Both the position numbers and the translations under genes were made by a program. The notes under the pieces are model-generated. The model was given only the letters and a program-made list of their open reading frames with translations, was not told where the DNA came from and did no database searches. Source: Methyloprofundus sedimenti (lineage in GTDB: Bacteria; Pseudomonadota; Gammaproteobacteria; Methylococcales; Methylomonadaceae). Taken from it: a DNA stretch of 64,000 nucleotides. The stretch spans positions 372,001-436,000 of the forward strand of contig NZ_LPUF01000003.1 in NCBI RefSeq assembly GCF_002072955.1, given 5' to 3'. This document shows positions 1 through 64,000 of this stretch, in pieces (positions within the stretch are counted from its first letter, which is position 1; the number at the start of each line of letters is the position of its first letter).

Positions 1-2
1 AG

Positions 3-512
3 ACAGAGCAGTTGATTGATATTTTAGACGCACAAATTAAAACCTTGCGCGACAGTGCACTTAATATCATTCATCAAAATGAAGATCTGAAGCAGGCTCA
101 TTCATTAATCACCGGCATCAAAGGGATTGCACAAGCCTCAGCGGTACAAATACTGAGTGAACTGATGATCTTGCCTAAGGATATGACTGCGCGGCAGTGG
201 GTTGCTCATGCAGGGTTGGATCCAAGGATATTTGATTCAGGTAGTAGCGTATCTAAAAAGCCACGCATTAGCAAAGTGGGTAATAAATATATTCGTCAGG
301 CCTTGTATATGCCAGCTTTGGTTGCCAGCCGATTCGAGCCGAATATTCAAGGCTATTATCATCACTTGATTGAGGATAATGGCTTAAAGAAAGTACAAGC
401 GGTCTGTGCTGTGATGCGTAAATTATTACACGCCATCCATGGCATGTTACGTACTAACAAAAAATTCGATGGGGCTCGTTTTTATACGTTACCTATCACT
501 ATAAATGCATAA
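3..512 (+). CDS. IS110-family transposase, C-terminal part (cut by window edge)
   Basis: The frame is open to the left edge, so the N-terminal RuvC-like DEDD catalytic domain lies outside the window. What remains is the C-terminal IS116/IS110/IS902 domain: a helix-hairpin-helix-like stretch (LITGIKGIAQASA), then the conserved QWVAHAGLDPR block, the SKVGNKYIRQALYMPA block that carries the catalytic-region serine of this family in related proteins, and a basic C-terminus. IS110 elements move by site-specific recombination rather than by DDE chemistry and usually lack terminal inverted repeats. The stop codon sits inside a hairpin just downstream. Intactness upstream cannot be judged. Confidence 0.85.
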   Translation, partial: TEQLIDILDAQIKTLRDSALNIIHQNEDLKQAHSLITGIKGIAQASAVQILSELMILPKDMTARQWVAHAGLDPRIFDSGSSVSKKPRISKVGNKYIRQALYMPALVASRFEPNIQGYYHHLIEDNGLKKVQAVCAVMRKLLHAIHGMLRTNKKFDGARFYTLPITINA

Positions 513-533
513 AAATATAAATTTTTATGCATT
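504..533. terminator. Perfect 13-bp hairpin at the end of the transposase
   Basis: Arms 504-516 (AATGCATAAAAAT) and 521-533 are exact inverse complements around a 4-base loop, and the transposase stop codon (510-512) lies in the left arm. It is AT-rich with no clean T tract, so it may be a weak terminator or a structural end of the insertion element. Confidence 0.5.
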
Positions 534-720
534 CACGCTTGCGTTTTAATAGAGTATCTACGGAACCTGTCCTTTTAGGTATGTTATTGAATACTTTCAT
601 AGTCTCTTTAGCTATTGCTAACTCCATACAAAACTGAAGTTTTTTACCTTTGATTTAAATAAACAGGGGCAAGTGAAAGCTACTTTCAGGTAAAAATAAA
701 TGATGCCAAAGATCCGCTAG

Positions 721-1854
721 TTATGCTACACATAGCAGATTCTGTATAGATTTATCGGCAAGGTGCTGAATGATTTCTTCATTTGTATACCCGTAATCTT
801 CAATTGTATACTCATGTACACTCTGATATGACTTTGCTGCGATACAATCAAGCACTAATCTTGCCTTATATTCAGCATTTAGTGGCATGCCAAAATGCTG
901 ATAAATAGATACCACAGTTTTTTCGGGATTAATCACCAGATCATCGTATTCAATATCAATCGAATTTTCAGGCGTAAAATTTTGCCTGTTATTGATTATT
1001 CCCTGATGATTAGTTCTCACCATCTCTATCACACTCATACTTTCGTATTTTCTTTGGTAGCAAGCTGGTGAATGGAATGACCAGGGTTTAGAAAACACAC
1101 TCAAAGAGGATGCAACGGACCTGAGTATGTCACTTTGAATATGAATAACACGCATATCAGGAAAAGCTTCCTGATAGATACCTAGCCTGCCACCTGCAAC
1201 CGCATTTTTAGCAAGAAAGGTGTTACCACCCGTTGCATAGACATGACGTTGAACAGATAAGCGAAAGTTTTTAATCAGGCATTTTCTCGCTTTAACAGGC
1301 AGATTATCCAGCGAAAAAACATCATCTACCTCATGCAGGTAAGGAAAAAAAAGAATAAGACCGGGTGCTAAAAACGAACTGACAAATAAAAACTCATCTT
1401 CTTCAGAAAAACGCAGTCCTGCCTTGTGCAAACCATCCCAGCCTTTGAAAAAATGCCTGTCAACTGCATCAACTATTTGTGAAATGGGGGCCCCTATTTT
1501 TTTATCTAATGCACTGATAAACCCTACTAACTTATACAAAGTTATTGAATTTAATAGCGATTGCCATAAGGACAAGTAGGTGTATTGTTTATCTTTTTCT
1601 AGCATTCGATGTAAAAATGTCGAACCACTACGAGGATTACTTAAGATAAATAAAGGCTGCTTAATCTCTATACGCCAAAATCCGGGAAAAAGAAAAAAGT
1701 CCAGTATCTGAAAAAATACTACGATTAAGCGAAAACACAAAATTGCGGGGATAATGATGAAACCAACAAAAAATACAAATTTTGGTCTAAAATACCGCGG
1801 AGTAAACATACGCATCATTAACTTCAGGAAAATGGGCCAATAAAGAAAATACAT
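721..1854 (-). CDS. Membrane-associated sulfotransferase family protein
   Basis: A 377-residue protein with the 5'-phosphosulfate-binding loop of PAPS-dependent sulfotransferases, NPRSGSTFLHRML, at residues 73-85. The first ~60 residues are strongly hydrophobic and aromatic (for example FVFFVGFIIIPAILCFRLIV, 27-46), suggesting one or two membrane segments and a membrane-bound acceptor. Further family-like features are the later RVIHIQSDILRSVASS region (3'-phosphate-binding R/S) and an acidic IEYDDLVINPEKTV block. The acceptor cannot be read from the sequence. It is divergent from, and about 1 kb away from, the sterol genes, so a lipid or sterol acceptor is possible but only inferred. The start has a weak AGGTG ribosome site; nearby internal ATGs are alternatives. 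Confidence 0.75.
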   Translation of the reverse strand: MYFLYWPIFLKLMMRMFTPRYFRPKFVFFVGFIIIPAILCFRLIVVFFQILDFFLFPGFWRIEIKQPLFILSNPRSGSTFLHRMLEKDKQYTYLSLWQSLLNSITLYKLVGFISALDKKIGAPISQIVDAVDRHFFKGWDGLHKAGLRFSEEDEFLFVSSFLAPGLILFFPYLHEVDDVFSLDNLPVKARKCLIKNFRLSVQRHVYATGGNTFLAKNAVAGGRLGIYQEAFPDMRVIHIQSDILRSVASSLSVFSKPWSFHSPACYQRKYESMSVIEMVRTNHQGIINNRQNFTPENSIDIEYDDLVINPEKTVVSIYQHFGMPLNAEYKARLVLDCIAAKSYQSVHEYTIEDYGYTNEEIIQHLADKSIQNLLCVA

Positions 1855-2000
1855 CGGAGTAGCACCTCTTGTGAATATTTACTTCTTCTGACTGTCAATG
1901 ATTGAATTGCTTTTCAGGTTAGTGTAGCAAGAAGTTATGTGACTGAAACAGACCACTTTCGTGGTAATGAAAATAGCACAAAAGCCTGTTAGCAAAAATT

Positions 2001-2633
2001 TTACGATAAATTAGCTAAAGCTGCTTTTGCTTTAGCTTTATGCTTAGCTTTAATTTTAAATGACGTATTTTTAGGATCTAATGTTGCGCCTATGGCCTTA
2101 TTAAGATAACTTACGGCCTGATCGCCCTTACCCTGCTCTAACAAGAATTCTGCATAAAAGTAATTGCTTGTAACTCCATCAGGGTTGACTTTTAAAGCTT
2201 TCAAAAGATAGGTTTCAGCTGCGTCATTATCCCCAAATGCGACCGGCCACCCTGGGACTTTATAGTACAGAATTCCCATCGTAACTAGAGCCGAACCTTC
2301 ACGCGCCTCCGGGTCAATATCTATTGCCCTGGCTAATAATTCTTTTGCCTGTTTCACTAAACCAAGTGCTACAAAACTGGAGGCATCTTCAGCCATAGTC
2401 AATAAAATAGCTGACTTCAAGATAAGTGGATCAGCCTGACTAGGAAAGGCAACGACCACATCGCTAATATCTTCTGCTAGTTGCAAAAACATATTTTGCT
2501 TTTCAGGTGTAGACTCTGCTTCACTAGTATTAATCCAGTTCGCTTCAATTTTTGACACACTATCCTGCATAGTGTCAGCGTAAACACCCTGTGTAAAAAG
2601 TAGCAAAAAAACAACAAAAATTAATTTTTTCAT
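2001..2633 (-). CDS. Secreted TPR-repeat protein
   Basis: A 210-residue protein with a clear Sec signal peptide (MKKLIFVVFLLLFTQGVYA, cut before DTMQ). The mature part is helical with TPR-like units, best seen near residues 145-185 (TSNYFYAEFLLEQGKGDQAV followed by SYLNKAIG) and around LVKQAKELLARAIDIDPEA. It ends in a Lys/Ala-rich helix. Probably periplasmic, with a scaffold or protein-binding role; no enzyme motif is visible. It is transcribed away from the sterol operon, sharing the 240-bp intergenic region, and precedes the sulfotransferase on the same strand with a 146-bp gap. Function unknown. Confidence 0.7.
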   Translation of the reverse strand: MKKLIFVVFLLLFTQGVYADTMQDSVSKIEANWINTSEAESTPEKQNMFLQLAEDISDVVVAFPSQADPLILKSAILLTMAEDASSFVALGLVKQAKELLARAIDIDPEAREGSALVTMGILYYKVPGWPVAFGDNDAAETYLLKALKVNPDGVTSNYFYAEFLLEQGKGDQAVSYLNKAIGATLDPKNTSFKIKAKHKAKAKAALANLS

Positions 2634-2801
2634 GTTTGAAGTATAGTAGTCAGAGCCAAAAAATTCAAGTTTAATCGTTTATAATGGTAAAATGTTATCA
2701 TAAAAAAACACATATCCTACTGATAAATATATACATTAATACATATACCACAACCATAAAATTGTTTATATGTGCTAATTACATCACATTTTGTTGCGCT
2801 T

Positions 2802-2817
2802 GTTGTATAATTACAAC
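2802..2817. promoter_or_regulatory. Perfect dyad GTTGTATAATTACAAC over a candidate -10 box
   Basis: A 16-bp perfect inverted repeat lies 57 bp before the cyclase start. Its centre contains TATAAT (2806-2811), a consensus -10 hexamer, so a dimeric repressor binding here would block transcription of the sterol operon. No convincing -35 hexamer is present at 16-18 bp, which fits a regulated or activator-dependent promoter. The dyad is seen directly; the regulatory role is inference. Confidence 0.4.
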
Positions 2818-2874
2818 GACTAATAATGTAACTATATATTCTCTAATAAAATCGGGGCGCTAAACCAAGCCAAC

Positions 2875-5109
2875 ATGTCGCAAAATAAATCAAGCTGGAA
2901 CCTCTGGAAACTTTTAACTAAACATGGCCGCCAAGTGTGGGCATTTAAAAGTGATTCGCAAAATATTGACGATCATTTAAAGAATGCAGATAACTATTCT
3001 GAGCAGGAATCACACAATTTTTGCAAAGACTTCGCGTTCGATCGCCAGCATAACCCGTCATCAGCTGATCAAGTTTTTAGGCAACAGGCAATACGTGACA
3101 ATGCCGCTACCTTTTCTGCACAGAAACCACCAGCAGAATCCCCTGAAGAACAAGAATTAATAGATAGCCTGATTAAAGGAATGCACTACTTTAGTCAATT
3201 GCAAAGCGAGGATGGGCACTGGCCTGGCGACTATGGTGGCCCTCTATTTTTGCTACCTGGCTTGTTAATAGCCTCTTATATTTCAGCAACGCCCTTCCCT
3301 AAGCCCCATCAGGAAATGATGAAAATATACCTATTTAACCATCAGCATACAGATGGCGGATGGGGTATGCATATTGAAGGACAACCCACTATGTTTGGAA
3401 CGGTGATGCAATATGTTTCACTGCGCTTACTGGGTGTCGATAAAGACGATACAAGGTTAATTAATGCCAGCACATGGATTAAAGCAAATGGTGGGGCAAC
3501 TGGTATTCCTTCATGGGGGAAGTTTTATCTGGCCCTGCTAAATTTATATGACTGGAATGGCTTTAATAGTTTATTCCCGGAAATGTGGTTATTTCCCAAG
3601 TGGTTACCAGTGCATCCTTCACGATACTGGTGTCATACCCGCATGGTCTATTTACCGATGGCTTATTGCCAGGCTCATCATATACAAGTACCAGAGAATG
3701 ATTTAATACTGTCCTTAAGAAAAGAAATCTACAATGAAGATTTTAAATCAATCGACTGGGCAAAACAGAGAAACAGAGTTTGTGACAAGGATTGCTACAC
3801 AATTCAATCGCCTGTTTTAAAATGGATGAATCTTTTCACTAACGGCTATGAAAAATTCAGGCCTCAGTGGTTAAGAACAAAAGCAAGTGACTACCTTATA
3901 AAATATATTAATGCAGAAGATGCACAGACAGAATATCTGAATATAGGTCCCGTTAGTAAAGCCATTAACTCGATCTGTGTCTGGCATGCTTATGGCAAAG
4001 ATTCTGAAAAATTTAAAAAACATGTTGCCCGTTGGTATGACTATTTATGGATCGCTGAAGATGGCATGAAAATGAGCGGCTATAATGGTTCACAATTATG
4101 GGATGTTGCTTTTACAACACGCGCGATGCTGGAAAGTGACTTAGGCCAATTATTTCCTGAGACCATCAAGAAAAGCTATCAATTTATTGATGATATGCAG
4201 GTTAAAAAGGAGCACGAGACACATAAAGAGTTTTTCCGTCATCCTATGATAGGTAGCTGGCCATTTTCCACTGCCGAACAAGCCTGGCCAGTCTCTGATT
4301 GCACTGCTGAAGGTTTAAGTGCCACCTTGGCTATTCATAAAACTGGGATACTTAAACAAGGTATTAGCGATGCACGCATAAAACAAGCTGTCGATATTAT
4401 CTTGTCTTTTCAAAATAAAGACGGTGGCTGGCCTACTTACGAATTAAGTCGCGCGCCCAAATGGCTAGAAAAACTGAATCCATCTGAAGTTTTTGCTGAC
4501 ATTATGATTGATTATTCATGGACTGAATGTAGCTCAGCCTGCATCATTGCACTACTTGAAATTCTAGAGTGCTATCCGGATTATAAGAGCCAGGAAATAC
4601 GCAAGGCAATTACGAGAGGTTTACAGTTTGTTGTTAAACAACAAAAACAGGATGGCTCCTGGTATGGCGGCTGGGCAGTATGTTTCACCTATGCTACCTG
4701 GTTTGCATTAGAAGCTCTGGTGCAGGGCAAAGACTATATCGACACCGATCTAAGATCAGAACGCATCAATAAGGCCTGTGATTTTTTGATCAGCAAACAA
4801 ATGCCTGACGGCGGATGGGGAGAAACTTATGAGTCGTGCGCGAATAAGGTTTATACACAAGCAAAAACATCACAAGTTATAAATACAGCCTGGGCATTAC
4901 TGGCATTACAGGTCGCAAACTCAGAGGAAAAAGAAGTTATTCAACGCGGCATTAACTTACTATTACAGAGACAATTAGACAACGGCGATTGGGCACAGGA
5001 AAATATATCGGGTGTTTTTAACTATAACTGCATGATTACCTATAGCTCATACCGAAACATTTTCCCTATATGGGCCTTAAACCGCTTCTATCAACATAAA
5101 GGCTATTAA
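2875..5109 (+). CDS. osc: Oxidosqualene cyclase (lanosterol-synthase-like)
   Basis: Converts 2,3-oxidosqualene to a tetracyclic sterol. The 744-residue protein carries the diagnostic DCTAE motif with catalytic Asp475 (human D455), not the DxDD of squalene-hopene cyclases, and Cys552 in WTECSSAC (human C533). C-terminal QW-type repeats include QDGSWYGGW, PDGGWGE and NGDWAQENISGVFN. Residues that steer the final deprotonation are mixed: Tyr403 (Thr381 in human, Tyr in plant cycloartenol synthase), Gln469 and Val473 (both lanosterol-type). The family is a monotopic membrane protein. The first ~95 residues are a poorly conserved extension; the ATG has only a weak ribosome site. It heads an operon with squalene monooxygenase 55 bp downstream. 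Confidence 0.95.
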   Translation: MSQNKSSWNLWKLLTKHGRQVWAFKSDSQNIDDHLKNADNYSEQESHNFCKDFAFDRQHNPSSADQVFRQQAIRDNAATFSAQKPPAESPEEQELIDSLIKGMHYFSQLQSEDGHWPGDYGGPLFLLPGLLIASYISATPFPKPHQEMMKIYLFNHQHTDGGWGMHIEGQPTMFGTVMQYVSLRLLGVDKDDTRLINASTWIKANGGATGIPSWGKFYLALLNLYDWNGFNSLFPEMWLFPKWLPVHPSRYWCHTRMVYLPMAYCQAHHIQVPENDLILSLRKEIYNEDFKSIDWAKQRNRVCDKDCYTIQSPVLKWMNLFTNGYEKFRPQWLRTKASDYLIKYINAEDAQTEYLNIGPVSKAINSICVWHAYGKDSEKFKKHVARWYDYLWIAEDGMKMSGYNGSQLWDVAFTTRAMLESDLGQLFPETIKKSYQFIDDMQVKKEHETHKEFFRHPMIGSWPFSTAEQAWPVSDCTAEGLSATLAIHKTGILKQGISDARIKQAVDIILSFQNKDGGWPTYELSRAPKWLEKLNPSEVFADIMIDYSWTECSSACIIALLEILECYPDYKSQEIRKAITRGLQFVVKQQKQDGSWYGGWAVCFTYATWFALEALVQGKDYIDTDLRSERINKACDFLISKQMPDGGWGETYESCANKVYTQAKTSQVINTAWALLALQVANSEEKEVIQRGINLLLQRQLDNGDWAQENISGVFNYNCMITYSSYRNIFPIWALNRFYQHKGY

Positions 5110-5164
5110 AGTTTAGTTGTTCGTATTAAAATTAAATAGTTAAAGCCCATTAAAGAGATTCCAT

Positions 5165-6541
5165 ATGAATACATCTCCTGAACATAATGATTTATTTGAT
5201 ATTTGCATAGTCGGTGTCGGCATGGCTGGCGCGACAATTGCAGCCTATCTCGCCCCTAGAGGCCTCAAAATTGCGCTTATTGATAGAGAGTATACGGAAA
5301 AAAGGCGTATTGTAGGCGAACTATTACAGCCTGGTGCAGTACAAACTCTAAAAAAAATGGGATTAGAACACTTACTCGAAGGTTTTGATGCGCAGCCGAT
5401 TTACGGATACGCCTTATTTAATAATGACAAGGAGTTCTCTATATCTTATAACTCCGATGATTCCACTGAATATCATGGAGTTGGGTTACATAACGGGCGC
5501 TTTTTACAAAAAATCCGTGAAGATGTATTCAAGAATGAAACTGTCACCCAGATTCATGGCACTGTATCCGAGCTTATTGAAGACAAAAAAGGCGTGGTTA
5601 AGGGGGTAACATACCGTGAAAAGCACACTAGAGAATACAAAACAGTCAAGGCAAAACTTACAGTCACTAGCGACGGTTTTTTCTCCAATTTCCGTAAAGA
5701 TTTAAGCAATAATGTCAAAACAGTTACTTCGTTTTTTATTGGCCTGGTTTTAAACGACTGCAATCTTCCGTTCCCTAACCATGGCCATGTCTTTTTATCT
5801 GCACCTACACCCTTTATTTGCTATCCGATTTCTAGCACTGAAACTCGACTGCTGATTGACTACCCTGGGGACAAAGCACCTAAAAAAGACGAAATTCGAG
5901 AACATATTTTAAATAAAGTTGCTCCATTTTTACCTGAAGAGTTCAAAGAGTGCTTTGCCAATGCTATGGAAGATGATGACTTTAAAGTCATGCCTAACCA
6001 CTACATGCCCGCTAAACCGGTGCTAAAAGAAGGCGCTGTGCTCTTAGGTGATGCACTTAACATGCGTCATCCTCTGACAGGCGGCGGTTTAACCGCAGTG
6101 TTTAATGACGTCTACTTACTCAGCACTCATTTGCTCGCAATGCCTGATTTTAACGACCCAAAATTGTTACACGAAAAACTGGAGCTTTATTATCAGGATC
6201 GTTATCACGCAAATACCAATGTCAATATCATGGCAAATGCACTATATGGCGTCATGTCTAATGACCTGCTTAAACAGGGTGTATTTGAGTATTTGCGTAA
6301 AGGTGGCGACAACTCAGGTGGCCCTATCACTCTATTAGCCGGCCTTAACAGAAACCCGACGTTACTAATCAAGCACTTTTTTAGTGTCGCATTTCTGTGT
6401 ATCTGTAATCTATCAGGGAATAACAAAATGAATTTTACGAATGTTTTTCGTGTAATGAAAGATGCTTTTTGTATTATTAAACCACTTGCTGTTAATGAAT
6501 TACGCCCTAGCTCATTTTATAAAAAGAATATCCAACTCTAA
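5165..6541 (+). CDS. sqmo: Squalene monooxygenase (squalene epoxidase)
   Basis: FAD-dependent enzyme that epoxidises squalene with O2, supplying the cyclase encoded just upstream. The 458-residue protein has the N-terminal dinucleotide fold GVGMAGATIAAYLAPRG (about 17-33), the VTSDGFFSNFRK block of flavoprotein hydroxylases, and LLGDALNMRHPLTGGGLTAV (about 296-315), whose GD binds FAD and whose RHPLTGGG is typical of squalene epoxidases. The C-terminus (HFFSVAFLCICNL and beyond) is hydrophobic and probably anchors it to membrane. AAAGAGA lies before the ATG. The stop TAA shares its last A with the ATG of apt, so the two are translationally coupled. Confidence 0.95.
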   Translation: MNTSPEHNDLFDICIVGVGMAGATIAAYLAPRGLKIALIDREYTEKRRIVGELLQPGAVQTLKKMGLEHLLEGFDAQPIYGYALFNNDKEFSISYNSDDSTEYHGVGLHNGRFLQKIREDVFKNETVTQIHGTVSELIEDKKGVVKGVTYREKHTREYKTVKAKLTVTSDGFFSNFRKDLSNNVKTVTSFFIGLVLNDCNLPFPNHGHVFLSAPTPFICYPISSTETRLLIDYPGDKAPKKDEIREHILNKVAPFLPEEFKECFANAMEDDDFKVMPNHYMPAKPVLKEGAVLLGDALNMRHPLTGGGLTAVFNDVYLLSTHLLAMPDFNDPKLLHEKLELYYQDRYHANTNVNIMANALYGVMSNDLLKQGVFEYLRKGGDNSGGPITLLAGLNRNPTLLIKHFFSVAFLCICNLSGNNKMNFTNVFRVMKDAFCIIKPLAVNELRPSSFYKKNIQL

Positions 6542-7056
6542 TGCAACGACTAAAAGATAAAATTCGCGATATTCCTGACTTCCCCAAACCAGGAATTATA
6601 TTTAAAGACATAACCCCACTAGCAAAAGATCCTGCCGCCTTACGGCTGGCAGTACACTATCTTGTACAGCCATTTCTTGGCAGAGATATTACAGCGGTTG
6701 CAGGCATGGAAGCGAGAGGCTTTATTTTCGGCTCTCTGGTTGCATGGGAACTTAATCTCCCGTTTATTCCGTTAAGAAAACCCGGAAAACTGCCATATGA
6801 TGCGCAAAGCATTTCCTATGATCTGGAATACGGCTCAGCAAGCTTAGAAATTCATACTGACGCCCTAAATGCAAATGATCGAGTACTGTTAATAGATGAT
6901 TTACTGGCAACAGGTGGCACTGCTAAAGCCAGCTGCGAATTGATAGAACAGCTAGGTGCTACAGTAGAAGCGCTTGGTTTTGTTATCGAATTAGATTTTA
7001 TCAATGGTAGAAAACAGCTGGAAGATTACGAAATACATGCATTACTGCATTACTAA
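6541..7056 (+). CDS. apt: Adenine phosphoribosyltransferase
   Basis: Purine salvage enzyme joining adenine and PRPP to give AMP in the cytoplasm. Its 171 residues match the family length. Visible are IPDFPKPGIIFKDITPL at the N-terminus, the MEARGFIFG block, and the PRPP loop VLLIDDLLATGGTA near residues 117-130. It starts on the last base of the squalene monooxygenase stop (TAATG), so it belongs to the sterol operon transcript although its function is unrelated. mutM follows after 17 bp. Confidence 0.95.
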   Translation: MQRLKDKIRDIPDFPKPGIIFKDITPLAKDPAALRLAVHYLVQPFLGRDITAVAGMEARGFIFGSLVAWELNLPFIPLRKPGKLPYDAQSISYDLEYGSASLEIHTDALNANDRVLLIDDLLATGGTAKASCELIEQLGATVEALGFVIELDFINGRKQLEDYEIHALLHY

Positions 7057-7073
7057 ACAAAGCACAATAATTA

Positions 7074-7889
7074 ATGCCTGAATTACCTGAAGTTGAGACG
7101 ACCTTACGTGGTATCAGCCCACATATTAAAAATCAAATAGTACGCAAAGTGATTATACGCCAGCCTAAATTACGCTGGCCCATTCCCAAAGAACTGCCAC
7201 AGTTAATTGAGCAACAAACACTATTAAACCTTAGCCGCAGAGCAAAATACCTGTTATTCGACTTTGACGCAGGCACTTTGTTAATCCACCTGGGCATGTC
7301 AGGTAGCCTTCGGGTTATGACTGAAAATGAACCACCCGCTAAACATGACCATTTCGAAATCGTCTTCGAGCATAATACAAGTATTCGTCTAACAGATCCA
7401 CGACGTTTTGGTACTGTCTTATGGCTAGGAAAAGACCCCTATCAGCATGGCTTGCTAAGAAAACTGGGACCCGAACCATTAAGTGATCAATTAACGGGAC
7501 TCTATCTCTACGAACAATCAAGACATAAAAAAGTCAGTATCAAACAATTTCTAATGAACCAAAACATTGTCACCGGTATTGGTAATATTTATTGTACAGA
7601 AGTGCTGTTTTACACTGGAATAAGCCCTGTTCGCGCAGCAGGCAATATTTCCTTAAGGCGCTATATTACCCTTGTTACCCAGATAAAAAAGACACTTAGT
7701 CTGGCTATCGAGCAAGGTGGCACGACACTACGTGATTTTGTTGGAAGCGATGGCAAGCCCGGTTATTTCAAACAAGAACTTAGCGCCTATGGCCGTTCCG
7801 GCTTGCCATGTAAATACTGTCAACAAACTCTGACCGACATAAAACAAGCCCAACGAACGACAGTGTATTGCACTCACTGCCAGACGTAA
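7074..7889 (+). CDS. mutM: Formamidopyrimidine-DNA glycosylase
   Basis: Base-excision repair glycosylase/AP lyase that removes 8-oxoguanine and FaPy lesions. The 271-residue protein begins PELPEVETTLRGI, in which Pro2 is the catalytic N-terminal nucleophile and Glu3 the partner. IRLTDPRRFGT and GIGNIYCTEVLFYTGISP are conserved body motifs. A C-terminal zinc finger is formed by CKYC and CTHC near the end. Fourth gene of the plus-strand run after osc, sqmo and apt. Confidence 0.96.
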   Translation: MPELPEVETTLRGISPHIKNQIVRKVIIRQPKLRWPIPKELPQLIEQQTLLNLSRRAKYLLFDFDAGTLLIHLGMSGSLRVMTENEPPAKHDHFEIVFEHNTSIRLTDPRRFGTVLWLGKDPYQHGLLRKLGPEPLSDQLTGLYLYEQSRHKKVSIKQFLMNQNIVTGIGNIYCTEVLFYTGISPVRAAGNISLRRYITLVTQIKKTLSLAIEQGGTTLRDFVGSDGKPGYFKQELSAYGRSGLPCKYCQQTLTDIKQAQRTTVYCTHCQT

Positions 7890-7922
7890 TTCACGGCAAA
7901 CACACCTCCCTCCCCTAACATC

Positions 7923-8222
7923 ATGACTGAAGAAGATTTAAGTAAAGAAAAAGTAAACCTGGAAACCTCAAAAATTGCCTGGATTGAATTACAGCGCGTT
8001 TTTGCCAGTGGCTTGGCTGTTAATATCGCTCCAGAACTGGATCTGATAGATGTAGCCGATGCTTTTTCCAAAGACAATAAATTACTGGTTGAAAACTGGA
8101 TGAAAAATCAGCAAGTACACCTTGTAACTGACCAACAAGCCGCATTATGGATTAAGAATGATGCAATGATGTGGGCCGTTGTGATAAAACCCTGGGTACT
8201 TGTTCAGGCAATTGAAGACTAA
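7923..8222 (+). CDS. DUF2288 family protein
   Basis: A 99-residue cytoplasmic protein of the DUF2288 family, recognised by the layout IAWIELQRVFASG, the LDLIDVADAFSKDN block and the C-terminal PWVLVQAIED. No catalytic residues or function are known to me. It lies 33 bp after mutM and is followed by a good terminator, so it is probably the last gene of the osc-sqmo-apt-mutM transcript. Confidence 0.75.
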   Translation: MTEEDLSKEKVNLETSKIAWIELQRVFASGLAVNIAPELDLIDVADAFSKDNKLLVENWMKNQQVHLVTDQQAALWIKNDAMMWAVVIKPWVLVQAIED

Positions 8223-8307
8223 TGTCCATAAATTGAAAGACCTGAATTTGGAAGGCAAGAGTAGATTCCATAAGAACAAAGCTGGAAACTGGCCTGCCAG
8301 AAACAGA

Positions 8308-8343
8308 AAAGGGTCATCTATTAAATAGAAGACCCTTTCTTTT
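8308..8343. terminator. Rho-independent terminator after the DUF2288 gene
   Basis: Stem AAAGGGTC (8308-8315) pairs with GACCCTTT (8331-8338), with extra pairing ATCTAT/ATAGAA in the loop, followed by CTTTT. It ends the plus-strand operon and could also end the minus-strand tRNA transcript. Confidence 0.8.
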
Positions 8344-8346
8344 GTT

Positions 8347-8422
8347 TGGCGTCCCCAGGGGGGTTCGAACCCCCGTTACCGCCGTGAAAGGGCGGTGTCC
8401 TAGGCCTCTAGACGATGGGGAC
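8347..8422 (-). tRNA. tRNA-Glu (TTC), copy 1
   Basis: The minus strand folds as a 73-nt tRNA (8350-8422) plus encoded CCA (8347-8349). The acceptor arm GTCCCCA pairs with TGGGGAC, the anticodon loop is CTTTCAC (anticodon TTC), and the T arm contains GGTTCGAACCCC. It is identical to the copy at 8519-8594. Confidence 0.97.
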
Positions 8423-8518
8423 TAAGACTTTATTGAAAGCACATATAACGCGCACTCTTCCCGAATTACATAAAATAGCTTTTACAAGCCTGAAACTCAA
8501 TTCCTGTGAGTTTTGTAT

Positions 8519-8594
8519 TGGCGTCCCCAGGGGGGTTCGAACCCCCGTTACCGCCGTGAAAGGGCGGTGTCCTAGGCCTCTAGACGATGGGGAC
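8519..8594 (-). tRNA. tRNA-Glu (TTC), copy 2
   Basis: Same 76 bases as the copy 172 bp away, including the encoded CCA (8519-8521) and anticodon TTC. The spacer between the copies is unrelated sequence, so the duplicated unit is close to the tRNA itself. Confidence 0.97.
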
Positions 8595-8618
8595 TAAGAA
8601 CTTTTTCATACCAAGTTA

Positions 8619-8694
8619 TGGTGGAGCCAGGCGGGATCGAACCGCCGACCTCAACACTGCCAGTGTTGCGCTCTCCCAATTGAGCTATGGCCCC
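8619..8694 (-). tRNA. tRNA-Ala (GGC)
   Basis: The minus strand reads GGGGCCATAGCTCAATTGGG at the 5' end, anticodon loop CTGGCAG (anticodon GGC), T arm GGTTCGATCCC, discriminator A and encoded CCA (8619-8621). It is 41 bp downstream of gltX and on the same strand as the two tRNA-Glu genes, so all may share a transcript. Confidence 0.97.
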
Positions 8695-8735
8695 TTAGTT
8701 GAGTCCAATAATTATACATCATAATAATTTTCTGT

Positions 8736-10145
8736 CTAGCTTTTATTTTCTTTGATGTAATTAATTGCATTTTCCAAACGCCTCAAGGTTTTATCTCTAC
8801 CTAATAAACTTAAAGTAACATCAATAGAGGGTGACATACCTGTACCACAAACTGCAACACGTAAAGGCTGTGCAATTTTGCCCAACTTTAATTCTAATTT
8901 TTCAGCAATCTGCAAAACAATATCATGCAAAATGTCGCCCTGCCATTCTGTCACTGCCATAAAAGCATCAAGTAAATCCTGCAGAATCTTGTCCGTTCCT
9001 TGCTTGAAATTTTTCTTGGCAGCCTTCTCATCGTATTCGCTAAAATCCTGATAAAAATATATGCTGGCATTGGCCATTTCGACCAATGTTTTGCATCGTT
9101 CACGCTGTGCTTTAACAATATCAATCAAGGCTGGACCTTGTGAAGGAACATCAATGCCACGTTGCTGCATATGCCATTCAAGGTGCCTGGCAATTAATTC
9201 AGGTTCTGAGTTCATGATATATTGATGATTAAGCCATATCAGTTTTTCAGTATTAAAAGCTGAAGCTGAAACATTAACCTTGCTTATATCAAATAATTTG
9301 ATCATTTGTTCGCGAGTAAATATCTCCTGATCACCATATGACCAGCCTAGTCTGACTAAATAGTTCAATAAGGCTTCAGGTAAAAAACCATCATCTCGAT
9401 ATTGCATAACACCGACTGCACCGTGACGTTTTGATAACCTGGCGCCATCATCACCTAAAATCATAGGAAGATGTGCATAATAAGGTAAATCAGCACTTAG
9501 AGCCTTTAAAATATTAATTTGCCTAGGTGTATTATTAACATGGTCGTCACCTCGAATCACATGGGTAATCCCCATATCCATGTCGTCGACAACAACTGTT
9601 AAATTATAAGTTGGGCTTCCATCAGTTCGTGCAATAATCAAGTCATCTAATTCTTTATTGGCAACAGTAATTTTACCTTTAACCAAATCATCAAAAACAA
9701 CGTCACCTTCGTCAGGATTACGAAAGCGAATAACCCGATTCATCCCCTCCCGACCTTCAGTATTTTCACGACATTTACCGTTATAACGTGGTTTTTCTTT
9801 ATTCACCATTTGCTGTTCACGCAGCCCATCTAACTCTTCCCTTGAACAATAACAGTAGTAAGCGTCCCCCTGATCCAGTAACTGCTGGATAATTTCCCCA
9901 TAACGATCAAACCGCTTAGTCTGGTAGTAAGGCCCCTCATCATAATCGAGTCCTAGCCATTGCATTCCCTCAAGAATGGCATCAACTGACTCCTGTGTGG
10001 AACGCTCTAAATCGGTATCTTCGATACGCAGAACAAAGGTGCCATTATTTTGTTTTGCATGTAACCAGGAAAAGAGAGCTGTGCGCGCTCCACCTAAATG
10101 TAGATAACCTGTTGGACTGGGGGCAAATCGTGTTTTTATTGTCAT
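8736..10145 (-). CDS. gltX: Glutamyl-tRNA synthetase
   Basis: Class I synthetase charging tRNA-Glu. The 469-residue protein has the HIGH-type signature [19 protein letters not shown] (7-25) and the KMSKS-type motif RLSKRHG near residue 238, plus the [16 protein letters not shown] insert typical of GltX. Downstream on the same strand are tRNA-Ala and two copies of tRNA-Glu, one of which is its own substrate. A Sel1-repeat gene ends 4 bp upstream of its start, implying co-transcription. Confidence 0.97.
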
Positions 10146-10149
10146 GGGT

Positions 10150-10608
10150 TTATTTCTGTTTTAAAAATCGTTTTGAATATTCTACCGGAATTTGTTTTGA
10201 AGCTCTTATACGCATGGATTTATAATTAAATGCGATACCGCCTTTGGCTACATTATTTCTGCCTAGAATAGCTAACGCCGTACCATGCTGTTGAGCTGCA
10301 GCCTTTTCATACCACTGAGTTGCCGTGTTAACGTCTCGCTTTACTCCCAAACCACGGTCATAAAGTGCAGCCATAAACACTTCAGCTTCCACCAGGCCTT
10401 GATTTGCTGCTTTTAACATCCAATTTGCCGATTTCTGCGGATCTTTCGTCACCCCATTTCGACCTAGTTGATATATAGCACCCATCTGGGCTTGCGCTAA
10501 AGCATTGCCCAGCTCCGCTTGTTGTTGAATTTCTGCAAATGTATTCGCGAAACTATTCATACTAAACATCATAAAATAGCTCAAAATCATTGTTTGTATT
10601 ACTTTCAT
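10150..10608 (-). CDS. Secreted Sel1-repeat protein
   Basis: A 152-residue protein with a Sec-type signal peptide (hydrophobic to about residue 21, cut after NSFA). The mature part has two to three Sel1-like (SLR) helical repeats: [15 protein letters not shown] followed by [16 protein letters not shown], then [15 protein letters not shown] followed by [19 protein letters not shown] proteins act as protein-binding scaffolds in the periplasm. The partner is unknown. It sits directly upstream of gltX with a 4-bp gap. Confidence 0.75.
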
Positions 10609-10724
10609 TTACGCCTCTTTTAGTAAAATTTCTTGCATATCTATTATTTCATGCTTAACTTATACATTGAAAGTGTTAAAATATTATTTACACCCATTAC
10701 ACCTACTTTTTCCGGAGAGAAAAC

Positions 10725-11900
10725 ATGCTAAAGAAGATAATCATTCCCGCAGTTTCAATTTCAGGCCTTGTCCTGTTATCGGGCTGTGCCAATACACCAA
10801 CATCGTATCCAAATTTTACTGCTGCGCCTGTTGCTCAAAGCACTTCAACAACGCAGTTTAAACAAAAAACGGATACCATTTTTGTTGTATTAGATGCGTC
10901 CTCATCAACTAATACCACTTATGATGGCAATGACTCAGGCGCATCAAAACTGGATGTTGAAAAACAAACACTGTACCGATTTAATAAAACCATCCCAGCA
11001 AATATTCCACTTACTACCGGACTAGAAAGCTTTGGCTCTGGCCATTGTCTAGATTGGGGTTTTACCAAACTTGACCAGGACATCACCAGACATTCAGACA
11101 AAAAATTTCAAGCCGGTTTAGATCAAGTAGAGTGTGCCAGCGGGGGTACTCCACTGGATAAAGGCATAGCTGATTCAGCGATTGAACTTGACAAAGCGCA
11201 AGGTAACATTGCCCTATTAATTCTCAGTGACGGACAACAAGCCCCTTCTGATACGATAGCAGAAGCTCAAGCACTAAAAAGTAAACTTGGCGAGCGCCTA
11301 TGTATCTACACAGTTTGGGTAGGTAACAGCGACAACACATCTGGACAGGTTGTACTACAAAATTTATCCAATATGTCTAACTGTGGCAAGAGCGTCAATG
11401 TAGCTGACATATCTTCTAGTACATCTATGGCTAGATTTGTAGAAGACATGTTATATACAAAAGTAGCGGCTGGTTGTAGCGATATTGATGGCGATGGCGT
11501 TTGCGATCCAAATGACAAATGTCCAGACACACCAGCCGGAGTAAAAGTTAATTCGCAAGGCTGTTGGTCTTATAATAATATAAATTTCGGATTTGACTCA
11601 TCAAAAATTACTTCTGCTTCTGAACATATACTTGACAATGCAGTTGTCGTTTTAAAAAGAAACCCAAGCATGACTGTACGGCTTGATGGCCATACGGATA
11701 GTATAGGTACTCAAGCCTATAATATGGGTCTTTCAGTACGCAGAGCTCAAGCAGTTAAAAGTCACTTAATAGCAAAGGGTATAGCTGCTAGACGTTTAAC
11801 TATTAAAGGTTTTGGTAAATCAAACCCTATCGCATCAAATAATACTGAAGCTGGCCGCGCAGAAAACCGTCGCGTAGATTTCAAGATTACTGCTCGATAA
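10725..11900 (+). CDS. OmpA-family lipoprotein with a von Willebrand A domain
   Basis: A 391-residue outer-membrane lipoprotein. The signal peptide ends in the lipobox LLSGC (acylated Cys21). Residues ~50-240 form a VWA-like domain beginning TIFVVLDASSST, a degenerate MIDAS (DASSS instead of DxSxS). A short calcium-binding thrombospondin-3-like repeat follows (DIDGDGVCDPNDKCPDTPAG), and the C-terminal ~110 residues are an OmpA/MotB peptidoglycan-binding domain (LDGHTDSIGT, RAQAVKSHL, GRAENRRVDF). It probably links outer membrane to peptidoglycan and binds a ligand through the VWA part. Ribosome site CGGAGAG. A run of C followed by a run of G lies right after the stop. Confidence 0.88.
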   Translation: MLKKIIIPAVSISGLVLLSGCANTPTSYPNFTAAPVAQSTSTTQFKQKTDTIFVVLDASSSTNTTYDGNDSGASKLDVEKQTLYRFNKTIPANIPLTTGLESFGSGHCLDWGFTKLDQDITRHSDKKFQAGLDQVECASGGTPLDKGIADSAIELDKAQGNIALLILSDGQQAPSDTIAEAQALKSKLGERLCIYTVWVGNSDNTSGQVVLQNLSNMSNCGKSVNVADISSSTSMARFVEDMLYTKVAAGCSDIDGDGVCDPNDKCPDTPAGVKVNSQGCWSYNNINFGFDSSKITSASEHILDNAVVVLKRNPSMTVRLDGHTDSIGTQAYNMGLSVRRAQAVKSHLIAKGIAARRLTIKGFGKSNPIASNNTEAGRAENRRVDFKITAR

Positions 11901-11908
11901 AACAAAAT

Positions 11909-11950
11909 CCCCCCCAACACCACTTGCTTAAAGTATTGATGGGGGGGGGG
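11909..11950 (+). terminator. C7...G10 hairpin after the OmpA-like gene
   Basis: Seven C (11909-11915) and ten G (11941-11950) form a strong stem, with weaker ACTT/AAGT pairing inside. There is no T tract after it. It could terminate or protect the 3' end of the lipoprotein mRNA. The long G run is also a place where base-count errors are likely. Confidence 0.45.
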
Positions 11951-12183
11951 ACGCGTTCTGAATGTTGTGTTGTGGGTTTAGCAATTAAACTAAGTCCACA
12001 ACACAAAAACAAACTTTAAAAACCTATTTTAAAATGCACTCCAAGGCCATCAGCTGCCATATTCAGGCATTTCAAAGTGAGCCTCTAATTCAATATTAGA
12101 AGCTATCCTCTCCTGACACAAACTACCTCATAAAAATTCATGTGTATCTGTGGCTCGAACATTAGATAACTATTAAGCCCGAT

Positions 12184-12384
12184 CTATCCAAAACTCAGCC
12201 TTACTTCTTTAACTTCCTTTTTCAAATCACTATCCAGATCTACTGCCTGCAAATCTTTAGTAACAAAAGCATCACTCGCATTTTCATTTTTCTCAGGATC
12301 GAGGCTATCATCATCGCCGATCAGATATGAAACACTTGTAACGATCAGGCTACTACCTTATTACACCGGTTTTCTTTCTACCAT
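12184..12384 (-). pseudogene. Possible decayed small gene downstream of serS
   Basis: On the minus strand one frame reads MVERKPV, then two consecutive stops (TAA TAA), then an acidic/Lys-rich stretch of about 57 codons (from GSSLIVTSVSYL to KEVKEVRLSFG) ending in TAG. Start and remainder are in the same frame. It could be a small gene broken by the double stop or chance coding. The surrounding 11951-12393 stretch otherwise shows no gene or RNA I recognise. Confidence 0.2.
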
Positions 12385-12393
12385 CGTTAACTA

Positions 12394-13673
<1,280 letters not shown>

Positions 13674-13721
13674 GTTAACAATATACCTTTAAGTAATGTA
13701 GTTGAGATTGTTTATAGTACT

Positions 13722-14024
13722 TTAAATATGAGCCATAGCAGACCAGCTAATAATATGTTTAAGGTCTAACTTGGCTTTAAGCACTGTAATGGCTTTTTCT
13801 ACCTTTTCTGGCTGATCATGGAATTCTATTATAATGGGCAATTCTAACGACAAACTAAGTATTGTCGAGGTATGTAATTCTCCTGTCGAACCAATACCTG
13901 CAATGCCACGAATCACGCTGACACCAACAATTTTCTCTTGGTGTAATATTTCTAGTGTATGATTTAAATGATCATGACCTTCCAGAGTATAAACACGAGC
14001 GATAGTGACCGGTCTTTGACTCAT
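13722..14024 (-). CDS. DUF190 family protein (CrcB partner)
   Basis: A 100-residue cytoplasmic protein of the DUF190 family, a PII-like fold frequently encoded beside crcB. Motifs are RVYTLEGHDHLNHTLEILHQ, VSVIRGIAGIGSTGELHT and LPIIIEFHDQPEKVE. Its ATG overlaps the crcB stop by 4 bp (ATGA), so it is translationally coupled to the fluoride channel and probably regulates or senses in that context. The exact role is not known. Confidence 0.85.
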   Translation of the reverse strand: MSQRPVTIARVYTLEGHDHLNHTLEILHQEKIVGVSVIRGIAGIGSTGELHTSTILSLSLELPIIIEFHDQPEKVEKAITVLKAKLDLKHIISWSAMAHI

Positions 14025-14728
14025 AATTGCTTACCTACTAATAAACTTACCCATAAAGATAATAAACAAACCAAGGTATTAATTAAAAATACACCTAGCA
14101 TCAAATTTAAATGGGTTTTTATAGAGAAACCACTTTCAATCAGATATAGAATTAAATACAAACCTGACAAAGTAATAAATATACCGACTAAAATTACCGC
14201 CAAAGCAACTTTATATTCTTCGATGATATCTACTTTCTGCATCAACGCGGTCGCAATCAGGCCAACCATAAAAACACCTATCGCATTCACCACCATTAAT
14301 GCATAAGGCAGTGCCCATCCTACTCCCCGTGCAACGCCACCTGAATACATAAGCAGCGTTCTAGCGAGTAGCAGTCCAATCCAGACAGCAAATAGGCAGG
14401 CACAAACGCTGACCATTATATTTAACAGAGCCTTGGTTATATTACCTTGCTCAAGCAAATAAATTGTTTCCAGTGAAAAAGTTGAAAACGTGGTAAATGC
14501 ACCTAAAAAACCAACTAAAATCGCAGCCCGATATTCGAGACTCACTGCAATACGCTGTAAAATCAAGGCTTCAGTCAGAAGACCGATAAAAAATGAGCCA
14601 ATAATATTCACAGCCAGAGTGCCATAAGGAAATCCCCTCCCCATCCACTGATATACACCGGAAGAGACCAGGAAACGAAGGACAGCACCACCTGCACCAC
14701 CCAAAGCAACTGCAATAAGTGAGTTCAT
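14021..14728 (-). CDS. crcB: CrcB/Fluc fluoride channel with a fused, degenerate second half
   Basis: Fluoride exporter of the inner membrane. At 235 residues it is nearly twice the usual ~125. Residues 1-126 are a canonical Fluc unit: GGAVLRF with Arg19, GTLAVNIIGSFFIG with pore Asn41, and GFLGAFTTFSTFS (73-85) with the Phe box and Na+ site. Residues ~137-232 repeat the pattern from the second helix on: WALPYALMVVNAIGVFMVGL with Asn148 aligns with the Asn41 block, but VGIFITLSGLYL replaces the Phe-box motif and no first helix is present. Counting helices by eye (4+3) puts the second half in inverted orientation, as in eukaryotic FEX channels. Operon: orn, crcB, DUF190. Confidence 0.88.
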   Translation of the reverse strand: MNSLIAVALGGAGGAVLRFLVSSGVYQWMGRGFPYGTLAVNIIGSFFIGLLTEALILQRIAVSLEYRAAILVGFLGAFTTFSTFSLETIYLLEQGNITKALLNIMVSVCACLFAVWIGLLLARTLLMYSGGVARGVGWALPYALMVVNAIGVFMVGLIATALMQKVDIIEEYKVALAVILVGIFITLSGLYLILYLIESGFSIKTHLNLMLGVFLINTLVCLLSLWVSLLVGKQL

Positions 14729-14740
14729 ATTGAAATGGTT

Positions 14741-15286
14741 TTAAATTTTAATAAAATGTTCACGGTAATACTTTAATTCGTCAATCGACTCAAGCACATC
14801 GTCTAGTGCCTGGTGAGTTTCTTTTTTCTGCACACCATCAAAAATAGCAGGCGCCCAACGCCGCGCTAATTCTTTAATAGTAGAAACATCTATATTGCGA
14901 TAATGAAAGTACCGCTCCAGTTCAGTCATATAGCGATACAAAAACCGTCTGTCCTGACCAATACTATTACCACACATCGGTGATTCACCCGCACCGACCC
15001 ATTGCTGTATAAATTCTAGTGTCTGCTGCATCGCTTCGGCTTCACTCACGCATGAGGCTTTTACTCGCTCGATCAATCCGGATTTACCATGATGCTCCTG
15101 ATTCCAGTCATCCATTGCGGCAAGTGCCTTATCACTCTGGTGCACTGCTAGAACAGGTCCTGTTGCCAAAACGTTTAAATATTTATCTGTGACTACCGTA
15201 GCTATCTCAATAATCAAATCATTATCCGGATCCAGACCCGTCATTTCCAGATCGAGCCAGATCAGGTTTTCTTGTTGCTGTGCCAT
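14741..15286 (-). CDS. orn: Oligoribonuclease
   Basis: 3'-5' exoribonuclease of the DEDDh class that degrades 2-5-nt RNA fragments and pGpG. Its 181 residues match the family. Exo I motif is [21 protein letters not shown] (Asp/Glu metal ligands), Exo [14 protein letters not shown], Exo [14 protein letters not shown]. It ends 12 bp before crcB starts, so it may head an orn-crcB-DUF190 transcript. The upstream region is shared with the divergent protease gene. Confidence 0.96.
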
Positions 15287-15508
15287 TTATTTATCCATAA
15301 AAAATAGAAATATGTGCTAAATTGTAGCATTGGCTAATCTGTATAGCCATAGTACAGGATAGTGGGACTCACTCCCGGCCCACATTACGCCAGAGATCAG
15401 GAATTTTAACAAAATTATCCTTATTAATTTAAAATATAAAATAGATTTTTTCAGCAAGCTGAAGAGCATTCTTAATTAAACCACCTAATTTATACAAGCA
15501 TACTAGCA

Positions 15509-16750
15509 ATGAATACTTTTACTTATATCTTCTTAATCGCACTGGTCTTGTCTTACTCAGTGCAATTCTGGCTATCCAGACGTCAATCAACCTATGTACT
15601 TAAACATCGCACACAAGTTCCTGCTGCTTTTACTGAGTCAATTACTCTGGAAGCACATCAAAAAGCAGCAGATTACACTGTTGAAAAAGGCAAGCTTGGT
15701 GATATAGACAGTGTTGTAGGTATTATCTTTCTCTTGTTATTAACGCTAGGCGGAGGCATAAATCTGGTATTTGAATTCTGGGCTGACTTCCAGCTTTCGC
15801 CTATCATGGCAGGCATCGCCTCATTAGGCTCGATTTTCTTAATCATGTCCTTATTTGAGCTGCCAACGACTCTTTATCTAACTTTTGTTATTGAAGAAAA
15901 GTATGGTTTTAACAAAAGTACTGTTAGCCAGTTTGTTAAAGATCAGCTTATGCAATTTGTACTGGTTGCTATTATTGGGCTACCTTTGCTGGCACTTATT
16001 CTCTGGGTTATGCAAGCACTAGGAAACACATGGTGGATCTGGACCTGGGCGATTTTAATCAGTTTTTCATTACTTTTAAGCTGGCTGTACCCTACACTTA
16101 TAGCGCCTTTATTCAATAAATTCACACCTCTGGAAGATGGGGCTTTAAAAGACCGTATTAATCAACTATTAGACCGCTGTGGTTTTAGTAGTAATGGTAT
16201 TTTTATTATGGATGGATCAAAGCGCTCTGGCCACGGCAATGCTTACTTCACAGGCATGGGTAGCAATAAACGTATCGTATTCTTTGATACTTTAGCTGAA
16301 TCTCTTGATGATGATGAAATGGAAGCTGTATTAGCACATGAACTAGGTCATTTTAAACGCAAACATGTCATTAAAATGTTAGTCGCCAGCTCTATCATGA
16401 GCCTGATAAGCCTGGGCATTTTAGGCTGGCTGATCACCGAAAGCTGGTTCTTTACTGGATTGGGCGTTGATGTACCTTCTAATGCAGCTGCCTTATTGCT
16501 GTTTATGTTAGTTTCACCTGTATTCACGACTTTTATGACGCCTATCAGTGCTTATTTTCAACGTAAGTTTGAATTCGAAGCTGACGATTTTGCTGCTGAA
16601 CATGCGCAGGCCAGTAAATTAATCAGCGGACTGGTAAAACTTTATAAAGAAAATGCCAGCACCTTAACCCCTGATCCTTTATTTTCTGCCTTCCATTATA
16701 GTCACCCCCCTGCTGCTATACGTATAGCGCACCTGGAACCTAAACTATAA
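15509..16750 (+). CDS. M48 family (Ste24-like) membrane metalloprotease
   Basis: A 413-residue zinc protease with the CAAX-protease-type N-terminal multi-helix domain (about five membrane segments in residues 1-200) and a catalytic M48 domain. HELGH at 277-281 holds the zinc ligands and catalytic Glu, and FEFEADDFAAEHA (about 354-366) supplies the third ligand. Bacterial Ste24-like proteins are thought to act in membrane protein turnover. It is monocistronic and divergent from orn. ATG at 15509 has little of a purine-rich ribosome site. Confidence 0.88.
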   Translation: MNTFTYIFLIALVLSYSVQFWLSRRQSTYVLKHRTQVPAAFTESITLEAHQKAADYTVEKGKLGDIDSVVGIIFLLLLTLGGGINLVFEFWADFQLSPIMAGIASLGSIFLIMSLFELPTTLYLTFVIEEKYGFNKSTVSQFVKDQLMQFVLVAIIGLPLLALILWVMQALGNTWWIWTWAILISFSLLLSWLYPTLIAPLFNKFTPLEDGALKDRINQLLDRCGFSSNGIFIMDGSKRSGHGNAYFTGMGSNKRIVFFDTLAESLDDDEMEAVLAHELGHFKRKHVIKMLVASSIMSLISLGILGWLITESWFFTGLGVDVPSNAAALLLFMLVSPVFTTFMTPISAYFQRKFEFEADDFAAEHAQASKLISGLVKLYKENASTLTPDPLFSAFHYSHPPAAIRIAHLEPKL

Positions 16751-17029
16751 AATTAAGCACTGGGCATACTGAGTTTTCACGAAAAAAGACTTGAGTGTTC
16801 AGTGCTAAATAATTAAATGGCTAAATCTTTTATACTTGTTTACTTAGGGATATGCATCAAATAGCTTTGGCAACCCGTTTTTTTGAGCACTCACTGGACA
16901 CCTGCAGTATGCAGGCATGCTGACGCGACTCCTTTAAGAGGAAATAATTATTTCATGCATATTTCTTAGTATCTCACACCCAGCTGCATCTATGCGCAGT
17001 GGAAAAAACCAAAAATTCTTATATAATTT

Positions 17030-17911
17030 ATGACTGACCTGCATGATGGACTCGTTATCTCCCACCTCGGTAAAGGTATTGCTGTTGAAGTTGATGGTCA
17101 TATTATCCTTTGCCAGACCAGACGTAAAATAGCAACAGTTGCTGCCGGTGATAAAGTCAAAATAAGGATTGTTGCACAAGACCAGGGATGTATTGAAGAA
17201 CTTCTACCACGCCATTCATTGCTGGAGCGACCCAGTAAAGGCGCAAAAACACGTCCGGTAGCCGCTAATATTGATCAGATTTTTGTGGTCTTTGCCACCG
17301 AACCATTTTGTGATTTTTTACTAATAGATCAATACCTTGCTATTTGTGAAAATCGCAACATCAATGCACTTTTAATCTACAATAAATCGGATTTAGCAAC
17401 TGCTTGTAATATTGAGCAGGAGCTTGAAACCTATCAAAGTCTTGGCTATACCCTGTTTCGAGTGAGTGCAAAGAAAAATAGTGGGATTGACGAACTTAAA
17501 CAGGCGTTAAGTCATAAAATCAGTATTTTTACCGGACAATCAGGCGTTGGTAAATCGTCTTTAACCAATGCCCTGATTCCAGATAAAGAACTAAAAACCA
17601 ATACTGTCTCTGCAATAACCAAGCACGGCAGACACACGACAACGGCAGCTACGCTTTATCACTTGCCCGCAGGCGGAGATTTAATAGACAGCCCGGGAGT
17701 TGCTATTTTTGGCCTGGCTGGACTCTCAGAAAATCAACTGGCTCATGGCTATCGAGAATTTCAGCCTTATATAGACAAATGCCAATTCAACGATTGCAGG
17801 CACTTAAAAGACAAAGGCTGTGCTATACAAAAAGCGGTGAAAGATGGTTTCATCTCACAGTCTCGCTATCAGCGATTTGTAAAATTGCGCGAGAAAATGC
17901 CCACTGATTAA
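17030..17911 (+). CDS. rsgA: Ribosome small-subunit-dependent GTPase A
   Basis: Circularly permuted GTPase that checks late 30S assembly. Order of parts: OB-fold RNA-binding domain (residues 1-70), then the G4 motif (YNKSDLA, about 120), then G1 FTGQSGVGKSS (about 167-177), switch G2 and DSPG (G3), and a C-terminal zinc knuckle with C-x4-C-x2-H-like spacing (KCQFNDCRHLKDKGC). Its 293 residues are at the short end of the family. The preceding 280-bp gap holds only a small palindrome (CCTGCAgtaTGCAGG) and no gene. Confidence 0.95.
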   Translation: MTDLHDGLVISHLGKGIAVEVDGHIILCQTRRKIATVAAGDKVKIRIVAQDQGCIEELLPRHSLLERPSKGAKTRPVAANIDQIFVVFATEPFCDFLLIDQYLAICENRNINALLIYNKSDLATACNIEQELETYQSLGYTLFRVSAKKNSGIDELKQALSHKISIFTGQSGVGKSSLTNALIPDKELKTNTVSAITKHGRHTTTAATLYHLPAGGDLIDSPGVAIFGLAGLSENQLAHGYREFQPYIDKCQFNDCRHLKDKGCAIQKAVKDGFISQSRYQRFVKLREKMPTD

Positions 17912-18005
17912 GATAGTTCCTTTCTCTATTTAGTGCCTGCCCGGTTAGTATTGAATACGCTTGCAACGAGGAGATGCTCGCGAACTAAAGTCCACTTTAC
18001 AGATA

Positions 18006-18344
18006 TTAACCCGCTGGCCAGCTCATTTGCCTGCCACCTAATAAATGCAGGTGTAAGTGATATACCTCCTGCCCACCGGCACTATTACAATTAATAACCG
18101 TCCTATAGCCAGTTTCCGCAATACCCTCCGCATCAGCAATCTGCGCTACGCTTTGTAATAAATGTCCTGCCAGCTGCTTATCATGTAAATCATTTAAGGT
18201 TGCGACATGTTGTTTGGGAATCACTAAAATATGCGTTGGCGCTTTCGGGTGTATATCTCTGAAAGCGAGTATCTGCTCATCCTCATAGACAATATCCGGT
18301 TGAATTTCTTTTGCCACCATTTTACAAAATAAACAATCACTCAT
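18006..18344 (-). CDS. hinT: HIT (histidine triad) nucleotide-binding protein
   Basis: A 112-residue purine nucleoside phosphoramidase of the HINT group. It starts CLFCKMVAKEIQPDIVYEDE, contains PKAPTHILVIPKQH and ends with the histidine triad YHLHLHLLGGRQMSWPAG. Cytoplasmic. It follows recR by 9 bp on the same strand and so is the distal gene of the dnaX-ybaB-recR cluster. Confidence 0.92.
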   Translation of the reverse strand: MSDCLFCKMVAKEIQPDIVYEDEQILAFRDIHPKAPTHILVIPKQHVATLNDLHDKQLAGHLLQSVAQIADAEGIAETGYRTVINCNSAGGQEVYHLHLHLLGGRQMSWPAG

Positions 18345-18353
18345 GATTCTCTC

Positions 18354-18953
18354 CTATTCAATATTGCGTCGCCCACTGAACGCATGGGCCAGAGTAGTGC
18401 TATCAATAAATTCTAACTCACCACCAACCGGCACACCATGAGCAATGCGACTTACCTTAACCTTATAAGGTAACGCTAATTGCGCAATGTAATGTGCTGT
18501 CGCCTCACCTTCAACGGTGGAGTTTGTCGCGAGAATAAGTTCCGTTATTTGACTACTTTCTAATTGCTGCTCTAATTTATCGAGGCCTATTTCATCTGGT
18601 CCTATGCCATCTAATGGCGATAAACGTCCATTTAAAACAAAGAAAACACCTGTATAGTTTGTTGCCTGATTAATCAGCCAGACATCGGCAGGACTTTCCA
18701 CCACACATATTACCTGCGGATCGCGCTTTGAACTTGCGCAGAGATCGCATAATTCATGCTCGCACAGGGTGCGACATTTTTTGCACAAACCTAGCCTATC
18801 AACCGCCATTTGCAATGCTTTAGCCAGATTTTCAGCACCGCCTCTGTCGCGTTGAAATAAATGTAAGGCTATGCGTTGTGCAGACTTTGGCCCCACACCA
18901 GGCATACAACATAAGGCATCAATAACTTCTGCGAGCAATTCTTGTTTTGGCAT
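18354..18953 (-). CDS. recR: Recombination protein RecR
   Basis: RecFOR-pathway clamp. The 199-residue protein has the helix-hairpin-helix [17 protein letters not shown] (about 16-32), a four-cysteine zinc finger (CKKC and CDLC around residues 57-72), and the Toprim domain ([28 protein letters not shown]). It lies 2 bp after ybaB, the common gammaproteobacterial order. Confidence 0.97.
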
Positions 18954-18955
18954 GT

Positions 18956-19279
18956 TTAAAATGGCATTTTAAACCCGGGAGGCAGAGGAATACCGGCAGT
19001 GACATCACCCATTTTTTCCTTTTTAAGCTTAGCCACTTTATGTACCGCATCATTAATAGCAGCGGCTACCAAATCTTCCAGCATTTCCTTATCATCACCC
19101 ACTAAAGTATCATCAATAGACACCTTGCGCACTTCTCTTTTTCCAGTCATCAGAATACTGACCAAGCCACCGCCCGCTTCACCTGTGACCTCTAATGCCT
19201 CAAGTTCAGCCTGTGCTTTTTGCATGTCTTCCTGCATTTTTTGAGCCTGCTGCATGATATTACCAAGCGCACCCTTCAT
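18956..19279 (-). CDS. ybaB: YbaB/EbfC family nucleoid-associated protein
   Basis: A 107-residue DNA-binding dimer. The N-terminal helix is Gln/Met-rich ([20 protein letters not shown]), followed by the [20 protein letters not shown] strand region and a Gly/Pro-rich C-terminus. It sits between dnaX (22 bp upstream) and recR (2 bp downstream), its usual place. Confidence 0.95.
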
Positions 19280-19301
19280 AATTATTTCTCCCCGTTAGTT
19301 T

Positions 19302-20915
19302 TTACACTGGCTCGATTGAACCAGGAATGACTCGAGCATCAAAAGTTGCTTTTAATGCCTGTATGTTTTTATCGCTATCTATTGCATCGACCGCTTCTTG
19401 CTGTCGATTTAGTTTATCTTTATGATTTTTTACTGCCGGTGTGTCACTGAAGACAGACCCCGTTTTAATAACTAGCTTCAGCGCTTTAGCATAATATTTT
19501 TGTACCGCTTCCTGTAATTTTTCTTCAGAACGCGTGCCTTTAATTTGAAATTTCGGGTCTAAAATCAATCGGCATTGCTGCTCATCTACTGACTCTAAAA
19601 TACAATTATTCGCTAATTCACGTGGTAAGCCAGTTAAATTCATGGCATCTATCATATCATGCCATGCTAAATCTCCGCCTGATGGTACCATTGGAGTAAT
19701 CGCAACAGTTTTTATATCGGGCTCAGGTTTTGTTTGTTTGGCAACTTTAATGACCGGGGGCTTTTCTATAACAGGTTGTGAATTTTGAATTGGTACTCTA
19801 TTAGACACTCTACCCTGCTGAACAACATCATTTTTTTGCGGACTAAAAGCCAACATTCTGAGCAAAATCATTTCAAACCCTGCTCTTGGCTCAGGCGCTA
19901 AGCTCAAATCTTTTTGGCCCATTAATGCAATTTGATAATACAATTGCACTTCTTCAGCAGAAAATAGCAAACTTAGTTCGCGCAGCATCTCAGCATCTTC
20001 TTCAGTTTCTGCGACAGAAGGTACAAGCTGTATTAATGCCAGGCGGTGTAAGACATGCAGTATTTGCTGGATTATATCGGCAAAGTCCGGCGATAATTCA
20101 GCCATTTCCTGAATTGTGTACAATACCTTTTGCGCATCCTTTTGTGCTAAACAACGTAACAAATCTTCTACCGGTTGCTGAGCAATTGTACCCAGCATCT
20201 GACTCACCGTCTCGATACTGACCACATCATTACCAAAAACAATTGCCTGGTCTAATAAGCTCAGACCATCACGCATACTGCCGTCAGCGGCACGTGCAAT
20301 AAGGCGTAATGCCTGTTGCTCAAATTTGATGTTTTCTTCGCCTAAAATATAGGCCATTTGCTCACTTATCTGACTTGGGGTCAGACGCTTTAAATTATAT
20401 TGCAGGCAGCGTGATAAAACCGTAACAGGTATTTTTTGTGGATCAGTGGTCGCTAATAGAAATTTAACATGTTCAGGGGGTTCTTCCAGCGTTTTAAGTA
20501 ATGCATTAAAACTATGACCTGATAACATATGCACTTCATCGATCAGGTAAACCTTGTATTTACCGCTATTAGGTGCATATTGTGCATTATCTAATAGATC
20601 ACGGGTATCTTCGACTTTGGTACGTGAGGCTGCATCCACTTCGATCAAATCAAGAAAGCGCCCTTCATCCAGCGCCTGACAAACAGCACATTGCCCACAG
20701 GGATTATAATCTTGAAGATTTTCGCAGTTGATTGCTTTTGCCAGGATTCTGGCGATGGTTGTTTTACCTACACCTCGAGTGCCAGTAAATAAATAGGCAT
20801 GGTGCAAGCGGTTATGTTGCAGTGCATTAATTAGCGACTGGCTAACATGCTCTTGACCAACAATTTCAGTGAAATTATGCGGACGCCATTTTCTGGCGAG
20901 AACCTGATGATTCAT
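19302..20915 (-). CDS. dnaX: DNA polymerase III subunit gamma/tau
   Basis: Clamp-loader ATPase. Walker A GTRGVGKTTIARIL and the four-cysteine zinc site (CENLQDYNPCGQCAVC) lie in the first 80 residues; IDEVHMLSGHSFNALLKTLEEPP and the sensor TVLSRCLQYNLKRLTP follow. The C-terminal third is tau-type and poorly conserved. I start at the ATG giving MNHQVLARKWRP, the conserved beginning; a longer frame to 20972 would run into the SRP RNA gene. No clear A-run slippage site of the E. coli type was noticed. Confidence 0.95.
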   Translation of the reverse strand: MNHQVLARKWRPHNFTEIVGQEHVSQSLINALQHNRLHHAYLFTGTRGVGKTTIARILAKAINCENLQDYNPCGQCAVCQALDEGRFLDLIEVDAASRTKVEDTRDLLDNAQYAPNSGKYKVYLIDEVHMLSGHSFNALLKTLEEPPEHVKFLLATTDPQKIPVTVLSRCLQYNLKRLTPSQISEQMAYILGEENIKFEQQALRLIARAADGSMRDGLSLLDQAIVFGNDVVSIETVSQMLGTIAQQPVEDLLRCLAQKDAQKVLYTIQEMAELSPDFADIIQQILHVLHRLALIQLVPSVAETEEDAEMLRELSLLFSAEEVQLYYQIALMGQKDLSLAPEPRAGFEMILLRMLAFSPQKNDVVQQGRVSNRVPIQNSQPVIEKPPVIKVAKQTKPEPDIKTVAITPMVPSGGDLAWHDMIDAMNLTGLPRELANNCILESVDEQQCRLILDPKFQIKGTRSEEKLQEAVQKYYAKALKLVIKTGSVFSDTPAVKNHKDKLNRQQEAVDAIDSDKNIQALKATFDARVIPGSIEPV

Positions 20916-20940
20916 GACAGAGTGGTAGAATGTAGAGATT

Positions 20941-21054
<114 letters not shown>

Positions 21055-21203
21055 ATAATGTCGACAACCACTAGCGTTGAAGAGCGAGTATTATGCGTTA
21101 TTTATAACCGCAGTTCAAGCGTAAATCGTAATTTATTATATACTTGTATGTTTACAACCGCTTAGCGAAATAGTGCACTCCCTCCCCGTATACAACAGAA
21201 CAA

Positions 21204-21238
21204 AAAAAGGGCTTTTACACTAAGTAAAAACCCTTTTT
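21204..21238. terminator. Bidirectional terminator
   Basis: Stem AAAAAGGGcTTTTAC / GTAAAAaCCCTTTTT with a 5-base loop and an A/T tract on each side. On the minus strand it follows the DUF2892 gene and ends the sqr operon. Confidence 0.8.
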
Positions 21239-21269
21239 ATATTAACTATGACTTGAGTAAAACTAAATA

Positions 21270-21470
21270 TTAAAATGCACACCCTGGTTTAACGCCAAGT
21301 TTTTTCAAAATAATTGCCATAGGGCAAAAGCCTGTAAAAGCAGATTGAAATAAATTAGCACCGACAAAAGCTGTAAACCAGAGCCAGTTAATTGAATGAT
21401 ATTGTGACAACACCAGACTAATTAAAATAAACGCACCAGCAACAGCAAAAACAATACGATCTATAGTCAT
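21270..21470 (-). CDS. Small DUF2892 (YgaP-like) membrane protein
   Basis: A 66-residue protein with two hydrophobic helices ([17 protein letters not shown] and [16 protein letters not shown]) and the C-terminal motif [20 protein letters not shown] typical of DUF2892 proteins, which are often fused or linked to rhodanese and sulfur-metabolism genes. It lies 8 bp after the sulfide:quinone oxidoreductase gene, so a sulfur-related membrane role is inferred. Confidence 0.85.
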
Positions 21471-21478
21471 TTTTTTAC

Positions 21479-22753
21479 CTATTTTAAACGCACAACACCC
21501 ATAAATTTTAAAATCATCTTTTCGTAATACGGCTCACTAATTCCTTTACGAATTTTACGCATAAAGTATTTTTCAAAACCTATTTTTGCTAAATGCACCC
21601 ATCTACCTTCTTGTGACCAGGTGGTGTTACGCGGTGGAATTTGCGGTACAGCTAAAAATGCAATACCGGTATCTCCCATATCAGCAAGACATAAGGCATT
21701 TAAACTCGGTATATCAGTCGGCTCTTTACCCGCCAGCTCATCTCTAATATTATGCGCTGTTGCGGTTACCATCGACTCAATCATATAACCAGTTTTAGGC
21801 GCACCAACAGGTAATGGTGTTTTTTCTACTGGTGGTAATGCAATACAAACACCCACAGAATAAATATTCTTAAAGGTTGGGTTACGTTGATGCTCATCAA
21901 CAATAATAAAACCGCGTGGGTTAATCAAGCCTTCTGCTTTAGTGTGGCGTACCGCGTCAATACCTGTAAATGCAGGCAACATCATTGAATGTTTGAAAGG
22001 CAATTCATATTTTTTCTTGTCCTGCGCATTTTCATCCACTTCAGTCACAAACATCATGCCGTCTTCGATTTTATCGACTTTAGCATTGGTTATCCAGTTA
22101 ATGGTTTTATCCCGTAAAGCACTTTCCAGCATTCCTTTAGTATCTCCGACACCCCCCAAACCTAAATGACCGATATAAGGCTCTGAAGTGACAAATGTCA
22201 TCGGCACCTGATCACGGATTTTACGTTTACGCAATTCTGCTTCCAGAATCATGAGGTATTCATAAGCAGGACCAAAACAAGATGCCCCCTGAACGGCTCC
22301 AACAACAATTGGCCCAGGGTTTTCCATGAACTTCTCCCAGTCTTGCGCGGCTATCGCTGCATGATCCACATGACAGACTGAAGAAGTAAACCCATCAGGA
22401 CCCAGACCAGGCACTTCATCAAAAGCGAGGCGTGGTCCGGTGGCAATAATCAGATAATCGTATTCAACAGCAGAGCCATCGTTTAATTCAATTTTATTAT
22501 TTTCAGGATCTACCAGAGTTGCAGCTTTCTGAATAAACTCGACACCTTTTTTCTTAAAAACAGGCGCGAGTTCAATTTTAAGTTCTTCAGGTGTACGCCA
22601 TTTTGGCGGAACCCAGGGGTTAGATGGGACAAAATGAAAGGTGGGTGAATCAGAAATCACCGTCACCTGATGATCATTACTGATATTTTCTTTCATTTCA
22701 AATGCCATTGGCACACCGCCAATTCCAGCACCCAGGATAACTATTCTAGCCAT
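21479..22753 (-). CDS. sqr: Sulfide:quinone oxidoreductase (type I-like)
   Basis: FAD enzyme oxidising sulfide to polysulfide/sulfur and passing electrons to quinone at the membrane. The 424-residue protein starts with the FAD fold [17 protein letters not shown] and keeps all three redox cysteines: Cys127 (SSVCHVDHA), Cys159 ([11 protein letters not shown]) and Cys355 ([10 protein letters not shown]), matching those of Acidithiobacillus SQR. The C-terminal [20 protein letters not shown] amphipathic region is the membrane-binding part. Good GGAG ribosome site. Operon with the small DUF2892 protein; useful for detoxification or energy from sulfide. Confidence 0.93.
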
Positions 22754-23077
22754 TATATTCTCCTCGTATGATTGTAAAAAACAGCCATAACAAATATATT
22801 GGTTTTATTTTGCTTTGGCTATAGACTCAAACTGTGATTCAGAATTAAAACTCCGTGACACACTCATCAAATGATTGCCATGATAAATATCACTTGCTAT
22901 TATATTAGCATTCCCTAAAATACCAAGCAACCTATTTACCGCTTTATTTTTACTTGTGCCGAAAAGTCTGAATAATAACAGTACACAAAAGTTTAGACAT
23001 TTTTTAATTAATAACAATGCCTTATATATTGTAAATCAGGACTATCTATTCTATACCGCTCTCTTCAAGGATAATAC

Positions 23078-24496
23078 ATGAAACACAAAACAAAACACCT
23101 CATAAGCACAAGCTTATGTTTTGCGCTTTCTACGTTTACTATCTGTAGCTTTGCAACAGGAAATAATGACTCCCCCCTCCAAAGCGAGTTAACTCAAAAA
23201 GAACTTAGCAATAACAACGCTCTCACCTTAGACGCTCCGTTAGATTTATCTCAGACTATCAATCTGGCTTTAGCAAGAAACCCGGATATGCATATTACTC
23301 AACAACGCATTGCCATTGCTCAAGCTCAAGTAGGCGAAAGCCTCGCCGCTTTTTATCCGCAACTTAAAGGGCGTGTAGGTTATGAATATAGTAACAACCC
23401 CGCGCAAGTCTTTGGCATGATTGTGGCACAAAGTGATTTCCAGCAAGAAGATTTTGCCAATATCAATAATCCGGGAGGTCGGACCAATTTCCGCCCCGAA
23501 ATTATTGCCAATCTTTCACTTTTTAATGGCGGACAAGACTATTATCGCTATAAAGTAGCGGAGTTAGGTGTTGAAATATCAGAACTGGAACGCACCTCTT
23601 TGCATAATAATCTAGTGCAAATGGTCACCGATAATTTTTACGTGCTATCCGTTGCCAAAGAAAATCAATCTATCGCCCAGCGCGCCAAAGATGCTGTTGA
23701 GCATGAGCTTAAGAATGCGCAAATACGCTATCAGGAAGGTACAACACTTAAATCTGATGTACTTTCCTTACAAGTTCGCCTGGCAAATACAGAAGAATGG
23801 TTAATAAAGGCAACAAATGGTATAGAAATGGCTAAAACCGGATTACGCACGTTGCTGGATTTAGATACTTTTAGTCCGGTTGAGACAATTAATCCGGATA
23901 TTAAAGAGCTACCAGCCCCGCCTAGCTCAATCCAAGACGCACTAATGACTGCCACAGTCAATCGACCTGAAATTCAAATGGCCGAGAAGCTAGTCGCAAC
24001 TCGCACACAACAAGTAAAAATTGCACAGGGTGAATACCTGCCGCGAGTCGGTGCTTATGTGAGTTATGGGGGCAATAGCGAAAATGGCTCTATAGCGTCA
24101 AATCAGGATAATGTAACGACAGGTATCGCACTGGAAATGGATCTGTTTTCAGGTTTTGGTACACAACAGCGCGTTAAGCAAGCAGAAAGTCGACTAAAAG
24201 AAGCACAGCAGCAAGCCCGTAAAGTCACATTACAAATCAATCAGGAAGTGACCAACACTTATCTGGCACTAGCAGATGCGATACAGCGCTATAAAGTTGC
24301 CACAACCTCGGTGACAGCAGCGGATGAAGCATTCCGTTTGGTTACGGCTCAATTTCAAGCAGGCACAGCCTCGGTCACACGTTATATTGAAGCAGAAGTT
24401 GCCCAGGATCAGGCTAATGCCCGAACTATTTCTGCACGCTTTGACACTTTTCGCGCTTATGCTGCTCTACAGCGGGTCACGGGAACACCTGAATAA
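23078..24496 (+). CDS. TolC-family outer-membrane efflux protein
   Basis: Outer-membrane channel of a tripartite pump, 472 residues. Signal peptide to about residue 27 (FALSTFTICSFA). The mature protein shows the TolC duplication: two helical halves each starting with NLALARNPDMHITQQRI or ATVNRPEIQMAEKL, and long coiled-coil stretches. Ribosome site AAGGATAAT. First gene of a plus-strand operon with the adaptor (54 bp) and RND pump (12 bp). Confidence 0.92.
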   Translation: MKHKTKHLISTSLCFALSTFTICSFATGNNDSPLQSELTQKELSNNNALTLDAPLDLSQTINLALARNPDMHITQQRIAIAQAQVGESLAAFYPQLKGRVGYEYSNNPAQVFGMIVAQSDFQQEDFANINNPGGRTNFRPEIIANLSLFNGGQDYYRYKVAELGVEISELERTSLHNNLVQMVTDNFYVLSVAKENQSIAQRAKDAVEHELKNAQIRYQEGTTLKSDVLSLQVRLANTEEWLIKATNGIEMAKTGLRTLLDLDTFSPVETINPDIKELPAPPSSIQDALMTATVNRPEIQMAEKLVATRTQQVKIAQGEYLPRVGAYVSYGGNSENGSIASNQDNVTTGIALEMDLFSGFGTQQRVKQAESRLKEAQQQARKVTLQINQEVTNTYLALADAIQRYKVATTSVTAADEAFRLVTAQFQAGTASVTRYIEAEVAQDQANARTISARFDTFRAYAALQRVTGTPE

Positions 24497-24550
24497 TTCA
24501 GACCAATAAGCTGACTATAAAAATCACCCTCGACTAAATCGACTATTGCC

Positions 24551-25600
24551 ATGAAAAAATTTATATATCTCTCCCTTACTGTTATTGGCTTAATACTGAT
24601 ATTACTGTATATGTTAGGCATCATCGGCGCTGAAAAAATAACGCCGGGTACGACACCAGTATCCGCAAACACCCTGAATAACAACACTAAAACAGCTGTA
24701 GTGCAAAAACAATTGCTGGATGACAGTTTTTCCTGGCCTGGTACAGTTAAATCACGTTCTGAAATCAACATTTCTCCCCGCATTACCGCACGTATTCTGG
24801 ATATCAAAGTAAACGCCGGTGATAAGGTATCCAAAGGCGAAGTAATCGCTACACTTGACCCTGAAGCACAGCGTAGTCATGAACGTAGCGCACAGGCAGC
24901 ACTCAGCGCAGCCAGGGCGAATGCCAAACGTACCGCAGCGGATGCACAGCGAATAAAAAGCCTGTACTCCAAAGAAGCGGCAACCAAAGAAATGTACGAC
25001 AACACCATCGCCCAGTATCAAATCGCTCAAGCCCAGGTTGAAGCAGCCGCCAGCGCCTTAAAAGAAACCAGTATTGGTTTAGCAGATACGATACTTAAAG
25101 CACCTTTCGATGGCATCATTATTCAACGCCTGAAACAACCGGGAGATATGGGACTTGCTGGCGCTCCAATTGTAGCCATGCATAATTCTGCAGCATTACG
25201 TCTTGAAGCAGCCGTACCAACCAGCTGCGCGCGTCACATTAAATTAGGCGATCAAGTACCCGTAAGAATTGAAACGGTAGACCAACAATTTACTGCGGAA
25301 ATTGATGAAATTGTTCCTGAAGTTGATCCACAAACCCGGACGATTCTAATTAAAGCAGCCTTACCTTTGGACGCACCCTTACAACCAGGTTTATTTGGCT
25401 GGTTAGATCAGGTTTGCGACCAACACCAAGGTTTATTGGTCCCCATAACGGCAGTACGTAAAATTGGACAGCTGGAAGTGGTCAAAGTCGTTATCGATAA
25501 GCAACTCCAGACACGTCAAGTACGCATTGGCAAACATTATGGCCACGATGTAGAAATTCAATCCGGCCTGAATCCAGGCGAAACCGTAGTCGTGCAATAA
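24551..25600 (+). CDS. RND efflux periplasmic adaptor (membrane fusion protein)
   Basis: A 349-residue adaptor anchored by an N-terminal hydrophobic segment (YLSLTVIGLILILLYMLGII). The barrel-sandwich/lipoyl halves are ITARILDIKVNAGDKVSKGE with ATLDPE, and the matching half ILKAPFDGIIIQRLKQPGD; between them is an Ala-rich helical hairpin (AQAALSAARANAKRTA, AQVEAAASALKE). A beta-barrel and membrane-proximal domain follow. Bridges the TolC-like protein and the RND pump of the same operon. Confidence 0.9.
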   Translation: MKKFIYLSLTVIGLILILLYMLGIIGAEKITPGTTPVSANTLNNNTKTAVVQKQLLDDSFSWPGTVKSRSEINISPRITARILDIKVNAGDKVSKGEVIATLDPEAQRSHERSAQAALSAARANAKRTAADAQRIKSLYSKEAATKEMYDNTIAQYQIAQAQVEAAASALKETSIGLADTILKAPFDGIIIQRLKQPGDMGLAGAPIVAMHNSAALRLEAAVPTSCARHIKLGDQVPVRIETVDQQFTAEIDEIVPEVDPQTRTILIKAALPLDAPLQPGLFGWLDQVCDQHQGLLVPITAVRKIGQLEVVKVVIDKQLQTRQVRIGKHYGHDVEIQSGLNPGETVVVQ

Positions 25601-25612
25601 TCGGAGTCCATT

Positions 25613-28600
25613 ATGAATGACCTGCAACACACAGAAGCAAACAATCCCGGCCAAACTAGCTGGATAACCCGAATCGTCAAGTCATTTACCATCGGCTCAC
25701 TTTCTCCGATGCTCATTATTGCCGCTTTGTTGGCAGGCGCAGCTGCATTAATGCTCACCCCACGAGAAGAAGATCCACAAATAATCGTCCCCGTGATGGA
25801 TGTGATGGTGGAATTTCCAGGGGCCAGTGCTGAAGAAGTAGAAAAATTAGTCACCACGCCTTTAGAGTCCTTATTAAAGCAAATTGAAGGGGTGGAATAT
25901 GTCTATTCGGCGGCAAGCCCAGGCATGGCTATCGTCACGGTGCGCTATTATGTCGGCGAAAATCTGGAAGACAGCCTGATCAAAACCTGGAGTCAGATTA
26001 TGTCGAATCAGGACAGCATGGCCCCAGGCATTGCACGCTGGATTGTTAAACCGGTTAATATTGATGATGTGCCCATTGTTTTGCTCAGCTTATCGTCTAA
26101 ATCAAAAAATCAAAGCGAAGTCTCTTTGCGCCGTACTGCCGATGAATTACTCCCACGACTACGGGATGTGGAAAATGTTGCCAAAAGCTGGGTAGTCGGC
26201 GGTGCAAAACGACAGATTACAGTGTATCCGGATCCAGCAGCACTGGTTGCGCATGGCACGTCTATCATGGAAATCATTCAGGCGGTCGGTAATGCCAATA
26301 TTAATGTCGATACTGGCAATTTTGCCAGTAACAATCAGCAAGTTTTCTTAGAAGCTGGACCGAATTTTAGTTCGTCGGAAGAAGTCGGCGCTACTGTGAT
26401 TAAAAACGCGGACGGTCGTCTGGTGTACTTACGTGATGTTGCACGTATTTTAGATGCCGGTGAAGACAATAACACCTACACCCGTATTGGTTTCGGACCT
26501 GCCTCGGAAAAAATGCGTTTACTCGGACAGGAAAAACCTGTTGTTAATGAGGCGGGTAATGAATGGCCGACTGTTACACTCGCCATTGCCAAACGCAAAG
26601 GCAGTAATGCGGTACAAGTTGCAGAAGATGTTATTGCGATGGCACAAAGCTTTCAGGGCACTATCATACCTGATGATATTGTCATATCGGTTAGCCGCGA
26701 CTATGGCACAACAGCTAATCACAAAGTCAATGAACTGGTAGAGCATTTAATGCTTGCCATTCTGATTATCGTTATCCTGATGGTTTTCTCTCTGGGGAGT
26801 CGAGAATCTCTGATTGTCTCGATAGCCGTACCGGTAACGTTTGCGTTTACCCTGCTCTGTGACTTAATTTTTGGCTATACCATTAATCGAGTTACCTTGT
26901 TCGCCTTGATTTTATCACTGGGCTTACTGGTCGATGACCCTATCGTCAATGTCGAAAATATTCACCGACATTATTTACTGCGCAAAGAACCACCGCTACA
27001 AGCCTTATTATCAGCGATTCAGGAAGTATTACCACCAACAATTGTGGCGACTTTTGCGGTAATCCTGACATTCTTACCGATGTTTTTTATTACTGGCATG
27101 ATGGGCCCTTATATGGCACCGATGGCATTTAACGTACCCGTGGCTATGCTGGTTTCATTAATCGTTTCACTTACCATTACGCCGTGGGCAAGTTATTTAC
27201 TGCTAAAAAGACATGAAGGCCATGACGAGGAAGAAGGCTTTGATTTAAAACAATCCGGAGTCTACCGTTTTTATCATAAAACGCTAGGAGCCTTGATAGC
27301 ATCACCTAACCGTTCCAGATTATTTGTTCTCATCATTTTTATCGCCTTCCTGGGTTCTGCCATGCTCGCAGTTACCCGCGCGGTACCTTTAAAGCTACTC
27401 CCGTTTGATAATAAGAACGAATTGCAGCTGGTTATTGATATGCCGAAAAACAGTACACTGGAGCACACCGATCAGGTTGCCCGTGCATTAGGGCAGTATT
27501 TGGCTACCGTCGATGAAGTAACTGATTACCAGACCTATATCGGCCAGGCTTCACCGATGGATTTTAATGGCATGGTACGTCATTATTATCTGCGTGAAGG
27601 CAGTAATCTCGGAGAAATTCGTATCAATCTAGTCGCAAAAGAACTGCGCAAACAACAATCGCATCAGATCGCCCTGCGTATGCGTAAACAGATAGAAGCG
27701 ATTGCCAAAAAATATAATGCCAACGTAAAAATGGTCGAATCACCACCTGGCCCACCGGTACTGGATACCTTGGTTGCTGAAGTCTATGGGCCTGAAGATG
27801 CCAGTTATGATGAGTTAATAAATGTCGCAAGAGATGTGCGCACACGCTTCAATCGCACTGAAGGCGTAGTCGATGTAGATGATTATTCATTTGCACCCTA
27901 CCAGCGCCTGCTGTTCCATATCGATAGGCAAAAAGCGGCCTTGACTAATGTGGATAGTTTACAAATTGCGCAAACCTTAAAAACGGCGTTAAGCGGCCAA
28001 CTACTAGGCACTTTACATATAGCCAGTGAACGTCAGCCTTTGCAGATTGTCTTGCAATTACCGCGCGAACATCGCACTTATATAGATGAACTATTGACGC
28101 TACGGATTAAAAGTCGAACCGGCGAATTAGTTCCGCTTGCTGAATTAGGCCAGCTTGAAGAGTTAGACAATGAGCAAACCCTGTATCATAAAAATATGCG
28201 CAGAGTGGCCTATGTGATTGGTGATACTGCAGGACGTAGCCCGGTTGAAGCCATTATCGACTTACTCAGTGATTTTAGCGATCAGCCTTTGGCGGATGGT
28301 TACAGCGCTGAATTAGGAGGCGAAGGTGAATGGAAAATTACCATCGATGTGTTTCGTGATCTGGGTATCGCTTTTGCAGCTGCTTTGTTAATGATTTATG
28401 TCTTGTTAGTCATACAAACAGGTTCATTAAGCTTACCTGCAATCATGATGATTGCCATTCCACTGACGGTAATCGGCATTATGCCAGGGTTCTGGCTGCT
28501 TAATGTTTTATTTGCCACGCCGGTAGACGGTTACCCGGATCAGATCTTTTTTACCGCAACCGCCATGATCGGCATGATTGCCCTGGCTGGGATTGTAGTG

Positions 28601-28894
28601 CGAAACGGGATTATCCTGATCGATTTTATTGAAAAAACACGCCACCGAGAAGATCACCCAAGTATAGAAGATGCGCTAATAGAGGCAGGGGCAACGCGTC
28701 TGCGCCCTATTCTACTCACTGCAGCGGCGGCAATGTTTGGTGCAGTGGTGATTATTCTTGATCCGGTATTTTCTGGCCTGGCGTGGAGTTTTATTTTCGG
28801 GATTTTTGCTTCAACTGGATTCTCATTATTTGTCATTCCAGTGGCTTATTATTTAATCAACAGAAATAAGCCGTTAGATAAACCGACAGTATAA
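25613..28894 (+). CDS. RND-superfamily efflux permease
   Basis: A 1093-residue proton-driven inner-membrane pump with two repeats of six helices and two large periplasmic loops. TM4 carries the acidic pair in LGLLVDDPIVNVENIHRHY (Pro where AcrB-type pumps usually have Ala). Other family blocks are PREEDPQIIVPVMDVMVEFP at the first periplasmic junction and the C-terminal ALAGIVVRNGIILIDFIE / RLRPILLTAAAAMFG repeat. Substrate cannot be read. Last gene of the operon; 540 bp without a gene follow. Confidence 0.92.
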   Translation: MNDLQHTEANNPGQTSWITRIVKSFTIGSLSPMLIIAALLAGAAALMLTPREEDPQIIVPVMDVMVEFPGASAEEVEKLVTTPLESLLKQIEGVEYVYSAASPGMAIVTVRYYVGENLEDSLIKTWSQIMSNQDSMAPGIARWIVKPVNIDDVPIVLLSLSSKSKNQSEVSLRRTADELLPRLRDVENVAKSWVVGGAKRQITVYPDPAALVAHGTSIMEIIQAVGNANINVDTGNFASNNQQVFLEAGPNFSSSEEVGATVIKNADGRLVYLRDVARILDAGEDNNTYTRIGFGPASEKMRLLGQEKPVVNEAGNEWPTVTLAIAKRKGSNAVQVAEDVIAMAQSFQGTIIPDDIVISVSRDYGTTANHKVNELVEHLMLAILIIVILMVFSLGSRESLIVSIAVPVTFAFTLLCDLIFGYTINRVTLFALILSLGLLVDDPIVNVENIHRHYLLRKEPPLQALLSAIQEVLPPTIVATFAVILTFLPMFFITGMMGPYMAPMAFNVPVAMLVSLIVSLTITPWASYLLLKRHEGHDEEEGFDLKQSGVYRFYHKTLGALIASPNRSRLFVLIIFIAFLGSAMLAVTRAVPLKLLPFDNKNELQLVIDMPKNSTLEHTDQVARALGQYLATVDEVTDYQTYIGQASPMDFNGMVRHYYLREGSNLGEIRINLVAKELRKQQSHQIALRMRKQIEAIAKKYNANVKMVESPPGPPVLDTLVAEVYGPEDASYDELINVARDVRTRFNRTEGVVDVDDYSFAPYQRLLFHIDRQKAALTNVDSLQIAQTLKTALSGQLLGTLHIASERQPLQIVLQLPREHRTYIDELLTLRIKSRTGELVPLAELGQLEELDNEQTLYHKNMRRVAYVIGDTAGRSPVEAIIDLLSDFSDQPLADGYSAELGGEGEWKITIDVFRDLGIAFAAALLMIYVLLVIQTGSLSLPAIMMIAIPLTVIGIMPGFWLLNVLFATPVDGYPDQIFFTATAMIGMIALAGIVVRNGIILIDFIEKTRHREDHPSIEDALIEAGATRLRPILLTAAAAMFGAVVIILDPVFSGLAWSFIFGIFASTGFSLFVIPVAYYLINRNKPLDKPTV

Positions 28895-29438
28895 AACTTG
28901 TATTATCTGGAAGTGCAAGCTGGCTTGCCTGCATATTGCGGACGGGCCGTCCGCGCTTCCCGCAATTTAAATTACTTAATGATCATGACGAGTAAACTCT
29001 GTCGTCCTGCTTACGTAAAATCATTTCAACTTTCGCTTACGGCCTGCTGGATTGCGCACATCGTGCTTAACATTTGGAGTTACCTCCGCCTGTCCGATGT
29101 TTACTATCTGGTGGTTGACTTACCTTGCCAGAGTGAGACTTTTACCCACTTGAATTATTGACCTTGCTCGGCCGCAAACCCCTTTTATTGTGCTTTGATT
29201 TCATTGATGAAATTTCGCCGTGCACAACCCATGTTATTTCTTGAAAAAACCAGAGAAGCGGCGTAGACTCAAAAACCTGGCTATCTGGCTATCTGACTAT
29301 CTGGTTATCTAGTAAAAGTGTTGTTGCAACGCCTCGCTGGGTGGTACTAAGTTTAATTGTAAAATTTCGAGTCACGAAAAAAATCATGGTGAATTTGCGA
29401 GTTTTTAACTCAAATTAATAAAAATCAGGGAGAATGAA
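28895..29438. other. Non-coding junction before the GC-rich insert
   Basis: No convincing gene. It contains a perfect 17-bp palindrome GCGGACGGGCCGTCCGC (28938-28954) nested in a larger ATTGCG...CGCAAT structure, possibly the 3' end of the RND mRNA, and a short tandem repeat with 8-bp period (CTGGCTAT, about 4.5 imperfect copies, 29277-29312). The end of this stretch marks the switch to much higher GC and is a likely insertion border. Confidence 0.5.
29277..29312. repeat. 8-bp tandem repeat (CTGGCTAT)
   Basis: Four full imperfect units, CTGGCTAT, CTGGCTAT, CTGACTAT, CTGGTTAT, and a partial CTAG. Its position is immediately left of the GC-rich arylsulfatase block. Confidence 0.7.
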
Positions 29439-31145
29439 ATGCGAAATAAGTTTAGTGCAGTTTTAACAAGCTGTCTGATGGTTTCTGGGGGGTTGATTTC
29501 CGCTCCAGTCATTGCCGTCGAAAAGCCCAACATCCTGTTCATCATGGGTGATGATATTGGTATTATGAATGTGGGTGCCTACCATCAGGGCTTAATGGTA
29601 GGCGAGACGCCTAATATCGACCGCCTTGCCAAAGAAGGCGCGAAGTTCATGACCTATTATGCCGAACAGAGCTGTACGGCTGGGCGTACCGCTTTTTTTA
29701 CCGGGATGCATCCGTTACGGGCGGGCATGGTCATGCCGCAGCTGCCAGGTGCCACCAGTTCGCTATTGCCGGGCACCCCGGCACTGGCGAAATTCCTGCT
29801 AGACCTGGGCTACAACACCGGCGAATTCGGCAAAAACCACCTCGGTGATAAATCGGCATCGCTGCCAACCGCTCACGGCTTTCAGGAATTCTGGGGCTAC
29901 CTGTATCACCTCGATGCCATGCAGGGGGTGAGCTTCCCGGATATCAACAGCTCCCCGACCGCTCAGACCGTTGTTCCGCCCTGTGAGAACACGCCGGTTA
30001 AAGGTCTCAAGTCGGTTCCCGGTGCTGTGAACCCGAAGACCGCGCTTTGCATGACACCGCCACGGCCGGTTATCCATTGCACGTCCAAGGATGGCACTGA
30101 GAAAAACCAGAGCTGTAAGGACGAAGGGCCGCTGACACTGGAACGTTCCAAGATCGTGGACGAGGAAATTTCCTCTCAGGTCATTGACTTCCTCGACCGC
30201 AATGACCCCAAGAAAACCAACAAGCCATTCTTCGTCTGGTATAACCCGGCGCGCATGCACATTACTACCATGTTCTCAGACAAGTACATGGACATGCTGG
30301 GCGTGAAGGGCGGCAAAGACTGGGGTATCAACGAAGTCGGCATGAAGCAGATGGATGACAACATCGGCTACGTGTTTAAAAAGCTGGAGGACATGGGCCA
30401 GCTCGACAATACTATCATCGTCTTCACCACCGACAACGGCGCCGAGACGATCACCTACCCGGACGGCGGTGTCACGCCTTTCAGGGGCGGCAAGCTGACC
30501 ACCTGGGAAGGCGGCATGCGCGCGCCGATGCTCGTGCGCTGGCCGGAGCACATCAAGGCCGGCACGCATCCTGACCAGATATTTTCCTCTCTGGACTGGG
30601 TGCCCACCCTGGTTAATATCGCCGGCGGGCCTTCGGGCGATGGGCTGAAGAAGGAGATTGAGGCCGGCAAGTACCCCGGCATCATCAAAACCACGCTAGA
30701 CGGTGTCGACCAGCGGGCTTATCTGGAAGGCAAGGCCGATTCAGCACGCGACACGTTCTTCTACTACACCGGCGCACAACCTTCGGCGGTGCGGTACAAA
30801 AACTGGAAGTTCTACTACACGATGGTGTCTTCCAATGCGCTGGATGCGTTCGATGACGCAAGCACCTATCACTGGACCCAGATCAACAACCTCAAACGTG
30901 ATCCCTTTGAGAGGACTGTGGCGTCGGCTGAAGGTAGCCTGCTGGCCTACGGCGGTGCACTGGCCGCCCCGAGCACCGCGTTTATCTATGACTGGAATAT
31001 GCTCCCCATCGGGCAACTGCTGTGGCTGAAGGAACTCGAGACGTATCGGGAATACCCGGCGCTACAGACTCCGGCGAGCTACAACCTGGATAATATAATC
31101 AAGTCGATGCAGGATACGAGACACATCAGCCACGCGGGTGACTAA
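29439..31145 (+). CDS. Arylsulfatase, exported
   Basis: A 568-residue type I sulfatase that hydrolyses sulfate esters. Signal peptide to about residue 26. Metal ligands appear in NILFIMGDDIG (Asp38, Asp39). The formylglycine site is Cys79 in CTAGR, a C-x-A-x-R variant that needs maturation by a formylglycine-generating enzyme (none seen here). GKNHLGD and the later FTTDNGAETITYPDG supply further metal-site residues. Base composition is clearly GC-richer than flanking genes, suggesting transfer. A related sulfatase follows 1.3 kb downstream with a HAD phosphatase between. Ribosome site AGGGAGAATGAA. Confidence 0.92.
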   Translation: MRNKFSAVLTSCLMVSGGLISAPVIAVEKPNILFIMGDDIGIMNVGAYHQGLMVGETPNIDRLAKEGAKFMTYYAEQSCTAGRTAFFTGMHPLRAGMVMPQLPGATSSLLPGTPALAKFLLDLGYNTGEFGKNHLGDKSASLPTAHGFQEFWGYLYHLDAMQGVSFPDINSSPTAQTVVPPCENTPVKGLKSVPGAVNPKTALCMTPPRPVIHCTSKDGTEKNQSCKDEGPLTLERSKIVDEEISSQVIDFLDRNDPKKTNKPFFVWYNPARMHITTMFSDKYMDMLGVKGGKDWGINEVGMKQMDDNIGYVFKKLEDMGQLDNTIIVFTTDNGAETITYPDGGVTPFRGGKLTTWEGGMRAPMLVRWPEHIKAGTHPDQIFSSLDWVPTLVNIAGGPSGDGLKKEIEAGKYPGIIKTTLDGVDQRAYLEGKADSARDTFFYYTGAQPSAVRYKNWKFYYTMVSSNALDAFDDASTYHWTQINNLKRDPFERTVASAEGSLLAYGGALAAPSTAFIYDWNMLPIGQLLWLKELETYREYPALQTPASYNLDNIIKSMQDTRHISHAGD

Positions 31146-31183
31146 CCAGTCCGCTTAAAGGATGTGATTTAGCAGTAATAGAA

Positions 31184-31215
31184 CGGGCGCCTGAAAAGGT
31201 CGCCCGCTTTTTTTT
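31184..31215 (+). terminator. Rho-independent terminator after the first arylsulfatase
   Basis: CGGGCGCCT (31184-31192) pairs with AGGTCGCCCG (31197-31206), followed by a run of eight T (31208-31215). It separates the first sulfatase from the HAD gene. Confidence 0.9.
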
Positions 31216-31291
31216 GGTGATTAACGCGGTATAGCCGCGTGTCTGAATTTCTATTAGACCACTCTGTATTCTATTGAACAGGAGAACAGCC

Positions 31292-32314
31292 ATGTTGATA
31301 TTCCGATTTTTTTCCAGATTCTCGCGGGGCCTGGCGCTGGGAATGCTGCTTGCATTCGGTGCGCAAGCGCAGGCCGATGCACTGCCTTCGTGGAACGATG
31401 GCGCCGCCAAACAGGCGATCGTCAATTTTGTGCAAACGACCACCAGGCAAGACAGCCCAGAGTTCGTGGCACCAGCCGAGCGTATCGCTACCTTCGACCA
31501 GGACGGCACGCTATGGGTCGAGCACCCGATGTATGCTCAGGTGATGTACTGTTTCGATCGTGTACCCGTGGTCGTGAAAGCGAAGCCCGAACTCGCTAAG
31601 GTGGAGCCGTTCAAGACGGTGTTGTCGGGCGATCACGAGGCGATTGCCAAGCTCTCGATGGACGATCTTTTCAAGATTCTCGCCGCCACCCTCACTGGCA
31701 TAAGTGTCGATGAGTTTAAAGCCCAGGCTCAACAGTGGCTCGACACCGCCAAAGACTCACGCTGGAAGCGACTGCATACCGAACTCACCTATCAGCCCAT
31801 GCAGGAAGTGCTGCAGTACCTGCGCGCCAACGGCTACAAGACTTATATTGTCACCGGTGGCGGCCAGGACTTTGTGCGTCTGTACTCGGAACGAACCTAC
31901 GGCATTCCGCCTGAGCAGGTCGTCGGTACTGCCGGTGGCACAAAGTACGGTTATGATAAAGAAGGCAAGCCATTTCTGACCAAGGAACCCAAGCTGCTGC
32001 TCAACGACAATAATGCCGGCAAGCCCGAGGGCATTCACCTGATGATAGGGCGCCGCCCGCATGCTGCATTCGGCAATTCCACCGGCGATCAACAGATGCT
32101 GGAATACACCAAAGCGGGCGAAGGTACGCGGCTATCGATGTTGGTGTTGCACGATGACGCCAAACGCGAGTATGCTTACGGACCGGCCCAGGGGTTACCC
32201 AATACTCACGTCGGCGCCCTCACTCAGACATTATACGACGAGGCGCAGAAACAGGGCTGGGTCGTTATCAGCATGAAAAAGGACTGGAAGCGGATTTTCG
32301 CATTTGAGCCGTGA
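31292..32314 (+). CDS. Exported HAD-superfamily phosphatase
   Basis: A 340-residue HAD hydrolase. The nucleophile motif is ATFDQDGTLW (DxDGT), motif II is the YIVTGGG block, and GNSTGDQQML is the acidic motif IV region. The N-terminus MLIFRFFSRFSRGLALGMLL followed by AFGAQAQA is a signal peptide. I chose the ATG at 31292 because CAGGAG lies just before it; a TTG at 31274 would place that site inside the gene. GC-rich like the flanking sulfatases. Likely a periplasmic phosphatase; substrate unknown. Its position between two sulfatases suggests a scavenging or ester-cleaving set. Confidence 0.85.
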   Translation: MLIFRFFSRFSRGLALGMLLAFGAQAQADALPSWNDGAAKQAIVNFVQTTTRQDSPEFVAPAERIATFDQDGTLWVEHPMYAQVMYCFDRVPVVVKAKPELAKVEPFKTVLSGDHEAIAKLSMDDLFKILAATLTGISVDEFKAQAQQWLDTAKDSRWKRLHTELTYQPMQEVLQYLRANGYKTYIVTGGGQDFVRLYSERTYGIPPEQVVGTAGGTKYGYDKEGKPFLTKEPKLLLNDNNAGKPEGIHLMIGRRPHAAFGNSTGDQQMLEYTKAGEGTRLSMLVLHDDAKREYAYGPAQGLPNTHVGALTQTLYDEAQKQGWVVISMKKDWKRIFAFEP

Positions 32315-32419
32315 CGCCTCGAGATCTCTGTTGGGTACTCCGAACAGGATGATGTTTACCTACCATATCTCGCGGTGTTTACCGCAGCTATACCTAAATT
32401 AAGTTAATGGAGACAAACA

Positions 32420-33978
32420 ATGCAACACAAAAAACTGGCGAGATATATCCCCACTCTGCTGACTACTTTTACCGCCCTGATTTTTGCGACTGGTCCGTCT
32501 CTGGCGGCAGAAAAGAAACCGAATATTCTCATCATCTGGGGTGACGACATCGGGGGCTTCAACATCAGCGCCTACAACCAGGGCATGATGGGTTACAAAA
32601 CGCCTAACATCGACCGTATCGCTCATGAAGGCGCACTGTTCACCGACTGGTATGCTCAGCAGAGTTGTACTGCCGGTCGCGCCGCCTTTATCACCGGCCA
32701 GTCTCCCATCCGTACCGGTCTGACCAAGGTCGGTCTGCCGGGTGCACCGGAAGGCATGCAAAAAGAAGACCCCACTATCGCCGAACTGCTTAAAGCACAA
32801 GGTTATGTGACCGGCCAGTTTGGTAAGAATCATTTGGGCGACCTCGACGATATGCTGCCGACTAATCACGGTTTCGATGAGTTTTACGGTAACCTCTATC
32901 ACCTGAACGCCGAGGAGGAGCCAGAGTATGCCGACTATCCGAAAGACCCGGAGTTCAAGAAGAAATTCGGCCCGCGCGGTGTCATTCATAGTTACGCTGG
33001 CGGCAAGATTGAAGACACTGGGCCGCTGACCAAAAGCGCATGGAGACGGTGGACGATGAAATCACCAAGGCGGCGCTTGGCTTCATGGACAAGGCTCATA
33101 AGGACGGAAAGCCCTTTTTCTTGTGGTGGAACGCTACCCGCATGCACATCTTTACCCACCTCAAACCAGCGTCCGATGGTAAGACCGGACTTGGAATCTA
33201 TGCCGACGGCATGGTCGAACACGACGGTCATGTCGGTCAGTTGCTCGACAAGCTCAAGGAGCTGGGCATCGAAAATAATACGATAGTCATGTATTCCACC
33301 GACAACGGTGCCGAGGCGTTCACCTGGCCCGACGGCGGCACGACGATGTTCCGCGGCGAGAAGAATACCAATTGGGAAGGCGGCTACCGCGTGCCGACAG
33401 TCATCCGTTGGCCTGGCGTCATCAAGCCCGGTACGATCATTAATGATATCGGTGCGCATGAAGACATGCTCCCGACTCTGCTGGCCGCTGCAGGTGATAC
33501 CACGGTCAAGCAGGATCTTCTGAAGGGTAAGGTCGTTGGCGACAGAACCTTCAAGGTGCATATCGATGGCTACAATCTGCTGACTGCACTCAAGGGTAAG
33601 GAGCCATGGCCACGGCATGAGTTCCTCTATTGGACCGATGACGGCAGTGTGGCGGCGCTACGCTACGACAACCTCAAGATTACTTTCCTGAAACAGAACA
33701 CCCACGGACTGCAGGTCTGGCTGCACCCCTTCGAGGAGCTGCGTGCGCCGATGGTGACCAACCTGCGCATGGATCCATTTGAGCGCGCCGAGTATGAGGC
33801 CATGGGCTATGATCGCTGGTTCCTCGAGCACATGTGGACCATCGCTCCGGCAGCAAGTTACGTTGGTAAGTGGCTGCAGAGCTTCCGCGACTTTCCGCCC
33901 CGGCAGAAGCCTGGCAGCTTCAACCTCAATCGCGTAATGGAGGCGGTAACGACCGGTGCAACGGGCACAGGTAAGTGA
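32420..33978 (+). CDS. Second arylsulfatase, split by a one-base frameshift
   Basis: Paralogue of the sulfatase at 29439, with signal peptide (cut near SLAA), metal ligands in [10 protein letters not shown], formylglycine site Cys83 in CTAGR, GKNHLGD and [15 protein letters not shown]. The frame breaks after GPLTK (A run 33032-33035). Adding one A gives [20 protein letters not shown] and joins the second open frame (33040-33978), for a total of about 519 residues. Either a homopolymer indel in the assembly or recent inactivation. Ribosome site GGAGAC. Confidence 0.88.
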
Positions 33979-34315
33979 CGCGCTTATAGAAACGGAAGTA
34001 ACAAACAGAAAAAAAACAGAGAGTCGAGTGGACTTTTCTCAAGACCACACGGAATGATCCTCTAGGAAATGTCACCATTGTTATACTTCGTGCGGTCATG
34101 GATACGGTTGTATAACAAGTTGATTTGAGTCGAGAGCAAAACGTTGCAACATAAGCGCGCCACTATTTTTCGCGAAAGCTGCGACGAGGACCGTCCCGTC
34201 ACCGCAGCGAAAAACTACGTGGCGTCTATGCCTGCGGCGGCCTGCTTCCGTGCCGCTTTGCCATACTATCGCAAGCTCGGCACTGGCTTCGCAGTACTAC
34301 CACAAATGATGATAT

Positions 34316-34380
34316 GGACTCCTCTCCCTCCTTCGGTGTCATAATGCACCAAAGAGTAATAACGGAATACAGAGGAGTCC
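34316..34380. repeat. 10-bp inverted repeat beside a start-like signal
   Basis: GGACTCCTCT (34316-34325) and AGAGGAGTCC (34371-34380) are exact inverse complements. The right arm also acts as a strong ribosome site before an ATG at 34384 whose frame (MNNNLIVLDRITG) is cut off by the small element starting at 34414. The preceding 33979-34315 holds no recognisable gene. Confidence 0.5.
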
Positions 34381-34413
34381 GACATGAATAATAACCTCAT
34401 TGTTTTAGATAGA

Positions 34414-34587
34414 ATAACTGGTGCCAGCGTAAACTTAAATTATTTATTTACTTTTTCCTTCCGCCAACCAACAGGTCTGCCCATTTTTTTGTTGCCATCC
34501 TCCGCCCTGATAAGCTCTTGCTTTGTCTAAGTTGAATAATTTGAGAGAGTATAATAGAAACTTTAAGTTTACGCTGACCCCAGTTAT
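34414..34587. mobile_element. 174-bp MITE-like element with 26-bp terminal inverted repeats
   Basis: Positions 34414-34439 and 34562-34587 are inverse complements at 24 of 26 bases (ends ATAACTGG...CCAGTTAT, with a perfect 15-bp inner part CAGCGTAAACTTAAA). Inside, the minus strand encodes a basic tail ending GRPVGWRKEKV, as at the C-terminus of REP-associated (Y1) transposases. The same tail and flank recur in the decayed transposase at 46258-46548, so this is probably a non-autonomous derivative. It truncates a short reading frame that begins at 34384. Confidence 0.65.
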
Positions 34588-34674
34588 ATTCCGTGGAAAT
34601 GGTTTTGTGGAAGCAAGTATTAGCCGCTCCCACAAAATAAGTCCATTATCCAAGTAGAGAATACACTTGCACGA

Positions 34675-35144
34675 TTATTTTACTTGGTAACCACGCCCTT
34701 CAAGGCACGCCGAATAAGCTCGGCTATAACCATCACTTAATTGTGCTATTGAAGCTTGCTGTTGCTGAGCTTGAGCCTGTTGCTGTTGGCGAACATTAGA
34801 GTTTCTTGCTGCTCGCCCGATACCACCCGTAGCCGCACCTATAGCCGCACCTTTACCCGCATCGCCCCAATCGCGGCACCAGCTGCTGCACCTCTTGCCG
34901 CTCCACGAATTGCACGAGGTTGGCCTGCTGTTGATCCACTCGATGCTTGTGGCGGATTCATCGGGTCATAACCCGCTTGCCCTTTAGCCCAAACATAGCA
35001 ATCATATTTATCTTTTTCCTGTTGCTGAGCTGTTTGCCCTTTCGACGGATAAATAAAAGGTTCAGCGGCTTGTATACTCGCTGCCATGCCATACAATAAA
35101 GCACCTGAAGTTAAAAATGAGATTAAATGCATTTTTTTTATCAT
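34675..35144 (-). CDS. Glycine-zipper (YMGG-like) protein, frameshifted
   Basis: Signal peptide (SGALLYGMAASIQA), then a YPSKGQTAQQQEKDKYDCY motif, a Gly/Ala zipper (AIRGAARGAAAGAAIGA), a Gln-rich stretch and a C-terminal YSACLEGRGYQVK. In the given sequence the frame stops early (101 residues, 34839). Inserting one base near 34858-34864 restores GAAIGAATGGIGRAARNS and the remaining ~50 residues, for about 156 in total. Probably an envelope protein. Its ATG overlaps the upstream DUF4136 gene by 4 bp. Confidence 0.75.
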
Positions 35145-35686
35145 TTGAAGATACCTTTACTTGTTAAATTTTTGAACATTTTACTAATGGCATAATCTAA
35201 ACGCTCACGCGCAATATCAGCCTGAAATGTTTTGGCAATATCTGCCCGTGCACTGCCCAACCAAACCACATAACCTGTTTGCATATCAACGAGTGCCACA
35301 ACTAATGCGCCTTTAGGTACATTCTCCAAAACAATAGTTTCTGTTTCTGGATTTACCTTTAACTGCATGGCATCCATATCTACACCCAGAAAATAAGCAA
35401 CACCCAAATCAGCATCGTCCTTTACGCCAAAAATATTATTTTTACGTAATTCACGATCGATTAAATATTTAATATCACCCGCCAAGTCAACCTCTGTAGG
35501 CTGCCATTTTTCTTCCGGATCATTCAAAACGCTCGAAGCACCGATCCAGACATAAGAATGATAGGCCGCCAGGTTAACTTTAGAATCAGATTCTGTTTCG
35601 ACTTTGATATCCTGTGTTGAAACAGTGCTACAAGCCGTTAATAAACTAAATACCAGTACCCCAAAAAGGGTTAAAAATTTTTGCAT
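35141..35686 (-). CDS. DUF4136 lipoprotein
   Basis: A 181-residue lipoprotein with lipobox LLTAC (Cys19). The body matches DUF4136: AAYHSYVWIG near residue 45, IKYLIDRELRKNNIF, and the C-terminal VALVDMQTGYVVWLGSARAD. Outer-membrane or periplasmic, function unknown. Coupled by a 4-bp overlap to the glycine-zipper gene and downstream of a DUF1254 remnant, a set often seen together. Confidence 0.8.
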   Translation of the reverse strand: MQKFLTLFGVLVFSLLTACSTVSTQDIKVETESDSKVNLAAYHSYVWIGASSVLNDPEEKWQPTEVDLAGDIKYLIDRELRKNNIFGVKDDADLGVAYFLGVDMDAMQLKVNPETETIVLENVPKGALVVALVDMQTGYVVWLGSARADIAKTFQADIARERLDYAISKMFKNLTSKGIFK

Positions 35687-35727
35687 AAATTTCTCCTAAA
35701 ATATTAAATAAATAACAAAGTAAAATA

Positions 35728-36107
35728 CTATTTTACCAATTCAAAATCACTTGGCTTCCAGGTCTGATCAAACCAAGCCTGCTCTCGCCTATAAAGGCAC
35801 AGCAGAACATTGTAGCTTTTACTCGGCATCTTTTGAATCCAATTACCCTCATGACCTTTGGGCGCTTTAGGCCCAAACCACATAATATAAGGACCATCGG
35901 CATTTGGCTGCACAGATGGGTTATTACTATCCAGACCTGCTAACTTCTGATCGGTTTCAAGCATGGAGCGCGTTTGACCATCATAAACCATAAATGACCA
36001 GAAATTATTTGCCGGAACGGGCCCTGGTAAAGTCACGCTATAAGTCTTACCTCCTTCAAGATAATGACCTGCCGAATCATGTGCAGCAATCCCACTCCCA
36101 CTGGGCT
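35728..36107 (-). pseudogene. C-terminal remnant of a DUF1254/DUF1214 protein
   Basis: Only the last ~125 codons remain, open from just after an in-frame TAG near 36108: GIAAHDSAGHYLEGGKTYSV followed by TLPGPVPANNFWSF, YDGQTRSMLETDQ, WFGPKAPKGHEGNW and TWKPSDFELVK, all characteristic of the C-terminal DUF1214 domain. The N-terminal DUF1254 half (several hundred residues in intact proteins) is missing. A deletion relic, 41 bp upstream of the DUF4136 gene. Confidence 0.8.
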
Positions 36108-36682
36108 AAATACTTTGTACATAAGTTTTTTCTATTATCTACTAACTACATTAAAAATTATCAGCTGGATACACGCTGAGTTCATACCCTAAAAATATGC
36201 CCATAAGAATACATTGTTTCCAGCCATAATAAACAAAAGAACACCTATAATTAATACGGCTATCCACTTAAAACGAGACAGATTAAAAATCTATAGGGCG
36301 TGACTTTAGCCCGCTAATGACAATCACCTGCGCTAAAGGCGAGCTGAAGCCACGCACTACAAGTATAACTAATGTTCCGCCTTAAATGAGGGAAGTACGG
36401 AGTCAAGGGAAGTACGGAGTCAGATCTATGGGTAAGGCCAGCGAGTATGTTTCTTGATGTGGTTGAACGTGATGAGAAACGGTTTCAGCGATTTGAATTT
36501 TTAGGGGATTCTATCGCTGATATTGAATGAGATATTGGATTGCTATAAACGACGCACGTCACCATAAAGAATGGCGGCGTAAACTTAGTTTATAAATCAA
36601 GTTGGCTGTCCCCTTGAAGTTCTTACCCAGAATTTCTTACCTAAAAATAAGTAACAGTTTATGCCGCTATTTCTAGGTGGCA
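36108..36682. other. Non-coding decayed stretch with repeat scraps
   Basis: No intact gene. It holds a palindromic scrap around 36290-36360 (GGGCGTGACTTTAGCCCGC, echoed at about 47230 and 48310), a tandem GGGAAGTACGGAGTCA pair (36394-36422), a short plus-strand frame reading FLDVVERDEKRFQRFEFLGD (about 36450-36527) that may be a transposase scrap, and GCGTAAACTTAG near 36578 resembling the ends of the MITE at 34414. Confidence 0.4.
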
Positions 36683-37000
36683 TTAAGACCATAAATTTGT
36701 AGAGGGCATTATGTAGAACTCGCCCGCGTTGCCTGCACTCTGTAAGTCTTTTAAGATTTGTTCGTATAAATCGCCAAACAAATGCCGCTCTTGTGAGTCG
36801 GTAAAGTCAATTTCATTGAGTTTGTTAATCACCTGGCGTAACAGCGTGCCATTTTTCATGTAGTTAAAGGCATCGCTAAACGCTTCTTTAACGACAAAAC
36901 CACGCGTGCAACCAAGGGGGGAGGTCTTGTATTGTGCATTCTTTGGTTTTAATTCCGTATATTTTTTATCTAACAATCCCATCTTTAATCTCCTTATCAA
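36683..37000 (-). pseudogene. Duplicated internal fragment of hsdM
   Basis: Codons for RGFVVKEAFSDAFNYMKNGT through LQSAGNAGEFY reproduce HsdM residues ~102-165 (present intact at 40965-41155) with identical protein sequence but around a dozen base differences, mostly synonymous. Both ends are unrelated sequence (MGLLDKKYTELKPKNAQYKT before; IMPSTNLWS after). It lies 6 bp after hsdS on the same strand. Likely the scar of recombination with a second, diverged type I locus rather than a fresh copy. Confidence 0.85.
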
Positions 37001-37006
37001 TAATGC

Positions 37007-38716
37007 TTAATTTATTGCCTGTTCGACGATGGTATCGGCGAGGTGGAGTTGGGTGGTTTGGGCTTGGCTGAGGCGGGTTTTTAGTTGGTCGCATAGAGTC
37101 ATTAGTTCATCGGCTTTTTTTACTATGCGGTGTTGTTCGGCTAGTGGTGGAAAAGGCACAGGTACTTTTTTAAGCTTACTTGCTTTTATCCCTCCTGCTG
37201 CTGAGCCTGTCTGATTGTCTTTAATAATATCTTGAAACTGTTGTGACATAAGTACATACAAAAAAAACGTTGTATCAAATTTCATAAAGGGCTGAAAACA
37301 AATAGTTCTTTGAGCTAACGCAAATTCATATTCTAGTTCTACAAGGCTCACAAAACCCATTGTATGTCCTTCCGTGACAAATAAAATGTCACCAATTTGA
37401 GGAAAGCCTCTGACCATCCAACTTTTATATAGTTCTTCACTTATATATTCTATTGGGTCATTCTTAATAAAACCCATTCTAATGTTTTTTGCCGTTATAA
37501 TTCGCTTTCCTTTATCTGACTTCGCAGGGTTTTTTCCTCTATAGTCAATGAATTTAAATAAATCTTGGAGTTCAATTTTTGACCATTGTTTGGGGTATGA
37601 CCAATCACAATTTTCTCTGATTATATTATCTACGGAGAGGCTCTTCTTGATTTTCTTATCTTTAATTAACTGCTCTTTTTCAGCGGCTATTTTTTTCAGT
37701 AATACGGACGCGGGTTCGTCGTTGGGGTTTTGTGGGACGAGTTTGCCTATAACCGCGAGTTGTAAGACGGTTTGTTTTAGCTGGTCGATGCTGTGCTCTG
37801 TGGTGAACAGGGTATCGAAGTGTGCGGCGATTCTTGTCCAGCTTTGATTAAAGGCTGCTGTATTTTCGCTGCTGGTCAGTGTGGCCAGCAGGGTTTCCAC
37901 TAAGGTTTGATGGGCGGTGATGCTGTTTTCGGTTTGTTGCTCTAACTGATCACACAAAGCCATAAGTTCATCGACTTTGGCGACGATGCGGTATTGTTCT
38001 TTAAACGGAGGAACTGCAAATAGTCCTTCTCTTAATGATTTCGTGTCTAAATGTGGTATTGCTGCTCCTTTCATTGAGCTATTGAGCCGCTGAAAAGCTT
38101 GTCTGAAAAAAAGCTTAACATACACTTGTATATACGTTGGCGTTTCTATGATTGCAAGTGTAGATCCAATTACGCCATCTTTTCCATCAAGAACTAAGCC
38201 GCTACGAGAGCCATCGCATACAACTAAAATATCCTTATTGGTTGATCTAGGACATTTTTCATCGTCCGTATATCTAAGTATATTGCCTCTATCTAATGCT
38301 TCAATATCTAGGTAAGGGGAACCAATATTATTTTCGGATAAATTTTTTGGTTTTTTCCCTTTTGTTAAAGTAAATAAATCAATATTTTTACTCCACTCCC
38401 ATCCATCAGGCAATTCAAACGGCTTTTCATCCTCACCAATCTCAGGCAGGGCTTTAGACGGTTTAATCTTTTTATCTTTAATTAATTGCTCTTTTTCAGC
38501 TGCAATTCTTTTCAGCAATACCGATGCAGGTTCATCATTGGGATCTTGCGGTACTAATTGTCCGCGCACTGCCAGTTCCAAAATCAACTCACGCAGTTTT
38601 TTAATGCCGGTCAGTTCTATTTTTTTATTACTGCCACGTCCTTGTGATGAGCGTTTTTTGATGGCGGATGTCCAAATATCAATATATTCTGTTATTAATG
38701 TGTGAGTATCAGCCAT
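37007..38716 (-). CDS. hsdS: Type I restriction enzyme specificity subunit (HsdS)
   Basis: A 569-residue DNA-recognition subunit with two target-recognition domains. TRD1 spans about residues 100-255 (PFELPDGWEWSK ... PPFKEQYRIVAKVDELMALC) and TRD2 about 365-545 (ENCDWSYPKQWSK ... FPPLAEQHRIVKKADELMTLC). Each is preceded by the same conserved helix block, LVPQDPNDEPASVLLKRIAA (about 55) and LVPQNPNDEPASVLLKKIAA (about 320). The duplicated blocks allow domain exchange by recombination. Partner of HsdM and HsdR encoded upstream on the same strand. Confidence 0.92.
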   Translation of the reverse strand: MADTHTLITEYIDIWTSAIKKRSSQGRGSNKKIELTGIKKLRELILELAVRGQLVPQDPNDEPASVLLKRIAAEKEQLIKDKKIKPSKALPEIGEDEKPFELPDGWEWSKNIDLFTLTKGKKPKNLSENNIGSPYLDIEALDRGNILRYTDDEKCPRSTNKDILVVCDGSRSGLVLDGKDGVIGSTLAIIETPTYIQVYVKLFFRQAFQRLNSSMKGAAIPHLDTKSLREGLFAVPPFKEQYRIVAKVDELMALCDQLEQQTENSITAHQTLVETLLATLTSSENTAAFNQSWTRIAAHFDTLFTTEHSIDQLKQTVLQLAVIGKLVPQNPNDEPASVLLKKIAAEKEQLIKDKKIKKSLSVDNIIRENCDWSYPKQWSKIELQDLFKFIDYRGKNPAKSDKGKRIITAKNIRMGFIKNDPIEYISEELYKSWMVRGFPQIGDILFVTEGHTMGFVSLVELEYEFALAQRTICFQPFMKFDTTFFLYVLMSQQFQDIIKDNQTGSAAGGIKASKLKKVPVPFPPLAEQHRIVKKADELMTLCDQLKTRLSQAQTTQLHLADTIVEQAIN

Positions 38717-38764
38717 TATTGATAAGCTCCACCGCTAACACATGGAAAAAAGAAATTTGGTTTT

Positions 38765-38841
38765 ACCATGAAGCGCATGAAGGACTTGAAGTTAAAAAAA
38801 CGGATGCCTTTCACTTCATTATCTTCCTGCCCTTCATGGTG
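38765..38841 (+). repeat. CATGAAG palindromic repeat, copy between Fic gene and hsdS
   Basis: Begins ACCATGAAGCGCATGAAGGA and ends CCCTTCATGGTGAGC, with the core CTTGAAGTTAAAAAA. Same family and orientation as the array at 41503-42030 and the copy at 42461. Confidence 0.85.
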
Positions 38842-38989
38842 AGCATTATTCTGTGGAAAAAAGAAAAGCTTTACTGTCATCTCTGCCTCTTATTTTTTTG
38901 AGTCTTGTTAACGGATAGCATATTCATAATAGATAGTTCCCACGGTCTGGAGCATGGGTACGAGGCGGTTATTAATGTGTTGATAGCGG

Positions 38990-39982
38990 TCATGCGGACT
39001 CTTCTACTGTTTTATTGTTTACCGACAACATAGTCATAATCAGTCGGATTAAGGTTTCTTTTTGTTTAGGGTCTGATTCTGCAACCAGTAAGGTTAAAGC
39101 CGCCAAGCCTGTGTCATTGATAATAGGCTCGCCGTGTTGATTAAATAAATGTTGGTTGCGGTGTAAAAAATCTACAAACAAAAAGGCACCACTGCGTTTA
39201 TTACCATCGGCAAAAGGATGGTTTTTTACGATGAAATAAAGCAGATGCGCGGCTTTGCTTTCTATCGTTGGATAAGCAGGTTCACCGAACACCGTTTGTT
39301 CTAAATTACCTAATAAGGCAGCTAAACCCTCACCGCGTGGTTGTGCGAATAAGTGAGTGGCTTCACCGCGCTTTATTAAGCTTTGTTTTAATTCAGCCAA
39401 TGAGTGACTGGCTTGCGCAAAGCTGGGTAATTTTCCGCCTGCGGTTCCATTGGGTTCTGTTAATAAGCCTTCGTCATAACGCTGTAACCACAAAAAAGTT
39501 TGCGTATAACGGCTGACTATTTCGATCAAACCTCTGCCTGTGTCGCTATTTAGCTCAGGTGATAAAGCGACTTTCTGGACTAACTTTAATGCGGCTTCCA
39601 GTGCCTGTGCATTTTCTTCAAAGCGTTGCTGATTGAGCGTGTAACCTTGGGTGAGGTGTTGTTTTAATAGTTTGCTTGCCCATTGGCGAAAGCGTACACC
39701 TTGTTGAGACTTTACTCTGTAGCCTACAGAGATAATAACGTCTAAATTAAAAGATTCTACTTGGTAGGTTTTACCGTCACGCGCAGTTGTTGCATTTTTT
39801 GCAACAACTGAAGAACGTATAAGCTCTTCATCTTTAAAAATATTTCGTATATGACGAGAAATAACAGATTTATCCCGTCCAAATAACTGTGTCATTTGTT
39901 CAAGGTTAAGCCAAACCGTATCTTGCTCTAGTTGAACCTGAATCTCTCCGTTTGGACTTTCAAAAATAACTATTTCATTCAT
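38990..39982 (-). CDS. RhuM-type protein with C-terminal Fic/Doc domain
   Basis: A 330-residue two-domain protein. Residues ~1-115 are a RhuM/virulence-type DNA-binding-like region (VWLNLEQMTQLFGRDKSVIS, VESFNLDVIISVGYRVKSQQG, VRFRQWASKLLKQHL). Residues ~170-310 are a Fic/Doc domain with active site HPFADGNKRSGAF, catalytic His255. Fic enzymes transfer AMP, other nucleotides or phosphate to proteins. No inhibitory (S/T)xxxE(G/N) motif is obvious. It starts 11 bp after hsdM and precedes hsdS, so it is part of the type I R-M operon and may be a toxin-like back-up. Confidence 0.9.
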   Translation of the reverse strand: MNEIVIFESPNGEIQVQLEQDTVWLNLEQMTQLFGRDKSVISRHIRNIFKDEELIRSSVVAKNATTARDGKTYQVESFNLDVIISVGYRVKSQQGVRFRQWASKLLKQHLTQGYTLNQQRFEENAQALEAALKLVQKVALSPELNSDTGRGLIEIVSRYTQTFLWLQRYDEGLLTEPNGTAGGKLPSFAQASHSLAELKQSLIKRGEATHLFAQPRGEGLAALLGNLEQTVFGEPAYPTIESKAAHLLYFIVKNHPFADGNKRSGAFLFVDFLHRNQHLFNQHGEPIINDTGLAALTLLVAESDPKQKETLIRLIMTMLSVNNKTVEESA

Positions 39983-39993
39983 TATTTATGACC

Positions 39994-41454
39994 TTATGCA
40001 TTAAGTGCATTATTTAAAATAGTTTTCAACTGCTCGCGCAAAGCCTGAATATCCGCTTGTTGCTGGCTGTAATGGCTGAGTAATTCTTCTGGGTCATGAC
40101 TGATGACCTCACCAATATGCGGATTTTTAATATCTAAATTAAAATTACGCTCGATAATATCTTGAATGCTGACTTGCCAGGCCTGTTCAGTCTCTACCCG
40201 TTTGGCAAAACCATCGGCTTCCTCGCCCCACCAGTCTATTTCGGTTTGAAATTCTTCAAATTTCATCGGTTTGGTTTTATTATAATTTTTTACGCCCTCT
40301 GGATACGGGTGTTCGTAATACCAGATGTTTTCGGTGGGTTTGCCTTTGGTAAAAAATAAAATATTGGTTTTAATGCCCGTGTAAGGCGCAAACACGCCAT
40401 TGGGTAAACGCACGATGGTGTGTAAATTACATTCTTCAGTGAGTAACTTTTTGATTTTGGTTTTGACGCCTTCACCAAATAAAGTACCGTCAGGTAAGAC
40501 CACCGCTGCACGGCCACCGTCTTTTAACACTTCAATAATCAGCTGTAAGAATAAATCAGCGGTTTCACGGGTACGAAATTCAGCGGGAAAGTTGTTTTCT
40601 ATGCCGTCTTCTTCGGTGCCGCCAAACGGTGGATTAGTAACGATAACATCGAGCTGATCATCCCAACTGGACAGCGGCTTGCTTAAGGTATTGCCGTGTT
40701 TGATTTGTACGGGGACTTCGATACCGTGCAAGAGCATATTGGTGGTGCAGAGTAAGTGCGGTAATTGTTTTTTCTCTACGCCATGAATTTGCTTTTGCAG
40801 GATCGGTAAATCGGTGCTGGTATTTTTAATATAATGTTGTTTAACATGCTCAAAGGAGCAGGCTAAAAAGCCACCGGTACCGCAAGCTGGATCCATAATG
40901 CTTTCACCCAGCTTGGGGTCTATGCGGTTGACCATAAAGCTGGTCACGGCTCGGGGGGTGTAAAACTCGCCCGCGTTGCCCGCACTCTGTAGGTCTTTTA
41001 AGATTTGTTCGTAGAGATCACCAAACAAATGCCGTTCTTGCGAGTCGGTAAAGTCAATTTCGTTGAGCTTGTTAATGACTTGGCGTAACAGTGTGCCGTT
41101 TTTCATGTAGTTAAAGGCATCGCTAAACGCTTCTTTAACGACAAAACCACGCGGATTAAGCGTAATCGGTGCGGTTAAGTTTTTAAGATCAGGAAACAGT
41201 TGGTCGTTGACAAAACCGAGTAATTCTTCACCGGTTATGCCTTCGTTGTCTGCTGCCCAGTTGCGCCATAAGTATTGTGTGGGCAGTGGTTCGCGGTAAT
41301 TATCTTGTTCAAATTCTAGCTCTTCTTCCTGGGCATCAAATATCTTTAAAAACAGCAACCAAGACATTTGACCTAAACGTTGTGCATCGCCATCTACACC
41401 TGCATCTTTACGCATGATATCTTGAATGGATTTTATAACGGAGCTGACTGACAT
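39994..41454 (-). CDS. hsdM: Type I restriction enzyme methyltransferase subunit (HsdM)
   Basis: A 486-residue N6-adenine methyltransferase. The N-terminal helical domain (1-160) precedes the AdoMet motif DPACGTGG (188-195) and catalytic NPPF (274-277). Its C-terminal helices contact HsdS. Ribosome site AAGAGA right before the ATG; 12 bp upstream lies a (GTGTT)5 repeat, followed by an array of palindromic repeats. Residues 102-165 are duplicated as a fragment at 36683-37000. Confidence 0.95.
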   Translation of the reverse strand: MSVSSVIKSIQDIMRKDAGVDGDAQRLGQMSWLLFLKIFDAQEEELEFEQDNYREPLPTQYLWRNWAADNEGITGEELLGFVNDQLFPDLKNLTAPITLNPRGFVVKEAFSDAFNYMKNGTLLRQVINKLNEIDFTDSQERHLFGDLYEQILKDLQSAGNAGEFYTPRAVTSFMVNRIDPKLGESIMDPACGTGGFLACSFEHVKQHYIKNTSTDLPILQKQIHGVEKKQLPHLLCTTNMLLHGIEVPVQIKHGNTLSKPLSSWDDQLDVIVTNPPFGGTEEDGIENNFPAEFRTRETADLFLQLIIEVLKDGGRAAVVLPDGTLFGEGVKTKIKKLLTEECNLHTIVRLPNGVFAPYTGIKTNILFFTKGKPTENIWYYEHPYPEGVKNYNKTKPMKFEEFQTEIDWWGEEADGFAKRVETEQAWQVSIQDIIERNFNLDIKNPHIGEVISHDPEELLSHYSQQQADIQALREQLKTILNNALNA

Positions 41455-41466
41455 GTTTTCTCTTTA

Positions 41467-41491
41467 GTGTTGTGTTGTGTTGTGTTGTGTT
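41467..41491. repeat. (GTGTT)5 microsatellite just before hsdM
   Basis: Five perfect tandem GTGTT units (AACAC on the coding strand), 12 bp upstream of the hsdM ATG. Slippage would change promoter or leader spacing by 5 bp per unit. Simple-sequence repeats in this position switch expression of some restriction-modification genes; here that is inference. Confidence 0.85.
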
Positions 41492-41502
41492 GTTTTATTT
41501 TT

Positions 41503-42030
41503 ACCATGAAGCGCATGAAGTACTTGAAGTTAAAAAAATCTTATTGTCTTTCCCTTCATTATCTTCATGTCCTTCATGTCCTTCATGGTGACAATAATTC
41601 AGTTTTACCATAAAGTACATGAAGGGCTTGAAGTTAAAAAATCTTACGTCTTTTCCTTCAGTATCTTCATTATCTTCATGGTGACAATAATTCGGTTTTA
41701 CCATGAAGTGCATGAAGGACATGAAGTTAAAAAATATTACGTCTTTTCCTTCATTATCTTCATGGCCTTCATGGTGACAATAATTCGGTTTTACCATGAA
41801 GTGCATGAAGGACATGAAGTTAAAAAATATTACGTCTTTTCCTTCATTATCTTCATGGCCTTCATGGTGACAATAATTCGGTTTTACCATGAAGTGCATG
41901 AAGGACATGAAGTTAAAAAATATTACGTCTTTTCCTTCATTATCTTCATGGTGACAATAATTCGGTTTTACCATGAAGATAATGAAGTACTTGAAGTTAA
42001 AAAAATCTTATTGTCTTTCCCTTCATTATG
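41503..42030 (+). repeat. Tandem array of six CATGAAG palindromic repeats
   Basis: Units begin (ACCATGAAG) at 41503, 41607, 41700, 41793, 41886 and 41970, with spacings 104, 93, 93, 93 and 84 bp. Each starts ACCATGAAGTGCATGAAGGA, has the core CATGAAGTTAAAAAATATTA, and ends CTTCATGGTGACAATAATTC, so its two ends are inverse complements (ACCATGAAG/CTTCATGGT). Units 3-5 are nearly identical; outer ones diverge. The last is cut at the stop of the GxxExxY gene. Unlike CRISPR there is no short constant repeat with unique spacers. Confidence 0.92.
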
Positions 42031-42037
42031 GATGATG

Positions 42038-42427
42038 TCATAAAATAAAGCTTTTTAACCCTTGCTTTAATAGCTTCACATTAAAATTGATTAAGAACCC
42101 TTGTTTGATGTTCATTAATTTCATATAGGTCAAAAGCTGTGCTTCGTGTATTCCCTTTAATTGTTCTACACTTTTTAATTCCAAAATTATTTTATCTTCA
42201 ACTAATAAATCTAATCTATAACCACAATCTAATTGAATTCCTTTATAGTTTACGGGTAAAGGGTACTCGATTTTAAACTTAATATGATTAATGCTTAATT
42301 CGTGGGCAAGACATTGCTGGTAAGTCGATTCCAGTAGGCCTGGACCAAGTGTTTTATGAACTTCAATTGCACAACCAATCACCTTATTTGATAAATCGCT
42401 AAACTCTCTTCCCGTCATTACTCTCAT
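42038..42427 (-). CDS. GxxExxY protein (PD-(D/E)XK nuclease-like)
   Basis: A 129-residue protein with the family motif GPGLLESTY (GxxExxY) at about 29-37, preceded by VIGCAIEVHKTL, and a nuclease-like core DCGYRLDLLVEDKIILELKS (D-x-n-E-x-K, about 70-89) resembling the PD-(D/E)XK active site. Cytoplasmic; function unknown. It is inserted in the type I R-M operon between hsdR and hsdM, with an AAGGAT site before the first ATG. The same palindromic repeats lie directly on both sides (ending at 42030 and starting at 42461), suggesting gene and repeats form one unit. Confidence 0.88.
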   Translation of the reverse strand: MRVMTGREFSDLSNKVIGCAIEVHKTLGPGLLESTYQQCLAHELSINHIKFKIEYPLPVNYKGIQLDCGYRLDLLVEDKIILELKSVEQLKGIHEAQLLTYMKLMNIKQGFLINFNVKLLKQGLKSFIL

Positions 42428-42460
42428 ATCCTTGTGGTGATAGAAAAAAGGCTTGTTTTT

Positions 42461-42536
42461 ACCATGAAGTGCATGACGGACTTGAAGTTAAAAAAATCTT
42501 ATCGCCTTTCACTTCATTATCTTCATGTCCTTCATG
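42461..42536 (+). repeat. CATGAAG palindromic repeat between hsdR and the GxxExxY gene
   Basis: Begins ACCATGAAGTGCATGACGGA, core CTTGAAGTTAAAAAAATCTT, ends TCCTTCATGGTGA. Same orientation as the array on the other side of the GxxExxY gene. Confidence 0.88.
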
Positions 42537-42552
42537 GTGATAAAACAATTTA

Positions 42553-44985
42553 TTAGCTGGCTTTATCTGAATAAAGTTCAGTTTCTAGCTCACTAATGGC
42601 GGCATTATATTTTTGTGCGCCGCCAAAGGCTTTTTTAGCTATTTCTAAGGGACGGCCAAAAGGAATAATGATATTGGCTTTTAAGGCATCTTTGCCTTCA
42701 ATGGCTTTGACGCCTTCATCCGCATAGCCGTCTAATAAAGCGTTTAAGACTTTCTGGGCGATTTCTGAATAGTGGCTAAAGTAATGTCTTTTTTTAACAT
42801 TATTGGCACGTTCTTGTCGGGTTAAGGGCGGTTGATCAAAGACAATATGACAAATTAAATCAAAAGGGTCTAAATCTTTACTTACATCTTGTTCTAGGGC
42901 TTCCCAGATAACGCCTTCCGCCGCGAGTTCATCAATGATCACTTGTTTGCGGTCGGCCTCTTGCCATTTGCGGGTGAAATCGTCGAGTGAGGCAAATTGT
43001 TTTTTAATGGTATTGCGGGTGTAATCTTTAAAGGATTCGGTAACCAGTTTGCCGTCGGTATCGTAATATTGCACGCGTTCGGCTATTTTCTTGACCGTCA
43101 CACCGGCCACATGGAATTTAATATAAGGGGTTGATTCGTCTTCACCCCATTTTTCAGCTGATTCGCCCGAGCCAAAGTCCGTGCCGTCAGCCGGTTTATA
43201 GTCAGACTCTGGGTCATTGATTTTGGGCTGATCTTCTTCTGAGCTTTTCTCATTAGTACCGTTAAGCTCATCGATAAAGTCGGAATTGTCTTCATCAATA
43301 ATAACTTCTGGCTTGGTCACGAGGATTTTTTCAGGGATACCGTCAAAGTTTTTATCCGCGAATAATTCGGTGGCTTTTTTAAAATCTAAAATGGTAAACC
43401 ATAATTTATTATATCTATCGTCTATGCGTGTACCTCGACCAATAATTTGTTTAAACTTGGTCATGGATTGAATATTTTGATCCAGCACCACGAGTTTGCA
43501 GGTTTTAGCATCCACGCCGGTGCTCATTAACTCAGAGGTGGTGACAATGACGGGATAGGCTTTTTTAGGATTAATAAAGTTATCCAGCTGGGCTTTGCCG
43601 ATTTCATCATCGCCCGTGATTTTCATCACATATTTATCATTTTTGGCGACTTGCTCAGGATTTAAGTTAATCAGTGCGCGACGCATACGGTCTGCATGGT
43701 TGATGTCGTTACAAAAGACAATGGTTTTAGCCATCGGATCGGTCCGTTTTAAATAACTGGTAATAGTTTGTGCGACCAATTGGGTGCGCTCATCGATTAC
43801 TAAGTTACGATCAAAATCTTTTTGGTTAAAGATACGGTCATTAATCAACTCGCCGTTTTTATCCCTCTGACCTTTGGTAGGCCGCCAGCCTTGTAGATCA
43901 ATATCAATATCGACTCGAATCACTTTATATGGCGCTAAGAAACCATCTTCAATGCCTTCCTTTAAGGAATAGGTGTAAATGGGGTCGCCAAAATAATCCG
44001 TATTCGATATGTCTTTGGTTTCTTTTGGCGTAGCCGTTAAACCTATTTGCGTGGCAGCACTAAAGTATTCCAGAATTTCACGCCAGGCACTGTCTTCAGC
44101 CGCACTGCCGCGATGACACTCGTCAATAATAATTAAATCAAAGAAGTTTTTATCGACTTGTTTATAGGCTTTCTGATTCTCTTCAGGACCGGTTAAGGCT
44201 TGATATAGTGCAAGATGTATCTCGAAAGCGGGATCGACCGTGCGACCCGTGACTTTGGTCATTGCTGTGCCGAAGGGTTCAAAGTCATTAATACGGGTTT
44301 GATCGACTAATATATTTCTATCGGCTAAAAATAAAATGCGTTTTTTCTGATGCGCTTTCCATAAACGCCAAATAATTTGAAACGCGGTGTAGGTTTTTCC
44401 CGTGCCGGTCGCCATCACCAAGAGCATGCGGTTTTTACCTTCCGAGACCGCTTCAATGGTTTTATTAATAGCTTTTAATTGATAATAGCGCGGTGTTTTG
44501 CCACTGCCATCATCATGATAGGATTGAGTGATTAATGGCAGCTGAGCGGCGGTGTAGCCACGATAAGCGCAATACTTTAACCAGAGCTGTTCGGGGGTAG
44601 GAAAGTCGGCGAGTTGAATTTCTGTTTCGAGTTGCGTGGTATTGGTTTTATCATGAAAAATGAAACCATCACCGTTGGAGGCGAAGATAAAAGGAACTTC
44701 CAGTAAGCGCGCATAATCCATGCCTTGCTGCATGCCTTTGCCAATCTCATGTTTATTGGCTTTCGCTTCAATCACCGCCAGCGGTAGGTTAGGTTTATGG
44801 TAGAGGACAATATCCGCCGACTTTACTGTTTTACGTATGCCCAGCTGCCCGCGTACGATAACTTTACCATCACGCAATTTAACCTCCTGGCGGATCTGCG
44901 TCATCAAATCCCAGCCTGCTTTTTGAATTGCCGGCATGATGAATTTACTGATGATGTCCGTTTCGCTAAGCTTTTTTTTGTCCAT
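42553..44985 (-). CDS. hsdR: Type I restriction enzyme R subunit (HsdR, EcoEI-like)
   Basis: An 810-residue motor/nuclease subunit. The N-terminal nuclease domain contains a PD-(D/E)XK-like core, ending [20 protein letters not shown] (E-x-K). The SF2 helicase has Walker [22 protein letters not shown]-type box [14 protein letters not shown], and motif [13 protein letters not shown]. The C-terminal region is the EcoEI-type domain binding HsdM. It is the first gene of the island on the minus strand, and the length and motifs look intact. Confidence 0.94.
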
Positions 44986-45086
44986 GTGGGTATTCCTTTA
45001 CTTTGATGGGTTTTGTTGTTTATAAAAATAACTCGCGGGTTGTGCTGCTAAATTATGACAGATATTTAAAATATTACATATCCCAC

Positions 45087-45693
45087 TTAAATAGCGAACT
45101 TCATTGAGTGATTAACAAAGCTTTGAGCATTATCTGTACTGATGCATTTCAACCCTTCGGCATAAGCTTGATATAACGCTTCAACGGTTCGTGGTCTTTG
45201 TTTGCGTAAGTACTGTTTAATTTTATTCCATGCTAATTCAATCGGGTTAAGGTCAGGTGAGTAAGGCGGTAGGTAAATAAGCTTTGCTCCTGTCTTTTGA
45301 ATAAGATCCTTAATTTCATCTACTTTATGAACTGAGGCATTATCCATCACAACATAGTCACCTTCAGCGAGTAAGGGGCAAAGAAAATGCTTCAAAAAGT
45401 AGAGGAATACAAGTCCTGTCATGGTTCCTTCAAAATTTAAGGCGGTTTTCATACCGGCTGATGTCATTGCCCCGACCATACTTATACGCTGCCCTTTAGC
45501 AACCGGCGCTTCATCATAAACACGCTGATCTGACGGTGCTCGCCCATAAAGAGGTGAGAGATTCAGTCCTGCGCCCATTTCATCAAGAAAAATGAGCTTA
45601 TCGAGCGATATATCGGCGATTTCAGTGCAATAGTCTATTTTTAGCTTTTTAGTTCGGTCACAATATTTAGCTGGATCGTACGGACTTTTTTTT
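45087..45693 (-). CDS. IS630 transposase orfB (DDE domain)
   Basis: Catalytic half of the transposase. The DDE residues are visible: LIFLDEMGAG (first Asp), YVVMDNASVHK (second Asp) and LPPYSPDLNPIELAW (Glu). The reading frame has no own start upstream of about 45578; it extends back to the A8 run at 45686-45693, where a one-base shift joins it to orfA. All three catalytic residues are present, so the element may be active if slippage occurs. Confidence 0.85.
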
Positions 45694-46038
45694 ATATCGA
45701 ATATTCATACGCTTAAGAGCTCTATCCATTGAACTTTTCCCCATGCTAATACCAAAGTGTTCAGCATATCGGTCACAAAGATCATTTAGTGTCAAATCAG
45801 GCTTTTTTATTAGCCATTCTTTTATCTCAAGAGCACCCGCTTCATCTACTTTTGGTGCAACATGCCCGCCTACTTTTTTGGCTGCAATCATGCCAGTTTC
45901 CTGGTAATGTTGCCATAAGGTATAAACAAAAGAATAAGAAACAGCGAAACGTTTAGCTATATCAGGTTTACTTTGTTTGTCTATCTCAATAGCATTGAGC
46001 ACTTTTTTTCGAATATCGACTGAGTAAGGGGCTGGCAC
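45667..46038 (-). CDS. IS630 transposase orfA (helix-turn-helix)
   Basis: DNA-binding half, 123 residues, starting at GTG (MPAPYSVDIRKKVLNAIE). The HTH region is SKPDIAKRFAVSYSFVYTLW, with a second winged part WLIKKPDLTLNDLCDRYAEHFGIS. It ends shortly after the A8 run; reading one base on at that run continues into the DDE half as IKKSPYDPAKYCDRTKKLKI. Confidence 0.85.
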   Translation of the reverse strand: MPAPYSVDIRKKVLNAIEIDKQSKPDIAKRFAVSYSFVYTLWQHYQETGMIAAKKVGGHVAPKVDEAGALEIKEWLIKKPDLTLNDLCDRYAEHFGISMGKSSMDRALKRMNIRYKKKSVRSS

Positions 46039-46257
46039 AAAAATATGATTGATAACGGAGAACTGGGAAAGCTATAGTACATTAAAATTCAATTCATTAA
46101 TACGGGAAATGTAATAAAAAGGAAATATACGGTAGCCGTTTGAGAAAACTCAATTTCCTTCCGTAAAAATTCGGTCTATTTTTTGTATTGACTCAAACTC
46201 GATCTGACGATTTTAAGATTAGTTATAAACAAACTTTGGAATAACTGGGGGAGGACA

Positions 46258-46548
46258 GAGTAAACTTAAATTATTTACTTTTTCCTTCCGCCAACCAACA
46301 GGTCTCCACATTTTTTTGCTGTCATCCTCCGCTCTGTTAAGCTCTCAATTTCTGCTATAAACCGTTCATCTCTGGTCACCATACATTGGTTTGTCTCAAT
46401 TCGAATCTCTTCCAATAATTGTCTTTCGATTGGATATTAAAAAAATTCACGGTAATTTTCTTCTTGCACCAGGCAGGATTTAAACCGACCTTCCCAAAGC
46501 GTCCCCGTTCGCTTGCTCAACTGAATATTTTCATGTAACCATAAAAAA
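46258..46548 (-). pseudogene. Decayed REP-associated (Y1) tyrosine transposase
   Basis: On the minus strand FLWLHENIQLSKRTGTLWEG followed by RFKSCLVQEENYREFF matches the conserved RTGTLWEGRFKSSLV region of REP-associated transposases, then a stop. Further on, FIAEIESLTER and a basic tail RPVGWRKEK in other frames match the family's C-terminus. Stops and frame changes show decay. The flank GTAAACTTAAATTATTTA is shared with the MITE at 34414-34587. The rest of the 46076-46606 gap holds only the ssb terminator. Confidence 0.75.
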
Positions 46549-46570
46549 GCCCTGCAAAAACAGAGCTTTT
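46545..46570 (-). terminator. Terminator after ssb
   Basis: AAAAGCCCTG (46545-46554) and CAGAGCTTTT (46561-46570) form a hairpin followed on the minus strand by a T-rich tail. Confidence 0.65.
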
Positions 46571-46606
46571 AAGTTATATATTCAACACTTTCTATTTATG
46601 CATTAA

Positions 46607-47080
46607 TCAAAACGGAATATCATCATCAAAGTCTTCATAGGCCGCAGGTGGTGGTGAATTAGGTGTGGATTGCGGCTGCGCAGGTGCAGGCTTGTGAGCC
46701 GGCGCTTTAGCATTACTCGGAGCAGAATTTGCTAACGGCGCTGTACCACCCGAACGGCTACCCAGCATATTCATTTCTGTCGCAATGATTTCTGTTGTAT
46801 ATCTGTCATGTCCCTCTTTATCAGTCCATTTACGTGTTTGCAAACGCCCTTCTATATAGACCTGACTGCCTTTGCGTAAATATTCACCAACGATTTCAGC
46901 CAGACGATTAAAGAAAACCACGCGATGCCATTCAGTATTTTCTTTTCGCTCACCTGATTGTTTGTCTTTCCAGCGAAAGGTCGTTGCTAAAGTAATATTA
47001 GCCACTGCGCCCCCAGTAGGCATATAACGCACCTCTGGGTCAGCGCCTAAATTTCCTATTAAAGTTACTTTATTAAGCAT
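46607..47080 (-). CDS. ssb: Single-stranded DNA-binding protein
   Basis: A 157-residue SSB. OB-fold starts [20 protein letters not shown] and includes [20 protein letters not shown] and [16 protein letters not shown] Pro/Gln/Ala-rich linker follows, and the conserved acidic tip DFDDDIPF recruits repair proteins. Monocistronic, with its own terminator. Confidence 0.97.
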
Positions 47081-47301
47081 TGATTACTCCACAAAAATTG
47101 AATAATTGAATAGTTTATCATTAATAAATTGATTCCTGATTGACTGACTGGATTAGCAAAATTGAAACATCGATAAAATAAGATATATTTTATATAACAG
47201 TGAGGTGGCGCATTTTTTGAATAATGTGCGCTACCGGCGGGCTAAAGTCGCGCCCTGCTTCTGTGCGGGTTAATTGGTTAGAACTCAAATAATGACGCGT
47301 A

Positions 47302-48261
47302 TTAATGACTAATAAAATCACCAAATGCGCGACTCCCATCGCCTGTAGTGATGGTTTCGACTACGTTTAATGTTTGTGCGTCAATAACAGAAACAGTGCC
47401 ATCAAACCAGTTTGCCACATAAACATGACGGTCATCGACATGTGTACTGATGCCTTCAGGTTTCTCGCCTACTTTAATTTGTTTAATTTCTTTGAGTGTC
47501 GTTGTATCAATAACCGAAACACTATTGTCATCCTGATTGGTGACAAACAATAGTTTTTCATTCGAGGCTAATGCCAAAGCATAGGGTCTTCCACCTACTT
47601 TAACGCGAGCTATGCGCTTTAGATTTTTTGCATTCAGTACCGAGACATCATTGCTTTCTACATTTGCACTATATAGACGCTCGCCCTTTTTATCCAGGCT
47701 GACACCAAAAGGATGGGTACCAACTTTAGTGGTATTTCTCGTTCTTAATGTCACTAAATCAATTTGCGATAATGTGTCATCCATACGATTAGCAACATAT
47801 AGCCAACGACTATCAGGGCTGATAACCAGACCTGATGGCGATTTACCGACCTTTAGTTTTTTGACTAATTTCAGACTGGCGCTATTAAATATTGAAACAC
47901 TATTTTCATACCAGTTGGCAACAAAAATACGTTGCCCATCTGGACTAACTGCGATACCTACTGATGCACCGCCCACCTGGACGTGACTTGTTTGTTGCAG
48001 GCTTTTGGCATCCAGTACAACAAAGCCATTACCTTCCGGAGTACTAATATAAACCTGATCAGTTTGGTGATTCACTGCTACACCGACAGGTTTACCCTGA
48101 ACAGTAATAGATTTAATGACTTGATTGGATTTTAATTCAATAACCGCTACGTTATTGTCTAACTGGTTAGTGATAAAGGCATAAGGCTGTGCTAAAAGAC
48201 CGTTGCTATTAACAAGCAATAAGATAAGAAATGAAGCTCGAGTCATTCGTTTGAATAGCAT
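47302..48261 (-). CDS. Exported YVTN-family beta-propeller protein
   Basis: A 319-residue protein with a signal peptide (SFLILLLVNSNGLLAQ) and seven YncE/YVTN-like blades of ~42 residues, for example AFITNQLDNNVAVIELKSNQ, IFVANWYENSVSIFNSASL, LYVANRMDDTLSQIDLVTL and VYVANWFDGTVSVIDAQTL. Periplasmic; such propellers bind ligands or partner enzymes, with some associated with PQQ-dependent oxidation. No enzyme motif. Its neighbour on the same strand is an SRPBCC protein, 150 bp upstream across a palindromic repeat. Confidence 0.85.
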   Translation of the reverse strand: MLFKRMTRASFLILLLVNSNGLLAQPYAFITNQLDNNVAVIELKSNQVIKSITVQGKPVGVAVNHQTDQVYISTPEGNGFVVLDAKSLQQTSHVQVGGASVGIAVSPDGQRIFVANWYENSVSIFNSASLKLVKKLKVGKSPSGLVISPDSRWLYVANRMDDTLSQIDLVTLRTRNTTKVGTHPFGVSLDKKGERLYSANVESNDVSVLNAKNLKRIARVKVGGRPYALALASNEKLLFVTNQDDNSVSVIDTTTLKEIKQIKVGEKPEGISTHVDDRHVYVANWFDGTVSVIDAQTLNVVETITTGDGSRAFGDFISH

Positions 48262-48307
48262 ATTTTAATACTGACTAATGATTAGTAAATATTTACAGGC
48301 TAAGGAA

Positions 48308-48378
48308 ATGTAGGGTGTGACTTTAACACGCTTATAGCATATTGCGAATATATTGGCAGGTTAAAGCTAGGCCCTACA
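48308..48378. repeat. REP-like imperfect palindrome
   Basis: TGTAGGGTGTGACTTTAACA at the left pairs imperfectly with TGGCAGGTTAAAGCTAGGCC plus CTACA at the right. Related words (TGACTTTAGCCCGC, GCGGGCTAAAGTCGCGCCC) occur near 36298 and 47233, so it is a dispersed intergenic repeat. Confidence 0.5.
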
Positions 48379-48411
48379 GTGACCTTACTCTGCTTTCAAG
48401 ACAATAAAGAA

Positions 48412-49011
48412 TTATCTTTTCATTTCAAATGTAATTTCAGTAGGCAATGTATTTGGCTCAAACGTATGTAACAAGCTAGTTAAACCTGCTTTTAATACAG
48501 CTGTCACTTGCTCATCCGCAGTTTCTTCATTTAATTCTTCAGGTGGGTTATTGTTCATATAACCACGGTAATAAGTCGCTACCCATGTTACGACTGATCC
48601 GCTACCTTTGCTGCTGACTGTCAGTTTTCCCTGATAGTTATCAACTGCAAGTACCGGTACATCTTCTTCCTGACCAGCGTGCTGAATCGTCTTCACAACA
48701 CTCATATCAGTAATTTTATAAGTGTATGACATTTTCTTTGCATCATAATTTTTTAAAAATTCTGTAATTGTGCCACCATCTGCCAATGTTAGAATACGTG
48801 TCGCACCTTTTTCATTGCCTCCAGTTCCTTCGGTACTTTTAATGCCAGGGTGCCATGACATATCATCAAAATTTTTGATTACGTCCCATACTTTATCTGC
48901 TGGTGCATCAATTTCCACTGTAGCCGTCATTTTTCCTCTAACAGGGCCATGAGCATAAGAAACTGCGCTAAATAAAAACAAGAAAAATGCGAGTATAGAA
49001 ATTTTTTTCAT
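48412..49011 (-). CDS. Exported SRPBCC/polyketide-cyclase-like protein
   Basis: About 199 residues from the ATG at 49011, chosen because TAGGAT lies at good spacing before it and MKKISILAFFLFLFSAVSYA is then a clean signal peptide; a longer frame starts at 49044. The mature part is a START/SRPBCC fold: KMTATVEIDAPADKVWDVIK followed by NFDDMSWHPGIKSTEGTGG, central strands, and a C-terminal helix EQVTAVLKAGLTSLLHTFE. This fold binds hydrophobic ligands; the ligand is unknown. Confidence 0.8.
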   Translation of the reverse strand: MKKISILAFFLFLFSAVSYAHGPVRGKMTATVEIDAPADKVWDVIKNFDDMSWHPGIKSTEGTGGNEKGATRILTLADGGTITEFLKNYDAKKMSYTYKITDMSVVKTIQHAGQEEDVPVLAVDNYQGKLTVSSKGSGSVVTWVATYYRGYMNNNPPEELNEETADEQVTAVLKAGLTSLLHTFEPNTLPTEITFEMKR

Positions 49012-49244
49012 ATTTAATCCTAATTTGTAATAACGTAAAAACAAGACGCTTATTATAAGGTAATTTATTGAATGCTAAAATTAAAAATAGCTACTCACTT
49101 CATTAACTAATAGAAAATAACTGTTTTGAACCACTTTAAAGCACCCTTATGATTTTTTTTGCATGCATTCTTTGTATGAAAATTCTATAGAATACAGTAC
49201 AATCCGAGCTGATTATAAATTAAAGTCTGACTATCAATTTTATT

Positions 49245-50801
49245 ATGCAAAAATTTAATAGACGATTCTCCGTTGTGTTTTTTTCAACCCTGGTTTTTGT
49301 GCAGGGTTGTAGTGTTAAAAATTCACATCGGGTAGAAAATATTGAACAAAATGAGCCTATTAATGAGCTAGCACGTAAATCCGGGGTTAAAAGACCCTCC
49401 GTATCAAAAAAAGCAAAAAAAGCAAAAAAGAACTTTGCCCAGTCTAATGACAGCTGGCAATATCTGATATCAATGTTTGCCATTCCAGACGTTGATGATG
49501 CCCTGATCGAAAAGCAAGTAGACTGGTATTTAGCTCACCCCAAATATATTGAAACCATTCAAAAACGGGCAGAACCCTATATATACAATATTATTAAACA
49601 GGTAGAAGAAAAAGGCTTACCCGGTGAAATTGCCTTACTACCAGCTGTTGAAAGTGGCTTTAAAGCGCATGCTTATTCACGGGCAAGCGCTTCAGGTTTA
49701 TGGCAGTTTATGCCGGCTACAGGCAAGTTTTATGGTCTGGATCAAAACTGGTGGTACGATGGCCGTCGCGATGTCTATGCTTCCACAGACGCTGCAACAA
49801 CTTATTTACAAGAACTAGGCGAAACTTTTGATAATGATTGGCTACTTGCCCTCGCTTCCTACAATGCCGGAGTAGGAACTGTAAGCAGATCGGTCAAACG
49901 AAATGCCGCAAAGAATGAAGAAACTGACTTCTGGTCATTAGACTTACCCAGAGAAACTAAAAATTACGTCCCCCGTCTACTGGCACTGGCTAAAATCTTC
50001 GCAAATGCTGAATATTATGGCGTTAACTTAAAAACTCAAACGCATAAACCGGCCTTTATGGCAGTCAATATAGGCTCTCAACTTGAACTGTCAAAAGCCG
50101 CTCAGTTATCTAATACGACAGTAGAGGAGTTATTTCATTTAAACCCGGGTCTTAGCCGAGGTTACACACCTCCGCAGGGACCACACCGTTTATTGATTCC
50201 CGTTGAAAATGTCGAGCTGTTTAAAAAGAATTTGGCTGCACTACCTGTAAATGAGCGGGTACACTGGCAAAGACATAAGGTTAAAGCTGGTGAAAATCTG
50301 GCTGCGATTGCGCGACACTATAATACACAGGTAACAGCTATTCGCGAAGTCAATCAATTGGATAATAATAATATCCTTGCGGGTAACCATCTGCTTATTC
50401 CAGTCTCACGCAAGCAAACTGCTCAAAACCCGTTTACGCAAGTCAAGCAAAAAACAGGTACTTATAAAAAGTCTGTCTATACAGTAAAAGCAGGCGACAG
50501 CCTATGGGGTATTGCCAAAAAACTGGGACTACTTAGCAAAGACATTGCACAATGGAACCATATTGAACTTGATAATACCTTGTCCTTAGGACAAAGTTTA
50601 GTTATCAAACAACCCACGAACAATGCACGGCATTCTACACACAATACTGCAGTGAAGTACACTGTTCGCAGTGGTGATTCTTTATATGCTATCTCCGAGA
50701 AATTTAAAGTAAGTGTGGCAGAATTACGCAAATGGAATACTACTGCACTAGGCAAATATTTAAAGCCCGGACAAACGCTGACTATAAAATTTGATGGCTA
50801 A
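49245..50801 (+). CDS. mltD: Membrane-bound lytic murein transglycosylase D
   Basis: Peptidoglycan-cleaving lipoprotein, 518 residues. Lipobox FVQGC (Cys22). The SLT domain (about 100-270) has the catalytic Glu in ALLPAVESGFKAHAYSRASA followed by SGLWQFMPAT. Three LysM modules follow: HKVKAGENLAAIARHYNT (about 345), YTVKAGDSLWGIAKKLG (about 410) and YTVRSGDSLYAISEKFKV (about 475). Usual MltD architecture. Confidence 0.95.
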   Translation: MQKFNRRFSVVFFSTLVFVQGCSVKNSHRVENIEQNEPINELARKSGVKRPSVSKKAKKAKKNFAQSNDSWQYLISMFAIPDVDDALIEKQVDWYLAHPKYIETIQKRAEPYIYNIIKQVEEKGLPGEIALLPAVESGFKAHAYSRASASGLWQFMPATGKFYGLDQNWWYDGRRDVYASTDAATTYLQELGETFDNDWLLALASYNAGVGTVSRSVKRNAAKNEETDFWSLDLPRETKNYVPRLLALAKIFANAEYYGVNLKTQTHKPAFMAVNIGSQLELSKAAQLSNTTVEELFHLNPGLSRGYTPPQGPHRLLIPVENVELFKKNLAALPVNERVHWQRHKVKAGENLAAIARHYNTQVTAIREVNQLDNNNILAGNHLLIPVSRKQTAQNPFTQVKQKTGTYKKSVYTVKAGDSLWGIAKKLGLLSKDIAQWNHIELDNTLSLGQSLVIKQPTNNARHSTHNTAVKYTVRSGDSLYAISEKFKVSVAELRKWNTTALGKYLKPGQTLTIKFDG

Positions 50802-50932
50802 CCAGCCATCTACGTAACTCCCCGTTAAATCCAGTATCTTCTTTATAAAAAAAATGTGTGGCACAGCATCGTAAAATCCATATTTTACTGGATTGACTCG
50901 TTGACCGTGTCATATTGTACAGCAAGGACCTT

Positions 50933-51052
50933 TTATAATCCCTTGCTTAGCCCATCAAAAGCAGAATCAATACTCAAGCCTTCAGCTAACAGGTAGTCAC
51001 CTGACATGGAGGATAGTTCGAAATCATCGTCAATTATAAGCATGTACGTCAT
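50933..51052 (-). pseudogene. Truncated CpxR/OmpR-type response regulator
   Basis: Reads MTYMLIIDDDFELSSMSGDY then LLAEGLSIDSAFDGLSKGL and a stop: the first beta-alpha-beta of a receiver domain, with the acidic pocket IIDDD, but without the phospho-Asp, the rest of the receiver or the DNA-binding domain. No continuation was found in other frames of the following ~120 bp. Three GTAAA boxes stand 65 bp upstream, as at self-regulated cpxR-type promoters. The remaining 50802-51445 gap holds no other gene. Confidence 0.7.
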
Positions 51053-51116
51053 AAGCCTGTAATGTGTAATTTTTATAACTGAATTTTGGTATAGATACAT
51101 TCATTATTCTGATGTC

Positions 51117-51141
51117 TTTACAAATCTTTACAAATCTTTAC
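51117..51141 (-). promoter_or_regulatory. Triple GTAAA box (CpxR-type sites, exact 10-bp period)
   Basis: The minus strand reads GTAAA-GATTT-GTAAA-GATTT-GTAAA, three half-sites with identical 5-bp spacers, matching the known CpxR consensus GTAAA-N5-GTAAA. They lie between a truncated CpxR-like gene (minus) and an RND efflux operon starting 305 bp away (plus). Regulation of either is inference. Confidence 0.65.
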
Positions 51142-51445
51142 CCAGTTCTGACCCAACGTTACAGTCGTTTCATGCATAATTTCAATCAAGGCAGCAATGA
51201 TTGTTGCTTTATTAAATTAAACTACATTAAATTCAGAACACCTGATCCCATTATTTATATTCAGTGAGTTACCTGTTTAGTTATAATTTTATCATGAGAC
51301 TCATTTTTTGTAGGCTGGGCAAAAGAGGGTACGAATAAAACATGCCCTGGTATCACAATATTCTCCTTGAGATCAGGTTCTCTGCTACTGATTCATCTTT
51401 ATCGTTTTTTAACCCTTACAATCAATATAGCCATACTCTCCATTG

Positions 51446-52840
51446 ATGAATATAAAATACTTCCTGACTTGTAGTATATTAATTCTTGTTCAAGCTTGCG
51501 CAGTACCGATTGAAGAAATTCCTACCCCGGTAGCTGTGCCTGAAAAGTTCTCGCAAGCTGGTATTGCTTCCTTACAGCAACATTGGTGGCTGGGGTTTAA
51601 CGACCCTCAGCTCAACCAGCTTATCGAGCTGGCACTAAATAATAATTTTAATTTAATATCCACCTTTAATCGCCTTGAACAAGCCGAAGCTATCGCTATC
51701 AAAAGCAGTGCCGATCTTATTCCCAGCATCAGTGCTGCCTTCGGAGGCACTCAGACCTATTCCAGCGTCAGTGATAATAGCCATTTTGCATTGGGCCTGA
51801 ATACCAGTTATGAAGTCGATTTATGGGGCCGTTTACGTGCCAATAAACATGCTGCAGAGCTGGATGTCCGTGTGGCACAAGAAAATTTGAATACTGCCGC
51901 GATTTCCTTATCATCAGAAGTGGCCATTGCCTGGTATCGATTAATTGGGCAGCGTAGCCAGTTACATCTACTCAAACAACAGATCAAAACCAATCAGGAT
52001 AATGTGGACATCACAAAATCCCGTTTTGCAGGTGGACAGGCGACTGCCGCTGACCTGTTTCAACAGCAACAAACATTACAGGCGACCATTGGCGACCAAA
52101 ATGATGTACTGGCTACGATTCAAGTACTGGAAAATCAATTAGCAATTTTAACGGGTAATACCCCTGGTATGTTTACTATCAGTGATAATCAGAAATTTCC
52201 TGATTTACCTCCACAACCCCTGACGGGACTAGGCAGCGAACTTATTCAACGCCGTCCTGACTTACGCCAGGCCTATTATCGTGTACAAGCAGCTGATCAG
52301 CGTATAGCATCGGCCATTGCCGACCGTTTCCCTAAGTTAAGTCTATCCGCCAGTATTGATACGACAGCGCCTAATTTACAGTCTTTATTTAATAACTGGA
52401 TTGCAACTTTGGCAGGCAACCTGATATTACCTATTGTAGATGGTGGTCGACGTGTTGCAGAAGTAGAGAGAAATAAGGCCGCAGCCGCTGAGTCTCTGAA
52501 TATTTATGCCACAACCATCCTACAAGCCATTAAAGAAGTCGAAGACTCCTTGGCTTTAGAGTACCAGCAGCATCAACTGATTGAAAGTCTGAATATACAA
52601 TACAGTTTTGCGACAAAAGCAAACGAACAGATACGTTTGCGTTATATGTATGGAGCCATGGATTTTTTACGTGTATTAACCACTCAAGTTAATCTGCAAA
52701 CATTAGAGCGTAGTCGTATATCTGCCCAGCGCCAACTGATAGAATACCGCATCCAGCTATACCGCTCGTTGGCAGGGAGCTGGCCATTGCCTGATTATCA
52801 GGATACGGTAATAAATAATAGGGAAGAAAAAGATGGCTAA
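51446..52840 (+). CDS. RND efflux outer-membrane lipoprotein (NodT/OprM type)
   Basis: About 464 residues. Lipobox LVQAC gives an acylated Cys near residue 18. The TolC-like body has WWLGFNDPQLNQLIELALNN, the first coiled-coil half, YEVDLWGRLRANKHAAELDV, and ELIQRRPDLRQAYYRVQAAD at the start of the second half. I use the ATG at 51446; a TTG one codon earlier is less likely. Overlaps the adaptor gene by 8 bp. Confidence 0.93.
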   Translation: MNIKYFLTCSILILVQACAVPIEEIPTPVAVPEKFSQAGIASLQQHWWLGFNDPQLNQLIELALNNNFNLISTFNRLEQAEAIAIKSSADLIPSISAAFGGTQTYSSVSDNSHFALGLNTSYEVDLWGRLRANKHAAELDVRVAQENLNTAAISLSSEVAIAWYRLIGQRSQLHLLKQQIKTNQDNVDITKSRFAGGQATAADLFQQQQTLQATIGDQNDVLATIQVLENQLAILTGNTPGMFTISDNQKFPDLPPQPLTGLGSELIQRRPDLRQAYYRVQAADQRIASAIADRFPKLSLSASIDTTAPNLQSLFNNWIATLAGNLILPIVDGGRRVAEVERNKAAAAESLNIYATTILQAIKEVEDSLALEYQQHQLIESLNIQYSFATKANEQIRLRYMYGAMDFLRVLTTQVNLQTLERSRISAQRQLIEYRIQLYRSLAGSWPLPDYQDTVINNREEKDG

Positions 52841-54020
52841 ACGCCTTTTACGCTGGATGTCTGCAATATTAATTCTTGGCCTTGCACTAGGCTTGTCTTA
52901 TTACTGGCTAAGTAACAAACCCAAAGCTAAACGTAGCACAGCACAGCTGGTAGCGCCTCTCGTTAACACTCTACAAGTCAATAAAATTGATTACCCCACC
53001 ACAATCTCTGCAACGGGCAGTGTTATTCCAGCACAAACAGTAAATTTAACATCGCGTATTAATGGTATGGTCATCTCAGTCAGCCCAAATTTTGTCCCTG
53101 GCGGCTTTTTAGCCAAAGGAGAACAAATTGTTCAGTTAGATCCAACCGATTACGAACTAGCCATTAAACTAAAGGAAAATGAACTGGCAAAAGCCCAATT
53201 TAATTTGACACTGGAACTCGGGCAACAGGCAATTGCCAAACGCGAATATAAATTGCTTAATGCTGATTTAGATCAACAAAGCCAGAACCTGGTCTTGCGT
53301 AAACCCCATCTGGCTCTGGCAAAAACAGCCATCACTGCCGCAGAAGCAGCTTTGACACAATCACGCCTGGATTTACAGCGCACTAAAACCGTCAGTCCTT
53401 TTAATGCTGTTGTACTGGAAACTAATGCTCATATTGGTTCCTGGGTTTCTACCTTTTCCACAGGTACGCCACTCATCAAGCTAGCGGGTTCTGATAATTT
53501 CTGGATATTAGCAACGCTGTCTGTAGATAAACTAAACAAAATCAATATTCCTAATATTAATGCCGAAACTGGTTCAGAAGTTAAAATATACTTTCCTTCC
53601 GCCTGGGGAAAACAAACCTATCGAACAGGTACAATAAAGCGACTAAAGGTTGAGCTAGAAGCCTCAGGCCGGATGGCTGAATTAATTATCGAAATACAAG
53701 ACCCGCTATCTCTACTTGAAGAAAATAAGGGGCAGCCAACTTTAATTTTAGGTGCATTCGTGCATCTGGAGATTGCCGGCCATACACTTAAAAATGTTTT
53801 AGCAATCCCCGAAACGGTCATTCATAGTGGCGAGAATATATGGTTAGTCACTGACAAGAACACGCTAGACATCAAAAAAATCACACCTGTCTGGCAGGAG
53901 CAGGGGCAGGTTTTTATTCATGCTGACCAGCTCCCGGAAAATGCCAGAATAATATCCAGCAGTCTCAGTACGCCTGTGCAAAACATGAACTTGCGCATCC
54001 AGACCAGCGAGCAGGAGTAA
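52833..54020 (+). CDS. RND efflux periplasmic adaptor
   Basis: A 395-residue membrane-fusion protein with an N-terminal anchor (MSAILILGLALGLSYYWL). Lipoyl halves: VNLTSRINGMVISVSPNFVP then GGFLAKGEQIVQLDPTDYEL, and DLQRTKTVSPFNAVVLETNA, around a helical hairpin. The beta-barrel follows. It begins inside the outer-membrane gene and ends 5 bp before the pump, so the three are one operon. Confidence 0.92.
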   Translation: MAKRLLRWMSAILILGLALGLSYYWLSNKPKAKRSTAQLVAPLVNTLQVNKIDYPTTISATGSVIPAQTVNLTSRINGMVISVSPNFVPGGFLAKGEQIVQLDPTDYELAIKLKENELAKAQFNLTLELGQQAIAKREYKLLNADLDQQSQNLVLRKPHLALAKTAITAAEAALTQSRLDLQRTKTVSPFNAVVLETNAHIGSWVSTFSTGTPLIKLAGSDNFWILATLSVDKLNKINIPNINAETGSEVKIYFPSAWGKQTYRTGTIKRLKVELEASGRMAELIIEIQDPLSLLEENKGQPTLILGAFVHLEIAGHTLKNVLAIPETVIHSGENIWLVTDKNTLDIKKITPVWQEQGQVFIHADQLPENARIISSSLSTPVQNMNLRIQTSEQE

Positions 54021-54025
54021 ACACA

Positions 54026-57000
54026 ATGGATATTAACAGACAAGGCCCCATTAGCTGGATGGCAACGCACGCTGTTGCAGCTAACCTGGTAATGCTTGGA
54101 TTTCTGCTCGGTGGATTTTTATTTCTAAACACCATGAAGCAGGAAGTCTTTCCTGACTTTATCACCGATAGTGTCAGCATTAATGTTGTCTATACCGGCG
54201 CGGATCCAGAGGAAATAGAACGTAGTATTATTCTGGTGATTGAAGATGCTATCTCTGGAGTAGAGGGCATAGATGAAATCAGTTCCTCAGCAAAAGAAGG
54301 TATTGGCTCGGTCATTGTTGAAGCCCTGAGTGATGCAGACATATATCTGCTGGCGCAGGAAATACAAAAGGAAGTAGACCGTATTACTACCTTTCCAGAG
54401 GAGGCGGAAGAGCCGCAAATTAATGTCATGGCGAGTAAGCGAAAAACCGTATCTCTGGTTATCTATGGCGAGACTAAAGAACAGGTTTTACATGAATTAG
54501 CTGAAAATTTCCGTGACCAACTTTTACAAGCGGATAATATTACTCAGATTGAACTCGAGGGTGTTCGGCCATTAGAAATCAATATTGAAGTTTCTCAGGA
54601 AAATTTACAACGCTATAATCTTTCCCTGTCCGATATTGCGCAACGTATCCGGAACACCAGCCTTGATTTACCGGGAGGCAGCGTTAAAACCGATGCAGGC
54701 GAAATTTTAATCCGTATGCAAGAACGCAGGAACACCGGGCAGGATTTTGCACAAATACCTATTATTACCACTGAATCAGGTACTAACATCCTGTTAGGCG
54801 ACATTGCAACTATCACTGATGGCTATGAAGATACGGACTATTCTGCCCGATATAACGGCTATCCCGCCATTATGTTGCAAGTCTATCGAGTGGGCAATCA
54901 AACACCGATAAGTATTGCCGATACCGTTAAACAACAAATTGAAATTAGCAAAAGCACACTGCCGACGGGTATCTATGCTGATATACGCTATGATGCTTCC
55001 GAAGCCTACTCACAACGGGTAGATTTATTATTGCGTAATAGTGCTTTAGGCTTGACACTGGTGTTTATTACCCTGGCTTTGTTTCTGGAAATCCGTCTGG
55101 CATTTTGGGTAATGGCCGGTATTCCCATTGCCTTTATGGGATCTTTTATACTCCTGCCCGCGCTTGGGGTTTCGCTGAACATGATCTCCCTGTTTGCTTT
55201 TATTATTGCCCTGGGGATAGTCGTCGATGATGCCATTATTATTGGTGAAAATGTCTATCATTATCGCCAGGAAGGCTACCCGCGTCTGGCGGCTGCGATT
55301 AAAGGTGCTCAGGAGATGGCTGTGCCAGTCACTTTCAGTATCCTGACCAATATTGCGACCTTTATGCCTTTGTTTTTTATGCCCGGGGTGATGGGTAAAA
55401 TTTTTGTCATGATTCCCACTGTGGTGATTCTGGTATTTTTACTCTCATTAGTGGAAAGCTTGTTTATTTTACCCAATCACTTAGCACATTTAAGCGATAA
55501 ACCACGTATCGGCTTGCAACTCTGGTTACATGAAAAACAGCAAATATTTAGCCATGCTTTTCGTAACTGGGTAAAGTATCGCTACGGCGGTTTTCTTGAT
55601 TTCACCTTAAATCATCGCTATTTAACGGTGATTACAGCTTTTTCTATTCTTATTGCAACGCTCTCTTATGCTTCCAGTGGACGCATGGGACTCTCCATGT
55701 TTCCTAAAGCGGAATCTGATTACGCTCAGGCGCAAATAAGCTTACCTTTTGGCTCACCCGTTGAAAAAACTCAGGCTGTCGTAGATCACTTAATCAAGTC
55801 AGCACACGCCAGTATCAGTCATGTAGACCATGGCGAGCAATTAATCCGGGGAATATTTGCCGAAGTAGGTAAAGACGGTAGTCACAAGGCTATTGTACGC
55901 ACTTATCTCGCAGAACCAGAGATTCGCGATAAAATAATGAGCACGGATCAATTTAGTGAGCAATGGCGCGCAACATCGGGCGAAATAGCGGGCATAGAAA
56001 GTCTTATCTTTGAATCAGACTCAGGCGGACCCGGATCGGGCTCAGCCATTACCATAGAATTAACCCACCGTGATGTTGCTGTTTTAGAGCAGGCAAGCAT
56101 TGATTTAGCAAACGCATTAGGTGCGTATCCTATGGCAAAAGATATTGCTAATAGCATGAGCCTGGGCAAACAGCAATTAGACTTTACTTTGCTCGAAGAT
56201 GGAGAAAGCCTCGGATTAACACCACTTTCAGTTGCCAGACAAGTACGTAACGCTTTTTATGGTGCTGAAGTATTACGCCAGCAACGCGGGCGCAATGAAA
56301 TAAAAGTTATGCTACGCCTGCCTGAAAATGAACGGGTATCAATCCAGAGCATGTATGACTTTTTAGTCTGGACTGACAAAGGGGTTGCTATACCTTTAAA
56401 TGAAATTGTCCAGATACAAAAAGGACATGCTTTTACCGAAATTAAACGACGTAACGGCCGACGTAATGTGCAAGTCACGGCAAATGTATCCCCCAGAAGC
56501 CAATCGGTAGAAATTATTAATGACTTAAAAGCCAACGTATTGCCTGCACTCACAGAGCAATACCCGGGATTACAATATAGTTTTCAAGGTCGGCAAGCAG
56601 ATATGGCGGATAGCATCGGTAGTTTAAAATTAAGCTTTATATTTTCCGTGCTCGCCATCTATGCCCTGCTGGCAATTCCTTTCAAGAGCTATATCTTGCC
56701 TATAATCGTGATTACCAGCATTCCTTTTGGTATCATTGGCGCAATATACGGCCATATCATTATGGGCTATAACTTGAGTATAATAAGCCTGCTCGGAATC
56801 GTTGCCCTGTCAGGCATCGTGGTAAATGATTCATTAGTATTAATCAGCCAGGCCGTACATCTTGAACACGAAACCGACCTTACGCCTCAAGAGATAATTA
56901 AAACCGCGGGCATTCAGCGTTTTCGACCCATTATATTAACCACTCTGACTACCTTTTTTGGTTTAGCGCCAATGATATTAGAAACATCGCGCCAGGCACG

Positions 57001-57148
57001 CATGCTAATCCCAATGGCTGTCTCTATCGGTTTTGGAATTTTATTTGCAACTTTGATTACTTTAATACTTATTCCTTCCTTATACTTAGTGGTCAATGAC
57101 TGCAAACGCTACTGGAAATCATTATTTGCCCAAATTAATGCCCTTTAA
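54026..57148 (+). CDS. RND-superfamily efflux permease (second pump)
   Basis: A 1040-residue pump. FPDFITDSVSINVVYTGADP followed by EEIERSI opens the first periplasmic loop; TM4 has LGIVVDDAIIIGENVYHYRQ with the Asp pair of proton relay; the second half repeats this as LSGIVVNDSLVLISQAV and RFRPIILTTLTTFFGLAPMI. Closer to the HAE-1/MdtB-like group than to heavy-metal pumps, but substrate is not readable. Distinct from the pump at 25613. Confidence 0.93.
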   Translation: MDINRQGPISWMATHAVAANLVMLGFLLGGFLFLNTMKQEVFPDFITDSVSINVVYTGADPEEIERSIILVIEDAISGVEGIDEISSSAKEGIGSVIVEALSDADIYLLAQEIQKEVDRITTFPEEAEEPQINVMASKRKTVSLVIYGETKEQVLHELAENFRDQLLQADNITQIELEGVRPLEINIEVSQENLQRYNLSLSDIAQRIRNTSLDLPGGSVKTDAGEILIRMQERRNTGQDFAQIPIITTESGTNILLGDIATITDGYEDTDYSARYNGYPAIMLQVYRVGNQTPISIADTVKQQIEISKSTLPTGIYADIRYDASEAYSQRVDLLLRNSALGLTLVFITLALFLEIRLAFWVMAGIPIAFMGSFILLPALGVSLNMISLFAFIIALGIVVDDAIIIGENVYHYRQEGYPRLAAAIKGAQEMAVPVTFSILTNIATFMPLFFMPGVMGKIFVMIPTVVILVFLLSLVESLFILPNHLAHLSDKPRIGLQLWLHEKQQIFSHAFRNWVKYRYGGFLDFTLNHRYLTVITAFSILIATLSYASSGRMGLSMFPKAESDYAQAQISLPFGSPVEKTQAVVDHLIKSAHASISHVDHGEQLIRGIFAEVGKDGSHKAIVRTYLAEPEIRDKIMSTDQFSEQWRATSGEIAGIESLIFESDSGGPGSGSAITIELTHRDVAVLEQASIDLANALGAYPMAKDIANSMSLGKQQLDFTLLEDGESLGLTPLSVARQVRNAFYGAEVLRQQRGRNEIKVMLRLPENERVSIQSMYDFLVWTDKGVAIPLNEIVQIQKGHAFTEIKRRNGRRNVQVTANVSPRSQSVEIINDLKANVLPALTEQYPGLQYSFQGRQADMADSIGSLKLSFIFSVLAIYALLAIPFKSYILPIIVITSIPFGIIGAIYGHIIMGYNLSIISLLGIVALSGIVVNDSLVLISQAVHLEHETDLTPQEIIKTAGIQRFRPIILTTLTTFFGLAPMILETSRQARMLIPMAVSIGFGILFATLITLILIPSLYLVVNDCKRYWKSLFAQINAL

Positions 57149-57149
57149 C

Positions 57150-57270
57150 CTAGAAACCGCAGTTGACCGCTATAAAACATTATAAGTGACTGAATATAAA
57201 ATATAATGATCATAAATGCTTGCCACCTGTTGGGTGACTATACCCCGCTTCACAATTTTATGGATAAATC
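57150..57270 (+). repeat. Dispersed repeat, uninterrupted copy
   Basis: About 120 bp starting CTAGAAACCGCAGTTGACCG and ending ...TGGATAAATC. A second copy at 59612-59932 has the same order of sequence but is split by a 192-bp insertion. The rest of the gap to trxB (57271-57493) contains no gene I recognise. Confidence 0.8.
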
Positions 57271-57451
57271 TAAGCACGAAATACTGCGTTACAGCTCTTG
57301 CCAAGGGCTACGGCCATTGCCTGCGAGCAGTGCCTTATCTTTCACACGCAGATTTTCCACAAAATCCGTACTCAACTGAGGTTTCCAGGTTTAACCAGGC
57401 CTGCTTCAAATCCAATATCAGCCTTTACGCCCCACTTAATTCCAAGCATAA

Positions 57452-58453
<1,002 letters not shown>

Positions 58454-58499
58454 ATTGTGATATTGGCTCGCATTTTGATAGACCGCGCTCCGCGACTGC

Positions 58500-58614
58500 C
58501 ATTAAGTTAAGAATGTTGACATAGGTTGTGCTGACGATAGGAAGCGCATCAAGCCTCAAAAGATGCGCTTCGTGCCTCAGCACATCCTATAAAAACTTGT
58601 GTCTTAACTTAATG
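58500..58614. repeat. 115-bp palindromic repeat with 13-bp ends
   Basis: Ends CATTAAGTTAAGA (58500-58512) and TCTTAACTTAATG (58602-58614) are exact inverse complements. Inside, AAGCGCATC/GATGCGCTT and GGTTGTGCTGA/TCAGCACATCC pair as well, so the whole unit folds into one long hairpin. Looks like a small non-autonomous element or REP-type unit between trxB and greB. Confidence 0.75.
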
Positions 58615-58704
58615 ACCTCGTGGGAAGGCTCAGCGTTCCATGACGCCGAGCGTTAGAACAAGTTAAAGTGTGAATAAAATTTTAAGCAAGCACCTATAAA
58701 TGCC

Positions 58705-59217
58705 TCAATCAGCAATAAATTCAGCGCCATATTGAATATCAATAACTGTATAACGGGTCTCCTGAAACTCATTACGAATAAGCACGTGATCATCAAAAGT
58801 TTTTTTTAACAAGGCTTGTGCTAATGGGGAGTCGAGACTGATATAACGCTTATCCATTTCAAACTCATCGGCACCGACTATGCGATATAGTACCTCTTCC
58901 TCCTTATCATTTTCCAGCAGCACCCAGGCAGAAAAAAAGATTCGCTCCTGATCGGCTGGCATAGCGGAAATAATATTCAAAGAGGACATACGTTTTTGTA
59001 AAAAATGAATACGCCCATCGATACCTCGCAGCTCTTTTTTACGGTAGATATACTCAGCATTTTCAGATCGATCGCCTTCGGCTGCTGCAGCTGATAAGGC
59101 AGAAACAACGCCTTTACGCTTCAACCATAAATCTTTTAATTCATGCTCTAAACGCTGGTAGCCAGCGGGTGTAATATATGGCGATGATTTAGGTCGGGGG
59201 GCTTTCCAGCGGGACAT
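58705..59217 (-). CDS. greB: Transcription elongation factor GreB
   Basis: A 170-residue RNA polymerase cleavage factor. N-terminal coiled coil with YITPAGYQRLEHELKDLW; the acidic tip is in AAAAEGDRSENAEYIYRKKE (Asp/Glu that position Mg2+ in the polymerase channel). The C-terminal FKBP-like domain ends YRIVGADEFEMDKRYISLDS then PLAQALL. Longer basic tip region than GreA, fitting GreB. Confidence 0.95.
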   Translation of the reverse strand: MSRWKAPRPKSSPYITPAGYQRLEHELKDLWLKRKGVVSALSAAAAEGDRSENAEYIYRKKELRGIDGRIHFLQKRMSSLNIISAMPADQERIFFSAWVLLENDKEEEVLYRIVGADEFEMDKRYISLDSPLAQALLKKTFDDHVLIRNEFQETRYTVIDIQYGAEFIAD

Positions 59218-59307
59218 ATAGGAGATTAAATAGCTTAGAAATGTGTATCAAACAAATTGAGAGAAAGTAACTAGCCCCGTAACTAGGTAACTAGAAGGTA
59301 ACTTGGG

Positions 59308-59610
59308 TTAGGTCACGAATTGTGAATTTTCGTACTTGATCACTATAACACCTACAGTGCCAGGATGTAATTTAAAATGATCCGCAATTTTTCTTTGACT
59401 ATATGCTCTTAATATAGGCCGTAACAATCGCTGTATTCTGTCCATACTCTGCTTTTCTATTTGTGACAGAGTCTTTGCCATTGAACGTTTGTTACTTCTT
59501 GGGAATACTCCAATCATATTCGTTCTTCTTCTCGATTCTATTTTACATTTTAGACACAAAGTTTTCATCACAGATGAATTTTTGCCCATAACAAGTTTAG
59601 GACTCTTCAA
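59308..59610 (-). CDS. Small hypothetical basic protein
   Basis: 100 residues, strongly basic, with CLKCK near residue 34 and an HTH-like C-terminus AYSQRKIADHFKLHPGTVGV, as in small DNA-binding proteins. A start at an internal Met (MAKTLSQIEKQ, about residue 44) is possible. The stop lies 90 bp downstream of greB's start; its own 5' end abuts the dispersed repeat at 59612. I do not recognise a family; it may be a remnant of a mobile element. Confidence 0.35.
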   Translation of the reverse strand: MKSPKLVMGKNSSVMKTLCLKCKIESRRRTNMIGVFPRSNKRSMAKTLSQIEKQSMDRIQRLLRPILRAYSQRKIADHFKLHPGTVGVIVIKYENSQFVT

Positions 59611-59611
59611 T

Positions 59612-59932
59612 CTAGAAACCGCAGTTGACCGCTATAAAACATTACCTGATTACGTACAACTCACAACCATATTAAAAAAATTTTAAATATCAGTATGTTA
59701 ATAGTCTCGTCATTCCCGAAGTCTACCCAGTCAAGCGTGGGCACAAGCTTTATCGGAAATCTTTGCTTACCCCACTAGATTCCTGCTAAAAGCGTGCAGG
59801 AATGACAAATATAGCTGAGAGTTATGGGTAATCAGGAAACATTATAAGTGACTGAATATAAAATATAATAATCGTAAGTGCTTGCCACCAGTTGAGTGAC
59901 TATGCTCCACTTCACGGTCTTGTGGATAAATC
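59612..59932 (+). repeat. Dispersed repeat, copy split by a MITE-like insertion
   Basis: 59612-59644 and 59837-59932 together match the copy at 57150-57270 in order (CTAGAAACCGCAGTTGACCG, then TAAGTGACTGAATATAAAAT, CTTGCCACC, TGGATAAATC), at roughly 85 percent by eye. The middle is an inserted element. Confidence 0.8.
59645..59836. mobile_element. 192-bp MITE-like insertion with 8-bp target duplication
   Basis: Ends CCTGATTAC and GTAATCAGG are 9-bp terminal inverted repeats. AAACATTA occurs once in the uninterrupted repeat copy but flanks this element on both sides (59637-59644 and 59837-59844), a clean 8-bp target-site duplication. The interior contains an inverted pair CGTCATTCCCG / CAGGAATGAC of the widespread REP-like type and no gene. 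Confidence 0.82.
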
Positions 59933-60307
59933 GAGGTGGGGGCATTTAGTATTTAGCTGCATTGTAAAAACATGAATACATTTATTTATTGACTTTCAAT
60001 AAATAAAGATGTAGTTTTAATTTCGATTGGGAGATTACATTTTGGCGTAGTTGCATATATTGCCCAATATGATGGACGTTATCGGTAAAGGCTTGTTTTG
60101 ATTGTAGCACGCGCTGTCTACCTAATCATCGCCAATGTATTTTAAGGCGAATTGCGATTATTGGAAAAGAATCTACCTGCTTGCAGTATATTTTATTCAA
60201 GACGCGATAGTAGGCGTAAGTAAACTATACAACAGAAGTAGTAGAATGTAAGCAAGGAGGTATATTCCTTAACAGCGACCGCTCAAACTTGTCATAGCGG
60301 ACTAACA
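59933..60307. other. Non-coding stretch with an 11-bp hairpin
   Basis: No gene recognised. TTTATTTATTG (59981-59991) and CAATAAATAAA (59997-60007) form a perfect AT-rich hairpin. Confidence 0.5.
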
Positions 60308-60324
60308 CCGCACTGCTAGTGCGG
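60308..60324 (+). promoter_or_regulatory. Hairpin upstream of the secreted repeat protein
   Basis: CCGCACT (60308-60314) and AGTGCGG (60318-60324) pair perfectly around a 3-base loop, 28 bp before the chosen start. It could be a leader hairpin or an operator. Confidence 0.4.
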
Positions 60325-60352
60325 ATGGTTTCGCAAATTAATGGGGAATATT

Positions 60353-60961
60353 ATGTTTATTAATACAAAACTGGGCGCATTTTTATTTTTTTGCGTCTAC
60401 ATCATCAGCATGCCGCTACTCTCGGAAACAATAAATTCGAAGAATGGGAACTTTTGGAAGGAAATCGCGAACAATAGAGCTCTCCCGCCGGGTGATTGCC
60501 CACCGGGCTTCAGGCCAGCAACACAACCATTAAATCCGGCACTTGGATGCCTACCAAACAATTTCTATATTGAGCCAGACCCTAATGGTAGGTTACCTGA
60601 TATACCCGATGGAGACTGCCCAGAAGGTTGGCTGCCGGTAACTCCTCCGCTCAATCCGATACTTATTTGTCTACCGGGTGAGCTTGCACCACCGACAACC
60701 CCAGAAGGGCTTCAGGACGGAGATCGTTGGTGGTGGCCTAACCGTCGTCACTCCATGTGTCCAAATGCCTGGGTTCCCGTTACCAAACGAGACAATCAAG
60801 AGGCTCTTATCTGTTTGCCTAAGAGAATCGCCGATTCATTGCCTGCCAAAGGACCGGAGGGAGGATGCCCTCCTGGATGGGATCCAGTTACGCCACCGCT
60901 GAATCCGGTTTTGGGCTGCCTTCCTAATACAGTAGTCATGCCGCAGGATCCTGATTTTTAG
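60353..60961 (+). CDS. Secreted protein with four CPxGWxPVTPPLNPxLxCLP repeats
   Basis: 202 residues from the ATG at 60353, preceded by GGGGAA at good spacing (another ATG at 60341 would contain that site). Hydrophobic signal segment 7-22 (LGAFLFFCVYIISMPL). The mature part has four units opening with CP and closing with CLP: Cys49-Cys66, Cys89-Cys106, Cys136-Cys154 and Cys172-Cys189, nearly constant 17-residue spacing, with Trp/Phe then PVTPPLNP between. The third unit is degenerate. Paired Cys suggests disulfide-stapled loops outside the cytoplasm. No known family recognised. A strong hairpin follows. Confidence 0.75.
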   Translation: MFINTKLGAFLFFCVYIISMPLLSETINSKNGNFWKEIANNRALPPGDCPPGFRPATQPLNPALGCLPNNFYIEPDPNGRLPDIPDGDCPEGWLPVTPPLNPILICLPGELAPPTTPEGLQDGDRWWWPNRRHSMCPNAWVPVTKRDNQEALICLPKRIADSLPAKGPEGGCPPGWDPVTPPLNPVLGCLPNTVVMPQDPDF

Positions 60962-60977
60962 GTAATATACAAGAAAC

Positions 60978-61010
60978 AACGCCGAGCGTTTTTCATAATC
61001 GCTCGGCGTT
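60978..61010 (+). terminator. Hairpin after the secreted repeat protein
   Basis: AACGCCGAGCG (60978-60988) and CGCTCGGCGTT (61000-61010) pair perfectly over 11 bp with an 11-base loop. The T tract is in the loop rather than after the stem, so termination may be imperfect. Confidence 0.65.
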
Positions 61011-61065
61011 CAGTCAATTTGATCTAAGAAATTTTATCCTGGAAGTAAGTAACTGGAAGGCAAAG

Positions 61066-61115
61066 TAAACTTAGAAACGTGCATGAAATAACTTAAACAA
61101 GTTAAAAATCTGTAG
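61066..61115 (+). repeat. 50-bp direct repeat, copy A
   Basis: Begins TAAACTTAGAAACGTGCATG and ends AAAAATCTGTAG; matches copy B at 61242-61291 with two G/A differences. The region between (61116-61241) contains GATGGGCA...TGCCCATC palindromic words. No gene in 61011-61536. Confidence 0.85.
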
Positions 61116-61241
61116 CGCCCATCAAGCTACCCCAGATAGACTGATGGCTGTACTATATAAAGATGGGCACGAAAAAAATCTTTGCCCATCCTACAAGTTG
61201 CTCATATTATTTCGTGCATATTCCTTAAATTATTTAGTTAC

Positions 61242-61291
61242 TAAACTTAGAAACGTGCATAAAATAACTTAAACAAATTAAAAATCTGTAG
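61242..61291 (+). repeat. 50-bp direct repeat, copy B
   Basis: Second copy of the 50-bp unit, 176 bp after the first, followed by AGGATGGGCAAAG. The word GTAAACTTA at the start of copy A also occurs at the tips of the REP-transposase elements near 34430 and 46260. Confidence 0.85.
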
Positions 61292-61536
61292 GATGGGCAA
61301 AGCAATAGCGTGCCCCTCAAGCTACTTGTTCAATGCTTACCTATTAGCTGTGTTGAGTCCGTCAAAATAATCGTAAGTTGTCAGATCAAATTAAAATTAA
61401 TTTGTTAATTAGTCTGATTAAGCTTGAACAAATATATTTACAATAATTTAAAGGAGATGCATTGACCATTAACGTTCACTACAGCATTTGCAATTAGCTA
61501 CATCAACCCACCTAAGCTTTTTGTGATATATAAAAC

Positions 61537-63051
61537 TTATTTTTTTTTCTTACCAAACAGTTTTTTAAATGTACCGGGCATTTTAAAATTAGATGACCCA
61601 TAGTCGGGATCAACATGAACTTCTTCTACCTCAGGCGCTTTAAAATCGTCAGCAATAAAAGTTTCAATTTGTTGTTGTTCTGCCTCAGGCACTTTAAAGG
61701 CTTCAGCAGTAAATACTTCAATCTTTTGCTCTGGCTCTGGAGCTCTATGATCTTCGGCAATATTTACTTTAGTCTTTTGCTCCGGTTCAGTTTTAGCACC
61801 TGACTTTTTAGCTTTTCCCAGTAGGCTCTTAAATTTTCCAGATACACTTGCTGATGCTGCTTGAGTTGTATTTGCGTCAGGCGCCTTTAAAGAGTTTGCC
61901 GCCAATGCCTCACTGATGTTCTCTGGTTTAGTTTTGGTATCTGACTTTTTAACTTTGCCCAGTAAACTTTTAAATTTTCCTGTCACATTAGAGCTTGTTT
62001 TAGCATCAGCCGACTGATTAATTTCAGCTTGCTGAGTCACATTTTCTTTAACTGTACTAAAAGTAGGCTCAGCTATATTCAACAAGTCTTGTATCATAGG
62101 ATCCTGTTGGCTTACAGGCTCTATTTCTGCTTCAGCCAGCGGCTTAGTTAAATGAGCAACATCCTGCTCATTCTTTTCTTTTTGCTCAATCAAATCTTCT
62201 GGTTCAGTAGCTGGCTCTGGTTCAAAATTTTTGGAGTTCAGTTGATCAATGGCGCTAAATTCAACAATCTGTTGCTGAGCAATATTTTCTGGCTTTTGAT
62301 CTTCCTGCGGAACACTTTGTTCTGGTGCAGGTTGAGATTGCGATTCCACGTCAAGCGCTGCTGAACGATTTTGCACAGTCTCAATGAGCTGAGTGAAATC
62401 CAGTTGATGTTTTTCCAGAGTATTGCTTAACTGTTGCTGAACTTCTTTTTGCTGCTCCTGCAGGACATGCTTTTGCACTTCTATTGCCTGCTCTAACTGA
62501 GCAAACTGTTTAATTTGCTTATCCAATGAATTTTGCAGATTACTAATTAAGGTATCTTTTTCATTCGCTTTAGCATTCTCTTGTTGCGCTACACTCAAAC
62601 GGTCACTTAATTGCTGAATAATATTATCTTGTTGTTGCCAGATAAATTCATCTTTCATGTCCTTATCTGAATCAACAAGTTGCTCACTTAAATCAAATTT
62701 TCCGGCTATGAATTTAAGATTTTCGACTATTTTATGATTGCGCTGCGCGAGTTTATCCTGAATTTCTGCGATTAAATGCTGATCTTTTTCCATTTGTTCA
62801 GCATCAGTCGCCTGCTTTTCTTTCTGTTGCTGTAATTGTTGCTCTGCGGCTGTTACTTTACCTTGTAATTCAAGATTCAATTTTTCCGCAGCTTTTTGTT
62901 TCTTATTTAAAAATAGAATTTTAAAATTGTATATTAAGGCTACAAATAACCAGACGACTAAAACTAATACTCCGACAAATACTGGATTATCTAAAGTAAG
63001 CGAATACCAGTCAGCAAGAAGTTGTTCTATTTCAGGTAAGTTTGTTGGCAT
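61537..63051 (-). CDS. Membrane-anchored coiled-coil protein with FKSLLGK repeats
   Basis: 504 residues. One membrane helix at about 18-38 (NPVFVGVLVLVVWLFVALIY) close to the N-terminus, then ~220 residues of Gln/Lys/Glu-rich coiled coil, an acidic Pro/Glu/Gln linker, and three basic modules: GKFKSLLGKVKKS, GKFKSLLGKAKKS and a C-terminal GTFKKLFGKKKK. Between the latter two, an acidic EAFKVPEAE / DDFKAPEVE pair repeats. The charge alternation suggests a stretched cytoplasmic arm binding nucleic acid or membrane by its tip. I do not recognise the family. Confidence 0.7.
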   Translation of the reverse strand: MPTNLPEIEQLLADWYSLTLDNPVFVGVLVLVVWLFVALIYNFKILFLNKKQKAAEKLNLELQGKVTAAEQQLQQQKEKQATDAEQMEKDQHLIAEIQDKLAQRNHKIVENLKFIAGKFDLSEQLVDSDKDMKDEFIWQQQDNIIQQLSDRLSVAQQENAKANEKDTLISNLQNSLDKQIKQFAQLEQAIEVQKHVLQEQQKEVQQQLSNTLEKHQLDFTQLIETVQNRSAALDVESQSQPAPEQSVPQEDQKPENIAQQQIVEFSAIDQLNSKNFEPEPATEPEDLIEQKEKNEQDVAHLTKPLAEAEIEPVSQQDPMIQDLLNIAEPTFSTVKENVTQQAEINQSADAKTSSNVTGKFKSLLGKVKKSDTKTKPENISEALAANSLKAPDANTTQAASASVSGKFKSLLGKAKKSGAKTEPEQKTKVNIAEDHRAPEPEQKIEVFTAEAFKVPEAEQQQIETFIADDFKAPEVEEVHVDPDYGSSNFKMPGTFKKLFGKKKK

Positions 63052-63312
63052 AAGCTTAATTTCTCAAGTAATGGATATTCGCTTTGATCTAAGAATATCA
63101 GTGTTCAAAAATTGTAGAAAACGCGGACTATCAACGTTCTACACTCATCTCATTGTTGGTTTCATTATACTATCAATCCAGGTCTCAATTGCCAATAGAA
63201 AGTTGATTATTCTGCATACGAAAACCGGGCCCCTCTGTAGGTTATTTTTACAATAGTAAATATTATCCCACATATCGATCTGTTAAAGTTTCTCACCTCA
63301 CCAATCCTCTGA

Positions 63313-64000
63313 CTAATTTCCCACGGGTGCAACATACGCATCTGCAAGCAATTCCTCAACATTACTCCCGGTGAGCGACTGTAAAAATGCCAGTAAATCA
63401 CTTTTTTCAGTGTCACTTAAATGCAACGGCTTGATAACCGGGTCGAGTATTTCATTACTCACTCCCCCCTGATTATAGAACTGAATAACTTCACTCAATG
63501 TGCTTAATGATCCATTATGCATATAAGGTGCAGTTAATGCGATATTTCGTAGACCAGGCGTTTTGTATTTCCACCTGTCCTGCGGGTCTAGCGTAATTTC
63601 GTATCGACCAATATCACTCGCTTTTACGGCTGCTACAGCACTTATATCCTGCTGGTCAACTTCGATAAAAACACCTGGTGCAACTTGTATCTTTTGTTTT
63701 TCAGGTGTTTTTTGCATGGATTCCCGATAACCTATACCTGTATTATGAGTCTGATTATCAGTAAATAGCGCAAAGTTTTTCTCAATAAGATGGCATCCAC
63801 TGCAAGCACCCTTCCCTTTAAATAAGGCAAAACCGCGTTTAACAGAATCATTAACTGCATCAGCCTGTTTACCAAAATACCAACGGTCAAAAGGCGAATC
63901 GGCCGAATTCAAGCTGCGCTGATAACTGGCAAGCGCCTGACCTACCGTAAGCATATTGGCTGTCGTGTTAAAACTCTGTTCAAATAAACCTTGATAATCG
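63313..64000 (-). CDS. Di-haem cytochrome c peroxidase / MauG family, C-terminal part
   Basis: The frame is open to the right edge (the start lies beyond 64000); about 228 codons are present. Visible are the second haem site CSGCH in GKGACSGCHLIEKNFALFTD, KYKTPGLRNIALTAPYMHNG followed by SLSTLSEVI (family signature with the Met/His region), and the C-terminal HLSDTEKSDLLAFLQSLTG. Periplasmic; reduces H2O2 or modifies a partner protein. No gene is seen between it and the coiled-coil gene (63052-63312). Confidence 0.92.
   Translation of the reverse strand, partial: DYQGLFEQSFNTTANMLTVGQALASYQRSLNSADSPFDRWYFGKQADAVNDSVKRGFALFKGKGACSGCHLIEKNFALFTDNQTHNTGIGYRESMQKTPEKQKIQVAPGVFIEVDQQDISAVAAVKASDIGRYEITLDPQDRWKYKTPGLRNIALTAPYMHNGSLSTLSEVIQFYNQGGVSNEILDPVIKPLHLSDTEKSDLLAFLQSLTGSNVEELLADAYVAPVGN

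Follow-up and report, generated by a model that had tools for sequence, protein, structure and literature searches.

The closest described systems are the REPtrons, in which RAYT genes are accompanied by REP and REPIN repeats, and the TIRtrons (TIRYT); in both a nuclease-type gene lies between two inverted palindromes, and gene-less copies and clusters also occur (PMC2817692, PMC3116915, PMC3733652). The repeat type in these systems is also tied to the protein (PMC2817692, PMC3116915, PMC3733652). Their genes encode HUH/Y1 tyrosine transposases. The locus analysed in this study lies in a 64,000-nucleotide stretch of the Methyloprofundus sedimenti contig NZ_LPUF01000003.1 (the window; positions below are those of this stretch), where a GxxExxY gene is enclosed by inverted arms. 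Given that its anatomy is RAYT/REP-like but its enzyme belongs to another superfamily, we class it as a system that functions in the manner of a REPtron but is not one. In Pfam and NCBIfam scans at E 0.001, the window protein matched PF13366 and TIGR04256 and nothing else, so that no HUH/Y1 match was obtained; moreover, GxxExxY arms consist of consecutive direct units of 8-10 bp, and GTAG was absent from either strand of the two solo palindromes that were read (41503-41589 and 41700-41775). The Rpn proteins, by comparison, belong to the PD-(D/E)XK superfamily. Rpn nucleases (YhgA-like, transposase_31, PF04754) are described as proteins annotated as transposases that are thought to spread horizontally, and the products of RpnA cleavage as able to act as primers for polymerase and so permit joining through template switching (PMC5350276); this gives a precedent for an enzyme that moves DNA although it does no more than cut. 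The window protein differs from these in having no PF04754 or PF12784 match (Pfam, E 0.001), and flanking arms go unmentioned in the abstract on Rpn (PMC5350276). The palindromes also resemble the MITEs of DDE insertion sequences in being short gene-less elements with inverted ends, some of which are internally deleted forms of a gene-bearing parent. They differ in that a tip duplication of 3-8 bp was found in 0 of 61 elements, and in that the window unit holds the GxxExxY gene alone, with no DDE transposase. In the open-access literature searched (the best-ranked entries where result lists were long), an association of GxxExxY genes with arms was not described, and GxxExxY itself was mentioned only in passing. 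From the analyses below, we consider that the gene and its two inverted arms probably form a single REPtron-like mobile element that is moved by its GxxExxY PD-(D/E)XK nuclease, with joining by host enzymes. For GxxExxY, a common protein, an association with inverted arms that differ by clade offers a role open to test.

As the earlier note on this DNA had stated, the 129-residue GxxExxY gene stands between hsdR and hsdM, within a type I restriction-modification (R-M) operon on the minus strand. The features of the locus are as follows.

37007-38716: hsdS
38765-38840 (blastn match 38754-38851), plus strand: solo palindrome between fic and hsdS (blastn, half-site scan, fold)
38990-39982: Fic/RhuM gene, matching PADLOC candidate PDC-S23
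39994-41454, minus strand: hsdM, host operon, outside the unit (MTase_I, E 4.8e-239)
41503-41589 (blastn match 41499-41600), plus strand: solo palindrome, one arm with an extra 9-bp unit (blastn, half-site scan, fold)
41607-41682 (blastn match 41596-41694), plus strand: solo palindrome (blastn, half-site scan)
41700-41775 (blastn match 41689-41787), plus strand: solo palindrome (blastn, half-site scan, fold)
41793-41868 (blastn match 41782-41880), plus strand: solo palindrome (blastn, half-site scan)
41886-41952 (blastn match 41875-41964), plus strand: solo palindrome (blastn, half-site scan)
41970-42438, minus strand: gene-bearing unit of 469 bp, left arm plus GxxExxY gene plus right arm (ACC-to-GGT alignment with locus L022, flanks unlike)
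41970-41996 (half copy 41970-42029; blastn match 41959-42029), plus strand: right arm of the gene unit, without the far half
42038-42427, minus strand: GxxExxY gene, 129 aa, PD-(D/E)XK nuclease family (TIGR04256, PF13366, alignment of 69 proteins, AF2 model)
42412-42438, minus strand: degenerate left arm of the gene unit; overlaps the start codon (alignment to the L022 arm)
42461-42538 (blastn match 42457-42543), plus strand: solo palindrome upstream of the gene unit (blastn, half-site scan, fold)
42553-44985, minus strand: hsdR, host operon, outside the unit (NF046051, 1161 bits)

Within 3.8 kb round the gene, blastn (E at most 2.8e-15) found eight strong copies of a CATGAAG-type palindrome, one of them a half only, and all on a single strand; the number and common orientation reported in the earlier note were therefore confirmed, as was its copy between the Fic gene and hsdS. 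Its six tandem copies were reduced to five complete solos on one side of the gene unit, the sixth (41970-42029) being an end arm that belongs to the gene unit itself; one further solo lies on the other side. When the window was scanned with the half-site ACCATGAAGNNCATGAAG, allowing up to 3 mismatches, 29 matches were obtained versus 0.71 expected, and 0 of 100 shuffles reached 29. Each arm starts with ACC, followed by a run of CATGAAG-like units at 9-bp spacing. The window has a 93-bp head-to-tail array of 5.0 copies, as would be seen if a chance palindrome beside a nuclease gene had simply been amplified by ordinary tandem duplication in this genome. In genome G067, however, solos likewise stand on either side of the gene, as in the window, although the arm sequence is another one, and arms lie round most GxxExxY genes examined. 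These two findings refute tandem duplication as a full account, which we regard as very improbable, and it may explain the array in the window.

Four palindrome copies were folded on both strands, and all 8 folds were far above shuffles in stability (z -5.1 to -7.7). Such strong RNA folding, together with the overlap of some GxxExxY arms with the start codon and the location of units inside operons, would suit arms that serve the gene as regulatory RNA or as terminator hairpins, are retained for the sake of expression or self-limitation, and owe their spread to recombination and not to the nuclease. An Rfam scan of 36000-46500, however, gave no RNA family at gathering score, solos occur far from any GxxExxY gene, a solo site is empty in sister genomes, and homology begins at the arm. 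A purely regulatory role for the arms is thus quite improbable.

The boundaries of the gene-bearing unit were set by alignment. In L022, the closest relative (a Methylococcales MAG; 88% protein identity), the match to the window unit runs from ACC to GGT, and the DNA outside is unlike. Seven relatives were aligned with their flanks, the window unit occupying 301-769 in alignment coordinates. In 6 of the 7 the match begins at 291-312, and in L054, which is partial, at 579. The end of the match falls at 757-773 in L022, L023, L024, and L054, and the three more distant relatives stop at 697-709, before the end of the unit. In these alignments, homology between unrelated loci starts at the arm.

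The window protein was assigned to the GxxExxY family by TIGR04256 (151.2 bits, cut-off 35) and PF13366 (PDDEXK_3; 146.9 bits, cut-off 22). Its motif residues are G30-xx-E33-xx-Y36, D73, E83-x-K85, and Q97-xxx-Y101; when 69 proteins were aligned, Y36, D73, K85, Q97, Y101, and F115 were invariant in 69/69, and G30, E33, and E83 were kept in at least 90%. QxxxY is a mark of RecB/Cas4 nucleases. A search by sequence gave no solved structure relative at E 1. The AF2 model had a mean pLDDT of 94.3, and its top Foldseek matches in the PDB were SSO0001 (4ic1, a Cas4 protein), lambda exonuclease (6m9k, 1avq), and then AdnAB. These matches were weak: the best E was 1.7e-3, so that the 0.001 level was not reached, and TMq was 0.41-0.51 in the top nine. 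The predicted structure therefore resembles Cas4, lambda exonuclease, and AdnAB in a weak fold likeness and in the conserved D73, E83-x-K85, and Q97-xxx-Y101, and differs in that the GxxExxY protein has just 129 aa. The gene is under purifying selection, because dN/dS was 0.06-0.12 in 6 of 8 pairs, the remaining 2 being saturated. Two other identities were considered and rejected: that of plasmid or phage cargo, since the protein occurred in 8 of 72,556 plasmid records and 0 of 50,697 phage records, and that of a known defence gene, since PADLOC gave no match for it. A single scan of viral contigs gave 63 pattern matches and no relative, and a search for the palindrome in plasmids and E. coli genomes gave no match.

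To assess arms elsewhere, one scan of species genomes yielded 103 loci with a GxxExxY relative, of which 80 were kept. GxxExxY proteins were 70-88% identical between Methylococcales, Lentisphaerae, Wenzhouxiangella, Planctomycetes, Deltaproteobacteria, and Latescibacterota, and identity this high between such distant groups points to spread of these genes by horizontal transfer. Arms were scored as the best inverted match between both flanks of a gene, for which 77 of the 80 loci were testable (three had too little flank); mispaired flanks (610 pairs) served as the null, with a 95% point of 28 and a 99% point of 41. A score of at least 30 was reached at 58/77 GxxExxY loci compared with 6/310 other ORFs of the same loci; 16/77 GxxExxY loci fell below 28. 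One of the six scoring control ORFs matched the model of the REP-associated tyrosine transposase (50 bits, below the cut-off of 80), so the assay also detects a gene of a known repeat-flanked kind. Another, a four-helix-bundle (23S IVP) gene at L097:2653-3168, also lies between periodic inverted repeats and could be a further gene carried by repeats. A second set comprised the best scorers among own-phylum loci (29 fetched, 28 usable); here a score of at least 28 was reached at 20/28 and of at least 30 at 18/28, with 0 of only 7 control ORFs at 28 or more. Far from generally lacking such repeats, as would have told against the earlier note, homologues thus have arms at 58/77 and 18/28 loci, with arm sequence differing between clades, and a gene between two inverted repeats is the first point of likeness to REPtrons. 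A two-unit motif, in which inward-facing units lie 8-10 bp apart, was defined after inspection of both sets; it was present on both sides of the gene at 30/79 and 21/28 loci versus 0/340 control ORFs, with 0/79 and 0/28 for both sides on the wrong strand, and on either side at 46/79 and 26/28 loci versus 33/340. Among the 36 loci with enough flank, extra arms numbered 0.34 per kb within 1.5 kb of the gene versus 0.08 beyond.

The internal structure of the arms was examined in the 80 loci, 18 hand-picked loci, and the window (99 in all), of which 76 had enough flank and a score of at least 28. Arm self-match peaked at lag 9 (0.39 versus 0.29 in shuffles), and the best lag was 9 in 45 loci, 10 in 13, 8 in 8, and another value in 10. 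GxxExxY arms are about three direct units of 8-10 bp, inverted between the two sides, and unit types include CATGAAG, CACAGAG, CACGGAG, CACGAAT, CGCAGAG, and CGCCAAG. Across 58 loci, arm similarity correlated with protein similarity (Mantel rho 0.23, reached by 0 of 2000 permutations), a second likeness to REPtrons that was carried mostly by pairs above 60% identity and that fits mere joint inheritance as much as recognition.

Co-occurrence of gene and repeat was measured in two samples, and both counts pooled gene clades irrespective of arm type. Among 61 relatives, the CATGAAG half-site was present in 25 genomes and a GxxExxY match in 17. The half-site occurred in 6/17 genomes with a match versus 19/44 without, so at this level there is no gene link for the CATGAAG arm type; five or more half-sites occurred in 4/17 versus 5/44. 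G046 (complete, 5.1 Mb) holds 129 half-sites, and G020, G044, and G026 hold 35, 22, and 17, all with no GxxExxY match. Most GxxExxY genes of the 17 relatives may use other arm types. Among 398 genomes of the window's own phylum, 65 of which carry GxxExxY, a CACGAAK-type repeat was found in 27/65 with the gene versus 13/333 without (p 8e-15); the link was weak within the dominant family (25/45 versus 8/29, p 0.016), and the remainder gave 2/20 versus 5/304 (p 0.063). The possibility that the repeats spread with no tie to GxxExxY genes was thus borne out in part: among the 61 relatives the CATGAAG half-site is just as common in gene-free genomes, some of them rich in it.

In its own 4.29-Mb genome, the window gene is the one GxxExxY match. 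A half-site search that tolerated one mismatch gave 22 hits, of which 15 fall in this locus; among the 7 others are those of a solo at C3:346580 and of two arms, at C3:461557 and C3:463050. These two arms (L010, C3:461557-463067), which are of the CATGAAG type, are separated by 1.5 kb in which a TIR-domain ORF (PF13676) and a small ORF lie, possibly a larger cargo. Nineteen genomes were also selected for CATGAAG arms near their GxxExxY gene, and because of this selection the presence of half-sites in all 19 is no test; they held 5 to 277 half-sites each, with the backward pattern at 0, once 1. In G019, 8 elements were recovered by strict pairing from 16 arm-holding stretches, and 5 of these elements enclose remnants of the GxxExxY gene, from either gene end (tblastn against 20 elements, E from 2.8e-4 to 4.8e-29). 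Some short palindromes thus contain internally deleted GxxExxY genes. G007 gave 12 elements, 1 with an intact GxxExxY gene and 11 without trace of it, and the 10 elements of G046 gave no gene remnant (best E 0.028). On contig C35 of G007 (L148-L149), about 30 half-sites lie within 27 kb, an unusual clustering for which an integron-like explanation, considered from a list of ORFs, is possible.

These counts bear on a further explanation, in which the palindromes are MITE-like, are moved by an unlinked transposase, and have GxxExxY as a frequent passenger. It would accommodate the genomes rich in half-sites without a GxxExxY match, the lack of a link among the 61 relatives, the other DNA carried by G046 and most G007 elements, and the pair of arms in the window's own genome that has a TIR-domain ORF in its 1.5-kb interval. 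Against it, a single small gene family is arm-flanked across many phyla with many arm types, the tips show no duplication of the DDE kind, and a relative of the REP transposase at L063 was found in just 2/80 loci, one being L063 itself, which also led us to reject a linked REP transposase. We therefore consider a passenger role for GxxExxY unlikely, and the reading in which the gene and its arms form one element is preferred.

Movement of that element was examined by comparing sister genomes. In G066 and G071, a gene unit lies between the same two genes, presumably narG and narH; in G060 the gap between them is 44 bp versus 695 in G066. The place of the G067 array (1153-1223 bp) holds 92, 47, and 102 bp in G075, G078, and G061, respectively. 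The empty-site sequence was read for G060, G075, and G061, and G078 was judged by spacing. Five G071 solo sites were tried, and for two of them both flanks were found in a sister. At one, a 141-bp solo and its interior are missing in G066 and G077 and, by reading, also in G074 and G060. The second site holds a solo of reduced length in G066 and no solo in G077 or G060. Base-exact ends are not fixed by these comparisons, because the matched pieces are only 71-92% identical. When the G066 unit was used as a query, arms were found in G066 (13 matches) and G071 (35), both gene carriers, and none in G060, G074, or G077; G060 and G074 have weak matches of larger ORFs to the GxxExxY family model (41.5 and 43.3 bits). 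Loss in the sisters, rather than gain in the carrier, is the less likely reason for these absences. Beyond the tips, a duplication search at ten outward offsets gave 3 cells exceeding shuffles (3 versus 0.44, 4 versus 0.62, and 6 versus 2.06), to which no weight was given because the element copies in the set are related; no clear target duplication was found. Empty sites for gene units are thus seen in G060, G075, G078, and G061, and for a solo in G066 and G077. Mobility of the unit of GxxExxY gene and arms is well supported, and the suggestion of a self-contained, possibly mobile unit that expanded within the island gains support from the arms across phyla, these empty sites, and the homology starting at the arm; expansion near the gene is likewise seen at other loci, where extra arms cluster round it.

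In the mechanism that we propose, a single-gene unit bounded by ACC...GGT arms would move and leave gene-less solo palindromes, some via internal deletion. The GxxExxY protein, placed in the Cas4/lambda-exonuclease group, would most likely recognise the arms, whether folded into DNA hairpins or read as spaced binding units, and would cut at them, and host repair or replication would then copy the element into AT-rich intergenic gaps. In the window, one unit would have landed between hsdR and hsdM, and solos would then have multiplied in tandem. A hydrolytic nuclease by itself does not join DNA, and we infer that the GxxExxY nuclease cuts the arms and is the mover, with the joining done by host enzymes. 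If this nuclease is indeed the mover, the unit would be an undescribed kind of self-spreading DNA. More broadly, and tentatively, GxxExxY genes may form a separate and very widespread element class with a lone PD-(D/E)XK nuclease, hairpin arms, clade-specific arm codes, and no transposase, recombinase, or target duplication; the many HEGHEGHEG-, TEDTEGTE-, and DTKDTKD-like repeats (peptide names) between bacterial genes would then be its gene-less offspring. The tie between GxxExxY and its arms would account for a large group of unnamed intergenic palindromes and would bring a PD-(D/E)XK nuclease into the small circle of enzymes to which the spread of REP-like DNA is ascribed; it would also supply a compact nuclease whose recognition site is built in and can evolve.

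Further observations were made on the G071 and G066 solos (L253-L267), of which 7/13 are 135-144 bp; they share arms, and their interiors are unrelated in sequence. Unrelated interiors in these G071 solos of about 138 bp are not expected of plain deletion derivatives. In three of the solos (L255, L262, and L263), a second repeat is nested, with pairwise interior scores of 58-140.

The R-M operon setting of the unit is incidental, as judged from gene neighbourhoods. When the 80 GxxExxY loci were searched by tblastn, which covers close relatives, hsdM relatives were found in 1/80 and hsdR, hsdS, and fic relatives in 0/80, and a role as an R-M accessory gene was therefore rejected. Within the operon, 5.4 copies of the pentanucleotide GTGTT (41467-41493), some 13 bp upstream of where hsdM starts, form a possible phase-variation tract. 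Beyond hsdS, a 195-bp stretch (36712-36906) is a copy of part of hsdM (40959-41153), with 93% identity.
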